From: an uncultured Prochlorococcus sp.
GTDB lineage: Bacteria; Cyanobacteriota; Cyanobacteriia; PCC-6307; Cyanobiaceae
Assembly (NCBI GenBank): GCA_902583265.1
Contig: CACHVD010000001.1
Coordinates: 62,001 to 126,000, forward strand
Reading direction: 5' to 3'
Length of the DNA stretch: 64,000 nt
Every line of letters starts with the position of its first letter. Within the stretch, counting starts at the first letter, position 1. Positions 1 to 64,000 of the stretch are shown piece by piece. The notes under the pieces were generated by a model, which did not search any database, was not told the DNA's origin, and saw only the letters and a list, made by a program, of their open reading frames with translations. The position numbers and the translations under genes were made by a program.

Positions 1-114
1 AGAAGATAGATATTTTTTTTTGAATATTAACTTGGGCGAATCATCATTTACATCTTTTCTATATATTCCCAATAAAACCTTAGTACCTCCTAAATCACAA
101 GCGAGAAAATTCAT
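1..114 (-). CDS. glk: Glucokinase, N-terminal part (cut by window edge)
   Basis: Only the first 38 codons are inside the window; the gene runs off the left edge. The product begins MNFLACDLGGTKVLLGIY, which carries the N-terminal phosphate-binding DxGGTK motif of the glucokinase/ROK-type sugar kinase fold (ATP-dependent phosphorylation of glucose). The ATG at 114 lies 10 bp after the stop of thrS on the same strand, so it is probably the last gene of the small-protein/trpS/thrS run. The assignment to glucokinase rather than another ASKHA-fold sugar kinase rests on this short motif and on the gene order I know from related Prochlorococcus. Confidence 0.75.
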   Translation of the reverse strand, partial: MNFLACDLGGTKVLLGIYRKDVNDDSPKLIFKKKYLSS

Positions 115-124
115 CAATTTAAAA

Positions 125-2041
125 TTATTCTATTCTCCCTTTTTTTTCTATTAATTGATCCATTAATTTGTAAAGATTAGGTAAATTGAAAATTCCTAAA
201 TTTGTTCCATCCAAAGCTCTTAAGGCAACTGAATCAATTTCTTCTTCTTTATCTCCAATGACTGCAATTAATGGAATTCTTCCAAGAGTTGCCTCTCTTA
301 TTTTATATCCAATTTTTTCATTCCTAATATCAACTTTTGATCGGTAACCATTATTATTTATAAATTCATTAAACTTTAAACATTTTTCAATATTTCTATC
401 GGTAATGCTCAATAAAATTATTTGATAAGGCGCAAGCCAAATTGGGAATTTTGCCTCATATTGTTCAATTAAGATTCCTATAAATCTCTCAAATGAGCCT
501 AAAATAGCTCTATGTAGCATAACTGGATTTCTTTTTTCATTATCAATATCTACATAAGTTGCATCCAATCTAATAGGCATTGAGAAATCAACCTGAATAG
601 TTCCGCATTGCCAAACTCTATTAAGACAATCTTTTAAAGAGAATTCTATTTTTGGACCATAAAAAGCACCTTCTCCAGGTTGTAGTTCCCATTTTAGATT
701 CTTGTTATCGAGAGCTTGAGTAAGAGCCTCTTCTGATTTATCCCAAATATCTTCACTGCCTACCCTTTTTTCGGGACGTGTTGATAATTTGATAATGATT
801 TCATCAAAACCAAAAGTTTTATAAACCTCGAAAACAAGATCTATAAAAGTAGATACCTCTTCTTGAATTTGCTCTTCTGTGCAGAATATGTGTGCATCAT
901 CTTGAGTAAAGTTTCTTACTCTCATTAAACCGTGTAGTGCTCCAGAAGGCTCATTTCTGTGACAAGAACCAAATTCAGCAAGTCGAATAGGTAAATCCTT
1001 ATAACTTTTTAAACCTTGATTAAATATTTGAATATGGCATGGACAATTCATTGGTTTAATAGCATATGTTCGATTTTCTGATGCAGTAGTGAACATATCG
1101 TCTCTAAATTTTTCCCAATGACCGGATTTTTCCCAAAGAGATTTATCAACAGCTTGTGGTGTTTTAATTTCTAAATAATCATTTTTTTTGAGTATTTCTC
1201 TAATGTACTTTTCCAGTACTTGGTAAATTGTCCATCCATTTGGATGCCAAAAAATCATTCCTGGAGATTCTTCTTGTATATGAAATAGTGAATGCTTTTT
1301 ACCAAGTTTTCTATGATCTCTTTTTTCCGCTTCTTCAATTCTTGTTAAGTAGTCATTAAGTTCTTTTTCTTTTGCCCATGCAGTTCCATATATTCTCTGT
1401 AATGATTCATTCTCACGATTACCTCTCCAATATGAACCTGATAATTTAAGTAATTTAAAGTGTCTCAAATGTCTAGTGTTAGGAACGTGAGGCCCTCTAC
1501 ACATGTCGATATATTCTTCGTGCTTGTATAAATTGATGAGACCTTCTTCCGGAATTTCTTCAATTATTCTTAATTTAAAAGTCTCATCTCTTTCTTTAAA
1601 AGTTTTAATTGCCTCTTCTTTAGTGACTTGTAAAATTTCAACGTCATAGTTTGTTTTAATTAATTTATTAATTCTATTTTCGATTTTTGTTAAATCTTCA
1701 GGAGTAAATCTGTATTCAGAAAAAATATCGTAATAAAAACCATCTTCAATTACAGGCCCAATCGCCATTTTAATATTAGGGTAAATTTGTTTAACTGCAT
1801 GACCAATGAGGTGAGCAAAGGAATGCCTTATTATTTCAATTCCTTCTTGATCTTTTGATGTGATGATTACAACTTTGGAATCTGTTTTTATAGGGATAGT
1901 TGCATCAAGAAGCACATCATTTACTCTCCCAGCAATTGTTGCTTTAGCTAATCCAGCACCTATACTCTCGGCAATTTTTAGAATAGTTACAGATTTTTCG
2001 AAAACCTTTTTTGAACCATCAGGCAAGGTAATTATTGGCAT
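125..2041 (-). CDS. thrS: Threonyl-tRNA synthetase
   Basis: This is a class II aminoacyl-tRNA synthetase of 638 aa, a normal bacterial length, that charges tRNA-Thr in the cytoplasm. In order it shows an N-terminal TGS domain (about 1-61), the editing domain with [10 protein letters not shown] (H73 and H77) and the later YIDMCRGPH cysteine motif, and the catalytic core. The core has zinc-site cysteine NCPCHIQ, motif 2 around [20 protein letters not shown], and motif 3 [16 protein letters not shown]-terminal anticodon-binding domain follows. The ATG start lies 3 bp downstream of the trpS stop, so the two synthetases are almost certainly co-transcribed. Confidence 0.98.
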
Positions 2042-2044
2042 AAT

Positions 2045-3061
2045 TTATTTCTCCATTTCAAAGAATCCCAATTTTGATTTAACTCTTTTTAAGGTCTGAT
2101 TTGCTAGATCTTCAGCTTTTTCCTTCCCTTCATTAAGTATTTTATTTAATTGATAGGGATCATTAATTAATAATTTATATTTTTTCTGAATAGGTTCTAG
2201 TGATTCAATAAGTTGTTCAGTAATTAATTTTTTAAATGTCCCCCATCCAGTTTCTGAGAATTCATTTTCACATTGAGAAATTTCTTTGCCAGATAATATT
2301 GAATAAATCATTAATAGATTTTTAGATTCTTGTCTCTCAGGGTTGTTAAATTCGATCCCTATAGAACTATCACTTTTTGCTCTTTTTATTTTTTTCGTAA
2401 TTATTTCAGGAGCATCTAATAAGTTAATCCGACTGCCCTCATTAGGATCACTTTTGCTCATCTTTTTTGAACCATCAATTAAACTCATTATTTTTGATCC
2501 ATTCTTCATGATTATTGGTTGAGGGATTTTTAAAACATTTTTATCCTTACTAAATCTGGCATTAATTCTCTGTTGTGCAATATCTCTAGCAAGTTCAAGA
2601 TGTTGTTTTTGATCCTCACCTACTGGTACAAAGTCAGCGTCATATAGAAGAATGTCCGCAGCCATTAGGATCGGATAGTCAAATAATCCAATAGATACAT
2701 TATTGCCCTGTTGTATGGATTTTTCTTTGAATTGAATCATTCTTTCCATCCAATTTATTGGGGTCATGCAATTTAATATCCAACAAAGTTCCGAATGTGC
2801 AGAAATCTGACTTTGGACAAAAATTGAGCATATCTTTGGATCTATCCCACAAGCAACATACAAAGCCGCAGTAGAGATAGTGTTCTTAGATAATTCTTTA
2901 GGATTATATGAAGCTGTGATTGCGTGCAAATCAACTACACATAGAAATGTTTCATATTGCTCTTGAAGCGTGACCCAATTATTTATGGCCCCAAGCCAAT
3001 TCCCAATATGTAAATCACCAGTTGGTTGAACGCCCGAAAGAATTCTTTTTTTATTTGTCAT
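2045..3061 (-). CDS. trpS: Tryptophanyl-tRNA synthetase
   Basis: This is a class I aminoacyl-tRNA synthetase of 338 aa that activates tryptophan and charges tRNA-Trp. The HIGH-type signature reads GDLHIGNW (HIGN at 18-21) and the second signature is KMSKS at 200-204, both intact. MAADILLYDADFVPVGEDQ is the typical bacterial TrpRS core. Its first 11 bp overlap the end of the small Arg/Gly-rich gene upstream and only 3 bp separate it from thrS, so it is the middle of a tight operon. Confidence 0.98.
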   Translation of the reverse strand: MTNKKRILSGVQPTGDLHIGNWLGAINNWVTLQEQYETFLCVVDLHAITASYNPKELSKNTISTAALYVACGIDPKICSIFVQSQISAHSELCWILNCMTPINWMERMIQFKEKSIQQGNNVSIGLFDYPILMAADILLYDADFVPVGEDQKQHLELARDIAQQRINARFSKDKNVLKIPQPIIMKNGSKIMSLIDGSKKMSKSDPNEGSRINLLDAPEIITKKIKRAKSDSSIGIEFNNPERQESKNLLMIYSILSGKEISQCENEFSETGWGTFKKLITEQLIESLEPIQKKYKLLINDPYQLNKILNEGKEKAEDLANQTLKRVKSKLGFFEMEK

Positions 3062-3473
3062 CCTCTTCTAATTCTCTAGATTGGATTTCTTCAGTTGATG
3101 TACTTTTTACAGGTCTTGCAAAAGGGTCAGGCGCAGTTTTTGTTTTTTCTTCATAAGAGTTTTGTGATTGTCTATTCGGAGAAGAGTTTTTATTATTTTT
3201 TGCATATTCTGTGATTGATTCAATCAATTTTTCGTCTTTGATCATTTCGCTAAGTGTTCTAACAGAGAAACCCAAAACTGCAACAGTAGATCTCAATTGA
3301 AAGGTCTCTTGTATAGATTTAACAGCTTTCATTTCGTTATCACTTAATCTTATGCGGAATCCTCCTCCATCTCTTCTGCCGCCTGATCTTTCTCTGAAAT
3401 TAGATCTTTCATTGTTAGAACGACCCCTGTAATTTTCTTGTCCATGATTATTACTGAAATTTGAATTAGACAT
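3051..3473 (-). CDS. Arg/Gly/Asn-rich small conserved protein, possibly nucleic-acid binding
   Basis: The 140-aa product has three parts. Residues 1-40 are low-complexity and rich in Arg, Gly, Asn and Ser, including RGRSNN, RERSGGRRDGGG, similar to RGG-type tails. Residues about 40-90 are an ordered basic segment (FRIRLSDNEMKAVKSIQETF...). The tail is acidic and Lys/Glu-rich. No enzyme motif is visible. The 3' end overlaps trpS by 11 bp, so translation may be coupled. RNA binding is inferred only from composition and from the link to tRNA synthetase genes. Confidence 0.8.
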   Translation of the reverse strand: MSNSNFSNNHGQENYRGRSNNERSNFRERSGGRRDGGGFRIRLSDNEMKAVKSIQETFQLRSTVAVLGFSVRTLSEMIKDEKLIESITEYAKNNKNSSPNRQSQNSYEEKTKTAPDPFARPVKSTSTEEIQSRELEEDDK

Positions 3474-3638
3474 CTTGATGTTTCTTAAGTTATTTAAATA
3501 GTCTATTAACTTAGCATCTTGTTATGCAATAAGTCTTTTTAAAAGCCTTAATTTCTTATCTTTTGATTAAAGACTTATGAAATTTTGCTTTTCTCATTCA
3601 CAACTTGCTTTAAAATGTAATTAGAAAAATAAAGTATT

Positions 3639-4973
3639 GTGTTTGATATTAGTAAAGACAACCTTTTAAAGGATTTTATAAGGTTTCCAAAAAAAAATCT
3701 TTTTTTTATTTTATTACTAATAGGTTTTGGGGAATGGTTTGTCAGTGACTTAATTCATTTTGCGGGCGGCTCAATAGGATTTTTTGCGTTGTGTTTGGGG
3801 GGATATTTTTACTTAAAGAATGATAAGCCTAAATTTAATGAGCCAAATAATTTAGATGGTTGGATAAATCTATGTAATGAAGATTTAAATTTTTTTGAAG
3901 AACTTGAAGCAAAAAATGAATTAGAGAAAAAGAATTTAAAAAGAAAAAAAATACTTGAATCGATTCTTAATAGATGTGAAAAAGAAAAAATAAGTTGTAT
4001 TGGACAAAAAGATTATCAAGGTTTTCAGTCTGTTTTAGAAAGCCATCTTAAAGCAGATAAGTTTGATTTTGATTTATACGAAAAACTGCCTAAATACAAT
4101 TCATCTCAAGTTATTCCAGAAGAAGCTTTGAAGAGTGATGCAATTTTGTATTTTATAAACTTACCTTTGTCGGCGAATGATTTTTTGTGGCTAGAGAAGT
4201 TTCCTAAAAACATGCCAATCTGGTTGGTGGCTTTAACTTCTAACGAAATAGAAGCCAAAAATCAGATAGAAGACCTAAAGTCTCAAATTTCAATTGACTT
4301 TATAAATAAAATTATTACTTTTGATGTGAATAAGAATGAAATAACAAATATACCTTTTTCGTTAAGGAAGTTTCTCATAAGTTCATCTAAAAATATTGAA
4401 AATACAAAAAAGAGGCTGTTAAAAGAACTTCATGTTGCCTGGCAATCTGAAATTGAAGGGATAAGGAGAATGCAGTTAAAAAGTATACAAAGAAAAAATC
4501 AAATTCTTGTCGCGACAACTGTTTTCTTATCTCCTATCCCATCAATTGATGTTTTGGCAATGACAGTACTAAATTCATTAATGATTAAAGAAATTAAGTC
4601 TATATGGGGATGTAATTGGTCTCCTGAAATTTTAGATAAAATATCTAAAGAGATTTTAAAGACTGCAATTGCTCAGGGAGTTATTGAATGGAGTGGACAG
4701 ACTCTAATTGGCATTACAAAATTACATGGACCAAATTGGCTTGTTTCTGGAACATTTCAGGCTATTAGTGCTGCTTATTTAACAAGAGTAGTATCAAGTT
4801 CTTTGGCTGATTTTATGGCAATAACAAAAGGAGTAGAAGAACCTGATTTGGATTTTATAAAGAAAAATTCTGAGAAAATTGTTGAAAAAGCTTTTGAAAA
4901 AGAAAAAATAAATTGGCAAGGATTTATTTCTGATCTTAAAAAACCACTTATGAAACTATCTTTTAGTTCATAA
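3639..4973 (+). CDS. DUF697-like membrane-associated protein
   Basis: The 444-aa protein has two hydrophobic segments near the N terminus (about 20-56). A central soluble part (about 130-240) looks like a decayed GTPase-like domain without a visible P-loop. The C-terminal region contains the hydrophobic core ILVATTVFLSPIPSIDVLAM followed by GVIEWSGQTLIGITKL, which is typical of DUF697 proteins. These are often linked to Era-like GTPases. The start is GTG at 3639. The mntC gene begins 20 bp downstream. Molecular function is unknown. Confidence 0.8.
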   Translation: MFDISKDNLLKDFIRFPKKNLFFILLLIGFGEWFVSDLIHFAGGSIGFFALCLGGYFYLKNDKPKFNEPNNLDGWINLCNEDLNFFEELEAKNELEKKNLKRKKILESILNRCEKEKISCIGQKDYQGFQSVLESHLKADKFDFDLYEKLPKYNSSQVIPEEALKSDAILYFINLPLSANDFLWLEKFPKNMPIWLVALTSNEIEAKNQIEDLKSQISIDFINKIITFDVNKNEITNIPFSLRKFLISSSKNIENTKKRLLKELHVAWQSEIEGIRRMQLKSIQRKNQILVATTVFLSPIPSIDVLAMTVLNSLMIKEIKSIWGCNWSPEILDKISKEILKTAIAQGVIEWSGQTLIGITKLHGPNWLVSGTFQAISAAYLTRVVSSSLADFMAITKGVEEPDLDFIKKNSEKIVEKAFEKEKINWQGFISDLKKPLMKLSFSS

Positions 4974-4993
4974 TCCAAATATGAAAGTTAATT

Positions 4994-5893
4994 ATGAGAA
5001 AAAATATTCTTTTTTTAAGTTTGTTACTTCTGCTATCTCTTGCTTCAGGCTCATGTAAGAGAATATCAAATAAAAATGAAAGCAAAGAAGTAATACTTGC
5101 AAGTTTCACTGTTTTGGCAGATATAATTAGCAATGTTGCTAAAGATGATTTTATTGTTAGATCAATAACGAAACCAGGAGTTGAAGTTCATGGTTACCAA
5201 CCAACTCCAAGCGATTTGGTAAATGCCTCTAGTGCTTTTGTTTTTATTGATAATGGTTTTGGATTTGAATTATGGGCTGAAAAATTTGTTTCTAATTTAA
5301 AAGTTAAAAGAATTACTGTCGCGGAAAATTTAGATCCTATTTTCATCAATGAAGATTTTTATAAAGGGAAACCCAATCCTCATGCCTGGATTTCTCCAAA
5401 AAGAGGGATCCTATACGTAGATATTCTGGTGGATTCCTTATCAGAATTGAGGCCATCCAAAAGAACATTTTTTGAAGAAAATGGAAAAATTTATAAAGAT
5501 AAACTCTCTAAATTAGATAAAGAATTCTCACTTTTTATTAATAACTTAAATAAAGATAGGAGGTATCTAGTAAGTTGTGAAGGTGCTTTTTCATATTTAA
5601 CAAATGATTATGGATTAGAGGAAGTTTATTTGTGGCCAGTTAATGCTGAGAGTCAAATTACTCCCAAAAGAATGACAAGAACAATCTCATTAGTTAAAGA
5701 AAAAAAAGTCCCATCTGTATTTTGCGAAAGTACTGTAAGTAAAGAATCTCAAATGGTTGTTGCAAACGAAACTGGGGCTAATTTTGGAGGGAATCTTTTT
5801 GTTGATTCATTATCTAATGATAGTGGTCCTGCTAGTTCCTATATAAAAATGCTTGAGCATAATTTGGATTTAATAAAAAAAGGTCTTTTTTGA
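4994..5893 (+). CDS. mntC: Manganese ABC transporter, substrate-binding lipoprotein (MntC-like)
   Basis: This is a cluster A-I (TroA/MntC) metal-binding protein of 299 aa. It has an N-terminal hydrophobic signal and a lipobox-like Cys21 (LASGSC), so it is probably anchored outside the cytoplasmic membrane. Expected metal ligands are present: H66 (VEVHGYQPTPSD), H130 (NPHAWISP), E196 (SCEGAF) and D271 (FVDSLS). The His-His-Glu-Asp set matches the cyanobacterial manganese type; zinc ZnuA proteins usually have a third His and a His-rich loop, which is absent here. It is the first gene of an mntC-mntA-mntB unit, 4 bp ahead of the ATPase gene. Zinc or iron cannot be excluded from sequence alone. 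Confidence 0.9.
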   Translation: MRKNILFLSLLLLLSLASGSCKRISNKNESKEVILASFTVLADIISNVAKDDFIVRSITKPGVEVHGYQPTPSDLVNASSAFVFIDNGFGFELWAEKFVSNLKVKRITVAENLDPIFINEDFYKGKPNPHAWISPKRGILYVDILVDSLSELRPSKRTFFEENGKIYKDKLSKLDKEFSLFINNLNKDRRYLVSCEGAFSYLTNDYGLEEVYLWPVNAESQITPKRMTRTISLVKEKKVPSVFCESTVSKESQMVVANETGANFGGNLFVDSLSNDSGPASSYIKMLEHNLDLIKKGLF

Positions 5894-5896
5894 ATT

Positions 5897-6661
5897 ATGG
5901 AATCAATCAATTATCAAAACTTTAGGATTGATGCAGAGAATATTTGTGTAGACTATAACGGTAAGGTCGCTTTGTATGATGCCAATTTAAGATTGAAACC
6001 TGGCCAGATTTGTGGGTTAGTAGGGATGAACGGGGCTGGTAAAACAACTTTTTTTAATGCTTTAACTGGCTTTGTAAATATTTCAAAGGGAAAAATTAGA
6101 ATAAATGGAGAGTCTTTAAGATCTGCTCAAACAGATCAGGTAATTGCTTATGTTCCTCAGAATGAGGGAATTGATAGTCAATTTCCAATAAGTGTTTGGG
6201 ATGTAGTGATGATGGGAAGATATGGCTCGATGAATATTTTTAGGTCTCCTAGAGAGTCTGATATTCAGGCGGTCAAAGATGCCATTGAGAGAGTTGATCT
6301 CACTGATCATTTGTCTACACCTATTGGGAACTTATCTGGAGGCCAGAGAAAACGAACTTTTTTAGCTAGAGCAATTGCGCAAAGAGCATCAATATTACTT
6401 CTTGATGAGCCTTTTTCAGGTGTTGATATAAGAACTGAAAAACTTATCTCAGAATTGTTTATTCAATTTAAAAATGAGGGAAAAACTATATTATTATCAA
6501 CTCACGATATGATTCATGTCCGTGAATTTTGTGATTTGGTTCTTTTAATAAATAAAACTGTAGTAGCTTATGGCGAGACCTCTGAAGTGTTTACACCTGA
6601 AAATATTACAACCACTTTTGGAGGGATCTCACCTGATTTCTTGTTTGGACCTGAATCCTAA
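5897..6661 (+). CDS. mntA: Manganese ABC transporter, ATP-binding protein
   Basis: This 254-aa ABC ATPase has Walker A GMNGAGKTT (43-51), signature LSGGQ (146-150), Walker B LLLDE (167-171) and the switch His in LLSTHDM. It would energise uptake of the metal delivered by the adjacent MntC-like lipoprotein through the downstream permease. Gaps of 4 and 12 bp to the neighbours indicate one operon. Confidence 0.93.
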   Translation: MESINYQNFRIDAENICVDYNGKVALYDANLRLKPGQICGLVGMNGAGKTTFFNALTGFVNISKGKIRINGESLRSAQTDQVIAYVPQNEGIDSQFPISVWDVVMMGRYGSMNIFRSPRESDIQAVKDAIERVDLTDHLSTPIGNLSGGQRKRTFLARAIAQRASILLLDEPFSGVDIRTEKLISELFIQFKNEGKTILLSTHDMIHVREFCDLVLLINKTVVAYGETSEVFTPENITTTFGGISPDFLFGPES

Positions 6662-6673
6662 ATTTTAAATTAT

Positions 6674-7546
6674 ATGGAGCTCTGTTCTTTTTTAACTTTA
6701 GATTCATTCATAACAGATCCTTTGACTCATGACTTTATGAGAAAAGCACTTCTTATGAGTTCATTAGTTGCAGCTGTTTGTGGTTTTCTTTCAAGTTATT
6801 TGACTCTTAAAGGATGGGCTTTAATGGGAGATGCAGTGTCACATTCGGTAATGCCTGGTGTTGTGGTGGCTTATGCATTAGGTCTTCCTTTCTCATTAGG
6901 GGCATTTATTTTTGGAGTTGGTTCTGTAGCATTGATAGGGTTTATTAAGCAGAAATCTAGAGTTAAGGAAGATACTGTTATTGGGTTGGTATTTACCGGA
7001 TTTTTCGCTCTTGGAATCGTATTGGTTTCTAAGATTAAAAGTAATATTGATCTGCACTCTATTCTTTTTGGTAGTCCTTTAGGAATATCACTTTCAGATG
7101 TAAAACAAACTATATTCATTTCTTTATTGGTAGTAATCCTTTTATCAATTTTTAGAAAAGATTTAATGCTTTATTGCTTTGATCCTAGGCATGCAAAAAC
7201 AGTTGGTATTAATGTATTTTTTCTTCATTATTTACTCCTCACATGCTTATCTTTGGCAGCAGTTGTCGGCTTGCAGTCAGTTGGAATTATTTTGGTAGTT
7301 GCAATGTTGATTACACCAGGGGCAACAGCATATTTACTTACGGATAAGTTTGATAATATGACAGTAATTTCAGTATTAAGTGCAATAATCTCAAGCCTGA
7401 TAGGAATCTATGTTAGTTTTTGGTTTGATCTTGAAACAGGTGGATCAATTGTCTTGGCACAAACTTTTATATTTTTATTTGCTTTTTTATTCGCTCCAAG
7501 ATACGGAATATTTAAGTTAAAGAAATTATTTGCTGGGTATAAATGA
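6674..7546 (+). CDS. mntB: Manganese ABC transporter, permease
   Basis: This 290-aa integral membrane protein of the ABC-3 family has about eight hydrophobic segments spread over its whole length. ALMGDAVSHSVMPGVV and VGIILVVAMLITPGATAYLL are the conserved permease motifs of the zinc/manganese ABC-3 family. It completes the C-A-B gene order known for the cyanobacterial mnt operon. Its stop overlaps the start of the DUF4336 gene by 4 bp (ATGA), a sign of translational coupling. Confidence 0.93.
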   Translation: MELCSFLTLDSFITDPLTHDFMRKALLMSSLVAAVCGFLSSYLTLKGWALMGDAVSHSVMPGVVVAYALGLPFSLGAFIFGVGSVALIGFIKQKSRVKEDTVIGLVFTGFFALGIVLVSKIKSNIDLHSILFGSPLGISLSDVKQTIFISLLVVILLSIFRKDLMLYCFDPRHAKTVGINVFFLHYLLLTCLSLAAVVGLQSVGIILVVAMLITPGATAYLLTDKFDNMTVISVLSAIISSLIGIYVSFWFDLETGGSIVLAQTFIFLFAFLFAPRYGIFKLKKLFAGYK

Positions 7547-8715
7547 TAGTGGTGGAAGAAACTTTAAATAAAAAGTGGAATTGGTGGCCATTATTCCCCT
7601 TATATCCTTATGGCAAAAAGAAAACAATTTTAAGAGAATTAATTCCTGATCAAATTTGGTCTTTGGAACAAATACAGGGACTATATTATGTTGCGGTTCC
7701 AATAAGAATGACGGTAATAAAGGTTGATCATGGATTGATGCTAATAAATCCACTGCCTCCTACAAAAGAATTAATCAATGAGTTGGAAAAATTAATTGCG
7801 ATGCACGGCAACGTAAAAACAATAATTCTACCGAGTGCCTCTGGACTAGAACATAAAATTGGACTGCCAGCTCTTTCAAGAATTTTTAAAGATGCAGAAA
7901 TTTGGCTTTGTCCTGGACAATGGAGTTTCCCCCTAAATCTACCACTAGATTTTTTAGGGATTCCATCAAAAAGATCAAGAATACTGTTTGAGGAAGGTAC
8001 TCCACATACAAACTTCTTTAAATGGTCTTCATTAGGCCCATTGAATTTAGGTCTTGGAAGATATCAGGAGATAAGCTGTTTCCATTATCCAACGAAAACT
8101 CTTCATGTAACAGACGCAATAGTTGGAATAGACTCAACACCACCTGAGATATTTAATTTTGATCCAACTCCACTTCTTTTTCATTCTAGAGAGAGAGGAG
8201 ATGAACCTTTAATTGACTCCATCGAACAAAGAAAAAAAGGATGGAAAAGGTTAGTCTTATTTGCATCTTTTTTGAAACCAGGCAAATTAAATATCCCACC
8301 TTTAAAAAAAATATTTAAGTATTCATTCAAAAAAGATCTTAGAAATTGGAGAGCTCATTTCGGAATTTATCCCTTTCTATGGGATGAAGATTGGGAATCC
8401 TCTCTTGTTGAAATAATGGGTAAAGATACTCCTAAGATTCAAATTGCACCAGTTTTACAAAAATTAATTTTTCCGCGTTCAAAAGAAGTTTTACTTAAGT
8501 GGTTGGAAAATATAAAGTCTTTTGAAGATATGGAATATTTAATCCCAGCTCATTTTACGGCGCCTATAAAATTTACAACAGAAGATTGTCAAAAATTAAT
8601 TAATGAAATTAATTCCCAAAAGTGGGACAAACTTCCTGAGGATAATAAATTCTTGATGGGTTTATATAAAAAGTTGTTTGAACTAGGAATAATTCCTGAA
8701 GAAGTAAATCTTTAA
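7543..8715 (+). CDS. DUF4336 family protein
   Basis: The 390-aa soluble protein matches the DUF4336 type found in cyanobacteria and plastid-bearing organisms. It contains a metallo-beta-lactamase-like layout (TVIKVDHGLMLINPLPPT, then LPSASGLEHKIG, then CPGQW, then a late PAHF segment) but lacks the classical HxHxDH zinc motif. It is tied to mntB by a 4-bp overlap, so it is expressed with the manganese transporter. A role in metal handling is possible but is inferred only from position. Confidence 0.85.
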   Translation: MIVVEETLNKKWNWWPLFPLYPYGKKKTILRELIPDQIWSLEQIQGLYYVAVPIRMTVIKVDHGLMLINPLPPTKELINELEKLIAMHGNVKTIILPSASGLEHKIGLPALSRIFKDAEIWLCPGQWSFPLNLPLDFLGIPSKRSRILFEEGTPHTNFFKWSSLGPLNLGLGRYQEISCFHYPTKTLHVTDAIVGIDSTPPEIFNFDPTPLLFHSRERGDEPLIDSIEQRKKGWKRLVLFASFLKPGKLNIPPLKKIFKYSFKKDLRNWRAHFGIYPFLWDEDWESSLVEIMGKDTPKIQIAPVLQKLIFPRSKEVLLKWLENIKSFEDMEYLIPAHFTAPIKFTTEDCQKLINEINSQKWDKLPEDNKFLMGLYKKLFELGIIPEEVNL

Positions 8716-8721
8716 AAACTT

Positions 8722-9057
8722 TTATTCCTCTATAGACATGTTTTCATCATTTTTAAGGGTTTGTTCCAGTTCTTTTCTTTGCTCCATTTGTCTTAAGAAA
8801 TACCCTGTCATCATTGCAGAAGATAATAAATTAGCAATGTTGTCTTTTGAAGATGTTATTTTTACATCAAATTGATCTGATGGAAGCATTCCAAGAAGAC
8901 CTTGAACATTATGTCTAATAATTTCTTGAATATCTTCACTGGCTGATTTTGCTATTCTTTGCAAAACCTCTGGAGATTGTTTTTGTAAATATTGTATTAA
9001 ATCATTCTCATCGTTTGGATCATTATTTTCAGTAGCAAGAAATTCTGGATTAAACAT
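8722..9057 (-). CDS. DUF760 family protein
   Basis: This 111-aa acidic soluble protein, conserved in cyanobacteria, shows the DUF760 pattern LIQYLQKQSPEVLQRIAKSAS followed by EIIRHNVQGLLGMLPSDQFDVKI and MMTGYFLRQMEQR. Function is unknown. It is convergent with the DUF4336 gene (6 bp between stops) and lies 45 bp downstream of lepB on the same strand. Confidence 0.85.
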   Translation of the reverse strand: MFNPEFLATENNDPNDENDLIQYLQKQSPEVLQRIAKSASEDIQEIIRHNVQGLLGMLPSDQFDVKITSSKDNIANLLSSAMMTGYFLRQMEQRKELEQTLKNDENMSIEE

Positions 9058-9102
9058 TTCTATAGCTTCAAGATATAAGAACCCTACAACATCACGTACC
9101 CA

Positions 9103-9687
9103 TTAATCTGAATTATTAAGGGCAGGGAACCGAATAGGTCCAATTTTATTAAACGGCCAATATCTGAAAATAGCTTTACCAATAACCTTTTCATAAGGTA
9201 AAAACCCCCAAATATGTGAGTCCATACTGTTATTTCTGTTGTCTCCCATCACCCATAATGACTCTTCTGGGACAATAAAAGGCCCTATAGAATAATTAAT
9301 ATTTTTGTCAAAAACGTAATTTTTTTGAGCGATATCATTTAAGTAAAGGTTGCCTTCTCTTACTTCTACCTTGTCTCCAGGTATTCCAATGACTCGTTTT
9401 ATTAGTGCAGTATCTGCTTCATAACCAGCATTAATTAATTGTTCCGGAACGTTAAAAACAACTATTTTATTTTTTAATGTTGAAAGATTTGATTTGGATG
9501 TGATTTTGGGGGTTACTTTCTCAACAAGAATTTTATCTTGTATTTGAAGGGTTGGAAGCATTGAACCGGATGGGATCCATCTTGGCTCTATAACCTGCCA
9601 TCGTATAATTAAAGCTATAAATATCCAGATTAAAAGATTTTTTAAATCCTTTAAAATTGAATTTCTTTTTTCTTGAGTTGTAGACAT
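9103..9687 (-). CDS. lepB: Signal peptidase I
   Basis: This 194-aa type I leader peptidase removes signal peptides from exported proteins at the cytoplasmic and thylakoid membranes. One N-terminal membrane segment (about 17-30) is followed by the catalytic serine motif PSGSMLPTL (S42), the catalytic lysine in ALIKRVIG (K97), and the C-terminal GDNRNNSMDSHIWG box. It is divergent from menD, with 50 bp between the starts. Confidence 0.96.
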   Translation of the reverse strand: MSTTQEKRNSILKDLKNLLIWIFIALIIRWQVIEPRWIPSGSMLPTLQIQDKILVEKVTPKITSKSNLSTLKNKIVVFNVPEQLINAGYEADTALIKRVIGIPGDKVEVREGNLYLNDIAQKNYVFDKNINYSIGPFIVPEESLWVMGDNRNNSMDSHIWGFLPYEKVIGKAIFRYWPFNKIGPIRFPALNNSD

Positions 9688-9737
9688 GTTTTATTTAATT
9701 CATTTATAAGGAAAATCTCAAAGCATTTATATAAATT

Positions 9738-11501
9738 ATGACATCATCTATTGAATGCAAAAATTTTCTTAGAAGTTTACAACTTTTGAATCTTCTTATA
9801 AAAATAGGAGTTCAAAATTTAATAGTATGTCCTGGTAGTAGATCAGCACCTTTGGCTATAGCTGCGGGAGAATTAAATAAATTAGGACTGGTAAATATTT
9901 TTAATTCAATAGATGAGAGATCTGCGGGATTCCACTCTCTTGGGATTTCTGCTGCATCAGGTAATCTTTCTTTAGTTATTACCACTTCTGGGACTGCCGT
10001 AAGTAACTTATTGCCAGCAGCAGTTGAGGCAGACCGATCTTGTAAAGGTATTATATTCCTTACTGCTGATAGACCCTTGAGATTAAAAGATTGTGGCGCT
10101 AATCAAACAGTAAATCAAGAAGATTTTTTGAGTTCAGTCTGTAGAAGAGTTTTAAGTACAAATCTAAATGGACTTCATGAATCACAAGAAAATGAAATCT
10201 TGGGTTTAGTTCGAATTGTTAAGAAACAAATATTAACCTTCCCTGGTCCTATTCATTTAAATGTTCCTATTGAAAGGCCTTTAAGTATTTCATTTTTGAA
10301 TAAAAAAAATGTTTTAGAAATTTTTGAGAGAACTTACCTTAAGAAAAAATATATATTTCAGGAAGTTGAAATAAAGTCTGATAAAAACAAATTCTTAGAA
10401 ATTTCAAAAAGTTTTAATTTAGATGAATCCGGTCTTATTTTGGTAGGTCCTTATCAAGGTTCAGTAAATGATTTAACTTCTTTCAATAAATCTTTAGAAA
10501 GATTACAAGAAATTACTGGTTGGCCAGTATTTGCTGATCCTGTATCAGGAGTTTATTCTGATTTGAGAGGATTAGTTGTGAATTGGGAATTAGTTTTAAG
10601 AAAAAATAAAAATTCAATAAATTGTCATCAACTTTTGAGGCTTGGCCCTATGTCATCCTCAATTGATTTGGAGAAGTTTTTAAAAAACTTCGAAGGTATA
10701 CAAATTCTTATAAAAGAAAAAAACTATAGAAAATTGGACCCTTTAAAAAAATCATTTGAATATGATTTTGGGCTATCAAATTTTACTAATCTATTGTTAG
10801 AAGAATTTTCAATTAAAGAAAAAAACAAAAAGTCTCTTACTCCGATGGCTCTAGATCTAATAGAGGAAGGCGAGCAGATTAAAGAAATTTTAAAAGAGAA
10901 AATTACTCAAGATAATCAAATTACTGAGTATAAGCTTGCAAATCTTGTTCCAAAACTTTGGCCAGCTGAAAATCCTATAATGCTCTCCGCGAGTAGCCCG
11001 ATTAGAGATTGGCTTACATTTTCTGAGAATGGCACTTTAACAAGAAATTGTTTCAGCTTTAGAGGAGCTTCTGGCATAGACGGTACTTTATCTCTTGCAT
11101 TAGGTATTTCAAGGGTCAAAAATCCTCTACTTCTTGTGACTGGAGATTTGGCTTTTATTCATGATATAAATGGATGGCTGATTGAAAATTCAATCGACAT
11201 GAATTTAACAATTCTTCTTATAGATAATAATGGTGGAAATATATTTAATCGTATTTATAAAGAAAATTTAGAAGAAGGTGAATTAAAAAAACTTTTTCTT
11301 ATGCCAAAAGAAATAAACTGGCCAAAACTCGCAGAGGGATATCAAGTAAACTTTAAAAGTGTGGCAAATTTTAAAAAATTACGAGAGGCATTCGATTGGA
11401 GCATTTCTATCCAGAAATCTGTAATAATTAAAGTTGATATTGATCCAGAAAATGAAATTTGTAAAAAAAATGCCTTGCTAGAAAAAATAATTGGCAGTTA
11501 A
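9738..11501 (+). CDS. menD: 2-succinyl-5-enolpyruvyl-6-hydroxy-3-cyclohexene-1-carboxylate synthase (MenD)
   Basis: This ThDP-dependent enzyme of 587 aa condenses 2-oxoglutarate with isochorismate in menaquinone/phylloquinone biosynthesis; in cyanobacteria the product pathway supplies phylloquinone for photosystem [14 protein letters not shown] at the start of the Pyr domain and [14 protein letters not shown] are characteristic of MenD. The ThDP motif GDLAFIHD...[10 protein letters not shown] lies around residues 468-500. It is followed 35 bp later by menB, so two steps of the pathway are probably co-transcribed. Confidence 0.97.
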
Positions 11502-11536
11502 ATTTATCATTTTCTATCTTTGAATAATTAGGTTTC

Positions 11537-12394
11537 ATGAAAGTATTACCTGGTAAAACAACTTTAAATTGGTCAGAATGCAAATCTTATGAGGATATAT
11601 TGTTTCACAAATCAGATGAGGGAATTGCGAGAATTGCAATTAATCGGCCGGAAAAAAGAAATGCATTTAGGCCACAAACTATAGATGAACTCATCGACGC
11701 ATTTGATATTGTAAGAAATGATGAAACTATTGGAGTAGTTCTCTTTACAGGTGCAGGACCTGATAAGAAAGGTATTTATTCTTTTTGCTCTGGAGGAGAT
11801 CAGAGTGTAAGGGGTAAAAATGGGTATAAAAATGATGAAGGGAAGCAGAGATTAAATGTACTTGAACTTCAAAGGTTAATAAGAAGTTTGCCTAAAGTTG
11901 TTATTGCTTTAGTTCCTGGTTTTGCAATTGGAGGAGGCCAGGTACTTCATTTAATTTGTGATCTCAGTATCGCCTCTGAAAATGCAATATTTGGTCAAAC
12001 AGGTCCAAAAGTTGGTAGTTTTGATGCGGGTTTTGGATCTAGTTATTTAGCAAGACTTGTTGGTCAAAGAAAAGCAAAAGAAATTTGGTTTTTGTGTAGA
12101 AAATATAATTCCAAGGAAGCTCTTAAGATGGGCTTGATAAATGCAATTACAAAGATTGAAGAATTAGAAGCTGAGGGTGTAATCTGGGCAAAAGAGATTT
12201 TACGAAATAGTCCAACTGCTATTCGTATTCTTAAAGCTTCATTCAATGCGGAGAATGATGGGATTGCTGGTATTCAAGAATTATCTGGATACACAACCCA
12301 ATTATTCTATTCGACTGAAGAAGCTCAAGAAGGTAGAGATGCCTTTCTTGAAAAGCGTCCACCAGACTTTTCTGACTATAAGTGGACACCCTAG
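11537..12394 (+). CDS. menB: 1,4-dihydroxy-2-naphthoyl-CoA synthase (MenB)
   Basis: This crotonase-fold enzyme of 285 aa closes the second ring in phylloquinone synthesis. [12 protein letters not shown] and [11 protein letters not shown] (CoA binding and oxyanion hole), [13 protein letters not shown] and [18 protein letters not shown] are MenB-specific. The C terminus ends [13 protein letters not shown], typical of the family. It sits between menD (35 bp) and glgA (36 bp) on the same strand. Confidence 0.97.
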
Positions 12395-12430
12395 TTTATT
12401 TTTCAAAAAAACTTTTTTAAATAATTATCA

Positions 12431-13882
12431 ATGAGAATTCTTCTTGCCGCTGCTGAATGTGCTCCAATGATCAAAGTTGGAGGTATGGGAGATGTGGTTG
12501 GTTCGTTGCCTCCATCCTTGATAAAACTTGGTCACGATGTAAGGGTAATAATTCCAGGATATGGAAAATTGTGGAGTCTTTTAGAGGTATCGAATGAACC
12601 AGTCTTTAGAGCAAATACAATGGGCACTGATTTTGCCGTATACAAAGCAAAACATCCCATTCATAATTATGTGATTTACCTAGTGGGTCATCCAACATTT
12701 GACTCTGATCAAATATACGGGGGCGAAAATGAGGACTGGCGCTTTACATTTTTTGCTAGTGCCACTGCAGAATTTGCCTGGAATTGTTGGAAACCTCAAG
12801 TTCTCCATTGCCATGATTGGCACACTGGAATGATTCCTGTTTGGATGCATCAGGACCCCGAAATTAGTACTGTCTTCACAATTCATAATTTAAAATACCA
12901 AGGTCCTTGGAGGTGGAAACTTGAAAAAATGACTTGGTGTCCTTGGTATATGCATGGAGACCACACAATGGCTGCGGCAATGTTGTACGCAGATAGGGTT
13001 AATGCCGTTTCTCCGACCTATGCAGATGAGATTAAAACCCATGAATACGGGGAAAGCCTCGAAGGATTACTTAATTATATTTCAGGTAAATTAAGGGGAA
13101 TTCTTAATGGTATAGATCTTGATGAATGGAATCCAGCCAAAGATCCAGTGTTGCCTGCAAAATTCAGTATTAAGAATTTAGAAAATAGGCTAGAAAATAA
13201 AAAAATTCTGCAGAGAGAAATGGGTCTGGAAGTAAACTCTAAAAAATATCTTCTAGGTATGGTCAGTAGGTTAGTTGATCAGAAAGGGGTTGACTTACTT
13301 TTACAAGTTTCAAGAAGACTGTTAGCCTATACAGATTCTCAAATTGCTGTATTAGGGACTGGAGATAGATATTTAGAATCTGGATTATGGCAACTGGCAT
13401 TAGATTACCCAGGAAGATTCTCAGTATTTCTTACCTATGATGATTCTCTATCAAGGCTTATCTATGGTGGCTCAGATGCATTCTTAATGCCGAGTAGATT
13501 TGAACCTTGTGGTATTAGTCAACTCCTCGCCATGAGATATGGCTCTATTCCAATAGTAAGGCGAGTCGGAGGTTTAGTTGATACAGTTTTACCTCATGAC
13601 CCAGAAAATAATAATGGTACAGGTTTTTGCTTTGATCGCTTTGAACCTATAGATTTCTATACTTCTTTAGTAAGGTCATGGGAAGCCTTTAGGCATAAAG
13701 ATAGTTGGGAATTACTGCAAAAAAGAGCCATGAGCCAAGAGTTTAGTTGGCAAAGATCAGCTCTTGAATACGAAGTTATGTATAAGGATGTTTGCGGAAT
13801 AAAAGAACCATCGCCAGATGTTGCTGAAGTTGAAAAATTTTCTTACGGACAATCAGCTGATCCATCTTTAAAAAAAGTATGA
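12431..13882 (+). CDS. glgA: Glycogen synthase (ADP-glucose type)
   Basis: This GT5 glycogen synthase of 483 aa transfers glucose from ADP-glucose to the growing alpha-1,4-glucan. The N-terminal ADP-glucose-binding [13 protein letters not shown] (Lys16), [13 protein letters not shown], and the C-terminal [17 protein letters not shown] with the catalytic Glu are all intact. The start ATG begins [13 protein letters not shown], as expected for cyanobacterial GlgA. It is followed 12 bp later by murF. Confidence 0.97.
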
Positions 13883-13894
13883 CTTAATTTTTTA

Positions 13895-15268
13895 ATGGAT
13901 TTCTCTTTATCAGAATTAAACAATGTTTTGGGGGATATTAGAAATCTGAGCGAGGGGAAAAGAGATTTATTAAATTTTAAGAATATAAGTATTGATAGTA
14001 GAACTTTATTAAAAAATGATCTTTTTATAGCTATCAAAGGTAAAAATTTTGACGGACATAGTTTTCTTCCAGAGGTTTTAAATAAAGGAGTTAAGTCTGT
14101 TGTAATTAAAAAAGGGATGCAGAGATTACTTCCTAATAATTTTCCTTATTGGGTAGTAAATGATACAACAGAGGCATTTCAAAAATTAGCATTGCTAAAA
14201 AGAAAAAAATTAAATATTCCTGTTGTTGCAATAACTGGCTCAGTGGGTAAAACAACTACAAAAGAGATGATTGGTGGAGTTTTAAATAAACTTGGAAGAA
14301 TTAAATTATCTCATGCAAATTTCAATAATGAGATTGGAGTTGGTCTTACTATTCTTGCTACAGATGTAGAAGATAAAGTTTTAGTTCTTGAGATGGGGAT
14401 GAGAGGTCTTGGACAGATTGAGAATTTATCTAAATATAGTGAACCCAATATCGCAATTATTACTAACATTGGCACAGCTCATATTGGATTGTTAGGCTCA
14501 AAAAAAAATATTACTCATGCAAAGTGTGAAATCAGTAAGTTCTTAAATCCAGACGGAGTTGTAATAATTCCAGCAAATGATCCATTCCTAGAAAAAACTT
14601 TAAGAGAACTTTGGAAAGGTAGAGTGATAAAAGTAAGACTATTAAATATTGAAAATCAAAAAGAGAGTTTTAAGAAAGATGATAATTTGCAAGGATTTTA
14701 TAATCCTTCGAATAAAACAATTTTAATTGAAGAAAATATCTTTAAAATTTCATTTGAGGGATTTCACAATGCTTTGAATTTCTTATTTGCTTATGCAGTT
14801 GCTAAAGAGTTAGGTATTGATTTTGCAAGTTTTAATAAATTTGATTTTGCAAGTTTCGGTGGAAGGAATAAAATTCTTAAATCAGTAAAAACAACAATAT
14901 ACGACGAATCTTATAATGCTTCGCCAGAGTCAGTAAAAGCATGTATTAATAACCTGCTTGAAAAACCGAGAAATAAATTTTTCATATTTGGAAGTATGCA
15001 AGAATTGGGAAAAGAATCTGAAAAATATCACAAAGAAATATTCAACCTAATAAATAATTCAGATATAGAAAAGTGTTTATTTATTTGCGATAAAGAAAAT
15101 GAAAAAATTTTCACCAATTATCTAAAAGATAAGAAAAAATTCTTAGTTTTAAATAATATTAAAGATGTACCTCAAGAAATAAACAAATCAACAAAAAAAG
15201 GTGATTCCATTCTTATAAAAGGGAGCAGATGTTGGCAACTTGAAAAAATTATTGAATTAATTAACTAG
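13895..15268 (+). CDS. murF: UDP-N-acetylmuramoyl-tripeptide--D-alanyl-D-alanine ligase
   Basis: This ATP-dependent Mur ligase of 457 aa adds D-Ala-D-Ala to the UDP-MurNAc-tripeptide in peptidoglycan synthesis. The N-terminal domain shows SIDSRTLLKNDLFIAIKGKN, the P-loop TGSVGKTTTKEM is at about 114-125, and the central domain has HANFNNEIGVGLTIL and EMGMRGLGQI. YDESYNASPESVKACI marks the C-terminal domain. It ends 1 bp before the stop of glmU on the opposite strand. Confidence 0.97.
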   Translation: MDFSLSELNNVLGDIRNLSEGKRDLLNFKNISIDSRTLLKNDLFIAIKGKNFDGHSFLPEVLNKGVKSVVIKKGMQRLLPNNFPYWVVNDTTEAFQKLALLKRKKLNIPVVAITGSVGKTTTKEMIGGVLNKLGRIKLSHANFNNEIGVGLTILATDVEDKVLVLEMGMRGLGQIENLSKYSEPNIAIITNIGTAHIGLLGSKKNITHAKCEISKFLNPDGVVIIPANDPFLEKTLRELWKGRVIKVRLLNIENQKESFKKDDNLQGFYNPSNKTILIEENIFKISFEGFHNALNFLFAYAVAKELGIDFASFNKFDFASFGGRNKILKSVKTTIYDESYNASPESVKACINNLLEKPRNKFFIFGSMQELGKESEKYHKEIFNLINNSDIEKCLFICDKENEKIFTNYLKDKKKFLVLNNIKDVPQEINKSTKKGDSILIKGSRCWQLEKIIELIN

Positions 15269-15269
15269 A

Positions 15270-16619
15270 TTAGGATTTCTTTTTTTCCCAATTCTCTATA
15301 TTTACTTGCTTAGTTCTTGAGATCGCTAATGAATTATCTTTAGAGTCTTTTGTGATAACTGAACCGGCACCTGTGGTTACTGATTCCCCTAGATTTATTG
15401 GCGCTACAAGAACTGTGTTTGCTCCAATACTGGAATTTTTACCAATTTTTGTTTGATGTTTTTTATGTCCATCAAAATTTGCAGTAATAGTGCCTGCTCC
15501 AATATTTGTAGATCTTCCAATAATAGAATCACCAATATAACTTAGATGGTTAACTTTAGATTCTTCCTCTAGTTGACTATTTTTGATCTCTACAAAATTA
15601 CCTATTTTGCTATAGGAAGATATTTTGGAGTTGGGTCTTATATGACTGTAAGGGCCAATTTTTATATGATGCATTATCTGAGAATCATAAACAGTAGAGT
15701 TTGAAATTTCACATTTTAATCCCACATTAGAATTCTCAATAAAAGTATTTGGACCGATAATGCAATGACTATTTATTTTCGTATTTCCCCTTATATGTGT
15801 ATTAGCCTCTATGATTACATCCTTACCAATTTCAGCTTCTTCACTAATTGAACAACTTGCTTTATTTATAAAAGTTACACCATTGAGCATATGCTTTTCT
15901 TTAATTGAATTCTGTATACATTCCTCGCACTCTGAAAGTTGAATTCTGTTATTAATTCCTTTTAGCTCTCCATTATCCTCTACCTCAAGACTTAAGGAAT
16001 TTTTTAGCAAAGATATTGTATCTGTTAAGTAAATCTCTTTTTGATTATTATTGCTTTGCAAGGTATTAATTATTTCTGACAAAATACCCCAGTTAAAACA
16101 GTAAACACCTGCATTTATTAATGGATTTTCTCTTTCTAGATCATTGCAATCTTTTTCTTCAACAATTCTCTCTATAAAATCCCCCTTCAAAAAAACTCTG
16201 CCATATCCATGAGGATTTGTTTTCTTTGTGGTAATTAAAGAAACCTCAGCATTTTTTGAATCGTGAAAGGACAAAAGTCTTTTTAGAGTATTAGGCCTAA
16301 TAAGTGGTACATCGCCGTTTAGTACCAAAAGTTTTCCTTCATTTTTTCTTACTTCTTTACAAAGTACCTGAATAGCATGACCTGTTCCTGATTGAGGTTG
16401 TTGAACAACAAAATGAATTTTTTTATCGTTTGGGATTGCCTTTTGTACTTCTTTTGATTTGTGTCCAGTAATTACGAAAATTTTATCAGGTTTTAATTCC
16501 AAACATGAATCAATTACTCTTTGTAGAAGACTTTTGCCAGAAATTTTATGTAAAACTTTTGGCAATGAGCTTTCCATCCTAGTGCCCTTGCCTGCCGCTA
16601 ATATCGCAACACTTAACAT
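15270..16619 (-). CDS. glmU: Bifunctional GlmU (GlcN-1-P acetyltransferase / GlcNAc-1-P uridyltransferase)
   Basis: This 449-aa enzyme makes UDP-GlcNAc for cell wall and lipopolysaccharide. The N-terminal pyrophosphorylase domain has LAAGKGTRM (7-15) and [14 protein letters not shown]. From about residue 250 a left-handed beta-helix of hexapeptide repeats includes [17 protein letters not shown], with the expected acetyltransferase residues. It forms a same-strand run with the MnmC-like gene (25 bp) and aroA. Confidence 0.97.
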
Positions 16620-16644
16620 GTTTATTTGAAATCCTAATTTAAAT

Positions 16645-17550
16645 CTAACTCTTAAAGGATAACTTCGTCATTCCCCACTTCTCTCTCCATTTATTTGTAG
16701 ATAATAGATTCGATAATAATTGCTCATCTAATCTTCTCCTCATTATATCTTCTTTACTTGAGTTCAAATCTTGATCTCTATATGGAATACTAGCTTTAGT
16801 TAAGAGATGTTCTTCTTCCATCAAAGTTAACTTTTCAAAATTGAAATTAGGTTTCAATTTATTCTTATCAAATTTTGAAATTGCGACAGTTCCCTGACTC
16901 CAAAAAGTTCTGTTGTTGAAACTTGGCTTAATAGTAAAAATTTCTAATCCAAGATTTCTTAAGGTTTTTCTTACTGCCGCTGATGAAGAATAAGTTATTA
17001 AATATCCCTGAGGATTAAGATTTTCTGTGACTTTGGATAAAAATTCAATTGTCCATACTTGTGGGCATTTTTGAGGAGAAAAACCATCTAAATAAATCAG
17101 ATCGAATTTAATAGAGGAAGGAATAATGTTGATTTTTTCTCTAGCATCACCCCATAAGATACTGCATTTAAAAAATTGATCCTCAAAGTAATCTTTTTGA
17201 TAAAGTGATTCAAATATTTTTTTGACTTTTGGATCCCATAATTTTAGGAAAGATTTATTTCTAAGCGAGTATTCAAGAGGCTTTTTATCAATCTCCAATG
17301 AATACAAATTTAAATATGATTTTTGTTTTATTAATTCATCTAATAAAGAAGCAGAATTGTATCCTAAACCAAAACATATATCCAAAACATTAAGAGATTT
17401 GCCCTTAAATCTTTGCAAATTAGAAGTAGCTGTAAACTTTGACTTTGTTTCCTCTAATGCGCCCAATAAACTATGGAAGTTCTCTTGAAAAAGCACACTT
17501 CTTAAAGAGTAACTACCATCTTTAGTTAAGACTTCTATTAATTCAGACAA
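16645..17550 (-). CDS. MnmC-like SAM-dependent methyltransferase (DUF752)
   Basis: This 301-aa protein resembles the methyltransferase half of MnmC, which finishes the mnm5s2U modification at tRNA wobble uridines. It has FRGLNVLD-like [17 protein letters not shown] (SAM-binding loop), [18 protein letters not shown] and [19 protein letters not shown], all typical of the DUF752 domain. The FAD oxidoreductase half of MnmC is absent, which is common in cyanobacteria. The likely start is TTG at 17550; no ATG gives a full domain. It lies 12 bp after aroA. Confidence 0.87.
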
Positions 17551-17562
17551 AAACTTTTTAGG

Positions 17563-18873
17563 CTATTTAGTTAGTTTGGCCAGCTCTTCCCAAAAAGTGG
17601 GATACGAGACGCTAGCAGCATCAGATCTCATGATTTTTGAGGTACCTTTAGCAAGAAGTGAAGCAATAGCAAGACTCATTGCTACTCTATGATCTGTCTC
17701 ACTATCTACCTCTGCAGAATGAAATTTTGATTGCCCATTAATAATTAACCCATCCTCTTTTTCTGTTATTTCCGCCCCGAATTTTTGTAACTGTCGTGCC
17801 ATGACTTTTAATCTATCTGTCTCCTTAATTCTTAATTCTTGTGCATCCTTAATTTCAGAAACTCCATTACAAAAACAGGCAGCCACAGTAAGGATAGGAA
17901 TTTCATCTATAAGTTTTGGGAGAATATCTCCTTCAATAGTGAATGATCTTAAATTATTTGAAGTCTTTACTTTAATAGATCCAATAGGCTCACCTGCAAT
18001 AGTCGATTTATCTAAAATCTCATATTTGCAACCCATTGAATCCATTACTTTTAAAATCCCTGTTCTAGTAGGATTTAATCCGACATTCTGAATTAAAATC
18101 TCTGAATTTGGAACAATAGATGCAGCAATCATCCAAAAAGAAGCAGAGCTTATATCTCCAGGAATCAATACTCTCTGGCCAATTAAGTTGCCCCCTGACT
18201 TGATAACTACATTCCTTCCTAATTCCCCTCTGATACTGATGTCTGCACCAAATGCTTTTAACATCCTTTCAGTATGATCTCTTGAAGATGCTGGTTCAAT
18301 AACAGAAGTAGTTCCAGAAGCATTGAGGCCTGCCAATAATATTGCCGATTTCACTTGAGCACTTGCTACTGGAGTTCCAATAACACATCCCTTAAGTTTT
18401 TTTCCGTCAATTGAGATTGGAGCTTTGTTACCGCCTTCCCTTCCAGAAATTTTGCCACCCATTAAAGATAACGGTTTGCCAACTCTCCCCATTGGCCTCT
18501 CGTTAAGAGAAGCATCCCCGGTTAAGATGAAGTTTCTACCTTCTAGTGCGGCTAATAAACCCATTAGTAACCTCATAGTGGTTCCTGAATTTCCACAATT
18601 GAGAATTTCTTTTGGCTCTTTTAATCCATCAAGACCCATCCCTGAAATCGTAAAAGGCTTATCTTTTATTATTTTTGGAATATTTACACCTAATTTTCTA
18701 AGACAATCAGCAGTTGAAAGCGGATCTTCAGAATATAAAAAACCCTCGATTGTCGTCTCACCCTTAGCAATACTTCCTATTATTAAAGCTCTATGAGATA
18801 TAGATTTATCTCCAGGTACTTTTACTTTTCCGTTTAAATTAACTCCACCTTTTATTGTGCGGATATTATTCAT
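17563..18873 (-). CDS. aroA: 3-phosphoshikimate 1-carboxyvinyltransferase (EPSP synthase)
   Basis: This EPSP synthase of 436 aa joins shikimate-3-phosphate and PEP in the shikimate pathway. [35 protein letters not shown], and the late [13 protein letters not shown] and [13 protein letters not shown] motifs are intact. The open frame extends to 18912, but I chose the ATG at 18873 ([10 protein letters not shown]) because the extra 13 residues look like untranslated sequence and family members start close to this point. Confidence 0.96.
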
Positions 18874-19006
18874 TTTCAAATTAAATACTTGATAAGATTT
18901 CTGTAAAAACAAATTATTTATATATTATCAATAAGTTTGTTTTAAAAAAAAAATAATCAAATTAAGTAACTGTTTTCTATAATAAAGCTAGAAAAAGGGT
19001 TTAATC

Positions 19007-19735
19007 ATTAATCTTACTTATTATCACGTTGCAAAGGATGTTCCAGAAATAAGACCAGATATTGCAGTAGTCATTGATGTTTTAAGAGCTACAACCACAA
19101 TTTCTTGGGCTTTAAAAAATGGAGCTGATTCAATACAAGTTTTTGCAGATTTAAATTTATTAAAAGAATCTGCAATTAAGTGGCAAGCCGAAAAGAGACT
19201 GATGCTTGGAGAGAGAGGCGGAAAAAAGATTGAGGGTTTTGATTTAGGAAATTCTCCTTTATCAGTTACAAAAAAAGTTGTTAAAGGTAAAAGATTATTT
19301 ATGAGTACTACTAATGGGACTAAATCATTGCAAAAAGTTCAAAATGCTAAGCATTTATTTGCTATGGGACTTCCAAATAGGAAAGCAGTTGCCGAAAAAA
19401 TCATTTCATTGAAAAGTGAAAATGTTTTAATACTTGGTAGTGGTTGGGAGGGGTCTTATTCACTGGAGGATTCTTTAGCTGCTGGTGCTCTGGCCTCATA
19501 CCTAGTAAAGAACTGTGATTTTGAAATAAATATTATGAATGACGAATTACAGGCTGCTTTGGCACTTTGGAATTTTTGGAAAAATGATATTTTGAAATGT
19601 TTAAAAACAGCAACCCATGGCAAAAGATTGACAAGTATTGGAGATTATGAGGATGATTTTAAATGTTGCTCTAGACTTGATTGCTTAGATATTGTTCCAG
19701 CTCAAGTTGAAAGGGGTGTGATTCGTGCCTCATAA
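19007..19735 (+). CDS. comB: 2-phosphosulfolactate phosphatase (ComB-like), apparent ATT start
   Basis: ComB-family phosphatases are Mg-dependent and were first described in coenzyme M synthesis. Their role in cyanobacteria is not settled. The frame is homologous from its first residues: NLTYYHVAKDVPE, then AVVIDVLRATTTISWAL, LGERGGKKIEGFDLGNSP and FMSTTNGTKSL. The first in-frame ATG (19202) would cut off about 65 conserved residues, including the VLRATTT motif. The frame opens after a stop at 18989 and offers no ATG, GTG or TTG before 19202. ATT at 19007 aligns with the normal family N terminus (M-x-L-x-Y), giving 242 aa. Start chosen by inference. Confidence 0.85.
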   Translation: MNLTYYHVAKDVPEIRPDIAVVIDVLRATTTISWALKNGADSIQVFADLNLLKESAIKWQAEKRLMLGERGGKKIEGFDLGNSPLSVTKKVVKGKRLFMSTTNGTKSLQKVQNAKHLFAMGLPNRKAVAEKIISLKSENVLILGSGWEGSYSLEDSLAAGALASYLVKNCDFEINIMNDELQAALALWNFWKNDILKCLKTATHGKRLTSIGDYEDDFKCCSRLDCLDIVPAQVERGVIRAS

Positions 19736-19765
19736 TTTACGAATTGGTTCATTAGGAGTAAGTTC

Positions 19766-20593
19766 TTGACTGATTTTTTGGTAGCAGCATTGCAAATTAC
19801 AAGTACTTCAAATGTTGAAGCAAATTTTGCTGAAGCTGAAGAACAGATCGAATTAGCTTCTAGAAGAGGTGCTGAGTTAATAGGATTGCCTGAGAATTTT
19901 GCCTTTTTAGGAGAAGATAATGAAAAACTTAGATTAGCTTCTGAGTTGTCAATAAAGTGCACAAACTTCCTTAAAAAGATGTCCCAAAGATATCAAGTAT
20001 TTCTTTTGGGAGGAGGGTATCCTGTTCCTGCTGGTGATGATACTCATACTTTTAACAGGTCAGCACTATTTGGGAAAGATGGACAGATTTTGGCAAAATA
20101 TGACAAGATTCACTTGTTTGACGTTGATTTGCCAGATGGAAATTTGTATAAGGAATCATCTACTATTTTATCCGGGGAGGAATATCCACCTGTCGTAGAT
20201 GTACCAGGTTTATGTAAAGTAGGATTATCGATTTGTTACGACGTTAGATTCCCTGAACTTTTTAGATATTTGTCTTCAAATGGTGCAGATCTAATTATGA
20301 TTCCCGCAGCTTTTACAGCATTTACGGGCAAAGATCACTGGCAAATACTTTTACAAGCACGAGCTATTGAGAATACTGCCTATGTGGTTGCTCCAGCTCA
20401 AACTGGGATTCATTATGGTAGAAGACAAAGTCATGGCCATGCAATGGTGATTGACCCATGGGGAACTGTTTTGTCTGATGCTGGAAAAACTCAAGGGGCT
20501 GCAATAGCCCCTGCTGATAAAGAAAGAGTAAAGAAAATTAGAGAGCAGATGCCAAGCCTTAAACATAGAAAAAACAAATTGTTTCCGAACTAA
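19766..20593 (+). CDS. Nitrilase-superfamily C-N hydrolase (Nit1/Nit2 type)
   Basis: This 275-aa carbon-nitrogen hydrolase has the Glu-Lys-Cys triad: E43 (GLPENFAFLG), K114 (KYDKIHLFD) and C157 (LSICYDVRFPE). The closest type is the Nit2/omega-amidase or deaminated-glutathione amidase group; substrate is not proven by sequence. The start is TTG at 19766, supported by an AGGAG-like site at about 19754-19758. Its stop overlaps the ATG of the amidase gene (TAATG), so the two are probably coupled. Confidence 0.9.
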   Translation: MTDFLVAALQITSTSNVEANFAEAEEQIELASRRGAELIGLPENFAFLGEDNEKLRLASELSIKCTNFLKKMSQRYQVFLLGGGYPVPAGDDTHTFNRSALFGKDGQILAKYDKIHLFDVDLPDGNLYKESSTILSGEEYPPVVDVPGLCKVGLSICYDVRFPELFRYLSSNGADLIMIPAAFTAFTGKDHWQILLQARAIENTAYVVAPAQTGIHYGRRQSHGHAMVIDPWGTVLSDAGKTQGAAIAPADKERVKKIREQMPSLKHRKNKLFPN

Positions 20594-21678
20594 TGTCAAG
20601 GTTTTCAAATAATAAACTTTTTCGTTATTTAGCTGTTTTTTTATTTTTAAATTCTGCGATTCTCCCAGTAAAATCTTCAAGTGCCCTAGCGGCATGGGCT
20701 TTAAAAACTAATGGTGTTTTAGAATTAAGAACCAAATCAAATACAAATTTAAAAGCATATTTTCAGAAAGCCAACAAATTATATGGTGATAGATTCTGGG
20801 TAGATTTCCCTGGAGAATTGAAAAATCCAAGAACAATTAAAGGTAATGGTCCAATAGAAGAGATCAGGTTGGGTAAACCAAGCGATGGTAAAACAAGACT
20901 TGTAATTGAATTCAAGGAGGAAACTTATTTGGCCCCTTTGACTTGGAAAATGGTTGGCTTAGATCAAAATAGGTGGAGAATTAAACTATTTACACCAAAA
21001 TATGTATTTAAGGAGATTGGTGAGGGCTCTGTTGGGAAAAGAATAGAAGTTTTTAAAAAAAATCAAAGCTCAAATTATGTGAGGGAAAAGAATAACTATA
21101 ATTTGCGATTGCCAAAAGTAAAACAAAATAAATTTTCTGTTGTTATCGATCCAGGGCATGGAGGACCTGATCCGGGAGCAATAGGTATTGGCGGTATTAG
21201 GGAATCAGATGTTGTACTCGAGGTTTCCAAAATAGTTAAAAAGTTACTTGCTGAAAAAGGTGTAAAAGTTAGGTTAACTAGAAAAAATGAAGTTGATTTG
21301 GATTTGCCTCCTAGAGTTTCTTTTGCAAACAAAACTGATGCAGATATCTTTGTAAGTATTCATGCGAATGCCTCAAGAGGGAAAAGGCGGGATATTAATG
21401 GGTTAGAAACTTTTTATTTTAGAGGTTGGAGAGGTAGATTACTGGCTAAGAAAATTCAAAAAGAAATTTTAAGAGTTTCCCCCGGTAGTCCTGATCGAGG
21501 TGTTAAACAGGGTAGATTTTATGTAATTAAAAATACTAAGATGCCTGCAGTTCTTGTTGAAATTGGATTTTTAACAGGAAGATTAGATGCAAGAAGACTA
21601 GAAAAAGCTGTTCATCGTAAAAGAGTAGCTTATGCAATTTCAAAAGGCATCCTTGAATATCTTTCTAAGGTAGGGTGA
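20593..21678 (+). CDS. N-acetylmuramoyl-L-alanine amidase (AMIN + Amidase_3)
   Basis: This 361-aa exported cell-wall hydrolase is of the AmiC type. An N-terminal hydrophobic signal (about 10-34) is followed by an AMIN domain (about 35-130) and a zinc-dependent Amidase_3 domain from about 178. Zinc and catalytic motifs are VVIDPGHGGPDPGAIG, the Glu in GGIRESDVVLEV, FVSIHANAS and AVLVEIGFLTG. It cuts the amide bond between MurNAc and the stem peptide, usually in daughter-cell separation. It overlaps murI by 4 bp. Confidence 0.94.
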   Translation: MSRFSNNKLFRYLAVFLFLNSAILPVKSSSALAAWALKTNGVLELRTKSNTNLKAYFQKANKLYGDRFWVDFPGELKNPRTIKGNGPIEEIRLGKPSDGKTRLVIEFKEETYLAPLTWKMVGLDQNRWRIKLFTPKYVFKEIGEGSVGKRIEVFKKNQSSNYVREKNNYNLRLPKVKQNKFSVVIDPGHGGPDPGAIGIGGIRESDVVLEVSKIVKKLLAEKGVKVRLTRKNEVDLDLPPRVSFANKTDADIFVSIHANASRGKRRDINGLETFYFRGWRGRLLAKKIQKEILRVSPGSPDRGVKQGRFYVIKNTKMPAVLVEIGFLTGRLDARRLEKAVHRKRVAYAISKGILEYLSKVG

Positions 21679-22469
21679 AAATTAAAGTAGGTATATTTGA
21701 CAGTGGAATAGGTGGTTTTACTATCCTTAATTCTTTACTAAAAACAAGGAAGGATGTTGAAGTTATTTATTTGGCTGATACAAAAAGAATTCCTTTTGGA
21801 AATAAGAATTATAAAGAGATAAGAGCCATTGCAGAAGAGATTTGCAGTTTTTTTGAAGATAAGTATTTGGATGCACTTTTAATAGCTTGTAACACTACAA
21901 ATGCATGTGCCCTCGATATTCTAGAAAATGACTTGAATATACCTTGCTTTGATCTTATAAACTCAGTATCCGAAATAGTTAATAAAAAAATAATTGGCGT
22001 CTTGGCAACGCAAACAACAATCAGATCATCATTTTATAAAAATGCTATAAATTCTAAAAAGGAGAATTTGAAAATATTACAACAAGAATGTCCAGAATTT
22101 GTATCAGAAATTGAAAAAGAGGAGCTTAATGTTAGTAAATTAAATTATCTTGCTGATTTGTATTTAAGACCACTCTTAAATGAAAATATTGAAGAACTAA
22201 TACTTGGGTGTAGTCATTATCCTTTGATTTTTGACTTTTTAAGAAAAAAAATAGATTCAAATATAAAAATTATTGATCCATCGGAAGCGTTGATAAAAAA
22301 ATTCAATAAAGCTTTTACAATTCCAAAAATTAATCGCTATGAAAGTATTTCTTACGATAATGTAAAATTTTTTGTTACTTCAGAAAAAGATAAATTTTCC
22401 AGAAAAGTAAAATTTTGGCTTGAAATTAATAAAGAAATTAGCGTTGTTAACCTCCGAAGCAATGTTTGA
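21675..22469 (+). CDS. murI: Glutamate racemase
   Basis: This 264-aa cofactor-independent racemase supplies D-glutamate for peptidoglycan. The catalytic acid/base motifs are IFDSGIGGFTIL, LLIACNTTNACAL (first Cys) and LILGCSHYPL (second Cys). The start is GTG at 21675, overlapping the stop of the amidase gene. Its position next to an amidase and near murF and glmU fits a cell-wall role. Confidence 0.96.
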   Translation: MKIKVGIFDSGIGGFTILNSLLKTRKDVEVIYLADTKRIPFGNKNYKEIRAIAEEICSFFEDKYLDALLIACNTTNACALDILENDLNIPCFDLINSVSEIVNKKIIGVLATQTTIRSSFYKNAINSKKENLKILQQECPEFVSEIEKEELNVSKLNYLADLYLRPLLNENIEELILGCSHYPLIFDFLRKKIDSNIKIIDPSEALIKKFNKAFTIPKINRYESISYDNVKFFVTSEKDKFSRKVKFWLEINKEISVVNLRSNV

Positions 22470-22496
22470 TTACTTAATATATAAAAGAGGTCAATC

Positions 22497-23468
22497 ATGA
22501 ACAAAGTTACAGAACTACTACAACCAGTTGAAAATGATCTTGATGATCTTATTCTTGAGCTGAAAAATTTAATAGGAGCTGGTCATCCAATTCTTCAAGC
22601 CGCAGCAGAACATCTTTTTAGTGCGGGAGGAAAAAGATTGAGACCGGGGATCGTTTTGTTAATTTCAAAAGCAATATCTCCTGAATTCAGTTTAAAAAGT
22701 AAACATAAAAGGCTTGCTGAAATAACTGAAATGATTCATACAGCGTCATTAGTCCACGATGATGTTGTTGATGAAGCCTCTACGAGAAGAGGAGTAGATA
22801 CTGTTCATAGTAGATTTAATACTCGAGTTGCTGTTTTGGCAGGTGACTTTCTATTCGCTCAAGCAAGTTGGCACTTGGCAAACCTTGATAATGTCAAAGT
22901 GGTTAAATTACTTAGTAGAGTAATAATGGATTTAGCTGAAGGTGAAATTAAACAAAATTTAAACAGATTTGATTCGGCTCAATCTTTTTCAAAATACATA
23001 AACAAAAGCTACTGTAAAACTGCATCTTTAATCGCTAATAGTTGTAAAGCAGCTGGGGTTTTGAGTGATCTTAGCGATGACAAATTAAATTTGCTATATG
23101 ACTTTGGTAAAAACATCGGTCTAGCTTTTCAAGTAGTTGATGATATTCTTGACTTTACTGGGAACGATAAACAACTTGGAAAGCCTGCTATAAGTGATCT
23201 TGCTAGTGGATATCTTACTGCGCCAGTTTTATATGCCTTAGAAGAGAATAAGAAATTGTCTGTTCTTATAAATAGAGAACTTGCTGAAAAAGATGATTTA
23301 GATAATGCTCTTGACATCATTATGAATTCTAAAGCAATTAAAAGTTCTAGAAAATTAGCTGAGGATTTTGCAATGCGTTCTAAAGAAGCAATTGTTTGGA
23401 TTCCTGACTCAGAGTACAAGAGAGCGTTAATGGCTTTACCAGAATTTGTTCTTGGCCGTCTTTATTAA
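22497..23468 (+). CDS. sds: Polyprenyl (solanesyl-type) diphosphate synthase
   Basis: This trans-prenyltransferase of 323 aa has the first Asp-rich motif HDDVVDEASTRRG and the second DDILDFTGN, with GGKRLRPGIVLL near the N terminus. Small residues ahead of the first motif (HTASLVHDD) fit a long-chain product such as solanesyl diphosphate for the plastoquinone side chain. The exact chain length cannot be read with certainty. It follows murI by 27 bp and starts with ATG after a GAGGT-like site. Confidence 0.93.
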   Translation: MNKVTELLQPVENDLDDLILELKNLIGAGHPILQAAAEHLFSAGGKRLRPGIVLLISKAISPEFSLKSKHKRLAEITEMIHTASLVHDDVVDEASTRRGVDTVHSRFNTRVAVLAGDFLFAQASWHLANLDNVKVVKLLSRVIMDLAEGEIKQNLNRFDSAQSFSKYINKSYCKTASLIANSCKAAGVLSDLSDDKLNLLYDFGKNIGLAFQVVDDILDFTGNDKQLGKPAISDLASGYLTAPVLYALEENKKLSVLINRELAEKDDLDNALDIIMNSKAIKSSRKLAEDFAMRSKEAIVWIPDSEYKRALMALPEFVLGRLY

Positions 23469-23560
23469 ATTTATTAAAAAAAGTTTTCAGCTAAATTATT
23501 ATTAAAATTTTTGAAAACCATAATTTTTTCGTCTAGGTTTATTAAGCATCAATCTATTTA

Positions 23561-25543
23561 ATGTCATTAGATAAAAAAAATTCAATTAATAACATCCTTG
23601 AAGAAAGTAGAATTTTCCAGCCTTCAAAAAAATTTGTAGAAAACTCAAATATCAGATCTCAAAAAGAATTTATTAGTTTAAAAAAACAAGCCTTAGATAA
23701 TCCTATTGAATTTTGGGAATCTTATGCAAAATCTGAAATAGATTGGTTTGCGCCATTTGAAACTGTATTAGATAGTGAAAACGCCCCCTTTTTTAAGTGG
23801 TTTAAAGAAGGGAAAATTAATATCACATACAATTGCTTAGATAGACATATTAAAAAAGGACTTGGAGCAAAAACTGCGCTCATATGGGAAGGTGAACCTG
23901 GTGATAGTAAAAAATATACTTATGAAGAACTCCTTAAAGAGGTATGTAAAGCAGCTAATGCATTAAAAGAAATTGGAGTAAAAAAAGGTGATTTGGTATG
24001 TATTTACATGCCAATGATTCCTGAGGCTATGTTTGCGATGTTAGCTTGTGCAAGGATTGGCGCTCCCCATTCAGTTGTCTTTGGGGGATTTTCTGCAGAA
24101 GCCTTGAAGGATAGATTAATTGATGGAAATGCCAAATTTATTATCACAGCAGATGGCGGTTTTAGAAAAGATAAGGTGATTGAGCTTAAGAATGCAGTTG
24201 ACGCAGCAATTGAAGGTGGAGCAGATAAAATTGTTGAAAAGGTAATTGTTGTTCAAAGGACTAAAAAAAATATTTCTATGGTAAAAAAAAGGGATTTTTG
24301 GTGGCACGAATTATTGAAAGATCAAAATAATTGGTGTGAACCCGAAATCATGAACAGTGAAGATAGACTTTTTATTCTTTATACTTCAGGTTCTACAGGT
24401 AAACCTAAAGGCGTAGTTCACACTACAGGTGGTTATAATCTTTGGTCCCATTTGACATTTAAGTGGATTTTTGATTTAAAGGATGATGATATTTACTGGT
24501 GCACAGCTGATGTTGGCTGGATCACGGGCCATAGTTACATAGTTTATGGGCCTTTATCTAATGGGGCTACAACCCTAATGTTTGAAGGGGTTCCAAGGCC
24601 TTCTAATTTAGGAGCTTTTTGGGAAATTGTTCAGAAATATAAAGTCTCGATTTTTTATACTGCTCCAACAGCAATAAGAGCATTTATGAAGTCGGGACGT
24701 GAAATTCCTGATAAATATAATTTAGAGAGTCTTAGACTTTTGGGTACGGTCGGAGAACCAATTAATCCTGAAGCATGGATTTGGTACAAAGAGGTTATTG
24801 GTAAAAATAAATGTCCCATAGTTGATACTTGGTGGCAAACCGAAACAGGCGGTGTGATGATAAGCCCTTTGCCAGGAGTTGTTGCAACAAAGCCAGGTTC
24901 AGCTACCTATCCTTTACCTGGCATTGAAGTTGAAGTTGTCGATAGAAATGGAAAAAAGGTAATGTAAAATGAGGGTGGTTATTTAATTATTAAAAAGCCT
25001 TGGCCTGGAATGATGAGAACAATTCATGGGAATCCACAAAGATACTTGGATAGTTATTGGGAGTATATTCCTTTTAAAGGAGAAAGCTATGTTTATTTCG
25101 CTGGAGATGGAGCTCGCATTGATGAAGATGGATATATATGGATTATGGGGAGAGTTGATGATGTTATAAGTGTTTCAGGCCATCGGTTAGGAACAATGGA
25201 GATAGAGTCTGCTTTGGTAAGTCATAAATCAGTAGCTGAAGCTGCTGTGGTAGGAAGAAGAGATGATCTTAAAGGTGAGGTTATAGTTGCTTTTGTATCT
25301 CTAGAGAAAGATGTAAATACTTCTTCGGAATTTGTAGAGGAATTAAAAAAACATGTTGTTAAAGAAATTGGAATTATCGCAAAGCCAGAAAAAATAATAA
25401 TTTCTGAATCTCTTCCTAAAACACGAAGCGGAAAAATTATGAGGAGAATTTTGAGATCTTTAGCTTCTGGAGAAAAAATCAGTGGAGATATAAGTACGCT
25501 TGAAGATAGTTCTGTTTTGGAAAAGTTGAAAGAAACCGCTTAA
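23561..25543 (+). pseudogene. acs: Acetyl-CoA synthetase gene interrupted by an in-frame TAA
   Basis: The frame encodes a complete AMP-forming acetyl-CoA synthetase of about 660 codons (acetate + ATP + CoA to acetyl-CoA), but codon 469 (24965-24967) is TAA. Before it lie the N-terminal domain and the ATP-binding loop [19 protein letters not shown], with the acetate-site WWQTETGG. After it the same frame continues without shift: [17 protein letters not shown], then the hinge region [15 protein letters not shown], and the catalytic-lysine motif [12 protein letters not shown]. One substitution (most simply GAA to TAA) explains the break. The truncated product would lack the mobile C-terminal domain needed for both half reactions. 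Sequencing error or readthrough is not excluded. Confidence 0.9.
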
Positions 25544-26262
25544 TCTGATTCATCAATTAAACGGGAAATTTTTTTTATAGTTTTTCTTTTAAAATCATCA
25601 TCAGCCCAATCTCCCAATAAATTTTCTCTTAATCCTGCACTTGCTATTGTAGTGTGCGTACCTTTTAATATTATCCCCTTAGTATTATCTTCTTTTCGTG
25701 CTTTAAGACGAGAAAGTAATTTATCTGTTTGATCTAATTCATCCGTGTTAAATTTTATTAGGAAGTTATTTTTTTGATTATAAGTTTTTTCAATTATTCG
25801 TAAAGTACGCTCAGGACTTGGGCTAAATTCACTATTAAATTCCAATTTTTGGGCAATTTGTTTCAATAATGGGATTGATTTGTTGGCACTGAAATTATTA
25901 AAACTGATTGATATGAATTTCTCGCAATTTCTTCCTCCATCAGGAGAAATTAAATGAAGTTTACAGCCTAGACTATGACCAATTCTAATTGAAGGAATTG
26001 CTACACCTATTCTTTTAGATAATGATATTTTGCAATTTTTAAAATCTTTCCATGCTTTAATAGCAAGTTGTTGGTGATCAAATTGTGGAGTGTATTTGTA
26101 AGCATGTACTGCATAGTTTGTATTAATTAAGCTTTCTATGAATCTTCTATAAGTTAAGTCTGGTTTAGACGCAAGATAACTTCCACCTATAAATTCCACA
26201 ATTTTCTTAGGATTTGGAGGCCAATAACAAAAAGTATTAAATTGATATTTTGTAAAAGTCAT
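25540..26262 (-). CDS. DUF1350 family alpha/beta-hydrolase-like protein
   Basis: This 240-aa protein is of the DUF1350 type found in cyanobacteria and plants. [20 protein letters not shown] near the N terminus and [14 protein letters not shown] (a GHSLG nucleophile elbow) suggest an alpha/beta-hydrolase fold. The acid and histidine of a triad are not obvious to me. It is convergent with acs, sharing 4 bp at the stops. Substrate unknown. Confidence 0.82.
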
Positions 26263-26383
26263 TATATTTTTTTAAATCTCAGAGGATTTTAAAAAATTAT
26301 TTTCTAATCAAATTTTTAATTTATATTAATTTAAAAGATATTTTTATTAAATGCGTCAAGATAAATGAAAGTCTTTCAACTAA

Positions 26384-27163
26384 TTGGAACTATTTAACAA
26401 AAAAGAATTAAATCAATTGGATTTTCTTCAAGATCAAATTAATAGTGAACCTTTCGAAGAAAGTGTGGCTAATCAAAATAAAAAAATTGAAAAGATTTTA
26501 ATTCTTGATACTGAAACAACAGGTTTAGATGAAAATAAAAATGAAGTGATAGAGATAGGGGCTATTTTGTTTGATGTATCTCATAAATGTGTACTTTCAC
26601 AAGTCTCATTTTTATTCCCAGTTAATAGTAATGAAGCAGAAGATGTAAATGGTATTTCTGCAGAAGTAACTAATATCCCTCAACCATGGCAAGATGGAAT
26701 GAATTTCTTTTTAAAACTTGTAGATTATTCCGATTTCATCGTCGCTCATAATGTAGAATTTGATAAGAAATGGTTTGGAAAAGGAAGATTACCTAAGCTT
26801 AATAAAAAATGGATATGCAGTTTAGAAAATATTAATTGGTCTTTTAAAAAATCACTTAAAGCAAGACCCTCAGTAACTGATCTAGCCCTTTGTTTTTCAA
26901 TACCAGTTTGGAATTTACATAGAGCTTTATCTGATTGCTTTTATTTATCTGAGGTCTTGAAAAAATGCGACAACTTAGAGGAACTTTTACTTAAAGCTAC
27001 TGAACCGAGGTTCTTATACAAGGCTTTGGTTAGTTATGAAGAAAGGTCTTTAGCTAAAAATGCTGGGTTCAGATGGAATAGTCCTGTGCAAGGAGCTTGG
27101 TCAAGAAAATTAACTATTGATGAGGCAAATAATCTTGATTTTAGAGTAGAGATTTTGAATTGA
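26384..27163 (+). CDS. DEDDh-family 3'-5' exonuclease (DnaQ-like)
   Basis: The 259-aa protein contains an exonuclease domain at about 33-195: LILDTETTGLDENKNEVIEIGA (first DE), AHNVEFDKKWF (middle Asp), and HRALSDC (final His and Asp). This is the DEDDh arrangement of the DNA polymerase III epsilon family. The C-terminal 50 residues (YKALVSYEERSLAKNAGFRW...) form an extra segment seen in several cyanobacterial members. A TTG start at 26384 is used; the start is uncertain. Whether it proofreads DNA or acts on RNA is unknown. Confidence 0.88.
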   Translation: MELFNKKELNQLDFLQDQINSEPFEESVANQNKKIEKILILDTETTGLDENKNEVIEIGAILFDVSHKCVLSQVSFLFPVNSNEAEDVNGISAEVTNIPQPWQDGMNFFLKLVDYSDFIVAHNVEFDKKWFGKGRLPKLNKKWICSLENINWSFKKSLKARPSVTDLALCFSIPVWNLHRALSDCFYLSEVLKKCDNLEELLLKATEPRFLYKALVSYEERSLAKNAGFRWNSPVQGAWSRKLTIDEANNLDFRVEILN

Positions 27164-27193
27164 TATTTAATAATCTTTTGATTGAGAAAATAT

Positions 27194-27616
27194 TTAGTGC
27201 ATCTCACAAGGCATCCATTTATTACCCATTTTATGTGCTCCAATACATCCATATTTTGAGGCAGCCTTTTCAGCCTCTTATTTCGTGTTAAATAGATCTT
27301 GCATTTTATTTCCCTTATTTAAGTTTGAAATTTGTTTACCATGATTATGATGATTGTTTTGAGAATTTGGTGAATACTCCCATATACCCATAGTATTAAC
27401 ACCGGCAGAGATAATACCCATCCCGACTACTGATAAATTAACTATTCCCATTGCTACTGCACCAAAAGAAAATACACCCATTGGGACTACCCCAATACTT
27501 ATTACTCCCATTGGTACTATTCCTATTGAAACTATACCAAGAGGTGCTATTCCAAAAGCAATTTTTTTGGGTTTTGTACCGCAATGCTGATTCTCTTTAC
27601 TTTTATTAATTCCCAA
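27194..27616 (-). pseudogene. Glycine-pentad repeat + DUF3721-like gene interrupted by TAA
   Basis: The frame has 112 codons, a TAA at 27278-27280, then 27 more in-frame codons to the next stop. Residues about 23-78 are eleven hydrophobic pentads ending in Gly (IVSIG, IVPMG, VISIG, VVPMG, VFSFG ...), with a weak ten-residue superperiod alternating PMG and SxG. A hydrophilic His/Asn linker follows. After the TAA comes EAEKAASKYGCIGAHKMGNK then WMPCEMH, a clear DUF3721-type tail with two Cys. The join reads ...DLFNTK-stop-EAEKAA, so a sense codon such as CAA most likely mutated. The start is TTG at 27616. Function is unknown. Confidence 0.72.
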
Positions 27617-27714
27617 TAGTTTTTCTAAATGTTAAGTTAAAATTGTCTCACAGAATAACCAATCAAGGATTAATTTCTAGATGAATTAAAAATTTTGAAT
27701 TATTTTTTAGAACT

Positions 27715-28995
27715 TTGAATAACTTAAAAAATCTAAGAGGAACAGTAGACCTATTTCCTGATCAATTAATAAAGTGGCAAAACGTTGAGAAAGTTGTATT
27801 GCAGCAGCTTTCGAGAGCATCAATCAAAGAAATAAGAACACCAATATTGGAAATGACCGAATTATTTATAAGAGGAATTGGTGAAGGAACAGATGTTGTT
27901 AGTAAGGAAATGTATACATTTCTTGATAGGGGTGAGAGATCCTGCACTCTCAGACCTGAAGGAACCGCCTCCGTCGCACGAGCGTTAATACAAAATGGAA
28001 TATCATCTAATCCACTTCAAAAACTTTGGTACATGGGTCCTATGTTTCGATACGAAAGACCTCAAGCAGGCAGACAAAGACAGTTTCATCAGTTAGGTGT
28101 TGAGTTTATAGGGCATGATTCAGTTAGAAGCGATGTTGAAATTATTGCTTTAGCTTGGGATATGTTAGATAAATTAGGAATAAAAGAACTCAATCTTGAA
28201 ATTAATACGTTAGGTGATACTAATGACAGATCAAATTTTCAAAAATCCTTTTTAGAATGGCTAGAAATAAACAAAGATTCTCTAGATTTAGATTCTCAGA
28301 ATAGGATTACTAAAAATCCTTTGAGGATTTTGGATTCAAAGAATATTCAAACAAAAAAAGCTCTTAAAAATGCACCAAGATTATTTAATTATTTGTCTGA
28401 AAAAAGTCATAAGAGATATTCAGAATTAAAAAAACAATTAGAAGTTTTAAAAATACCTTACGTGGAAAATTTTAATTTAGTAAGGGGTTTAGATTATTAC
28501 ACCCATACTGCTTTTGAAATTACTAGTAGGGCTTTAGGTTCCCAAGCTACAGTTTGCGGGGGAGGAAGATACGATAATTTAATTAAACAAATGGGGGGGC
28601 CAAATACCCCGGCAATTGGTTTTGCTATTGGTCTAGAAAGATTAATTTTACTAGCAGGAAAAGAGCTTGAGGTTCCTAGAAATACTGATATTTATATTAT
28701 TAATCAAGGCCTAATTGCTGAGTCATTAGCTATGGATTTATCCAGAAAATTAAGAAATTATGATTTGATCGTTGAGTTAGATTTAAGTGGAGCCTCATTT
28801 TCTAAACAATTTAAAAAGGCAAATAAACTAAAATCTAAAAGTATTATTGTAATTGGTGATGATGAGGCAGCCAAAAAGGAATTTTTAATAAGACTCTTTG
28901 ATCAATCAGGTAATGGGAATAAAGAAGAGGTTATACCTTTTGAGAATAATATTGAATTGGAAAAATGGATAAATAACAATTTACTTGCAAAGTGA
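27715..28995 (+). CDS. hisS: Histidyl-tRNA synthetase
   Basis: This class II synthetase of 426 aa charges tRNA-His. Motif 2 region MFRYERPQAGRQRQFHQLG and the histidine-binding LVRGLDYYTHTAFEI are intact, as is CGGGRYDNLIKQMGG near motif 3. A C-terminal anticodon-binding domain begins around 325. The start is TTG at 27715, giving MNNLKNLRGTVDLFPD, which is the expected N terminus. The next gene overlaps its stop by 4 bp. Confidence 0.97.
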   Translation: MNNLKNLRGTVDLFPDQLIKWQNVEKVVLQQLSRASIKEIRTPILEMTELFIRGIGEGTDVVSKEMYTFLDRGERSCTLRPEGTASVARALIQNGISSNPLQKLWYMGPMFRYERPQAGRQRQFHQLGVEFIGHDSVRSDVEIIALAWDMLDKLGIKELNLEINTLGDTNDRSNFQKSFLEWLEINKDSLDLDSQNRITKNPLRILDSKNIQTKKALKNAPRLFNYLSEKSHKRYSELKKQLEVLKIPYVENFNLVRGLDYYTHTAFEITSRALGSQATVCGGGRYDNLIKQMGGPNTPAIGFAIGLERLILLAGKELEVPRNTDIYIINQGLIAESLAMDLSRKLRNYDLIVELDLSGASFSKQFKKANKLKSKSIIVIGDDEAAKKEFLIRLFDQSGNGNKEEVIPFENNIELEKWINNNLLAK

Positions 28996-29285
28996 TGCTC
29001 TTACAGTTTGTGATAATTTTTCTTTTTATATTTATTTTCATTTATTTAAGGAATTTTCTTAGATTGAATAGAAAACAAAAAGTTTTGAAGGCTAAAAAAT
29101 TAACAACTTTCAATAAAAAGAATCTTAATAACTGGATGAATTTAACTAAAAAAGAAAGATATAACTTATCTAAACAAGATTCTGTTAACTATATGGATAG
29201 AAGAAAACTTTTATTAGACGAAATTAGATCTGAATATAAGAAAATATCTAGAAAAAATTCTGAGCGGAATATTAAGAAAAAATAA
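28992..29285 (+). CDS. Small basic single-pass membrane protein
   Basis: This 97-aa protein has one N-terminal hydrophobic helix (about 3-20, rich in Phe and Ile) followed by a very basic cytoplasmic-type tail (many Lys and Arg, RKQKVLKAKKL ... NIKKK). No family recognised. Its ATG overlaps the hisS stop (ATGA), and the next gene begins 2 bp after its end, so the three are one transcription unit. Confidence 0.78.
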   Translation: MMLLQFVIIFLFIFIFIYLRNFLRLNRKQKVLKAKKLTTFNKKNLNNWMNLTKKERYNLSKQDSVNYMDRRKLLLDEIRSEYKKISRKNSERNIKKK

Positions 29286-29287
29286 TT

Positions 29288-29587
29288 ATGGAAAATTACT
29301 GGACTTCGAATAAAACCATAAATGGATTGAGACATTTTGTTTTAGTAAATGAGACTAAAGAAAAAGGAGATATTAGCTTTTTAATGGTTTCTGTCCTTGA
29401 TTCTGAAATTAACTTAACAACTACATACGACGAATTAATAAATGGTGGAAATTGGCAAAAGGGTTGGATCAATCTTTCAAAGCATCAATCGATTACAGAA
29501 GAATATCGTAGCTATAAATCTACAAATAAAGGTGAGGGTGCAGATGAGATATTCATAAATGCAGATTCTTTATTTAATATTTCTTAA
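29288..29587 (+). CDS. TIGR02450-type Trp-rich small protein
   Basis: The 99-aa product shows the pattern of the small Trp-rich TIGR02450 family: YWTSNKTINGLRHFVLVNE, then FLMVSVLDSEINLTTTYDEL and NWQKGWINL. Function is unknown for the family. It lies 2 bp downstream of the small membrane-protein gene and 293 bp after hisS. Confidence 0.78.
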   Translation: MENYWTSNKTINGLRHFVLVNETKEKGDISFLMVSVLDSEINLTTTYDELINGGNWQKGWINLSKHQSITEEYRSYKSTNKGEGADEIFINADSLFNIS

Positions 29588-29723
29588 ATTGATATAAATC
29601 TTTCAAGTCTTTTTTCTCTGTAAATACTAGGTTTTTTGTTATTTAATAATTATTTAAAAGTTTTACCCCTTTCAAAAAAATAAGATTAACGTTATCAAGG
29701 ATTAATAATATTTACTTTATTCA

Positions 29724-29957
29724 ATGTTAGGGGATATGTGGAGCTCATCTGAGTTGACCGCGGAACAACTAGGAATAACTGAAATTAAACTTTCTTTTTT
29801 ACGTGAAAATGGAATCCTTAAGCCAGGGATTCATTGGAAAAGCTCTCCACTAGGTCAGAAAAAACCTTGGAAACCCAAAGCGCTATACAATATAAAAATG
29901 TGCAAAAAAATAATTAATAAATTTTATTCTGAAGAAAACTATAATATTGCAGCCTAA
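29724..29957 (+). CDS. Small helix-turn-helix-like protein
   Basis: This 77-aa basic protein contains SSELTAEQLGITEIKLSFLR followed by ENGILKPGIHWK and a KPWKPKALYNI segment. The first part looks like a helix-turn-helix of the excisionase/MerR type, and GILKPGIHW resembles the wing of such proteins. The start could be the ATG at 29724 or the one four codons later (MWSS). DNA binding is inferred, not shown. Confidence 0.6.
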   Translation: MLGDMWSSSELTAEQLGITEIKLSFLRENGILKPGIHWKSSPLGQKKPWKPKALYNIKMCKKIINKFYSEENYNIAA

Positions 29958-29998
29958 AAAATATTTTATTTATTGATTTGGAAAAATAAATATAAATT

Positions 29999-30175
29999 TT
30001 ATTCTATTAGATTTTCATCCTTACACTCAATTAGAGTATTTTGCAAAGTTGGATATAAGTTAATCATATTTATATATTGTTTTGATTTTCTGTATGATTT
30101 CGCAGCCTTTTTGTAATGAACTTCAGATTTCATTTCTAGTGAAAATTTTCTAGAAGACTCTTGAGAAGTAGTCAT
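29999..30175 (-). CDS. Possible small protein, 58 aa
   Basis: This ATG-initiated frame of 58 codons encodes MTTSQESSRKFSLEMKSEVH followed by a basic middle (YKKAAKSYRKSKQY) and an acidic end. It fills most of the space between the helix-turn-helix gene and the pcbA promoter region. No family is recognised and no strong ribosome-binding site is visible, so it could also be a chance frame. Confidence 0.4.
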   Translation of the reverse strand: MTTSQESSRKFSLEMKSEVHYKKAAKSYRKSKQYINMINLYPTLQNTLIECKDENLIE

Positions 30176-30504
30176 AAATATATAGATGTCTTATCCCATA
30201 TTTAATAATTGTTTGAGAATGAGGCAATAAATAGGATGGTTTAATGAAACAAAACATCGTTTAATGTCAGCAAAAAGAAATTTAATAAAAAAAGATTTAA
30301 ATTAAAACTCTTTTAATTTGATATTTAATCTATTCTCTAGCAATAACTTTGCTGTTGAAATCTAACTTATTCTATATTTAATCGCTTTGGGAAATTAATT
30401 AATTTTTTTTCTTAGGATTACTAATTTTTACAATTTTGTTGTGAATTCAACCGTTTGATGAAAATTAAAGTATTCTCGAAACGTTTAAGCTAATCATTTC
30501 CTAA
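30176..30504. promoter_or_regulatory. Upstream region of pcbA
   Basis: This is 329 bp of strongly AT-rich sequence between the small minus-strand frame and pcbA. I see no credible coding frame. It should hold the promoter and 5' leader of the antenna gene. An 8-bp direct repeat GTTTAATG occurs at 30239-30246 and 30259-30266, 20 bp apart. I could not place -35/-10 boxes with confidence. No strong purine-rich ribosome-binding site precedes the ATG. Confidence 0.4.
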
Positions 30505-31563
30505 ATGCAAACCTACGGTAATCCAGATACCACTTACGGGTGGTGGGCTGGAAATTCAGGTGTAGCTAATCGCTCAGGAAAATTTATCGCTGCTCATGTA
30601 GCTCATGCAGGATTAATTGTTTTCTGGGCTGGTGCTTTCACCCTTTTTGAACTTTCACGATTTGATCCTAGTGTTCCTATGGGTCATCAACCTTTAATTG
30701 TTCTTCCACACTTAGCGACTCTAGGAATAGGGTTTGACGCTAATGGCGTCGCGATGGGAGATACTAAACCTGTACTTGCAATAGCAATCGTACACTTAGT
30801 TTCTTCTATGGTTTTAGCTGCTGGTGGACTTTTACACTCTCTACTTCTTCCAGGAAATTTAGAAGATTCAGATATTGCTAGAGCAAGAAAATTCAATATT
30901 GAATGGGATAATCCTGACAAATTGACATTTATTCTTGGACATCATCTACTCTTCTTAGGATTTGCGGTTATTGCTTTCGTTGAATGGGCCAGAGTCCATG
31001 GAATTTATGATCCAGCTATTGGTGCTGTAAGACAAGTTGAATACGAATTAAACTTAGCAAAAATTTGGAATCATCAAACAGACTTTTTGACTATCGATAG
31101 TCTGGAAGAGGTTATGGGTGGTCATGCATTCTTAGCTTTTGTAGAGATTACAGGTGGTGCATGGCATATTGCTACTAAACAGGTAGGAGAATTTACTAAG
31201 TTCAAAGGTAAAGGTCTTCTATCAGCCGAGGCTGTTCTATCTTGGTCTTTAGCCGGAATAGGCTGGATGGCTATTATTGCAGCTTTCTGGAGTGCAGCAA
31301 ATACAACTGTTTACCCTGTTGAATATTTTGGTGAACCACTAGAGTTGAAGTTTAGTATTTCTCCATATTGGGTTGATACTGTTGATCTTCCTGATGGTGA
31401 GTTTACATCAAGGGCATGGTTAGCAAATGTTCACTACTACTTTGGTTTCTTCTTTATTCAAGGCCACCTTTGGCATGCTCTAAGAGCATTAGGCTTTGAT
31501 TTCAAGAGAGTTACCAATGCTATTAGTAATATTGATAGTGCCACAATTACTCTTAAGGATTAA
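30505..31563 (+). CDS. pcbA: Prochlorophyte chlorophyll a/b-binding antenna protein Pcb
   Basis: This six-helix membrane antenna of 352 aa belongs to the CP43/IsiA/Pcb family and binds divinyl chlorophylls a and b in Prochlorococcus thylakoids. It starts [20 protein letters not shown], and [58 protein letters not shown] and [19 protein letters not shown] carry the chlorophyll-ligand His residues. The large lumenal loop between helices 5 and 6 of CP43 is missing, as expected for Pcb. It stands alone with a strong terminator, consistent with a highly expressed single-gene unit. A single antenna gene fits a high-light ecotype, though other copies could lie outside the window. Confidence 0.96.
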
Positions 31564-31586
31564 AATCTCAAGTTAATCATTTTATT

Positions 31587-31614
31587 AAAGGCCCTTTTTA
31601 AGGGCCTTTTTTAT
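31587..31614 (+). terminator. Rho-independent terminator of pcbA
   Basis: A perfect 10-bp stem (31587-31596 with 31600-31609, core AAGGGCC) with a 3-nt TTT loop is followed by a T run. It begins 24 bp after the pcbA stop. It is the clearest intrinsic terminator in the window. Confidence 0.9.
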
Positions 31615-31652
31615 TTGAAAAATTTTGTTTATTAATTTAGATTTAGAATTAT

Positions 31653-33041
31653 ATGTTTCTGAAATCATTGAATATTTTTTCTCTGCAGAATAAAGATATT
31701 TTTTCAAATTCTCTGTTGATAAGTTTTTTGGGATTAATAATTATATTTTTTTTGTTGATTTTTGGGAGGAAATTAAAACTAGCTGTTCAACTTGAGAGAT
31801 TTGGATTACCAATAGCAGTTATATCAGGGATTTTAGGTATATCTATAGGTCCATTTGGGGCAATACATTTTTTGCCAAAAGAAACAATCAATGTTTGGAG
31901 TAATTTTCCTACTCCTCTTTTATCTTTAGTCTTCGCAACTTTAATGATGGGAAGACCTATTCCAAATATTAATGGTTTAGTTAAACCAATTTTCAATCAA
32001 TTTCTATTGGCTCTTTCACTAGGTTTTGGTCAATTTTTTGTTGGAGGTCTAGTTGTTAAATACTTTCTGCCGCCATCTATGGAAGCAAACCCTCTAATGG
32101 GATGTCTAATAGAGGTGGGTTTTGAGGGTGGTCATGGAGCTGCATCAATAATCGGTGAAAGTTTTAATAAACTAGGTTTCCCAAATGGTTTAGATCTCGG
32201 TTTGGCTATGGCAACAATGGGTCTATTATCCTCTTCAATATTGGGTAGTCTATTTATCTTTCTTGGTAGAACTTTAGGTCTTTCAGATACTGAGGAAATT
32301 CTTGAGCAAAAAGATAATCTTAAGGGAAAAAATAAGACAGGAATTTTTGCAGATTTAAGAATTTTTATCATAAATCTTGGATTCTCAGGTATGGCAATTT
32401 CTTTTGGTGTTTTGCTACTTAAATTTTTAAGGTATATTTCAAGTTCTTTTGGTGATTTTTCGAAGGAAATTATTTTTTCACTACCAGTATTTCCTTTTAT
32501 TCTAATAGGTTCGCTACTTATTAGATATATTTTAGAAAAAACCAAAAATACAGAATTTATTTCAAATATTCTGCAAAGGGAGATTGGCATTTTATCCACA
32601 GACTTATTGATTTTTACAGCTATGGCGAGTTTGGATATTGCAGTTGTTTTTGATAATTGGATACTTATTTTAGTGTTTACTATTTTCGGTTTATTTTGGA
32701 ATTTAATCTGCATTACTTATTTCGCATACTTTATTTTTGATGATTATTGGTTTGAAAAAAGCTTGATAGAGTTTGGAAATTCTACAGGTGTAGTAGCTTC
32801 TGGGTTACTTCTTTTAAGGCTTGCAGACCCTAAAAATATTTCTAAGACGTTACCAATTTTTACGTCAAAACAGCTTTTTGCTCAGTTAATTCTTTCTGGG
32901 GGACTATTCACAGTTCTTGCACCATTAATGATTTCTAAAATTGGATTAGATTATTGGACAGAAATTTGTGCTCTAATTACATTTGCAATTCTTTTTATTG
33001 CATTGATTTTTAATAAAGTAGAGATGAAAAAGTTTCAATAA
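31653..33041 (+). CDS. gltS: Sodium/glutamate symporter (GltS family)
   Basis: This integral membrane protein of 462 aa has about eleven to twelve hydrophobic segments. The two family signature repeats are visible: IEVGFEGGHGAASIIGESF in the first half and IEFGNSTGVVASGLLLLR in the second. The likely function is Na+-coupled uptake of glutamate or a related anion. It starts 40 bp after the pcbA terminator and is separately transcribed. Confidence 0.88.
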   Translation: MFLKSLNIFSLQNKDIFSNSLLISFLGLIIIFFLLIFGRKLKLAVQLERFGLPIAVISGILGISIGPFGAIHFLPKETINVWSNFPTPLLSLVFATLMMGRPIPNINGLVKPIFNQFLLALSLGFGQFFVGGLVVKYFLPPSMEANPLMGCLIEVGFEGGHGAASIIGESFNKLGFPNGLDLGLAMATMGLLSSSILGSLFIFLGRTLGLSDTEEILEQKDNLKGKNKTGIFADLRIFIINLGFSGMAISFGVLLLKFLRYISSSFGDFSKEIIFSLPVFPFILIGSLLIRYILEKTKNTEFISNILQREIGILSTDLLIFTAMASLDIAVVFDNWILILVFTIFGLFWNLICITYFAYFIFDDYWFEKSLIEFGNSTGVVASGLLLLRLADPKNISKTLPIFTSKQLFAQLILSGGLFTVLAPLMISKIGLDYWTEICALITFAILFIALIFNKVEMKKFQ

Positions 33042-33077
33042 GAACCCTAGAATGGTATTAGCCTAAATTTTATTTTA

Positions 33078-33335
33078 ATGTCATTTACTTCCTACGATAT
33101 TCCACCTCAAGAAAATAAAGGAAAGTGGTTTAGGAGTCATTTACTAGGAAGGGAAATCGAACTTGGTGAATTGTATAGTCTTGGATCAAATGATTTAGAT
33201 TTGCTTATGGCGGAAACTGCAGAAATTAGAAGCGATCTTGATTTTAAGGAAAAAAATATAGGCAAATTTAGGACTGCAGGATATTTTTTGGAGTTGGCAA
33301 GAATAATTGAAAAAAGGAAGTTATTGGAAAGTTAA
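33078..33335 (+). CDS. Small conserved cyanobacterial protein
   Basis: This 85-aa soluble protein reads SYDIPPQENKGKWFRSHLLG, then EIELGELYSLGSNDLDLLMAE and a basic end. No domain is recognised. It follows gltS by 36 bp and its stop shares 4 bp with the convergent GST gene. Confidence 0.75.
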   Translation: MSFTSYDIPPQENKGKWFRSHLLGREIELGELYSLGSNDLDLLMAETAEIRSDLDFKEKNIGKFRTAGYFLELARIIEKRKLLES

Positions 33336-33991
33336 TTTAAAGGAAAATAATTCTTTCTATAATTTGGTTCCCATAATTCGTATTTATACATTAAGGATTT
33401 AAATTCTCTATTTTTCTCAAATGCATCTAACCAGTTTTTTATTGAGGGTTCAAAATAATTTGTTCTTTTTTGACTTTCACAAGCGATTCTAAATTGTCTA
33501 ACAAAAGGCCAAACAGACCAATCAGCAATTGTGGGGCTATCTCCAAAAAAATATTTGTTTTCTGAAAGTAGTTCGTTCCATCTCTTTATAAATTTAATAG
33601 CATTTGTGAAGTGAAATTCTTCATCACTATCTTTATATCTTGTGGCATATTTAAATCGATCTAAATGATATTTGAATTCGTTATCGTTTTCATTAATTAT
33701 TTCAAAAATATCCTCCTTTTTGTTCTCAGGAAAATAAATTAATTTGATGTTTTCCTTTTTCGACTCTGAGAGAGCCCACAGGATGATGTCAAGACTTTCT
33801 TCAATAACTTCACTATTTTTTTTTATAAGTATTGGAACCGTTTTTGTCTTTGAATTATTTAAAAAATCTAGAGGTTTATTTTTTAAATCAATTTCTCTTA
33901 TCTCTACTTTTATTTCGCAAATTAAAAGGGACCATCTTGCACGAATTGCATATGGACATCTTCGAAATGAATATAAAATATCGTTTTTCAT
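33332..33991 (-). CDS. Glutathione S-transferase family protein
   Basis: The 219-aa protein has a thioredoxin-like N-terminal domain (about 1-78) with the active-site motif FRRCPYAIRARW (Cys12) and the cis-proline region KTVPILI, then an all-helical C-terminal domain (FGDSPTIADWSVWPFVRQFR). The CPYA cysteine suggests an omega/glutaredoxin-like enzyme acting as thiol transferase rather than a classical Tyr- or Ser-type GST. Substrate unknown. Confidence 0.87.
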   Translation of the reverse strand: MKNDILYSFRRCPYAIRARWSLLICEIKVEIREIDLKNKPLDFLNNSKTKTVPILIKKNSEVIEESLDIILWALSESKKENIKLIYFPENKKEDIFEIINENDNEFKYHLDRFKYATRYKDSDEEFHFTNAIKFIKRWNELLSENKYFFGDSPTIADWSVWPFVRQFRIACESQKRTNYFEPSIKNWLDAFEKNREFKSLMYKYELWEPNYRKNYFPLN

Positions 33992-34065
33992 ATTGTAAAA
34001 ACTTTTAATTTCCCTAATTCTTTTAGTATTATCTAAGTAGGAACAGTATTAATTTTACAACGCAA

Positions 34066-34608
34066 ATGTCGGGATATGTTTATCTTATTAGAGTAGGAGA
34101 CCTTTATAGGATTGGGAAAACGGATAATCTTGAAAAGAAAATTAAAAAATTAAAGCCAGATGAATTATTAACATCAATTATGACTAAGGAGCCAGAAACT
34201 CTTGAAGCAAGATTACTAAGAAAATATAAGTCGCAAAGAATTCCTGAAACTGGTTATTTAAAGCTCTCTAAAAGACAAATTAGAGAATGTAAAAAGCAAT
34301 TTGAATTAAAGGGTAGCTTACCTCACACTTTAGATGCTGAAGTTTCCATAACTCTATTTGCATCTTTTTTATTGTTTTCATTAGGTTCTTTTATTTTTAA
34401 TTATTTAAATTTTGGATTTGTTAGATCTATTTCTTATTCTTTCGGAATGGCATCTCTACCAATGGTTATACTATTTATTACAGGTAGTTTTGGCGGATAC
34501 TTTTCTGAAGATTTATCTCTTTTTTCATTGTTAACTAATCGAATAAAAGGTTTATTTATTGCAATTGCAATGCTTTCAATGGCTTACTTAATTTTTAATT
34601 TAGGTTAA
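34066..34608 (+). CDS. GIY-YIG-like (T5orf172/MUG113 type) domain fused to membrane helices
   Basis: Residues 1-90 of this 180-aa protein resemble a compact GIY-YIG nuclease domain of the T5orf172/MUG113 type: SGYVYLIRVGDLYRIGKTDN, then LEARLLRKYKSQRIPETGYLKL. From about 103 to 178 the protein is hydrophobic with three probable membrane helices. The usual catalytic Arg and Glu of GIY-YIG nucleases are not clear, so activity is uncertain. It is convergent with the SDR gene, sharing 4 bp. Confidence 0.72.
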   Translation: MSGYVYLIRVGDLYRIGKTDNLEKKIKKLKPDELLTSIMTKEPETLEARLLRKYKSQRIPETGYLKLSKRQIRECKKQFELKGSLPHTLDAEVSITLFASFLLFSLGSFIFNYLNFGFVRSISYSFGMASLPMVILFITGSFGGYFSEDLSLFSLLTNRIKGLFIAIAMLSMAYLIFNLG

Positions 34609-35312
34609 ATTTCATAGTTACAATTTAAGGCTATTTCAAATGGAACCGATTGGGTAGGTAACTTAAGAATAGTTGAGCATATTTCAGCGATATCTTCCGG
34701 TTGTGTCATGCTTGATTTGTCTAAGGAAGAGATATTTTGGGCCATTTTTGTATTGACCCAGCTTGGGCAAATTGCAGAAATCCTTATATTTTTATCCCAA
34801 CCTTTATTTTTCATCGTTTGGCATAATCCCATCAAAGCAAACTTTGAAGAAGAATAAGCTGCTAAATCACCCTTGGATCTTTTCCCGCTCATTGAAACTA
34901 AAACAATAATTCTCCCCCTTCCAGAGGTACATAAATGATCCCAAGAAAGCCTACATAAATGCCAAATTGCCAAAAAATTGATATTTAATGTTTTTAAAAT
35001 ATCTTCTTCATCACCATCTTTGTATAAGAAAGGAACTTTCGATAATACGCCAGAACAATTTATTACTGAATCAAATCCTCCAAATTCATCTACGGTATTA
35101 TTTATCCAATTTTCGGCTGTAACTTTTTTTAAAGCATCATAGTGGTTGATTATAATTTTCCCTTTTGGCCATTTTTTTGGATCAATAGCGCTTCCTTTTA
35201 ATGATTCTAAATCTCTTATGCCAACACTAATTCTATTGCCTTCTTTTAATTCTTTATGTGCAATATTTAGTCCAATACCTCTACTGGCTCCACTTATTAA
35301 TATGGTTCTCAT
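34605..35312 (-). CDS. Short-chain dehydrogenase/reductase
   Basis: This classical SDR of 235 aa has the cofactor motif ISGASRGIGLNIA, the NCSG structural motif, the catalytic SMSGKRSKGDLAAYSSSKFAL (Ser, then YxxxK) and the PSWVNTKMAQ segment. NAD(P) specificity and substrate cannot be read. It begins 8 bp after the end of the lycopene cyclase gene on the same strand, so the two may be co-transcribed. Confidence 0.9.
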   Translation of the reverse strand: MRTILISGASRGIGLNIAHKELKEGNRISVGIRDLESLKGSAIDPKKWPKGKIIINHYDALKKVTAENWINNTVDEFGGFDSVINCSGVLSKVPFLYKDGDEEDILKTLNINFLAIWHLCRLSWDHLCTSGRGRIIVLVSMSGKRSKGDLAAYSSSKFALMGLCQTMKNKGWDKNIRISAICPSWVNTKMAQNISSLDKSSMTQPEDIAEICSTILKLPTQSVPFEIALNCNYEI

Positions 35313-35319
35313 TTTTTAA

Positions 35320-36603
35320 CTATATGTTTGGAAATATTATCCTAAGTAACATTTTAAATTCTCTTCCATGCATAATCATAAGTCCTTTCTTTACACTCCA
35401 TGGAGCCTTTATAAACATTATGCACATCGCATATACAATCTCTTTTAAAGAAAGAGTATCAGTTAGAAAACCATACCATTGATTTTTAGGTAGTTGGAAA
35501 AAACTGCCAAAAAATTCTCTCAATAGTTTCTCGTCAAACCTCATGAGTTTTTCTAATCCAAATTGATAAAGTGATTTCTTCCTAATTAATTCTTTTGACC
35601 ATAAAGTTTCCCATCCTTTTCTAGCAATATGATATGTACTTAGATTTTTGTTTTTAATTGCTTCTGAGACTGCCTTAGCGACAAGTGGAGCTCTTCTTAA
35701 AACATTACCAATTAAATATCCAGATGCAGGATGTACCATTGAAGCAGCACCACCATATCCAAGTATTTGTTGTTTGAAATCTGGGATTGGCATATTCATA
35801 GGGAGAAATAAGCCAAGCTCTTCGTGCTGCATGCTTGTGATTGATATATTTCGATAAGAAAGCCTCTTCTCTAGTCTCTCTTTTAAATTTTCCATTGTTA
35901 GAGGATTTACTAAACCAAGAGATGTCTCTTCAAGAAAATATTTCCCATCCCCCATATCCATGGCATAAAGAAAAGTTGGCGGCTCTTTTTTTTGCGCATC
36001 GTTAAGATGGTCATTTCTATAGTCCATTAATACAAACTGCCCTTTCTTGAGTGGAGGTTTACTAAAATTACCTACTATCCCATAACAAGTTTGGACTGCT
36101 AAGGGACCGCACGATTTTAATTTAAGAAAAACAGGAACATACCCTGTTGCATCCACTACTAATCTTGCAGAGTAAGTTTTGCCATCTTTTGTAGTTACTG
36201 TACTTTTGTATTTTTCAAAATGTATTTTGTTTGCAAAGCCTTGATGCCATTTAATTAAAGACTTATTGCATTCATTAAACCAATAATTGTGGAGTTTCTT
36301 CTTATCAAATAGTCCATAATCTAGTGAATGTTCCGTGGCTTTATTCTCGTCGTCCTGCTCTTCTAAAGCGCCATGCCCAAAAAAACTTACAGTATTCTTC
36401 CATCTATATTCGAGTAAATCCTGAAGTCCGAGTTGATCAACTTCTTCCCCCCAAATGCCATATGTGTTTGGCCAAGGTTCATCTGGTCCATTTGGAGAAA
36501 GCACTTCAACATCTAATTTTTCCTTCCCTAAAGCTGAGGCAATAGCCATACCTGCAGGCCCTGCACCCAAAACAAGAACATCTGGCATATTTTCTTTTGA
36601 CAT
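35320..36603 (-). CDS. crtL: Lycopene cyclase (epsilon/beta type)
   Basis: This flavoprotein-type lycopene cyclase of 427 aa has the dinucleotide motif VLVLGAGPAGMAIA, the family motif PWPNTYGIWGEE and YGGAASMVHPASGYLIG. Prochlorococcus carries two such genes: a beta cyclase and a second, epsilon-type enzyme reported to form both epsilon and beta rings, which allows alpha-carotene synthesis. The neighbourhood close to pcbA fits my memory of the epsilon-type gene, but the ring specificity is an inference. It starts with ATG at 36603. Confidence 0.9.
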   Translation of the reverse strand: MSKENMPDVLVLGAGPAGMAIASALGKEKLDVEVLSPNGPDEPWPNTYGIWGEEVDQLGLQDLLEYRWKNTVSFFGHGALEEQDDENKATEHSLDYGLFDKKKLHNYWFNECNKSLIKWHQGFANKIHFEKYKSTVTTKDGKTYSARLVVDATGYVPVFLKLKSCGPLAVQTCYGIVGNFSKPPLKKGQFVLMDYRNDHLNDAQKKEPPTFLYAMDMGDGKYFLEETSLGLVNPLTMENLKERLEKRLSYRNISITSMQHEELGLFLPMNMPIPDFKQQILGYGGAASMVHPASGYLIGNVLRRAPLVAKAVSEAIKNKNLSTYHIARKGWETLWSKELIRKKSLYQFGLEKLMRFDEKLLREFFGSFFQLPKNQWYGFLTDTLSLKEIVYAMCIMFIKAPWSVKKGLMIMHGREFKMLLRIIFPNI

Positions 36604-36783
36604 TAAATATAAATCTTATGATTAAAGAAATTTATGGAACAAGTTATTACTTCTGCGCCTAGCATTATATTTTTCATCCAATACTTATAATGAGAGTAGA
36701 TTAATAATAATCAAATTACTCAAATACTAGTGACTAAGTTTTCAGTGTTTTAACAATAATTTATAAGATTACAAAGTAAAAAA

Positions 36784-36802
36784 AAATACTTAAAAAGTAT
36801 TT
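36784..36802. other. AT-rich hairpin upstream of the POR-like SDR gene
   Basis: A perfect 8-bp inverted repeat (AAATACTT, AAA loop, AAGTATTT) lies 28 bp before the ATG of the POR-like gene in the 226-bp divergent intergenic region. It is too weak in GC to be a convincing terminator. It could be an operator or a chance AT palindrome. Confidence 0.3.
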
Positions 36803-36829
36803 ATTATGTAAAAAAATATAGCAAAGTAA

Positions 36830-37831
36830 ATGATTGAAAATAAAAATATTTTAATTACTGGAGGTAATTCAGGTATAGGACTTTTGGCTATCATTAATAT
36901 ACTTAGGACGAAAAATAATTTATATGTTGTAATAAAATCTGAATCAAGAAAGAATGAATTTCTCAAAACAATTCAGAAATATTTTGATAAAAATTACCTT
37001 TGTAAATATTTAAGTATAATTGAAAATTGTGATCTTTCAGATCTAGAGAATATTAAAAAAATTAAAGATTACTTTATTAGTAAAAAGATTTTTTTAGATG
37101 TCATTATTTTAAATGCAGGATTGCAATATACAGGCTCTTTTTACCCTAAAGTATCAAAACAAGGCATAGAACTAACTTTTGCAGTAAATCATCTCGCACA
37201 TTTTTACTTGGTAAATCTCCTTAAAGATTTTATTAAAGATAAAGAAGAATCTAGAATCATTATTACATCATCAGATGTACACGACCCCAATAGCTCAGGC
37301 GGAAATATAGGAAAGAAAGCAGGGCTTAATAATCTAGTTGATTTTAGAAAAAAAGTTACGGGTAAATTTTTAAATTTTAATGCTGATGAATCTTATAAAA
37401 ATAGTAAGTTATGTAATATTTTGTTTGCAAAAGAACTTGCAAATAAATTAAAAATATCCTCTAGAAAAATTTCTGTAATCACTTGGGCTCCAGGTCTCGT
37501 AATACCAAATGATGATTCAGGTTTTTTTAGATATAGTAAACGTTTTAATCTCTTTGGATATTTAATTTTTTCTAAAGCTGCAAAAAATATTTTAGGAATT
37601 TCAGAAAGCCTTGAAAATGCTGGTAAGTTACTTTCTGAAATTGTTTTTGATTCAAATTTAAATAATATTAGTTACGTTCATTTAAGTAATAAACTTATAT
37701 CTTTTAAAAAACATAAATTAGTTGAAAGTAAGGTTAGTGATGAAGCAAATAATTCTGAGTTGGCTTCAAAACTCTGGATTTTAAGTGAAGAGATTTGTAG
37801 ATCATTTGGCTTTGTTACTTTCAATATTTAA
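36830..37831 (+). CDS. SDR related to light-dependent protochlorophyllide reductase
   Basis: This 333-aa short-chain dehydrogenase has the cofactor motif ILITGGNSGIGLLA, then LNAGLQYTGSF, FAVNHLAHFYLVNLL, and the catalytic SYKNSKLCNILFAKELANKL. The long C-terminal part and YKxSKxCN resemble light-dependent protochlorophyllide oxidoreductase, but the similarity looks distant and I would not call it POR itself. Its last 30 bp overlap the end of the convergent MscS gene. Confidence 0.82.
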   Translation: MIENKNILITGGNSGIGLLAIINILRTKNNLYVVIKSESRKNEFLKTIQKYFDKNYLCKYLSIIENCDLSDLENIKKIKDYFISKKIFLDVIILNAGLQYTGSFYPKVSKQGIELTFAVNHLAHFYLVNLLKDFIKDKEESRIIITSSDVHDPNSSGGNIGKKAGLNNLVDFRKKVTGKFLNFNADESYKNSKLCNILFAKELANKLKISSRKISVITWAPGLVIPNDDSGFFRYSKRFNLFGYLIFSKAAKNILGISESLENAGKLLSEIVFDSNLNNISYVHLSNKLISFKKHKLVESKVSDEANNSELASKLWILSEEICRSFGFVTFNI

Positions 37832-38833
37832 GGTTTGTGTTGGGAATGCAAACTCTATATTATTAAGAGAAAATTCCTCAATAATTCTTAAATTTATAGT
37901 TTGTTGAGCTTCCATCGCAGCAAGATAATTATTTGTTGGGATGTAATAAACAAGTTCGAAATTAAGACTGAAGTCTCCGAAATCCGTGAAATGACATCTA
38001 TCAAAAGAAGCGTCTTTTGTTTCTTCAACTATTTTTTTAATAATTTTTGGAATCAATTTCATAATTTTTGGAGAGGTTTCATAAATAACTCCCAATTTAT
38101 GTACTAACCTCCTTTTTTCCATTTGTGCGTAATTTGAAATTATTCCATTTGTTAGGGCGCTGTTGCTCATTACTATCACTTCCCCATTAATACTTCTTAT
38201 CCTTGAGGATCGTACTCCCACTCTCTCAACCATTCCGAGGACTCCATCAGATTTTATAAACTCACCTTTTTGAAAAGGTTTATCAAGCAAAATTGTTATA
38301 TATTCAAAAAACTCCTGAACTGGATCTTTCAAAGCTAATCCTGCTCCAATTCCTCCGGCACTTAGTAAAGCCCAAATAGCAGTCATTTGAACACCTATAT
38401 TTTGTAAGAAAAATATTGAGCCAATAGTCCATGTTAATGCTTTTATCAATGGAGTTAATGAAGATACCATTGAACTAATTGAGGAATCATTAATTTTCGA
38501 GGTCGATTCTGTTAAAGATCTTATTAAAACTTTGTTAAGAGCTTTTATGATGATTATTAATATAAATAATTTCAAAATATTCAACAAGACAGAGATGAAA
38601 GTTATTTCATCAGCAAAAAAATAGTCAATTGAAAAATAAAATGAGAGGAGGAACCCTATAGGTTTTATAATTCCAGAGATTACTTCAAAAATAAAATCAT
38701 CGAAATTTGTTTTTGTTCTTTTGGAAATCTTTTTAAAAAATATTTTTGAAAGTTTAGAAATTATTATCGACAATAAAAATCCAATAAAAAAAATAGATAT
38801 TGCCAGAAGGAAGTTTTCAGTAACTAATTTCAT
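37802..38833 (-). CDS. MscS-family mechanosensitive channel
   Basis: This membrane protein of 343 aa has about four to five hydrophobic segments in the first 165 residues, then the MscS pore and beta-domain signature (LLSAGGIGAGLALKDPVQEFFEYITIL, then GEFIKSDGVLGMVERVGVRSSRIRS and GEVIVMSNS). Such channels open under membrane tension and release solutes in hypo-osmotic shock. I use the ATG at 38833; a TTG two codons upstream is possible. Confidence 0.92.
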   Translation of the reverse strand: MKLVTENFLLAISIFFIGFLLSIIISKLSKIFFKKISKRTKTNFDDFIFEVISGIIKPIGFLLSFYFSIDYFFADEITFISVLLNILKLFILIIIIKALNKVLIRSLTESTSKINDSSISSMVSSLTPLIKALTWTIGSIFFLQNIGVQMTAIWALLSAGGIGAGLALKDPVQEFFEYITILLDKPFQKGEFIKSDGVLGMVERVGVRSSRIRSINGEVIVMSNSALTNGIISNYAQMEKRRLVHKLGVIYETSPKIMKLIPKIIKKIVEETKDASFDRCHFTDFGDFSLNFELVYYIPTNNYLAAMEAQQTINLRIIEEFSLNNIEFAFPTQTLNIESNKAK

Positions 38834-38911
38834 ATTCAAATAAACCCAAAAAATTTATCTCTAATAAAATTTTAAATTATCTCTAAACAACAAACCAGTC
38901 TTTATTTTTCT

Positions 38912-39481
38912 TTAACTCATTATTATATTTCTAATTTCTTTAAATTCTTTTCTATCCGCAGTTTTGCATAATTCAAAAATTATTGATTCAGTTGTTGTTA
39001 AGATCGCCCCACTCTGATTCATTCTTTGTAATGCTATTTCATGATCAAATTTATTTCGACTCCCCATGGCATCTGATATGAGAATAACTTCAAATCCTTT
39101 TTGTAAACAATCTAAGGCAGTTTGTTGAATACAAATATGCGTTTCGATCCCACAAACTATCAAATTACTAATTTTTTTATTTTTAAGTTCATTTAAAAAA
39201 TCTTGTATATTAGCTAAGCTAAATACCATCTTTTCAATCTTTTTAAATCGAGCTTTGGGTAATAATTCAGGGATCGTTTCTCCCAATTTAAGTGGGTTCT
39301 GTTCAGATATAAATATGTTTTCTTCTAAAATCTGATAAGCATTTATTAGCTTTTTAATGTTTTTGATTATTGAATCCTTATTAAAAATTGGTCTTATTAT
39401 TTTTTTCTGAATATCAATAATTATCAAGGCGTTTACTTTCGATGATAATTTATCAGAAGAGATTTCTTGATCATTCATCAT
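38912..39481 (-). CDS. Isochorismatase-family cysteine hydrolase
   Basis: This 189-aa hydrolase carries a full candidate triad: D23 (LIIIDIQKK), K84 (EKMVFSL) and C117 (VCGIETHICIQQT). VILISDAMGSRNKFDHEIAL is the usual segment after the nucleophile. Family members hydrolyse isochorismate, nicotinamide or other amides; the short form here could be any of these. It starts with ATG at 39481 and is divergent from the Fur-family gene, 116 bp away. Confidence 0.88.
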   Translation of the reverse strand: MMNDQEISSDKLSSKVNALIIIDIQKKIIRPIFNKDSIIKNIKKLINAYQILEENIFISEQNPLKLGETIPELLPKARFKKIEKMVFSLANIQDFLNELKNKKISNLIVCGIETHICIQQTALDCLQKGFEVILISDAMGSRNKFDHEIALQRMNQSGAILTTTESIIFELCKTADRKEFKEIRNIIMS

Positions 39482-39597
39482 TTATATATAAAGATACACT
39501 TAACATAATATTTTGAAGAACTTTAGTAAACATTTTAAATCAATAAGTTGTTTTACTCTCATCAAGAGTTATTATTGAGAATAGCCATTGGTTAATT

Positions 39598-40050
39598 TTG
39601 TCATTATCCTCTCAATACAAAGTAATCACATCTCCTCTTGGTGATGGATTACATAAAGATGGAAAGAGATTAACTCCTCAGAGGTTAAAAGTTCTTAATT
39701 TATTTGAAAATATTGGCTCTGGAAAGCATCTTAGTGCTGAAGAGGTTCATGAAAAGTTAGTTAAAACAAGCTCCAAAGTTTCACTAGCAACAATTTATAG
39801 AACTTTAAGACTTTTAGTACAAATGGGTTTGCTTCATGAATTAGAACTTAGTGAGGGTGGACACAGATATGAATTGCTTAGTAACGACACACCGGACCAT
39901 CATCATTTGATTTGTATTAGATGTGGAAGAACAGAAGAATTCGAAAATGAAGAAGTTTTAGAAGCAGGCAAAGTTGCAGCAAAAGTTAATGGTTTTAAAC
40001 TAATTGAATCCTCTTTAAATGTAAGAGCTATTTGTCCTAATTGTATTTAG
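39598..40050 (+). CDS. Fur-family metal-responsive repressor
   Basis: This 150-aa protein has a winged helix at about 20-90 (RLTPQRLKVLNLFE, ATIYRTLRLLVQMGLLHEL) and a C-terminal metal/dimer domain with HHHLICIRCGRTEEF and a final CPNC motif. The two CxxC pairs form the structural zinc site. Whether it is Fur, Zur or PerR cannot be decided from motifs. The start is TTG at 39598. Confidence 0.92.
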   Translation: MSLSSQYKVITSPLGDGLHKDGKRLTPQRLKVLNLFENIGSGKHLSAEEVHEKLVKTSSKVSLATIYRTLRLLVQMGLLHELELSEGGHRYELLSNDTPDHHHLICIRCGRTEEFENEEVLEAGKVAAKVNGFKLIESSLNVRAICPNCI

Positions 40051-40056
40051 TAGGTT

Positions 40057-40989
40057 TTAACTTAAAGTCCCTCCACAACTTGATCCAGCACCTGCAGTGC
40101 AAGCAAAACAATGTTCTTTTACAGCTACCCCGTAGTCAAAAGTAAATGATTCATCCAATAGATCAAAAAGTGTCTTTGGTCCTTTATCCTCTCGGAAATT
40201 TATTTGTTGGTTAAAGTCACAATCATAAATTTCTCCTAACCAATTTACGCTAATTGTCTTTTTACACATAAGATTTTCTAAATTCTTTTCATTAAAATTT
40301 TCTTTCAGTAATTTGTAATAAGTTTCTAGTTTCCCTTCTCTTCTAAGAGATTCTTCATATCTATTTATCGGCATATTAGTTATTGTGTATAAATTATTAA
40401 AAACAATATTGTATTTTTCGAATAGTATTTTTTTATAATCCTTCTCCAATAATTCCTGAGAAGGAGGAAGAATTGGGCTTACAGGATTGTAAACAAGGTT
40501 TAATTGTAATCCATTTTCTTTTTTTCCATAGCCTAAATCATTAAGAATTTTTATGGCATTAATACTTTTTTCAAAAACCCCAAAACCCCTTTGAAAATCA
40601 ACATTATTTTTTTCATAACACGGTAGCGAAGCAGTAACTATCACTTTATTATTTGCAAGAAATTGAGGAAGATCTTCATAACCTTCTTCAAAGAAAATTG
40701 TCAAATTGCACCTGTCAATAATATCAATTTGTTTTGTGCTCAAACTGTTTATTAGGTTTTTAAACTCTGGGTGAAGTTCTGGCGCACCACCTGTAATATC
40801 TAAAGTCTTGATTTTGTATTTTTCAATTATCTTTGGAATAAGAGATATCATTTCATTGGACATCTTTTCAGTCCTTAGGGGACTCGAATTGACATGACAA
40901 TGCTTGCAAGCCTGATTGCATTTATAACCTATGTTAATTTGCAGTGTTTCTATAGGTTCTTTATTTATTGGGGGGAATTTTTCTTTCAT
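40057..40989 (-). CDS. arsS: Radical SAM protein, ArsS-like (arsenosugar biosynthesis)
   Basis: The N-terminal radical-SAM cluster motif CNQACKHCHVN (cysteines C24, C28 and C31) is followed by LDITGGAPELHPEF. The C-terminal Cys-rich end CFACTAGAGSSCGG is characteristic of the ArsS family (DUF3641). ArsS makes the 5'-deoxyadenosyl-arsenic bond that leads to arsenosugars, a route for arsenic detoxification. I use the ATG at 40989 (MKEKFPPI); the frame extends six codons further to a TTG. No arsM methyltransferase lies next to it in this window. Confidence 0.88.
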   Translation of the reverse strand: MKEKFPPINKEPIETLQINIGYKCNQACKHCHVNSSPLRTEKMSNEMISLIPKIIEKYKIKTLDITGGAPELHPEFKNLINSLSTKQIDIIDRCNLTIFFEEGYEDLPQFLANNKVIVTASLPCYEKNNVDFQRGFGVFEKSINAIKILNDLGYGKKENGLQLNLVYNPVSPILPPSQELLEKDYKKILFEKYNIVFNNLYTITNMPINRYEESLRREGKLETYYKLLKENFNEKNLENLMCKKTISVNWLGEIYDCDFNQQINFREDKGPKTLFDLLDESFTFDYGVAVKEHCFACTAGAGSSCGGTLS

Positions 40990-41029
40990 AAATATATTAT
41001 TTATCAATTATTATTCGAAAATTCAAAAG

Positions 41030-42250
41030 TCAACTATTTTTTTTAAAGTTTGATCTCTTACTAGCAAGTTCAATAAACCAACTTATGTATTCTTTGGGAC
41101 CATTTTTAAAAACTATGTCAAATTTTAAATTGTCATGGACATCACTGATCCCTATTAAACCAGTTTTTTTTGTTGAGGGTCTTTCAACTTCTCCAGAACT
41201 ACTATCTACAAAAATTATTTTATTCTTAATCCCAAATTCATTACCTAATATTTGTATTAATTCTAGAAAAGACCTGTCACTTCCTCCTCTTGAATAACTT
41301 TTTTCATCATTATTTTTTTTTGATGTGACTGTGTCACCAACTCCTACAATCAAAGGCATATCTTCTTTTTGAATAGTTCTTTTGCATAAATCAATTTTTT
41401 CCCTAACAGAATTTGGAGAGTTTCTAAAATTAAAATTTCTTCCAAAAGGAGCTTTACCAGTTTTATCCGCAATAAATTTATTTAAAAGAAATAAAACTCC
41501 AGAATCTTTAACTGCTCCTTTAATAAGTAATTGAATGTCTGTTGATCCAATATCATCTTGAGAAGAAAGTTTAATTGTTTCTCTACCATTTTTATTACCT
41601 AAATTTGGTGAAATATGAAGGAAAAATGAGTTTTTGAGCCCTTCAGATTCAGCTTTTAAAATGATTTCATTCATCATTTTTTCAAAACTAATTTGAATAA
41701 GCTTTCTTTTATCAGAATCTTCATGAACTAAATCAAATAGACTATTGAAATTAATTGTTGGCGAGAAGCGTGTTTCACAAATTGATTTTACCGCGTGAAA
41801 ATTGATATCTTCTTGGCTAAGTTCAGGAAAAATATTCTTAACTATGAAATTAAATTTTGGTCTTATTAAACTAGGTACTTTTGATAAAAAATTTAGTTCT
41901 TTTTCTGAGACTCCTTCAAAACTTCTTTCACCATTGTTGTCTTGATACTCTACTCCACAGGCAGCTAAACCTCTTAAATATAGTTCTTTGTTTTTAGGCT
42001 CAGTAGTGCTCCTTAAACTCCTCTCTATTATTCTGTTAACTCCTCTTGGGCCTTCATGTTCCCCGCAAGTTAATACAAAGAATTCCTCGGCAAATTCTTT
42101 TACTGCATAGATATATTTTGATTCTAATTCTCTAGTCATTGGATCTTTAACTAAAGGGATACAAACTCCGTCAATGTCTTGAATAAATAAGATATTTTTA
42201 GAAGAAATTAATTGTTTTTGTTCATTTAAATTACTTGCCAGATATTCCAT
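41030..42250 (-). CDS. stpA: Glucosylglycerol-3-phosphate phosphatase (StpA/GgpP-like)
   Basis: This is a HAD-type phosphatase. FIQDIDGVCIPLVKDPMTR holds the DxD nucleophile pair. TCGEHEGPRGVNRI, KNSFFLHISPNLG, DIGSTDIQLLIKGAVKDSGV and LIVGVGDTVTSKK match the Synechocystis StpA pattern as I remember it. It would release the compatible solute glucosylglycerol from its phosphate. The frame opens ten codons earlier at a GTG (42280); I prefer the ATG at 42250. It is divergent from a G3P-dehydrogenase-like gene. No ggpS (the synthase) lies in the window. Confidence 0.87.
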   Translation of the reverse strand: MEYLASNLNEQKQLISSKNILFIQDIDGVCIPLVKDPMTRELESKYIYAVKEFAEEFFVLTCGEHEGPRGVNRIIERSLRSTTEPKNKELYLRGLAACGVEYQDNNGERSFEGVSEKELNFLSKVPSLIRPKFNFIVKNIFPELSQEDINFHAVKSICETRFSPTINFNSLFDLVHEDSDKRKLIQISFEKMMNEIILKAESEGLKNSFFLHISPNLGNKNGRETIKLSSQDDIGSTDIQLLIKGAVKDSGVLFLLNKFIADKTGKAPFGRNFNFRNSPNSVREKIDLCKRTIQKEDMPLIVGVGDTVTSKKNNDEKSYSRGGSDRSFLELIQILGNEFGIKNKIIFVDSSSGEVERPSTKKTGLIGISDVHDNLKFDIVFKNGPKEYISWFIELASKRSNFKKNS

Positions 42251-42370
42251 ATTTATAATTTTTTTTCTTTTAATTTCCACTTTCTCAAAAATTATAAATT
42301 AAAAAACTCAAAATTTTCAATAAATAATTTGCTATGTTCAAAAATTGCTTTAATGTAGAAAAATGTTGGT

Positions 42371-43918
42371 TTGGGTAAGAAATTAAAAATTTATCAAGAG
42401 TTTCCAAAAATGAAGAATAATTTCGTAGAAAACATCAAAGATGAAAAATTTTTTTATTCATTAATTGAAGATATAGAGAATAGCAAAGTTGGATTTTACA
42501 GTGTTGGTTTATATCCTGCATCACTAGCATACAACTGTGCTATGCATGGAAAATCAAATAATATTCTCTTGGCTCCTAGGGAAGATAGAGATTTGTTAGG
42601 TGCTTTCTCAAATGATGTTATTTCTGATATGGATAATGAGATTATTGAAAAGATTAAGAGAATGGGAAATTATTCTTCAGAGGGAAAAATAAAGTCTTTT
42701 GATCTAAAAGATCTTCTCTTGAAATGTGAGATGGTTATTCTTGCTTCAAATAGTAATCACATACAAGATGATGTTACAAATGCTTTAGAACTCAGAAAAA
42801 ATTTAAAAAGAGAAAATGTTGTTCTTGGCTGTCTAGTCGGTTCTTTTTGTATTGATAATAAAAATAAAAACCCTTTTATTCTTTGTAATAAATATCCAAA
42901 TTTAGCTTTTTTTACAGGATTTCATCGTCACGGAGCTTTACGAAATCCTAATGATAGTTTTACTGCAAATTTCTGCCATCCTGATGCGCTAACAGCATTA
43001 ATAGGAGCACGCATTTTGAATCAATTATCACCGAAAATTCAAGTTTCTCCTGGCGTTCACAATATTGAATGTCAATATATAAAATCAATAAAAAACATCT
43101 CATCAATATTTGCAGGTTTTGTAAATAACTTTCATTCCGATAAGCCAGGAATGCTGCCTACCATTAATACGATTTTGTTAACTCAATGTTTAGATCAGGC
43201 CGCAACAATATCAATAAAAGTTAGAAAAGAAAATAAATTAGATAATAAATATCTTTCATTAAAAGAACTTGGTTATGGTGAAGAAATAATTAGTGCAAGG
43301 GAAATAATTAATGATAAATTTTGTGAAAAAGGAGATTATACTTTTTCTCAATTAAATGCTGTTAAGGCTGATGTCTTAGGGAGTATGACTCTACCAAATG
43401 AAGGAAAACCAACACGGAATTTTCAAGCAGGACAAGTTTTATCAGATATGCTTTTGCAACTCAAAAGATGTCCAAAAGATGTCTCAGAATTTGTAAATTG
43501 GTGTAATAAATACTCTCTCAGTCAAGGAGGTTTAGAAGGTCTAAAATCTTTAAAATTTTGGCCAGACATTTATAAAGAATTCAAAATTAAAAATAACAAT
43601 TGTTCAATGATTAATCTGATTTATTTATGCTTTAATGCTAATTTAGAAGAAAAAAAAGAAATTTATAAAGTTTTAATTAGTTCAGAAGAAATCACTAATT
43701 TTTGCCAAGAATCTGTCAAATCTGAATTATCTTTCGAACTAAATGAAAAATTAAAAGGAGATTATCTTTTTGATAATATTGAAAACTTTTATAAGAAATT
43801 ATTTATTGACAAAGAGCAAAACGACCTTAAAACAAATAAATATAGTAATCAAATTTTAAAAAAAAATCCTAGTTATATCAATGTATTGAAAATTATTAAT
43901 AAATATTTTAATAATTGA
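42371..43918 (+). CDS. Glycerol-3-phosphate dehydrogenase-like protein
   Basis: This 515-aa protein begins with a Rossmann-like segment (VGFYSVGLYPASLAYNCAMHG, about 36-56) and has MVILASNSNHIQDDV and later GMLPTINTILLTQCLDQ and GDYTFSQLNAVKADVLGSMT. The layout recalls NAD(P)-dependent glycerol-3-phosphate dehydrogenases, but it is longer and the similarity is loose. Divergent pairing with stpA suggests a link to glucosylglycerol, since glycerol-3-phosphate is the acceptor for its synthesis. Start uncertain: TTG at 42371 or ATG at 42410. Confidence 0.68.
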   Translation: MGKKLKIYQEFPKMKNNFVENIKDEKFFYSLIEDIENSKVGFYSVGLYPASLAYNCAMHGKSNNILLAPREDRDLLGAFSNDVISDMDNEIIEKIKRMGNYSSEGKIKSFDLKDLLLKCEMVILASNSNHIQDDVTNALELRKNLKRENVVLGCLVGSFCIDNKNKNPFILCNKYPNLAFFTGFHRHGALRNPNDSFTANFCHPDALTALIGARILNQLSPKIQVSPGVHNIECQYIKSIKNISSIFAGFVNNFHSDKPGMLPTINTILLTQCLDQAATISIKVRKENKLDNKYLSLKELGYGEEIISAREIINDKFCEKGDYTFSQLNAVKADVLGSMTLPNEGKPTRNFQAGQVLSDMLLQLKRCPKDVSEFVNWCNKYSLSQGGLEGLKSLKFWPDIYKEFKIKNNNCSMINLIYLCFNANLEEKKEIYKVLISSEEITNFCQESVKSELSFELNEKLKGDYLFDNIENFYKKLFIDKEQNDLKTNKYSNQILKKNPSYINVLKIINKYFNN

Positions 43919-43968
43919 TTATTTTTCTAATTTACTAGAAAGCAAAGTTCTTAATTTATTTACTAATC

Positions 43969-44670
43969 TTGATTGCAGGGTTAGAATTATTATGGTTTAA
44001 AAGGTTTTTTTTGAAAAAGGAATTAACTCATCGTTCTCATGAACTTAAAGCTCTTGGTTGGAATCAAGAAGACTTAACAAGATACGAAGATTTATGGGAC
44101 TACAGTCAAAGATGGGGATTAATAAATTTAGAAAGAGAAGACAGACAATTTCTTAAGAAGGCAGAAAAGTTACTCCCAAAGATCCAAAATAAAAAGATAT
44201 CCGTTAAAAAAACTATTGAAGAAAAATCTTATTATCTATGGTTAAATTTTTACCTCGATGAAATTAATATTTTTAGTAATTCTAATCTTCCAAAAAATAA
44301 ATATGGTGTTTGGACACTCTTAATTGAAGAGGAAATAAAACTCCTTAGGGAATTACAACCAGTTATGGGTCTTCCAGATACTTTAAAAGCTAAGAATCTA
44401 TTCGAAAATAGAAAAGAGCTTATAAATAAAGCTTTTAGCGAATTTGATGCTAAAAGTAATGATAAGGTTTTTAACTTTGATGAAGTTTTAAACAACTCTG
44501 AAAAAGATGTTGGTAAGAATTGGAAATCAATTACTGAAAAAGATCCTGAGGCTAATAAAACTTTTCCAATAATTGAATCTGCAAATATTGAGAAACTCAG
44601 ATCTGCGATAAAAGAGGATTTGAGTACATATATGAAAAATAATTACCCCTCATTAAAAAAGGATTTATAA
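43969..44670 (+). CDS. Conserved cyanobacterial protein of unknown function
   Basis: This 233-aa soluble protein is rich in Lys and Glu and predicted mostly helical. Its N terminus reads LELLWFKRFFLKKELTHRSHELKALGW. No domain or active-site motif is recognised. It has a TTG start at 43969, 50 bp after the G3P-dehydrogenase-like gene, and 73 bp before metY. Co-transcription with the upstream gene is possible. Confidence 0.7.
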   Translation: MIAGLELLWFKRFFLKKELTHRSHELKALGWNQEDLTRYEDLWDYSQRWGLINLEREDRQFLKKAEKLLPKIQNKKISVKKTIEEKSYYLWLNFYLDEINIFSNSNLPKNKYGVWTLLIEEEIKLLRELQPVMGLPDTLKAKNLFENRKELINKAFSEFDAKSNDKVFNFDEVLNNSEKDVGKNWKSITEKDPEANKTFPIIESANIEKLRSAIKEDLSTYMKNNYPSLKKDL

Positions 44671-44719
44671 ATATTTATCTTTTTTTTGTTTTTTTTTTGG
44701 ACTTTTCTAAGTTAAATAG

Positions 44720-46072
<1,353 letters not shown>

Positions 46073-46085
46073 GAAAGGAGATTTA

Positions 46086-46976
46086 TTGGCTTTAATAATT
46101 CCTAGTAACTATCACAAGATTAGTGATGTTGAGAAAAATCATATATCTTGGATCGAACCAGAATTGGCAAAAAGACAGGATATACGTCCTCTTAGAATTG
46201 GTATTTTAAATATCATGCCTCTAGGCAAGCAGTATGAATTTAACTTGCTACATCCACTTGGTTTATCTCCCCTTCAAATTGAGCCGGTTTGGATAAAGCT
46301 TAAAACTCACTCTTATAAAACATGGGATCTTAATCATCTGAATAATCTATACATTACTTGGGAAGAAGCAAATAATCCAGTACCGTTAGATGGAATCATT
46401 ATTACTGGAGCACCTATTGAACACCTAGCCTTTGAGGAGGTTAGGTATTGGGATGAATTTGTAAAAATTGTAAATGAAGCCAGAAATTCTTGTGCGAGCA
46501 CTCTTGGATTATGTTGGGCTGGCTTTGCGCTGGCTTATTTGGCAGGGGTCGATAAGAAAGTTTTTGATAGGAAATTATTTGGGGTATTTCCTTTAAAAAG
46601 TCTTGTTCCTGGACACCCTTTGATGGGTACACAAGATGATGAATTTATTTGTCCTCAAAGTAGATTTGCTGGATTACCAGATTTGGAAATGGAGAAAGCC
46701 CAAAAAGAAGGGAAATTGAATTTGTTGGCTTATGGAGAAAACGTTGGATATACAATATTTGAATCTTATGATCAAAAACAACTTATGCATTTAGGTCATC
46801 CTGAATATACGGTTCATAGAATTATTAGTGAAATTGAAAGAGACAAAGAAAAGGGAGATGTTCCTTCTCCTAAAAATTTTGATCCAAATAGTTCAAAAAC
46901 CTCTTGGAGGTCTCATAGGAATTTGCTTTTTCAACAATGGCTTTGGTTCTGTTATCAACAAGTTAGTCTTAATTAA
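46086..46976 (+). CDS. metA: Homoserine O-acyltransferase (MetA family)
   Basis: This 296-aa enzyme acylates homoserine at the first committed step of methionine synthesis. LNIMPLGKQYEFN and ITGAPIEHLAFEEVRYW are family signatures, the nucleophile is C143 in LGLCWAG, and a His sits in MHLGHPEY. Whether it uses succinyl- or acetyl-CoA is not safe to read from sequence; the partner MetY suggests acetyl. The start is TTG at 46086, supported by a strong AAGGAG site at about 46075-46080. Confidence 0.94.
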   Translation: MALIIPSNYHKISDVEKNHISWIEPELAKRQDIRPLRIGILNIMPLGKQYEFNLLHPLGLSPLQIEPVWIKLKTHSYKTWDLNHLNNLYITWEEANNPVPLDGIIITGAPIEHLAFEEVRYWDEFVKIVNEARNSCASTLGLCWAGFALAYLAGVDKKVFDRKLFGVFPLKSLVPGHPLMGTQDDEFICPQSRFAGLPDLEMEKAQKEGKLNLLAYGENVGYTIFESYDQKQLMHLGHPEYTVHRIISEIERDKEKGDVPSPKNFDPNSSKTSWRSHRNLLFQQWLWFCYQQVSLN

Positions 46977-46981
46977 CTTTT

Positions 46982-48547
46982 TTAATGAGCGCTTTCTATA
47001 CCGCCTAGTCTTTCAAATAAGTTAAGACTTTCTTTATTTAATCCTACAATTTCAACTTTAGAACCACCATTCTGGAACTTTCTAATAATTTGCTCAAGAG
47101 CAACAACGCCACTTTGATCCCAAATATGAGCTAAAGACATATCAATTACAATATTTTCTGGATGTTCATGAATATCAAATCCTTGTAAGAAATAAATTTT
47201 ACTTACAAAAAATAATTGTCCTTTTACTTTGTAGGTAGTCAAATTATTTTCTTTAGCTCTTGAGACAGTTATAACTTTTGCAACTTTTCTGCTGAAAAGG
47301 ATTGCAGCTAATGCGACTCCAGCAATAACTCCAAGTGCAAGATTATGAGGTTTTGTCAGCATTGTAACCGCAAAAGTCATAAGCATTACTGCAGTATCAC
47401 TTTTAGGTATCTTTCTAATATTTTTTAATCCATTTATATCTGCTGTACTTATCGCGATCGTTATCATGATTGCAGCTAAAGCAGCCATTGGTATTGCTCC
47501 AATCCAAGACTTCAAGAGGATAATCATAATTAGTAGAGATATACCTGAGGAGAGAGTTGATAATCTAGATTTACCACCATTTTCGGTATTCATAACAGAT
47601 TGCCCAACCAATGCACATCCTGCCATTCCACCAAATAAGGATGCCACAATATTTGCGATTCCCTGTCCTCTTGCTTCTTTATTTTTATTAGAATTTGTAT
47701 CAGTCACATCATCTAAAATGTCTTGAGTTAAAAAGGTTTCCATTAAACCAACGAGAGATATTGCAAGTGAAGTCGGTAAAATAATTCCTAATGTTTCAAG
47801 ACTAAAAGGTACTTTCCCATTTTCTATTGATCCAAAAGGAAGAGAAATACTTGGTAATCCATCAGGTAATTTACCCAAATCGCTAACTGTCGGGACATCT
47901 AGATTCAAGAATATGCTTATGAGAGTAATTACTACTATCGCGATAAGTTGAGATGGGACTACTTTTGTGATTTTTGGAAGCCCATAGATAATTATTAATC
48001 CTAGGATTACAAGAATCCAAACCACTGGGATCTGAGAGTTAACTGGATACTGACTCAAATTTTGTTCAATTAATCCTTTTGATTCTTTAATACCTATTCC
48101 TAACTGAGGTAGTTGTGCCTGAAATATTAAAAGCGCCAGTGAATTTACAAATCCACTTAATACTCCCGTTGGCACGAATCTCATTTGGTAGGCAAGTCTT
48201 AAATATCCCCAAAGAATTTGGAAAATTCCAGTTAATATTCCAGCTGCAATAAGATACGGGACTCCTAATCCAGGAGCTTGTGATTCTCCATAAGCAACAA
48301 GTCCAGTCATCAAAAGAGCTGTTGAACCTGTAGCTGAAGTGATCATCCCCCTTCTTCCTCCAACAATCGCAATTGTTATAGATAAGCAAAATGCACCAAA
48401 AAGGCCAACTTTAGGATCTACACCAGCTATACCTGAAAAAGCAATTGCTTCTGGGATCATTGCAAAAGCAACAACTAAGCCTGAGAGAATATTTGACTTT
48501 GGATCATCTAACCAATTTTTAGATAAATATCTTGAGAAATTTGACAT
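46982..48547 (-). CDS. SulP-family anion transporter with STAS domain
   Basis: This 521-aa protein has about ten to twelve membrane segments (PKSNILSGLVVAFAMIPEAIA at the start, GSTALLMTGLVAYG, NSLALLIFQAQLP) and a C-terminal STAS domain from about 420 (NIVIDMSLAHIWDQSGVVAL). Cyanobacterial SulP members include the bicarbonate transporter BicA and sulfate carriers. Motifs alone do not separate these. It is convergent with metA (5 bp between stops). Confidence 0.9.
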   Translation of the reverse strand: MSNFSRYLSKNWLDDPKSNILSGLVVAFAMIPEAIAFSGIAGVDPKVGLFGAFCLSITIAIVGGRRGMITSATGSTALLMTGLVAYGESQAPGLGVPYLIAAGILTGIFQILWGYLRLAYQMRFVPTGVLSGFVNSLALLIFQAQLPQLGIGIKESKGLIEQNLSQYPVNSQIPVVWILVILGLIIIYGLPKITKVVPSQLIAIVVITLISIFLNLDVPTVSDLGKLPDGLPSISLPFGSIENGKVPFSLETLGIILPTSLAISLVGLMETFLTQDILDDVTDTNSNKNKEARGQGIANIVASLFGGMAGCALVGQSVMNTENGGKSRLSTLSSGISLLIMIILLKSWIGAIPMAALAAIMITIAISTADINGLKNIRKIPKSDTAVMLMTFAVTMLTKPHNLALGVIAGVALAAILFSRKVAKVITVSRAKENNLTTYKVKGQLFFVSKIYFLQGFDIHEHPENIVIDMSLAHIWDQSGVVALEQIIRKFQNGGSKVEIVGLNKESLNLFERLGGIESAH

Positions 48548-48577
48548 TTTAAGTTTCTTTATAATTAAGAAGTTACC

Positions 48578-49858
48578 TCATAAAGGAGGCAAAATACCTT
48601 GTGGGTCAAAAATATTCTTTAAAGTTTTTAATTCATTCATTCTATCTCCAAAGGCTAATGTAATTTCTTCATCATGAGAATTTAAATGATTATGCAATTG
48701 GGCTAAGTGAATATTTGGATAAAACTTTTTTAGCTTGCTCCACGATTTATAAATCCATTCCAAAGCGCCTTCTTTTTCTTGAAGATCATTTTTTTTCCAT
48801 GATGCATATATCCATGGTTTCCAAGTGCTTTTTCTATGAACAAAAAAGCTTGAGCCATGATTAAACTTTTTGGTTTTGCAACCTAATTGTTGAGAAGCAA
48901 TGTAACAGGAATTATTAGGTTTATTATCCATTATTTCATCCAAACATTTTATGAAAATTGGGATATCATTTTTTAAATCTTCTCCAAGAAGACTAATTAC
49001 CTCAGAATGGTTATTTGCATTAAGTTCATATAAATTCAATTCCTTAGGGAAGAAATTTATTTTGTTAAAGTTTTCATAAAATTGTTTTTCTAGAGTGGGG
49101 AATTTGTCTAGAAGTATTAGGCATTCTTTTGTTCTTTTATCCTCTAAATTATTTTTGAGTTCAGCAAAAATATATATGTAAATTTTTTGGGCATAAATCC
49201 ATTGAAGACTAATATTTTCTGGAAATTCCTCTGATAGTTTTATTATTTCTGTAAGTTCATTTAGATTTACAAATCCTTCAATAACCTTAATTGAATTAGA
49301 TTGGATAGTCTTAAGTTCTATTTCGGTAATAATTGAAAAGAAGGGTGCTGCGCCTTTAATTCCTTCCCAAATTAATTGTTTTTCTGTATTTATTTGATTT
49401 TTTTTTAATGAAATAAATGTGCCATTACCCAAGAAACCTTTTATTGATTCAATATTATCAATTGCTAATCCGTAGGTTCTACTGAGCGGGCTTACTCCAC
49501 CAGTAAGTATATAGCCTGCTCCAGGAAGTTTAGAAAGTCCGATTGGAAAACTTCGATTATATTTTTGTAAATGATTTAATAGATCCCCCATTATTACACC
49601 ACCTCCAATTGTTACTAAATTGGTTTTTCTATCTAGATGAATTTTGCTGTGATTTTTTCTTAGATCAAGAGTTGTAAAACCATTTTTTGCACAGCTAGAA
49701 GTTGTGCCTCCACTACACACGCAAAGGTGCTCGAAATTTTCGTAAGAATAGTTATCCTTATTAAATAAGGATTTATCCACGTCATAAATTAATTTCTTTA
49801 ATTTTGCATCCTTTGAGTTGATATTTGGAACTTCAAGCAAGTTATTATTATTTTTCAC
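48578..49858 (-). CDS. FAD-linked oxidase (BBE/glycolate-oxidase-type fold)
   Basis: This 426-aa protein has a PCMH-type FAD-binding domain: SGGTTSSCAKNGFTTLDLRK, VTIGGGVIMGDLLNHLQKY and LPGAGYILTGGVSPLSRTYG. The C-terminal IFDPQGILPPL is the usual end of FAD-linked oxidases. The conserved His for covalent FAD is not obvious. Substrate unknown. The start is GTG at 49858, only about 40 bp from the divergent chelatase start, so the promoters must overlap. Confidence 0.84.
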   Translation of the reverse strand: MKNNNNLLEVPNINSKDAKLKKLIYDVDKSLFNKDNYSYENFEHLCVCSGGTTSSCAKNGFTTLDLRKNHSKIHLDRKTNLVTIGGGVIMGDLLNHLQKYNRSFPIGLSKLPGAGYILTGGVSPLSRTYGLAIDNIESIKGFLGNGTFISLKKNQINTEKQLIWEGIKGAAPFFSIITEIELKTIQSNSIKVIEGFVNLNELTEIIKLSEEFPENISLQWIYAQKIYIYIFAELKNNLEDKRTKECLILLDKFPTLEKQFYENFNKINFFPKELNLYELNANNHSEVISLLGEDLKNDIPIFIKCLDEIMDNKPNNSCYIASQQLGCKTKKFNHGSSFFVHRKSTWKPWIYASWKKNDLQEKEGALEWIYKSWSKLKKFYPNIHLAQLHNHLNSHDEEITLAFGDRMNELKTLKNIFDPQGILPPL

Positions 49859-49899
49859 TACATGATATTGATCTTTACTATTATGGTATAAGTAATAAT

Positions 49900-51024
49900 T
49901 TGAATTTGGATAATTTAGATTTGAAGTTAAATAATCAAGTAGCGATACTTATCTGTGGACATGGGAGTAGAAATAAACTAGCCATTACTGAATTTCAAGA
50001 ATTAACTAATTTCATCCAAAAAAGATATCCAAACTTTTTGGTTGAATATGGTTTCTTGGAATTTGCTAAACCTTCGATTGTTGATGCTTTAGACAAGTTA
50101 AAAGATCTTTCTATAAAAAAAGTAATTGCAATACCTGCAATGCTTTTCGCTGCTGGTCATGTAAAAAATGATATACCTAGCCTGCTTATGAATTATTCAA
50201 GTAAAACAGGAATTGAAATAATTTATGGAAGAGAATTAGGTATTAATAATTTAATGATTAGTGCAGCTTGTGAAAGAGTAAAAGATGTATTTAAACAAAA
50301 TAATAATCTCAAACCTGAAGAATCATTATTAGTTGTTGTGGGTAGAGGCTCTTCTGACCCAGATGCGAATTCCAATGTTTCAAAAATTACTAGAATGATC
50401 GTAGAGGGTATTGGTTTAGGGTGGGGGGAAACAGTTTTTTCTGGAGTAACTTTCCCCCTTGTTGAACCTGGCTTGAAAAATGTTGTGAGACTTGGTTATA
50501 AAAATATAATTGTTTTCCCTTATTTCCTTTTCTCAGGTGTCCTTGTTACAAGAATAAAAAGGCAAAGTGATTTAGTTGCGATTAATAATCCAAATATTTC
50601 ATTTATACATGCAAAATATCTTTCGTCACAGTCTTATGTGGTCGACACTTTTGTTGAAAGGATTGAAGAGATTCTTAATAACGAAGGTAATAATTTTATG
50701 AATTGCTCAACTTGTAAATATAGATCAAATTTATTTGGCTTTGAAAAAGAAGTTGGAATGGTCCAAGAAAGTCATCATGACCATGTGGAGGGCTTGGGTA
50801 TCAGCTGTGATTTATGTGATCCTGAATGTAATGGTGCTTGTGAAATACAAAATCAAATTCCAAAATATAATCAAGGAAAATCAGATACAGGAGGAGGTGA
50901 TTACTTAGAACATGAACATGTAGAGGCTCATCAACATGAACATAATCACCATCACCATAGTATTTATCCAAATTCAAAACACCCTTTAGGACCTGTCACG
51001 CTTCGCTTGCCTAATAAAGACTAA
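49900..51024 (+). CDS. CbiX/SirB-like sirohydrochlorin chelatase with Cys/His-rich tail
   Basis: The protein has two chelatase repeats: ILICGHGSRNKLAITEFQEL and, in the second half, LLVVVGRGSSDPDANSNVSK. Such enzymes insert Fe or Co into sirohydrochlorin for siroheme or cobalamin. The C-terminal ~90 residues add NCSTCKYRSNLFGFEKEVG, SHHDHVEGLGISCDLCDPEC and a His run in HQHEHNHHHH, so the tail is probably metal-binding. The frame opens at an ATG (49825) inside the divergent gene; I prefer a TTG near 49900 or 49906 because the conserved core begins at about residue 40 of the long form. Confidence 0.83.
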   Translation: MNLDNLDLKLNNQVAILICGHGSRNKLAITEFQELTNFIQKRYPNFLVEYGFLEFAKPSIVDALDKLKDLSIKKVIAIPAMLFAAGHVKNDIPSLLMNYSSKTGIEIIYGRELGINNLMISAACERVKDVFKQNNNLKPEESLLVVVGRGSSDPDANSNVSKITRMIVEGIGLGWGETVFSGVTFPLVEPGLKNVVRLGYKNIIVFPYFLFSGVLVTRIKRQSDLVAINNPNISFIHAKYLSSQSYVVDTFVERIEEILNNEGNNFMNCSTCKYRSNLFGFEKEVGMVQESHHDHVEGLGISCDLCDPECNGACEIQNQIPKYNQGKSDTGGGDYLEHEHVEAHQHEHNHHHHSIYPNSKHPLGPVTLRLPNKD

Positions 51025-51404
51025 ATCTTAAGAAAATCCGTCGAAATCAATGAATCACCTGTCTCTTTCTCGGCTTAGTCTTAATAGACTCAGTATATAT
51101 AAGTATTCTTAATATAAAATTGTGAAAGTATTTTGAGCTAGATTTTCCACAATTTGCAGGTTGTTTTCCACGTCCAAATCCACACTGGATTAGAAATGGC
51201 AGTATTTTTCAAAAAAAACAGGACTTCAACATTATTGTTGACTTTTTTAAAAGATCTATTAAATTTCCCTTATTTGAAAAAGAAGTTTATTAAAAACCTA
51301 CTTATAACATGAGTCTTATTTGATAATTTGAAAAGTTTACTAGAAGATTTTTCTTGATATTTTTAAAGAAAAATATCATCATTGTTCATGTAGAAAATAA
51401 ACTT
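51025..51404. other. Intergenic region with DnaA-box-like cluster
   Basis: This 380-bp stretch holds no credible gene. At 51143-51151 (TTTTCCACA), 51164-51172 (TTTTCCACG) and 51176-51184 (AAATCCACA) there are three plus-strand sites resembling the cyanobacterial DnaA box. The second starts 21 bp and the third 33 bp after the first. The rest is AT-rich and includes a TATATATAAG stretch near 51095. It also probably contains the promoter of the DUF2811 gene. I did not find a terminator after the chelatase gene. Confidence 0.5.
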
Positions 51405-51662
51405 ATGGATCAGATTAACCAAACAAATTTAACTGATAAGAAACTCGTAGAGTGGTCTTCAAATAAAGTCTCATTAGAAACGGAGCTTTCAGAAACTCTT
51501 TATAACACTATGAAAGATTTTGTATTAAGTAACCCGACCTGGGATCAATATAAGCTTATAAATTCAGCATTAGCAACTTTTCTCGTTCAAAACGGTTGTA
51601 CAGATAATTCTGTCTCAGAAATTTATTTAAATCAATTATTTACACCCTCTAAGTCTTTTTAA
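51405..51662 (+). CDS. DUF2811 family small protein
   Basis: The 85-aa product (from ATG at 51405, MDQINQTNLTDKK) contains VSLETELSETLYNTMKDFVL then WDQYKLINSALATFLVQNGC, a good match to the cyanobacterial DUF2811 pattern. Function unknown. The frame extends 17 codons further upstream to 51354, but those residues do not look like the family. Its end overlaps the convergent GMC gene by 14 bp. Confidence 0.8.
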   Translation: MDQINQTNLTDKKLVEWSSNKVSLETELSETLYNTMKDFVLSNPTWDQYKLINSALATFLVQNGCTDNSVSEIYLNQLFTPSKSF

Positions 51663-53289
51663 TATTTAAACAGGCTCTTCTACTCAAGGCCATCATTGTA
51701 AGTGTGGGGCTTTGCCAAGATGATGTGGGCCAGCATGCTCCATCTAGTACCAGTACATTCTTACATCTCCACAATCTGTTAAATTTATCAACTACGCTAT
51801 TTTCTTCATCTAACCCCATTGGTGCTCCCCCTACCTCATGAATATAATATCCAGGAGGAGGAGGACTACCTGAAAGTGCTATCAAATTTTTTGTAAATAA
51901 ACTCCCTAATGGAATATTCATTAGTTCATCAATATTTTTTATTTTCCCATTTGCAGCTTTGACTGATTTTTGTATTGTTTTTTCCATATGTTTTGCCATA
52001 TTTAACTCATTCTCGCTCCATTCGAATTCAATGTAGGGAATTGGTATTCCCCATTTATCTGTTTTTCTTGAGAGAGAAACTGAGTTTTTCTCTCTAGGAA
52101 GGACTTCACCGTGGGCGATAAGAAAGCCAATGGATTTGTTAGCGTCTTTTTGTAAAAATTTAGGTATCCCTAATCTATCAATTGCCCCCCAGATTCCATA
52201 ACCTCTATGGAAATTTATGTCTTCAATTTCTGGTAAATTTGAACCAAAAGGAATAAAGAAGCTGCCTGCTCCAGAAAGATCGGGAGGATTATCTAGTGAT
52301 TTATCTGAGTTTTTTGCTTTTGGGACTGAAAAAAATCTACAGATAGATATATGATCCATTAGGTATTTACCTAATTTCCCAGAATTATCTTTAAACCCTG
52401 AGGAATTTGATTTGTATTCTGAGTTCAGTAGTATTCTAAGTGTTGAAATTGTTGATGCGCAAAGAAGAATCAAATCACAATCCAATATTTCTTTGTGTCC
52501 ATTTTCTAAGTTTACAATCGTTAGTTTTGAGGCAAGCTCTGTTATCTTGTTAATCTCAAAAGACTCCACTAGGTAATTAGAGATTATTTGTACATTTCCA
52601 GTATCTAGAGCTTTTTTTAAAGAGCTTCCTATGCTTGAGGACTTGGGCCAATTTTCTTCTTTTACAGATGAATTACGGTCAAATCCTCTTGATTGGATAA
52701 ATGGATAGTTTAATTTTAATTTAACTTTGCTGCTAAAAACATTTTCGTTTTCTGTAAGAGGAATTTCACCAATATATTTACCGTTTGGAACCTCCTTGAT
52801 ATCATCTTTTCGTCCATAAATCCCGCAGAAATTTTCAATAAAATCGTAGTGCGGGGAAAGTTCTTCGTATGAAATAGGCCAGTTTGGCCCGAATCCGTCT
52901 TTTTTAGCCGGATGAAAGTCTTCTGAGGAAAGTCTTAATGTTATGCCTCCCCAAGTTAATGATCTCCCCCCATATTGTTTACCTTGTGTCCAAAGAAATG
53001 GCTTTTTTTTTGGGAAGTCATAAGGATGCTTCAATTCATTTGAATATAAGTCAGGATTATTTTTCCAATAACCAGGATGTTGGCACTGATTGGCATGTTT
53101 TTTTGTTATAACTCCTGATAATCTTTTTAATGTACTTTTTGGCTCATAATTACTAGCTTCATCCCTTTTAACTTGAGGACCTGCTTCTATTACTAAAACT
53201 TTGATCCCTTGTTCTGCCAATGTAAGTGCTGCTATTCCTCCTGTAGCTCCAGAACCAACAACAATTGCATCATAAGGACTTATATCCAA
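51649..53289 (-). CDS. GMC-family FAD oxidoreductase
   Basis: This 546-aa flavoprotein has the N-terminal dinucleotide fold AIVVGSGATGGIAALTLAEQ and VIEAGP, then QYGGRSLTWGGITLRL, and the C-terminal GMC segment with YYIHEVGGAPMGLDEENSVV and LVLDGACWPTS. Family members oxidise alcohols, sugars or sterols. The substrate is unknown. The start is TTG at 53289. Confidence 0.88.
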   Translation of the reverse strand: MDISPYDAIVVGSGATGGIAALTLAEQGIKVLVIEAGPQVKRDEASNYEPKSTLKRLSGVITKKHANQCQHPGYWKNNPDLYSNELKHPYDFPKKKPFLWTQGKQYGGRSLTWGGITLRLSSEDFHPAKKDGFGPNWPISYEELSPHYDFIENFCGIYGRKDDIKEVPNGKYIGEIPLTENENVFSSKVKLKLNYPFIQSRGFDRNSSVKEENWPKSSSIGSSLKKALDTGNVQIISNYLVESFEINKITELASKLTIVNLENGHKEILDCDLILLCASTISTLRILLNSEYKSNSSGFKDNSGKLGKYLMDHISICRFFSVPKAKNSDKSLDNPPDLSGAGSFFIPFGSNLPEIEDINFHRGYGIWGAIDRLGIPKFLQKDANKSIGFLIAHGEVLPREKNSVSLSRKTDKWGIPIPYIEFEWSENELNMAKHMEKTIQKSVKAANGKIKNIDELMNIPLGSLFTKNLIALSGSPPPPGYYIHEVGGAPMGLDEENSVVDKFNRLWRCKNVLVLDGACWPTSSWQSPTLTMMALSRRACLNIKKT

Positions 53290-53396
53290 AACCTATTTCG
53301 TGATTTGCTATTTCAATAAATATAGCATTCAGTAAATAATTAATTTTTAGATTTCAGCTTAAGAAGTTAGAATTTACTGAAATACTACTCAAACAA

Positions 53397-53870
53397 ATGA
53401 GATTTATAATTTTAAGTTTTTTAATAGTTGTTTTAACCCTCCCTTCTAGAAGCTTCGCTGCGTTGGATTATGGTAAACAATCTTTGGTAGGGGCTGATTT
53501 TTCTGGATCTGATTTAAAAGGAGCAACTTTCTATTTGACTGATTTACAAGACGCAAATTTGTCAGGTTGCGAGCTCCAAAATGCGACTCTTTATGGAGCA
53601 AAATTGAAAGATACTAATTTAAGTAACTCCAACTTAAGAGAAGTAACTTTGGACTCGGCTGTTTTAGATGGAACAGATTTATCAAATACTAACTTGGAGG
53701 ATTCTTTTGCTTATAGTACCCAGTTTGAAAATGTAAAAATACAAGGCGCAGACTTCACAAATGTTTTTTTGCCAAAAGATATTATTAGGAAATTTTGTGA
53801 AAGTGCTACTGGAACTAATCCAATTACACATAGAGAAACCAGAGAAACTTTAGAGTGCGATTACATTTAA
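53397..53870 (+). CDS. Secreted pentapeptide-repeat protein
   Basis: The 157-aa protein starts with a signal peptide ending near SRSFAALDYG (residue 22), so it is probably lumenal or periplasmic. Residues about 28-122 consist of A(D/N)LxX-type pentapeptide repeats (GADFSGSDLKGATFYLTDLQ, ANLSG, TNLSN, SNLRE), predicted to fold as a right-handed quadrilateral beta-helix. Two Cys lie near the C terminus (KFCES, LECDYI). Similar lumenal pentapeptide proteins occur in cyanobacterial thylakoids. No direct function is known. Confidence 0.88.
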   Translation: MRFIILSFLIVVLTLPSRSFAALDYGKQSLVGADFSGSDLKGATFYLTDLQDANLSGCELQNATLYGAKLKDTNLSNSNLREVTLDSAVLDGTDLSNTNLEDSFAYSTQFENVKIQGADFTNVFLPKDIIRKFCESATGTNPITHRETRETLECDYI

Positions 53871-53872
53871 AT

Positions 53873-54265
53873 TTATGCACATACAAGTTCTTTTTTAATC
53901 TTTCTTTGTTTATAAAGTGATTTTCCAACAGGCCAACCTAAAGTACATAAATGTTTCATTAAAGAACCTGAGTAATTGAAATAAAAATTGTCTGAATATT
54001 TGATGCCAAGTTCATTTAGAGTGGTTATTAATAAACATAGATCTTTCTTTTTGCCTTTTTTCATATCCAATAATATCAATGCTTCACTGGATAATTTTTT
54101 TTCTAGTCCCTTATCATTTTCAGCAAAACCAACTTTAAGTGAATTAAATGCATCAGAATAAAGAGTATAAATTATTCCACTATTAGATTTATCTAGAGAA
54201 GTATCTACATTAAATCTTGATGATATTAATGTTTTGTATCCTTTAATGATTTTTCTGTTATTCAT
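53873..54265 (-). CDS. Small protein, weakly GIY-YIG/T5orf172-like
   Basis: This 130-aa protein contains SGIIYTLYSDAFNSLKVGFA, a spacing that faintly recalls the start of T5orf172/MUG113 domains (YxLY...xKVGxA), followed by DLCLLITTLNELGIKYSD and a basic end. The resemblance is weak and no catalytic residues are assigned. It begins 2 bp after the end of the upstream gene on the same strand, forming a two-gene unit. Confidence 0.65.
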   Translation of the reverse strand: MNNRKIIKGYKTLISSRFNVDTSLDKSNSGIIYTLYSDAFNSLKVGFAENDKGLEKKLSSEALILLDMKKGKKKDLCLLITTLNELGIKYSDNFYFNYSGSLMKHLCTLGWPVGKSLYKQRKIKKELVCA

Positions 54266-54267
54266 AA

Positions 54268-54765
54268 TTATTTGATTCCATCCTGAGCTAATTCGTATTT
54301 TTCCAATAGATTGTTTACTTCTGCTAGTGCAATCCTCTTTTGACAGGCCGAGTCATATCTATTTACTGCAATTGAAGGTATTGAACCTTTGCTTTTCATT
54401 TCCCTTATACCAGTTTCTAAACATTGAAAAGCAACACTTGATAGATCTCTTCCTTCTGCTGCGGCCCAAACTTTCAAAAGATAAGTAAGATTTGATGGTA
54501 CTGAGATCTGTACTTTGTTTGAATTTGAAGTATTTAATGTAATATCATCGAGACTAATTTCTTTAGAGGAAATAGTTTCTTTAACCTTTTTCTTCAAAAA
54601 TTTTACTTTACTTATAGCGTCCTCTTTATTCTTTATTAGTTGTTCTATTTCAAATAAATCTTCTTCAGAATTAATTAAAGCTTCTAATGCCCATTTAGCA
54701 TCATCTTTCGCAACCGCGGTTCTATCAAGCCATTCATCTCTTATTTTTGACCAATTACTAGGCAT
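54268..54765 (-). CDS. Coiled-coil + ribbon-helix-helix-like protein
   Basis: This 165-aa protein has an acidic/basic helical N-terminal half (about 1-70, probable coiled coil), then VQISVPSNLTYLLKVWAAAEGR followed by DLSSVAFQCLETGIREM. A short beta segment, two helices and the spacing resemble ribbon-helix-helix DNA-binding proteins. A perfect 14-bp palindrome lies 30 bp upstream of its ATG, fitting autoregulation. Function inferred from fold only. Confidence 0.68.
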   Translation of the reverse strand: MPSNWSKIRDEWLDRTAVAKDDAKWALEALINSEEDLFEIEQLIKNKEDAISKVKFLKKKVKETISSKEISLDDITLNTSNSNKVQISVPSNLTYLLKVWAAAEGRDLSSVAFQCLETGIREMKSKGSIPSIAVNRYDSACQKRIALAEVNNLLEKYELAQDGIK

Positions 54766-54795
54766 AAGCTTTATAAGATAATTCTATGATATATA

Positions 54796-54844
54796 AATCT
54801 ATATAGATTGTCTACGCATTCTAAACAGAATTAATATAGATTGT
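54796..54844. promoter_or_regulatory. Palindromic operator candidate upstream of the RHH-like gene
   Basis: AATCTATATAGATT at 54796-54809 is a perfect 14-bp palindrome. Its right half-site extends to ATATAGATTGT (54801-54811), and the same 11-mer recurs at 54834-54844, 33 bp away (about three helical turns). The cluster sits 30-80 bp upstream of the ATG at 54765. This is the arrangement expected for a repressor binding its own promoter. Confidence 0.5.
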
Positions 54845-55027
54845 TTAAAAATTTTATTTTTAATAATTCCTTATCTTAGAAATAATCTTTTACAATAATT
54901 GAAACTGCAAAATCCATCCAATGTGATCTTAGAGGTATTTTCCCCGCTAATTGAAAACGATATATTTGATAACTCAATCTTTTTAAATTTTAGTTATTTG
55001 TTTATTTAATTAAAAACTTCTGAGCTT

Positions 55028-55417
55028 TTAATCTCTCTCAATAAGTTCAATTTTATAACCATCAGGATCCTCAACAAAAGCCAAGACAGTAGTACTGTTT
55101 TTCATTGTTTTAGGTTTGGTTGTTATTTTACAACCATTTTTTTCTAATCCTTGGCAAATTAGATGAATATCTTTTACTCCAATAGCTATATGACCATATT
55201 TATCTCCAAGCTCATAGTCTTCAGACGTTTTATCCCAGTTATAAGTTAATTCAATTACTGAGTTTTCTTTTTCTGAGCCATAACCAACAAATGCCAAAGT
55301 GAATTTTCCATGAGGGTAATCCTTTTTTCGCAATAAATTCATTCCTAATCTATTGACGTAGAAATCAATTGACTTATCTAAATCTCCAACCCTCAACATT
55401 GTATGTAGGATACGCAT
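55028..55417 (-). CDS. gloA: Lactoylglutathione lyase (glyoxalase I)
   Basis: The 129-aa protein is a metal-dependent VOC-fold enzyme that isomerises the methylglyoxal-glutathione hemithioacetal. [19 protein letters not shown] begins the first module, [13 protein letters not shown] gives a metal Glu, [10 protein letters not shown] a metal His, and [15 protein letters not shown] ends the second module with its Glu. The length is right for the bacterial Ni-type enzyme. Confidence 0.94.
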
Positions 55418-55530
55418 TTTGAATTATGAACCTGAATCAATTATCTAATATTTAATAACCATCTGCCAAAGTTGATTTTTTCGAAAGTAAGTTTTTTTTA
55501 TTAAGTTCAAAAAATTAGGTTAAAATATAA

Positions 55531-55986
55531 ATGCGAAATTCCAATAATATATTGAATCAGATATTCCAAAGACTCTCATCAGTATTTCTGTATACTTTGC
55601 CACTCAAGGCATCAATACCTTTTGGATATTATTTGTTCTATAAATATTCATTTTTAAAAATACTATTATTACTAACTTTTCCCATAGCAATAATTGAAAA
55701 ATCTTTGCCTTTTGGTAGTTTTTTATTATTTATAATTTTGTTTGCTGGATTAGTAAGAAATCCAAATGTTCCCTATTTCGTAAGATATAACGCATGCCAA
55801 GCTTTATTAATTGATATTGCTTTAATAATAATTTCATATCTCCTGAGAATATTTCCCATAGTTGAATTAGGCTCAATAATTTTTATATTTACTCTATGTA
55901 TTTTTATTTATTCGATTTTTAAATGTATTTATGGAGTTGAACCTGAAATCCCCTTGATTAGTAAATCTGTGAGAATGCAAATTTAA
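55531..55986 (+). CDS. Tic20 family protein
   Basis: This 151-aa membrane protein has about four hydrophobic helices. VRNPNVPYFVRYNACQALLI is the characteristic Tic20 motif, and it keeps the segment LPFGSFLLFIILFAGL before it. Plastid Tic20 is part of the inner-envelope protein import channel; cyanobacterial homologues are present but their role is not settled. Confidence 0.9.
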   Translation: MRNSNNILNQIFQRLSSVFLYTLPLKASIPFGYYLFYKYSFLKILLLLTFPIAIIEKSLPFGSFLLFIILFAGLVRNPNVPYFVRYNACQALLIDIALIIISYLLRIFPIVELGSIIFIFTLCIFIYSIFKCIYGVEPEIPLISKSVRMQI

Positions 55987-56012
55987 AAGTATTTTAGATT
56001 TACTGACTTTCT

Positions 56013-56342
56013 TCAGCACTCATTCAAAATAGATTCCCATCTTTGTTGACTTGCCTTTATTGCTTGCATTGGTAGATTGGCTCCCTCTATTTCGAAGGCT
56101 TTAATTAATGATTTATTAGCTAATAGACCTAATCTTGCTGCCTCTCTTTGCCTAGAGCATACTTTTTTTCTTGATCCCTCTTTTAGACTATTTTCGATTT
56201 CTTTAAGAATTTGGCTAGCTTCATTCGATTTAGAATAAAAATCATTCATATACACATCAAGTGCCGTATCAGCAAGGATTCTTACTGGAGAGATTATTGT
56301 GACTAAGCACACTATAAAACTTGTAAATAAAAATATTTTCAT
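56013..56342 (-). CDS. Small secreted protein
   Basis: The 109-aa product has an N-terminal signal peptide (about 1-25, cleavage near RILADTA) and a helical mature part with two cysteines (KVCSRQ and the last residue NEC). No family recognised. It follows the 194-aa membrane-protein gene by 7 bp on the same strand, so the two are likely co-expressed. Confidence 0.72.
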   Translation of the reverse strand: MKIFLFTSFIVCLVTIISPVRILADTALDVYMNDFYSKSNEASQILKEIENSLKEGSRKKVCSRQREAARLGLLANKSLIKAFEIEGANLPMQAIKASQQRWESILNEC

Positions 56343-56349
56343 AAGAATC

Positions 56350-56934
56350 TTAAGTAAATTTTTTGCCCGATCTCTTTAATACTAAATAAAAAGTTAGAAC
56401 GCTAATTGTTCCAGATGGGCCTATTAAAACATGCCAAAATTGATCGCCACTCATTGAGAGCCTTGTTCCAAAGAAAGTCGTAAAAAAAATACCAAATATT
56501 GGGTAAAGGATAAAAAGCCAATCTTTAAAAACTCTTTGCCAAGTAATAATTAGAACTATACTTATTATTACTTGAAAAAGAAGAGCAATAGATTTATCAA
56601 ATAAAAAATATGAGATTATTGAACATAAAGAAATACAAAAATTAGTTTTTTTAATAAATTTATTTTTTATAACTGATATCGATAAACATGTTAGACCTAA
56701 AGATAGGAAAGAATAAAATAACCAATTAAATAAAGAGGAATGATCTACATAAATCCAAGATGTTTGTGTATGATCTATCATTTCAGAAATCGATGCCAAT
56801 CCTAAAAAAATAAAACCGAAAGGTATCAATTCGTTCTTGCGAATATGTTTGAATTTTCTGATAGATCTAATTCCTAATAATATTGGAATGATTGCTGCCT
56901 GAAAGTGGGCTAATAATAAAATTGAAAAAAACAA
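56350..56934 (-). CDS. Multi-pass membrane protein of unknown function
   Basis: This 194-aa protein has about five to six hydrophobic segments, including IIPILLGIRSIRKFKHIRKN, LFNWLFYSFLSLGLTCLSIS and LFQVIISIVLIITWQ. No family or active-site motif recognised. The start is TTG at 56934. It is upstream of the small secreted protein gene with a 7-bp gap. Confidence 0.7.
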   Translation of the reverse strand: MFFSILLLAHFQAAIIPILLGIRSIRKFKHIRKNELIPFGFIFLGLASISEMIDHTQTSWIYVDHSSLFNWLFYSFLSLGLTCLSISVIKNKFIKKTNFCISLCSIISYFLFDKSIALLFQVIISIVLIITWQRVFKDWLFILYPIFGIFFTTFFGTRLSMSGDQFWHVLIGPSGTISVLTFYLVLKRSGKKFT

Positions 56935-56990
56935 AATAAATTCTTAAACTAAATTCATCTAAAATTTAAAAATAAAAAATTAGCTTCAAG

Positions 56991-57191
56991 TTATCTTAGT
57001 AGAGATAGATACCATTGCCCGATTACTATTATCAATATTGTAAGAACAAAAGGGAAAGCAGGATATCTTGTCTGAAAATCTGCTGGTGGCCAAGGAGACC
57101 AAGATATTAGCCTTCCCTGAGGTTCGTTTGAAAAAACTTTTTTCTTAGATTTCTTGGATATTAAATTATCTGTAGCAAATCCTTTACTCAT
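56991..57191 (-). CDS. Small single-pass membrane protein
   Basis: This 66-aa protein has a basic N-terminal half (SKKSKKKVFSNEPQGRLISW), a PWPPADFQTRYPAFPF segment and one C-terminal helix. It lacks the ExxNxR chlorophyll-binding motif of high-light-inducible proteins. No family recognised. Confidence 0.7.
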   Translation of the reverse strand: MSKGFATDNLISKKSKKKVFSNEPQGRLISWSPWPPADFQTRYPAFPFVLTILIIVIGQWYLSLLR

Positions 57192-57271
57192 TGTCTAAAT
57201 AAAATTATATTAACAAACAGGTACCAAAAGAGCGTTTATATTATTCGGTTGAAGTTCAGTCGCTTTTTATT

Positions 57272-57332
57272 CGGAGGGAGGGGGATTCGAACCCACGGTG
57301 CCCTTACAGACACGCTAGTTTTCAAGATTAGA
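57272..57332 (-). repeat. 3'-half tRNA-Ser remnant
   Basis: This 61-bp block aligns without gaps to 58100-58160 of the intact tRNA-Ser(TGA), with 57 of 61 positions identical. It covers the 3' acceptor strand, T arm, variable arm and anticodon loop, then homology stops abruptly just past the anticodon. The rest (57333-57360) has no D arm or matching 5' acceptor. It is not a functional tRNA. Such 3' tRNA fragments usually mark the far end of an element inserted at a tRNA gene. Confidence 0.85.
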
Positions 57333-57405
57333 TGGTGTTCAGTTATACCAATGGATTTGATAGTGCTAGGCGAAACAAAAAAACCGAAAGTTGACCACCT
57401 TTAAT

Positions 57406-57480
57406 TTATGTGAATTCCTCAGCATTAACAGCAGTAGGTAAAGCGATAGCAGCTAGAAGTGGGAGTAGTAAGCGTTTCAT
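57406..57480 (-). CDS. Signal-peptide-only minigene or gene remnant
   Basis: This 24-codon frame begins MKRLLLPLLAAIALPTAVNA and continues four residues to a stop. That is a complete export signal, with basic start, hydrophobic core and AxA cleavage site, and no mature protein. Its ATG overlaps the stop of the upstream 140-aa membrane gene. It may be the leftover 5' end of a deleted secreted-protein gene. Confidence 0.55.
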   Translation of the reverse strand: MKRLLLPLLAAIALPTAVNAEEFT

Positions 57481-57899
57481 TTAATTATTAGGTCACTAGT
57501 TTCTTCTAAATTGGTATATTTACGAAAAATAGAATAATTCAAGATTATTAAAACTGCTAAAAATATATGGAATTGTTTCCCATAGGGGATTCCCATACCA
57601 TTTATGGCTACCCATGTATTTGTATAAAATGCCCATATATTTGTTATGAGAAGAGGAATAAAAACGCGTATTTTCTTTAATTTTGAACGAATATTCACAA
57701 GAATACTGAAGGTACTAAAAATCCCAATTATTAATCCAATTGAAGTATATCCATGCAATATCCTCATTGAAGCATCGGAGTGTTCATGAGCAAAAAAAGC
57801 CGCCAAAATATTTAATGGCACTAAAGTACCTGGCTCAGGACCAAAAAAATCTCTAGCTCTACCAAATAACCAATTAATGGTATTTGTATAATTTTCCAT
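57477..57899 (-). CDS. Multi-pass membrane protein inside the tRNA-bounded interval
   Basis: The 140-aa protein has about four hydrophobic segments (GTLVPLNILAAFFAHEHSD, ILHGYTSIGLIIGIFSTFSI, IRVFIPLLITNIWAFYT, FHIFLAVLIILNYSIF). No family recognised. It lies between the 3' tRNA fragment and the intact tRNA-Ser, so it may be cargo of the inserted element. Its stop overlaps the signal-peptide minigene by 4 bp. Confidence 0.7.
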   Translation of the reverse strand: MENYTNTINWLFGRARDFFGPEPGTLVPLNILAAFFAHEHSDASMRILHGYTSIGLIIGIFSTFSILVNIRSKLKKIRVFIPLLITNIWAFYTNTWVAINGMGIPYGKQFHIFLAVLIILNYSIFRKYTNLEETSDLIIK

Positions 57900-58050
57900 A
57901 TAAAAAACGAGCTAATTGCCCCTTTATTTTAGTTCGACTGTCAATTAAGATAAGTTTACATTTAGTTGACCGAAAGTTGACCACTTTTCTTCATATAATT
58001 ACGTGAAATTACATGAAATCTAACGAAATCAGCCCAAGATATTAATCAAT

Positions 58051-58072
58051 AAAAAAACTCCTAAAAGGAGTT
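58051..58072 (-). terminator. Terminator of tRNA-Ser
   Basis: On the minus strand a 7-bp stem (AACTCCT/AGGAGTT at 58056-58072, 3-nt loop) is followed by a T run complementary to 58051-58057. It begins 28 bp after the 3' end of the tRNA. Confidence 0.8.
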
Positions 58073-58099
58073 GTAACTTGAAAAGTCAGTTGTGGAGCA

Positions 58100-58186
58100 C
58101 GGAGGGGGTGGGATTCGAACCCACGGTGCCCTTGCAGACACGCTAGTTTTCAAGACTAGAGCCTTAAACCACTCGACCACCCCTCC
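58100..58186 (-). tRNA. tRNA-Ser (TGA anticodon)
   Basis: The 87-nt minus-strand gene has acceptor GGAGGGG paired to CCCCTCC plus discriminator G, an anticodon stem CTAGT/ACTAG with loop CTTGAAA (anticodon TGA at 58150-58152), a long class II variable arm, and a T arm with GTTCGAATC. The 3' CCA is not encoded. All stems are intact, so this copy should be functional. It lies between two tRNA-Ser half fragments. Confidence 0.96.
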
Positions 58187-58560
58187 AGGCAAAAATATTT
58201 AATTTTTTGCACTTTAATTATATCAAAAGACGGTTAAATTTTTTGGAACTGATCTGGAACCGCATGTCGATCTGTTTCCCAAATTATTGGTACAACTAAA
58301 ACATAATCTAGATTTCAAGACTAGAGCCTTAACACACTCGACTGCCCATCCAGAGGGTTATTCAATTTCATTGAACTTGCTTAGCCCAGTATAGAAACTA
58401 AGTCACAGCCAAGAAGATCTAGCTAATGTTTTACTACTTCACTATTTAGGTATGTTTGGAATAATGAGAAAAACAAAATAAAATAAGGGTAATTAACAAT
58501 ATTTATTTTCAAGAATCTCTTTTCTTGCTAATAATAGAAAGCCAATAAAAAAATATAAAA
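58187..58560. other. Gene-free region upstream of tRNA-Ser
   Basis: This 374-bp stretch has no convincing gene. It holds the promoter of tRNA-Ser, a GGAAC...GGAAC direct repeat near 58243-58260, and the 5'-half tRNA-Ser remnant at 58307-58353. The part from about 58360 to 58560 is AT-rich and presumably contains the promoter of the DUF3303 gene. Confidence 0.55.
58307..58353 (-). repeat. 5'-half tRNA-Ser remnant
   Basis: This 47-bp block aligns without gaps to 58142-58188 around the intact tRNA, 40 of 47 identical. It runs from the anticodon arm to the 5' acceptor strand and 2 bp beyond. Homology to the 3' half is absent. It is the complement of the 3'-half fragment at 57272-57332: both break at the anticodon arm. 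Confidence 0.8.
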
Positions 58561-58833
58561 ATGCTTTACGTTCAGCATTGGTCATTTAAGACTGGATATC
58601 ATCAAAAAGGTGCGGAAAAATTTCTTGGTGGAGGAGGAAATTATCCTGGAGTTGAAATAATTGGAAGATATCATGCGCCAGGATCTCTAGAAGGGTGGAT
58701 AGTCTTAAAGACAGATGACCCACAAGCGATATATCAGCATGCAGCTGAATGGGGTGAATTCCTTAATTGGGAGACCACACCGGTATTTACTGATGAAGAA
58801 GCCGGTCCAATAGTCGCCAAAGTCTACTCATAG
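58561..58833 (+). CDS. DUF3303 family protein
   Basis: This 90-aa protein begins MLYVQHWSFKTGYHQKGAEKF and has GVEIIGRYHAPGSLEGWIVL and WGEFLNWETTPVFTDEEAGP, a good match to the DUF3303 pattern of small ferredoxin-like-fold proteins. Function unknown. It is 49 bp upstream of another small gene on the same strand. Confidence 0.82.
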   Translation: MLYVQHWSFKTGYHQKGAEKFLGGGGNYPGVEIIGRYHAPGSLEGWIVLKTDDPQAIYQHAAEWGEFLNWETTPVFTDEEAGPIVAKVYS

Positions 58834-58882
58834 TAAGTAAGTGAAATTCGATCTACAATAAGGGGCAATTAGGTCCTTTTTT

Positions 58883-59143
58883 ATGAACACACTCATCATT
58901 TCAACTTTTAGCTGCACATTTGATGAATTCAAAACTGACGTTTCTGGATTTATAACAGCAATGGGTAAAGAAGTGGTTTCAGAATATGAGTTCGTACAAG
59001 CTGGCGAGCATAAATCTCATTTACTCATGAACGTCTTAGATATGGGAGCACTTGAAGCTGAAATGACTTCAGATGCAGCTAAAGAGTGGGATAAAAAAAA
59101 TAATTGTAAGGATACCGTCTATGCAATTGAACTTGTTGAATAA
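58883..59143 (+). CDS. Small conserved protein (DUF3764-like)
   Basis: The 86-aa acidic protein reads NTLIISTFSCTFDEFKTDVSG, then VSEYEFVQAGEHKSHLLMNVL and DAAKEWDKKNNCKDTVYAIE. It resembles small alpha/beta-barrel dimer proteins annotated DUF3764 in marine picocyanobacteria; I am not fully sure of that family. Function unknown. Confidence 0.75.
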   Translation: MNTLIISTFSCTFDEFKTDVSGFITAMGKEVVSEYEFVQAGEHKSHLLMNVLDMGALEAEMTSDAAKEWDKKNNCKDTVYAIELVE

Positions 59144-59166
59144 AAATTAAAAGCTTACTTATAACA

Positions 59167-59316
59167 CTATCCGAAATTCACATTTTCTTGGAATAAGCCA
59201 AATAAGTTATTACCAACTATTGCAGCGATTATTAATATGAAGGCAACTATAGCGAAAAGGGCACTAACATCTTTTATGTCATACGGTGCTTTAAACAAAG
59301 GTTTCTGGTCTGCCAT
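59167..59316 (-). CDS. Small single-pass membrane protein, 49 aa
   Basis: From the ATG at 59316 the frame encodes MADQKPLFKAPYDIKDVSAL, then one hydrophobic helix (FAIVAFILIIAAIVGNN) and a short polar end. A second in-frame ATG at 59331 would add five residues. The composition is clearly protein-like, and similar tiny membrane proteins are common in picocyanobacteria. No family recognised. Confidence 0.65.
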   Translation of the reverse strand: MADQKPLFKAPYDIKDVSALFAIVAFILIIAAIVGNNLFGLFQENVNFG

Positions 59317-59403
59317 AGGTATTAAATCCATAAATGCAATTGAATCACATTTTTTTAATGCTTGGGAGAATTATTAAGTTTTTTTGGTCTAAGATTGAAC
59401 AAT

Positions 59404-59424
59404 AAAAAAGCCACTAAAAGTGGC
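59404..59424 (-). terminator. Terminator of the DUF4278 gene
   Basis: The hairpin GCCACT (59410-59415), AAA loop, AGTGGC (59419-59424) is followed on the minus strand by a T run complementary to 59404-59409. It lies 25 bp after the DUF4278 stop. Confidence 0.75.
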
Positions 59425-59449
59425 ATTTACTAATTATTTGTTAAATAAA

Positions 59450-59551
59450 CTAGCTTGTGTAAGTTTTACCTCTGTAAGTTAGTTCATTATGCTGCTTCTT
59501 AGCTGCTTCTTTGTTTTGGACGTACTTCTGTCCTCTGTAAATTAGAGTCAT
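59450..59551 (-). CDS. DUF4278 micro-protein, 33 aa
   Basis: The frame encodes MTLIYRGQKYVQNKEAAKKQ followed by a second copy of the YRGxxY motif (LTYRGKTYTS). The doubled YRG pattern is the DUF4278 signature, widespread as tiny proteins in marine picocyanobacteria. Function unknown. A convincing terminator follows and a structured leader precedes it, so it is a real single-gene unit. Confidence 0.82.
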   Translation of the reverse strand: MTLIYRGQKYVQNKEAAKKQHNELTYRGKTYTS

Positions 59552-59855
59552 TTTTAAGCTCCGTTTCGCTTAAGTCCCCGTTCCATGGCTTAAGTCGATT
59601 TGCGGCTTGCTAAACGCAAGTTGAACGTTTTGGTAGCGGTTGCTACAAATTTATAGTAACATCCAAGAGAATTATTTGTCTAGCTCTTTAAAAAATAAAC
59701 TTTTCTATTAAATATAGATTTGGTTTCTGCTAATAATATTTATACATCATCCCTAATGTAATTCCTTACAGGTTACATTTTGTTCGTTTTTGAGAAGTAT
59801 TTTTTATTTAATGAACTTTTAAATGTAAAATTCTTAAGATTATAAAATTTGTTTT
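59552..59855. promoter_or_regulatory. Leader and promoter region of the DUF4278 gene
   Basis: This 304-bp region has no gene. Reading toward the DUF4278 gene on the minus strand, it shows a TACTATAAAT stretch (near 59650-59660) as a possible -10 box, then a GTAGC-AACC-GCTAC hairpin (59633-59646). A 9-bp direct repeat GCTTAAGTC (plus strand, 59568-59576 and 59588-59596, 20 bp apart) lies just before the ATG. The right part, 59660-59855, is AT-rich and should hold the promoter of the 64-aa gene. Confidence 0.45.
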
Positions 59856-60050
59856 ATGTTTTCTAGAAGCAAAAAACCTACAGTAAAAAAATCCGCAATA
59901 GTTGAAGAGACTCCATTATTTGCTCAATTACTACCATTCGCAAATAGAATGAATGATAAGGTTCAATTGGTAAATGCTTTAGCTTTTACTTTTATTATGG
60001 GATTCTCAATTTTTGGAATTGCTCTATGGAAACTTTCAGGGCTTACTTAA
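59856..60050 (+). CDS. Small membrane protein, faintly Hli-like
   Basis: This 64-aa protein has a basic N terminus (SRSKKPTVKK) and a single C-terminal helix. LLPFANRMNDKVQLVNALAF followed by TFIMGFSIFGIALW recalls the layout of high-light-inducible proteins (ExxNxRxAMxGF), but the Glu and Arg ligands are not conserved, so chlorophyll binding is doubtful. It is convergent with the next gene, overlapping by 4 bp. Confidence 0.72.
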   Translation: MFSRSKKPTVKKSAIVEETPLFAQLLPFANRMNDKVQLVNALAFTFIMGFSIFGIALWKLSGLT

Positions 60051-60313
60051 TTATTTAATTTTTGCAAAGCATTAATTTTTGATTCTTTGTTTTTTATTAT
60101 TGTTTCTAACCATTTAGAGGCAAGTCCCCTGGATATTGATCTATTTTTTAGAAATCTACATATATATATGTGTAGATTTTTTTCATTTTTGGAATTAAAT
60201 TTTTCTTCAAAGTCTAAAATTTCTTCTTCGGAGGTCCTTTTTCGTAGCTCATCCACTAGAGCATGAGTAGAGGAATCATTGAATAAGTTCCCAATATTTA
60301 AGCTTAATGTCAT
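60047..60313 (-). CDS. Small conserved protein of unknown function
   Basis: This 88-aa soluble, helical protein contains THALVDELRKRTSEEEILDF and CRFLKNRSISRGLASKWLET. No domain recognised. It lies 87 bp downstream of nrdJ on the same strand and could be transcribed with it. Confidence 0.7.
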   Translation of the reverse strand: MTLSLNIGNLFNDSSTHALVDELRKRTSEEEILDFEEKFNSKNEKNLHIYICRFLKNRSISRGLASKWLETIIKNKESKINALQKLNN

Positions 60314-60400
60314 AAATAATTTATGTCCCTATTTAAGAGGTAGCCATAAATTAAATTTTTAAAAACTAATTTAGATTTATATTTACAAAAAATTTAAAAC

Positions 60401-62734
60401 TTAATTTTTTGTTTTAGCCAGAGGAAGCAGACACTTATCTGAATCGCACCCGGCTGGCCCAGCTTCAGATAGTTCTCCAACATCATATTTATTGAGAGCA
60501 TCAAAGAAATCGTTATTAACTTTCTTCTCTATTACTTTATTTTGCAATGCTATATATTCCTCTTTACTTATTGGTTCAAAAGGCAATCTCGGAAAAGTTG
60601 CATTGGCACTAAATCGAGCTAGTAATGCTGCCGAAATATATCCTTCATTATTTTCTATTGCATTATGAATAGCTTTGGCTAGATCCTCGATTTCATTTTC
60701 TCTAAATTCTACGGTTGCAGAAGTATTATGCTCTGTATAAAATTTCTGCACCTGCATATAAAAATCAAACTGGGCTAATGCTGAAAAATTATTGATGTCT
60801 ATTTTGTCTGCGCCCTCTATATTTGCCCAGCTAACTTCTGTAGGGATTTCAACTAACCATTCTGTACATCTTGGATCAAATGGATTATCAAGTAAGCAGC
60901 CATTTTCATCTTTATCAGATTGAGATGGAACAACTGAGTAACCATAATCCATGCAAGCTAAAGCGATTGGGTCATTTTTCCTGAAAGTTATTCTTCTTAT
61001 GAATCTTTGAGCCTTTGGAGGATGCCAACCTGGAGCTGCTCCAGTAAGAAGACTTTTAGTTCCAGCTGGCTGAACTGTTGTGCATCTATTTGGTCTCCTT
61101 AGATTATGCTTATCACAATATTCCCATACAGTTTCTTTTACTATTTTTCTCCAAGAATCTAAGAATTTAGCTTCCTTTTCTTTGAAGGCCTTCCCTTCTT
61201 CGCTATTTGGCCTTCCTGCTTCCCACCATTTCAACCATGGTGTCCCAAAGGCATGGACACAAAAATCAAATAATCCAGTGAAACTTACTCCTACGATAGG
61301 ATCATATTCCCTACTTTTTCTGTAACGCTCAACTTCAAATTCATGATTAAGTAAGCATGCTACAGAAAGAGCGGCTGCTTTAAAAGCTTTTTTTTGCTCT
61401 TCAAAATTTCCTGGATCAATCTGATTTAAATGAACTTCAGCCAAATTGCAATGGAAATCATTTCCCAAGATCTCCCCACAAGGGTTAAGTCCATATCGGC
61501 TCATCCTGTGGTCTAACTCTTCTTCTGAAAAAGGACCATAACTACTATTTATCCAATTTCTCGCTTCATCCTTGCCTTGTTCTGAGTAGATTTCAATAAA
61601 TTCCTTTCTCAATTCATCATCTTTGAGAATATCTGCATTTGACCTTGCGATTGCTTCTGGTGCAAATTGAATGGCTCCCTCACCTGAATGGAATTGTTTT
61701 GTTACTGCATCCAAAACAGTTTGGTAAGTGGGTTTTGTATGGTAAACCCTAGTATGATTGGCCATTCTGAGGGCATCTTTTTCAGGATCTATTCTCCAAT
61801 TACCATTCTCATCTTGACTCCATAAATTTTCTTTTGCTGATGCGGCTTCCTTATCATCTGAAGCAAATTGTCTCATTCCAGCACTTCTTCTTATATTCCC
61901 AGCAACTATAGTTACTGCAGCTTCATCAATTAATAAACAACACTCTACTGTACTTAATTTCCTACCAATTGCCTTTCCAAGAAGTGATGCGACTCTAGAG
62001 TAAAGATCTTTCAATTTGATCGGATTTGCCATACCACCAAAACCTTTTAATGATTCTCCCGCAGGCCTAATATCTTCCAAATCAATATAAACATCAATTT
62101 CTCTTTCAAGACTCTCGTTACTTGATGCCTCAAGAAGATATTTATAGCTATCTACCCATCCTCTTCTGCTATCTCCAACTTTTATATGAAGATCTTTACC
62201 CTTGATTTCTAGTGATGACTTTTCTTCTCTTTGATCTTTAGGAGTTATTCCAACTTCACTGACTGATTTAATGTTTATTCTGTTAATTACCGTAGGTAGA
62301 TTATTTATAAAATGAGGCTCAATTATTGCACCTGTTCCACATCCCATCATTGCTAAGTCCATCATTAATGCGAAGGCTTCCCAATCAATTAAGTTTGTTG
62401 AGGTACAGTTGTATGCTCCTGAGAAATTTTGGTTCTTATTAATCCAAGGGGTTCCGCCTATCCATAACCATCTTCCTGAAGGTTGAGCTTTTTGGTTACT
62501 TTGCATCTCTCTCATTAGGATTAATTCTTCTTCAGAAAGTTTTCCTAATTCTTTTAATCCCGATAAATTCCTTTCGCCTACTTCGCTCCAGTTCTCCCTT
62601 TTGCCAGATGAAGTTTTTCTACTATAAGATCTGAAAAAAACTGGGTAAGCAGCTGGCGCAGTCTTTGGAAAATCATCTTTTTTAAGATTATTGGAATTGC
62701 TCTCTGAAGAAGCTTTATTTGGTGCAACAGTCAC
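60401..62734 (-). CDS. nrdJ: Adenosylcobalamin-dependent ribonucleotide reductase (class II)
   Basis: This 777-aa class II enzyme reduces ribonucleotides to deoxyribonucleotides using a B12-derived radical. YNCTSTNLIDW and DFHCNLAEVHL hold the redox cysteines, and YGLNPCGEILG holds the thiyl-radical Cys and catalytic Glu. VQPAGTKSLLTGAAPGWHPP is the conserved phosphate loop, and a C-terminal Cys pair (CDSDKC) serves re-reduction. The size suits the monomeric triphosphate reductase type. The start is GTG at 62734. I saw no recognisable cobalamin riboswitch in the 135 bp upstream. Confidence 0.95.
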   Translation of the reverse strand: MTVAPNKASSESNSNNLKKDDFPKTAPAAYPVFFRSYSRKTSSGKRENWSEVGERNLSGLKELGKLSEEELILMREMQSNQKAQPSGRWLWIGGTPWINKNQNFSGAYNCTSTNLIDWEAFALMMDLAMMGCGTGAIIEPHFINNLPTVINRINIKSVSEVGITPKDQREEKSSLEIKGKDLHIKVGDSRRGWVDSYKYLLEASSNESLEREIDVYIDLEDIRPAGESLKGFGGMANPIKLKDLYSRVASLLGKAIGRKLSTVECCLLIDEAAVTIVAGNIRRSAGMRQFASDDKEAASAKENLWSQDENGNWRIDPEKDALRMANHTRVYHTKPTYQTVLDAVTKQFHSGEGAIQFAPEAIARSNADILKDDELRKEFIEIYSEQGKDEARNWINSSYGPFSEEELDHRMSRYGLNPCGEILGNDFHCNLAEVHLNQIDPGNFEEQKKAFKAAALSVACLLNHEFEVERYRKSREYDPIVGVSFTGLFDFCVHAFGTPWLKWWEAGRPNSEEGKAFKEKEAKFLDSWRKIVKETVWEYCDKHNLRRPNRCTTVQPAGTKSLLTGAAPGWHPPKAQRFIRRITFRKNDPIALACMDYGYSVVPSQSDKDENGCLLDNPFDPRCTEWLVEIPTEVSWANIEGADKIDINNFSALAQFDFYMQVQKFYTEHNTSATVEFRENEIEDLAKAIHNAIENNEGYISAALLARFSANATFPRLPFEPISKEEYIALQNKVIEKKVNNDFFDALNKYDVGELSEAGPAGCDSDKCLLPLAKTKN

Positions 62735-62869
62735 GATAAAAAAAAACGTATGTAAATAACCCGTACTGGAAGAATAACTCTACCTGTGGCGTCTGCAACT
62801 ATTCTTACCACTATTTAACGGTTTGTGTAGAATTATGTTTAATATGAAATCTTTGTTTCAAGAAAGGAT

Positions 62870-63565
62870 ATGGAAAGAGTCCCCGAACCTGAATTAATGA
62901 AAGAAAAAGAGCAGGTCATTTCTTATGACGAAGCTGATTTTTCAGAAGGGGAAGTTAATCTAATTAATCAAATAAATCAATATCTTTTAAAAAAAAATAT
63001 TTCTTTAGGTGAAAAAGATTTAATAGTTGATTTAGGATGTGGCCCAGGAAATATTTCTGAGAAGTTAGCAATAAAATGGCCTAATACTGCAGTCGTAGGA
63101 ATAGATGGTTCTAAAGAGATGATTTTGAGAGCAGAATATAATAAGAGTATTTCTAATAATCAAAAAAAATTAAAAAATTTACGCTACATTTGTTCTGACA
63201 TCAAAGACATTAAATCAAATAATTTTTTATTTAAAAAAAGAATTAGTTTACTTGTAAGCAACAGTTTGATTCATCACATTACCAATCTTGAAGATTTCTT
63301 CAACACAATAAGAATTTTATCTAGTAATATTACCGTAAATTTTCACAAGGACTTAAAAAGGCCATTAGATGAAAAGTCTGCTTTAGAACTCAAAGCACAA
63401 TGTTCAACTAAATATAATGAGATTTTAACTAATGATTATTATGCCTCTTTAAGAGCTTCTTATACTTTCAAAGAGTTAAAAAATTTCATCTTAGAAAATG
63501 ATCTGTCCTCTTTAAATGTGTTTGAGGAAGGTGAAAATTATTTAATAGTCTATGGTAATGTTTAA
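62870..63565 (+). CDS. Class I SAM-dependent methyltransferase
   Basis: The 231-aa protein has motif I LIVDLGCGPGNISEKLA, an acidic residue ending strand 2 (VVGIDGSKEMI), and LLVSNSLIHHITNLEDFF as the later motif, i.e. a complete Rossmann-type methyltransferase fold. The substrate is unknown. It is followed 31 bp later by prfC on the same strand. Confidence 0.85.
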   Translation: MERVPEPELMKEKEQVISYDEADFSEGEVNLINQINQYLLKKNISLGEKDLIVDLGCGPGNISEKLAIKWPNTAVVGIDGSKEMILRAEYNKSISNNQKKLKNLRYICSDIKDIKSNNFLFKKRISLLVSNSLIHHITNLEDFFNTIRILSSNITVNFHKDLKRPLDEKSALELKAQCSTKYNEILTNDYYASLRASYTFKELKNFILENDLSSLNVFEEGENYLIVYGNV

Positions 63566-63596
63566 GAACTAAGTGAAAGGCCCTTATATTATATAA

Positions 63597-64000
63597 ATGA
63601 GCTTAGGTACTAAAATTCTAAATAATAAAGAAATACTGGATGCGGTAAATAAAAGAAGAAATTTTGCTATTATTTCTCATCCAGATGCTGGGAAAACGAC
63701 TCTTACCGAGAAGCTTCTTTTGTATGGAGGTGCCATTCAACAGGCAGGAGCAGTAAAAGCTAGGGGTAATCAGAGAAAAGCCACCTCAGACTGGATGGAA
63801 CTTGAGAAACAAAGAGGTATTTCTATTACATCAACTGTATTGCAATTTGAATATGAAAGATCTGTAATTAATCTATTAGATACACCAGGACACCAAGATT
63901 TCTCCGAAGATACTTATAGAACATTAGCTGCTGCTGATAATGCAGTTATGTTGGAAGATGCTGCTAAAGGACTAGAACCTCAAACTAGAAAATTGTTTGA
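63597..64000 (+). CDS. prfC: Peptide chain release factor 3, N-terminal part (cut by window edge)
   Basis: The first 134 codons are in the window and the gene runs off the right end. [20 protein letters not shown] is the P-loop, and [14 protein letters not shown] and [19 protein letters not shown] are the G2/G3 switch segments of a translational GTPase. [20 protein letters not shown] is typical of RF3, which helps RF1/RF2 leave the ribosome. ATG start at 63597. Confidence 0.93.

Follow-up and report, generated by a model that had tools for sequence, protein, structure and literature searches.

How did an intact tRNA gene come to lie between two broken copies of its own halves, and did one event or several place them there? 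The window, by which we mean the whole 64-kb stretch of DNA analysed, belongs to genome G000 (64% complete, 30 contigs), and the sole tRNA that ARAGORN finds in it is tRNA-Ser(TGA), at 58099–58187 on the minus strand. The original prediction took the flanking pieces for the halves of an older tRNA-Ser, split by one element that brought a replacement gene. Our comparison with relatives supports the outer fragments as the original halves and the intact gene as their replacement, but not the single tRNA-bearing element. Rather, tRNA-Ser(TGA) is very probably an attachment site that has been hit at least twice by tyrosine-recombinase elements crossing over in the anticodon loop.

Three pieces of tRNA-Ser(TGA) in the window

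The three pieces line up on the minus strand in the order 3' half (57272–57332), intact tRNA-Ser(TGA) and 5' half (58307–58353), with the halves on the same strand and on either side of the intact gene as predicted. The 3' half matches 58100–58160 at 93% identity over 61 nt (57/61), exactly as first noted. The 5' half had likewise been located correctly, but its identity, given as 40/47, is measured here as 40/46 (58308–58353 against 58143–58188, 87% over 46 nt). The blastn E values of the 3' and 5' halves against the tRNA are 6e-22 and 1.6e-10 in a small search set, and chance resemblance is not a good account of them. The complete anticodon arm is present in each half, giving about 18 nt in common, and homology is lost just past it, in agreement with the predicted break at this arm. 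When the halves were joined by script at the anticodon loop, ARAGORN called a tRNA-Ser(TGA) at a relaxed threshold only and not at the default, which bears out the expectation of a complete though decayed gene. An Rfam search at E up to 0.1 returned the tRNA and two sub-threshold plastid matches on the opposite strand. The features of the locus are as follows.

56991–57191, minus strand: 66-aa ORF, the conserved 3'-side flank gene, close to the tRNA start in 42/73 relatives
57272–57332, minus strand: displaced original 3' half of tRNA-Ser(TGA), presumed scar of a 3'-side integration
57333–58098, no strand: 3'-side cassette from the old 3' half to the intact tRNA; such an insert is absent in 42/73 relatives
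57383–57402, minus strand: far-end copy of the GTGGTCAACTTTCGGT repeat, a putative integrase arm-type site (direct repeat D5, 95% to the near-end copy)
57406–57480, minus strand: candidate 24-aa frame resembling, by eye, the start of a secreted protein and overlapping the end of the 140-aa ORF
57477–57899, minus strand: cassette gene, a 140-aa ORF (from the ORF list), hydrophobic by eye
57965–57988, minus strand: near-end paired repeat GGTCAAC-TTTC-GGTCAAC with an 11-bp period, putative arm-type sites (by eye and from repeat D5)
58056–58072, minus strand: terminator-like hairpin after the tRNA, inside the cassette (stem of 7, T tail)
58099–58187, minus strand: intact tRNA-Ser(TGA), read as a new 5' half plus a new 3' half (ARAGORN; Rfam tRNA, 57.3 bits)
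58188–58306, minus strand: 119-bp spacer, a probable relic of a 5'-side element with the new tRNA upstream region (spacer copies occur in relatives)
58245–58260, minus strand: paired GTTCC repeat with an 11-bp period, putative arm-type sites of a 5'-side integrase (by eye and pattern match)
58307–58353, minus strand: displaced original 5' half of tRNA-Ser(TGA), presumed scar of a 5'-side integration; absent in locus L078
58354–58560, minus strand: original tRNA upstream region with the presumed old promoter; adjoins the intact tRNA in L078/G123
58561–58833, plus strand: DUF3303 gene, the conserved 5'-side flank (PF11746, 84.7 bits)

The 66-aa flank ORF has no Pfam family above cut-off and no NCBIfam match, and the 140-aa cassette ORF has no match in Pfam or NCBIfam; short stretches similar to the 24-aa frame occur in other loci. 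In the 119-bp spacer, TATAAT is seen by eye at 58217–58222, and a sigma-70 consensus scan of the spacer called no promoter; the latter result is counted against the occurrence of two integrations. A tandem duplication of the gene start was considered as the source of the spacer and was rejected because the spacer does not resemble the original upstream region (by eye; no repeat pairs the two).

Two successive integrations would produce this arrangement. A 5'-side element, with a tRNA 5' half preceded by an upstream region in its attP, would integrate at the anticodon loop and push the old 5' half upstream to 58307–58353, with the element's start and 5' half completing the gene; the element would later have been reduced to 119 bp. 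The other event, probably the later one, would involve a 3'-side element with a tRNA 3' half in its attP, and this element would push the old 3' half (57272–57332) downstream behind a one-gene cassette. The working tRNA would then be a chimera of two element-borne halves, and the outer fragments would sum to the original gene.

One-sided alleles in relatives

We anchored 80 named loci on the 3' flank gene in Prochlorococcus and related single-cell or metagenome assemblies; in seven of them no intact tRNA accompanies the flank gene, so these were set aside, and the counts use the remaining 73. Loci L113–L132 repeat some genomes of L033–L112. The flank gene starts 160–241 bp from the tRNA start in 42 loci, which were counted as having no 3' insert; 40 of these lie at 160–184 bp, and the other two (L036 and L076, at 240–241 bp) may hold a remnant. 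A 3' insert is present in 31/73 loci, with a flank gene–tRNA distance of 396–6531 bp. A recognisable 3'-half scar accompanies the insert in 12 of the 31 and is missing in 19, indicating that decay or other insertion routes also occur; these 19 are counted against the reading proposed here. Two terminator-like hairpin sites were found in the window region versus 0.9 expected. A similar hairpin follows the tRNA in 7/31 loci with a 3' insert versus 2/42 without, a crude pattern in which the two insert-free loci are those at 240–241 bp.

On the other side, a 5'-half scar lies upstream in 28/73 loci, at 165–167 bp in 14 of them as in the window, and both kinds of scar occur together in nine. Seven of the 14 loci with the 165–167-bp scar have no 3' insert, and 3 of the 12 loci with a 3' scar have no 5' scar in reach. 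The DUF3303 gene is found in the same orientation in 10/73 named loci, a count that excludes its reverse orientation in L037. In one of these, L078, the DUF3303 gene, the old upstream region and the intact tRNA are contiguous, with neither 5' half nor spacer and with a 3' insert present. These one-sided alleles indicate that the two sides were gained separately, and the 5' event would have preceded the 3' one, its scar being the more decayed and being common to relatives without a 3' insert.

A search of 266 genomes for the L078-type junction found it at full length, among the matches listed, only in G123, which contig coordinates identify as the same genome as L078. In at least 10 genomes, including G000, the old upstream region instead runs into the 5' half, the match ending at the anticodon arm. 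Dozens of the matches listed start no farther than about 65 bp ahead of the tRNA; an old-like upstream region thus also occurs with other DNA beyond it, an observation that weighs against the two-integration reading. The original prediction had proposed looking for an empty site, and each side is indeed found empty separately (5' in L078, 3' in 42/73), but among the relatives we saw no allele in which both are empty at once. L078/G123, the sole 5'-empty allele among the matches listed, carries a 3' insert, and this too is counted against two integrations. In an outgroup, 11 loci from another genus that carry the 3' flank gene, no tRNA was found by ARAGORN within about 1.5 kb.

The alleles bear directly on the originally predicted history, in which a single element of about 1 kb with a complete tRNA-Ser inserted in the anticodon arm and complemented the split gene. 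Elements that split a tRNA gene and supply a whole tRNA are established in actinobacteriophages, according to the accessible text of PMC10865867, and ARAGORN's relaxed-threshold acceptance of the joined outer halves fits such a history. The contig of L059 (genome G129) fits it as well, with an integrase gene immediately preceding a 3' half and neither a 5' half nor an intact tRNA on its 6.2 kb. L166 comes from the same genome, which is 83% complete and has no intact tRNA among the matches listed in the 266-genome junction search; the locus may represent either a 3'-side element of larger size or a gene that is truly split, and its integrase before a 3' half without a 5' half is held against the two-integration account. 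One-step insertion is nevertheless contradicted by the occurrence of each side without the other (7/14, 3/12 and L078), and the ends beside the 5' scars are unlike those beside the 3' scars in both sequence and repeats. We therefore reject one-step insertion on the evidence of the one-sided alleles and regard it as very improbable.

Breakpoints, insert ends and recombinases

The breakpoints recur at one place. Among 59 5'-scar rows (some genomes twice), 52 retain the anticodon-loop TTGAA and then enter several different sequences, these 52 being 48 when counted as distinct by the following sequence. Similarly, 29 of 33 3'-scar rows begin with TTGAAAACT, 26 of which are distinct by the preceding sequence; L097, among the other 3'-scar rows, is a chance match to another tRNA. 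Single linkage of the left ends of the 5' inserts (n = 56, some genomes twice, L153 and above left out) gave groups of 29, 19 and 6 and two singletons. Every group contains one or more integrase-bearing inserts (8.7 kb, 7.8 kb and 8.4–17 kb, respectively) together with shorter integrase-free inserts, which are mostly a 165–168-bp unit in the first group and mostly about 1–1.4 kb in the second. The window's own row stands outside these clusters and the arm test described below, and was compared with the clusters separately. Its spacer alone is found at 77–87% identity over 111–118 nt in 18 other loci, with a second copy at 72% in L090, and L118, which has a 7.1-kb insert, matches it at 69%. Between the window arm and the integrase-bearing element L133 the match is short (28 nt, 79%, E 0.02), which is counted against the two-integration reading.

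The near-constant length of the 165–168-bp unit and the mostly 77–87% identity of its spacer are what vertical inheritance would give, and the 5' half and spacer might accordingly be an old, non-mobile remnant fixed in the clade, leaving the 3' cassette as the only integration in this lineage. Such a remnant would not be expected to be missing between intact flanks, as the half-plus-spacer unit is in L078, nor to recur in tandem, as it does in several genomes (the half with a 166–167-bp spacing is repeated in L133, L067 and L121); the left end of the unit also falls in the L133 family by single linkage, though the direct match is short. We consider this history very unlikely.

The inserts carry paired short direct repeats at a similar distance from the crossover, read here as putative arm-type sites. 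The first 5' group has GTTCC-type pairs with an 11-bp period, the third has GTGGACT-type pairs with a 14-bp period, and a number of 3' inserts have GGTCAAC-TTTC-GGTCAAC-type pairs with a period of 11; the GTTCC pair lies at both ends of L133. The mean longest paired word is 6.76 in the 5'-scar arms (n = 51) versus 4.75 ± 0.15 in shuffled sequences, and 5.77 in the 3'-scar arms (n = 26) versus 4.65 ± 0.2; 0 of 200 shuffles attained the observed 5' or 3' mean, although many arms and scars are related by descent and the shuffle test thus overstates their independence. A paired word of at least 7 is present in 28/51 5' arms, 8/26 3' arms and 10/89 random control stretches, the mean longest paired word of the controls being 5.01. 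The test excluded loci from L153 onward as well as weak pieces and repeated arms. In many relatives' 3' scars, a repeat comparable to that of the window cassette occupies a similar place before the core, and part of the cassette's left end recurs behind a second 3' half in L025 (G124), in the manner of a tandem array.

Integrase-bearing elements are found at the same tRNA. In L133 (G043), an 8.7-kb element separates the intact tRNA from a displaced 5' half and encodes 405-aa and 211-aa tyrosine recombinases, a VapE-like helicase, a primase-polymerase (Prim-Pol), and terminase-small-subunit-like and excisionase-like proteins, a satellite-like set. A serine recombinase lies near L133. The 405-aa recombinase scores weakly in Pfam (18.6 bits, cut-off 27.1); in 14 aligned members of its family, R, R, H and Y positions, which we take to be catalytic, are invariant. 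Its relatives occur in 53/266 genomes at E 1e-10, distant matches included, and a protein search found none in viral contigs, phage records or solved structures. In 26 of 30 genome loci fetched, the family member lies upstream of and divergent from an intact tRNA-Ser(TGA), its far end 1359–1874 bp from the tRNA; the other four, of which L166 is one, have no intact tRNA in the locus. Of 46 profile matches in the fetched relatives, 41 have an intact tRNA in the locus, all 41 being upstream of it, and the other five, L059/L166 among them, have none.

Among these 46 profile matches, no 3'-side recombinase downstream of the intact tRNA was seen. The sole such case found is L213, a viral contig, in which a 381-aa family member (326 bits to the family profile) starts 184 bp downstream of the tRNA end. 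The near end of this 3' element has a 28/33 match to the window cassette that includes part of the arm-like repeat.

Integrase-bearing inserts of relatives measure 7.8–17 kb versus 766 bp and 119 bp for the window inserts, and many short recombinase-free cassettes share end families with recombinase-bearing elements. The original prediction that no recombinase gene remains holds for the 64%-complete G000, in which profile and protein searches found no Pfam Phage_integrase match at E 1e-6, no match to the L133 integrase at E 1e-10 and, among the matches listed, none to the L213 integrase at E 1e-15. The lack of a recombinase in this incomplete genome is counted against the two-integration reading, and no excised circle was seen. 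Judged from these sequences, the satellite-like tyrosine-recombinase elements of relatives are the likely agents, and the short recombinase-free cassettes may have been moved by a recombinase acting in trans.

That the halves are decayed tandem or segmental duplications of the tRNA, formed by no site-specific recombination, is very unlikely, for although ordinary duplication can copy part of a tRNA gene and tandem repeats of the half with its spacing do exist in L133, L067 and L121, the spacer differs from the original upstream region, the breaks fall in the anticodon loop in 52/59 and 29/33 scar rows with differing DNA beyond, and integrase genes stand at such junctions in relatives.

Cargo, generality and comparison with known systems

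Copies of the 140-aa ORF in relatives are 78–97% identical; in 13 such loci scanned, three have an intact tRNA-Ser(TGA) (L004, L016 and L023) and ten are without any tRNA. Thirteen of 20 cassette proteins have no Pfam family at E 0.01, and the other seven have TPR, methyltransferase, UDP-glucose dehydrogenase, rhomboid, sulfotransferase, DUF6882 and pseudouridine synthase domains. Ten proteins of 3' inserts from six loci include no recombinase; eight have restriction-modification, helicase, sigma-70, M23 peptidase or NO VEIN-type domains, one has a short SHOCT domain and one has nothing.

Rebuilding from two sides is probably not confined to tRNA-Ser, although the numbers are small: among 19 loci retrieved around other recombinases of the genus, seven of the tRNAs are accompanied by partial copies. 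In L141, tRNA-Pro(TGG) is flanked by a 5' half lying 8.3 kb upstream of it and by a 3' half 4.1 kb downstream; a 5' half also lies 9.1 kb upstream of tRNA-Arg(TCT) in L140, and the tRNA of L139 is preceded by a 5' piece and followed by an almost complete copy. Only downstream 3' halves are present in L137, L138 and L147, and L136 is a misfit with a 3' half 3.4 kb upstream of the tRNA.

A wider reading, which we put forward tentatively and at somewhat less than an even chance, is that tRNA-Ser(TGA) serves as a two-way dock for single-gene cassettes. Units made up of attP arms and a tRNA half would be inserted in trans by satellite integrases and would stack outward, as 5' halves in one direction and 3' halves in the opposite one, the tRNA being rebuilt each time in an integron-like form of capture. 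An integron consists of the IntI recombinase and cassettes bearing attC, whereas the shared site here is a tRNA half. Apart from this wider reading, the locus illustrates at the sequence level how a streamlined and abundant ocean bacterium can gain and stack genes at both ends of a tRNA without losing it. The scars are a readable history of integration in which every half records an earlier event, with insertion order and cargo countable across many single-cell genomes, and replacement of the upstream region by an element could change expression of the tRNA.

The 3' side of the locus resembles canonical tRNA-targeting elements and prophages in its break at the anticodon arm, its intact tRNA at one junction and its 3'-half scar at the other, and the corresponding insert-free allele is present in 42/73 loci. 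It differs from them in being a sub-kilobase one-gene cassette without a recombinase (it holds the 140-aa ORF and the 24-aa frame; L213 does have an integrase) at a tRNA also rebuilt from the other side.

Tycheposons of Prochlorococcus were reportedly described by Hackl et al. (Cell 2023). The locus is like them in genus, tRNA target and cargo, and in the satellite-like gene set with tyrosine recombinases of relatives. According to the second-hand account in the accessible text of PMC10872708, tycheposons measure 4–200 kb and carry a recombinase (PMC11389934 also describes them at second hand). By that description, the window inserts differ, being 0.77 kb and 0.12 kb and having no recombinase found in them or elsewhere in G000; recombinases are present in relatives at the same tRNA.

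A picocyanobacterial integrase element upstream of tRNA-Phe or tRNA-Cys, set apart from tycheposon integrases in the portion of PMC10187409 available, which states that its integration mechanism is not known, shares with our elements a tyrosine recombinase upstream of a tRNA, a variable cargo with restriction-modification among it, and a serine recombinase nearby. It differs in its tRNAs, and was set beside the present integrases by description only. The additive fGI-2 of Methylophilaceae, with inserts of variable size from 330 bp upward and 20-bp 3' repeats of tRNA-Lys, likewise ties variable inserts to a repeated tRNA-derived sequence, but differs in those 20-bp 3' repeats, and the accessible text of PMC10872708 makes no mention of 5' halves. 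In Prochlorococcus MIT9313, pseudo-tRNA-Met genes lie near a putative phage attachment site, as the available part of PMC2784084 reports.

The closest match to the single-element model is the tRNA-dependent lysogeny of actinobacteriophages, with integration within a tRNA gene, possible loss of function and paired arm sites (PMC10865867, from its accessible text). It does not fit the locus, for there a whole phage tRNA complements the broken gene, whereas here each junction appears to rebuild it. Furthermore, the one-sided alleles keep an intact tRNA across the junction, with L059/G129 as the exception.

Two-sided replacement of tRNA halves was not found in the literature searched, which left most subscription journals outside and compared tycheposons at second hand. 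Restoration of a 3' half is ordinary, whereas replacement of a promoter and 5' half is reported to be rare in bacteria: their tRNAs keep their own promoter with very few exceptions, and integration at the 5' half is seldom met, according to the accessible text of PMC8371274. In the window, by comparison, the 5' half is displaced, and a new upstream region and 5' half are joined to the gene. As far as the same text describes them, the pTN3-like integrases share with this arrangement a site in the tRNA 5' half and a rebuilt tRNA with an element-borne upstream region, and they differ in being archaeal.

Integrases and recombinases at tRNA-Ser halves

In genome G129, a tRNA-Ser 3' half directly follows an integrase gene (L059, 6133-6284; the same genome also yielded locus L166), and this integrase belongs to the family found in viral contig L213, downstream of the tRNA, and in the 5'-side element of L133 (genome G043). 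Neither a 5' half nor an intact tRNA was found on the 6.2 kb of this contig, and the arrangement could reflect a 3'-side element of larger size or a tRNA gene that is genuinely split. In L213, the 3'-side integrase gene opens with codons that read through a sequence similar to the tRNA anticodon arm (6842-6800), and its start may therefore overlap an att-like core. L133 carries a resolvase-type serine recombinase (754-1371) on the 3' side of the tRNA, opposite the tyrosine-recombinase element on the 5' side.

Defence genes and further repeats

Inserts of 5-6.5 kb carrying restriction-modification or restriction-like genes adjoin the tRNA on its 3' side in L053, L087 and L094, and this side of the tRNA is a small defence hotspot in these loci. 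Another group of 3' inserts (L078, a relative lacking the 5' scar, together with L057, L123, L125 and L047) contains GGGGGATTT repeats, several of which lie near both insert ends in L057 and L078, while five are clustered in L123. These repeats perhaps constitute another family of putative integrase arm-type sites. A second repeat type is present in the window:

57900-57924 and 58860-58884, inverted repeat pair with GCTAATTGCCCCTT, 92% over 25 nt

The pair is placed near gene ends; similar copies occur in many fetched relatives, and no Rfam family was matched by the repeat.

Displaced 3' halves and a possible cyanophage scar

At a different tRNA, tRNA-Pro(TGG) in L136, the intact gene has a 3' half 3.4 kb upstream of it, the reverse of the usual order. 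Viral contig L214 (IMG/VR 3300030451_002253) encodes a phage RNA polymerase and an integrase together with a tRNA-Ser(TGA) 3' half, and a related segment is found in L131 from genome G006:

L214 2139-2197, tRNA-Ser(TGA) 3' half on the viral contig
L131 1610-1790, 3' scar and flank matching L214

The two loci match at 82% over 181 bp, spanning the 3' scar and its flank. The G006 scar looks like the trace of integration by a T7-like cyanophage in a Prochlorococcus genome.
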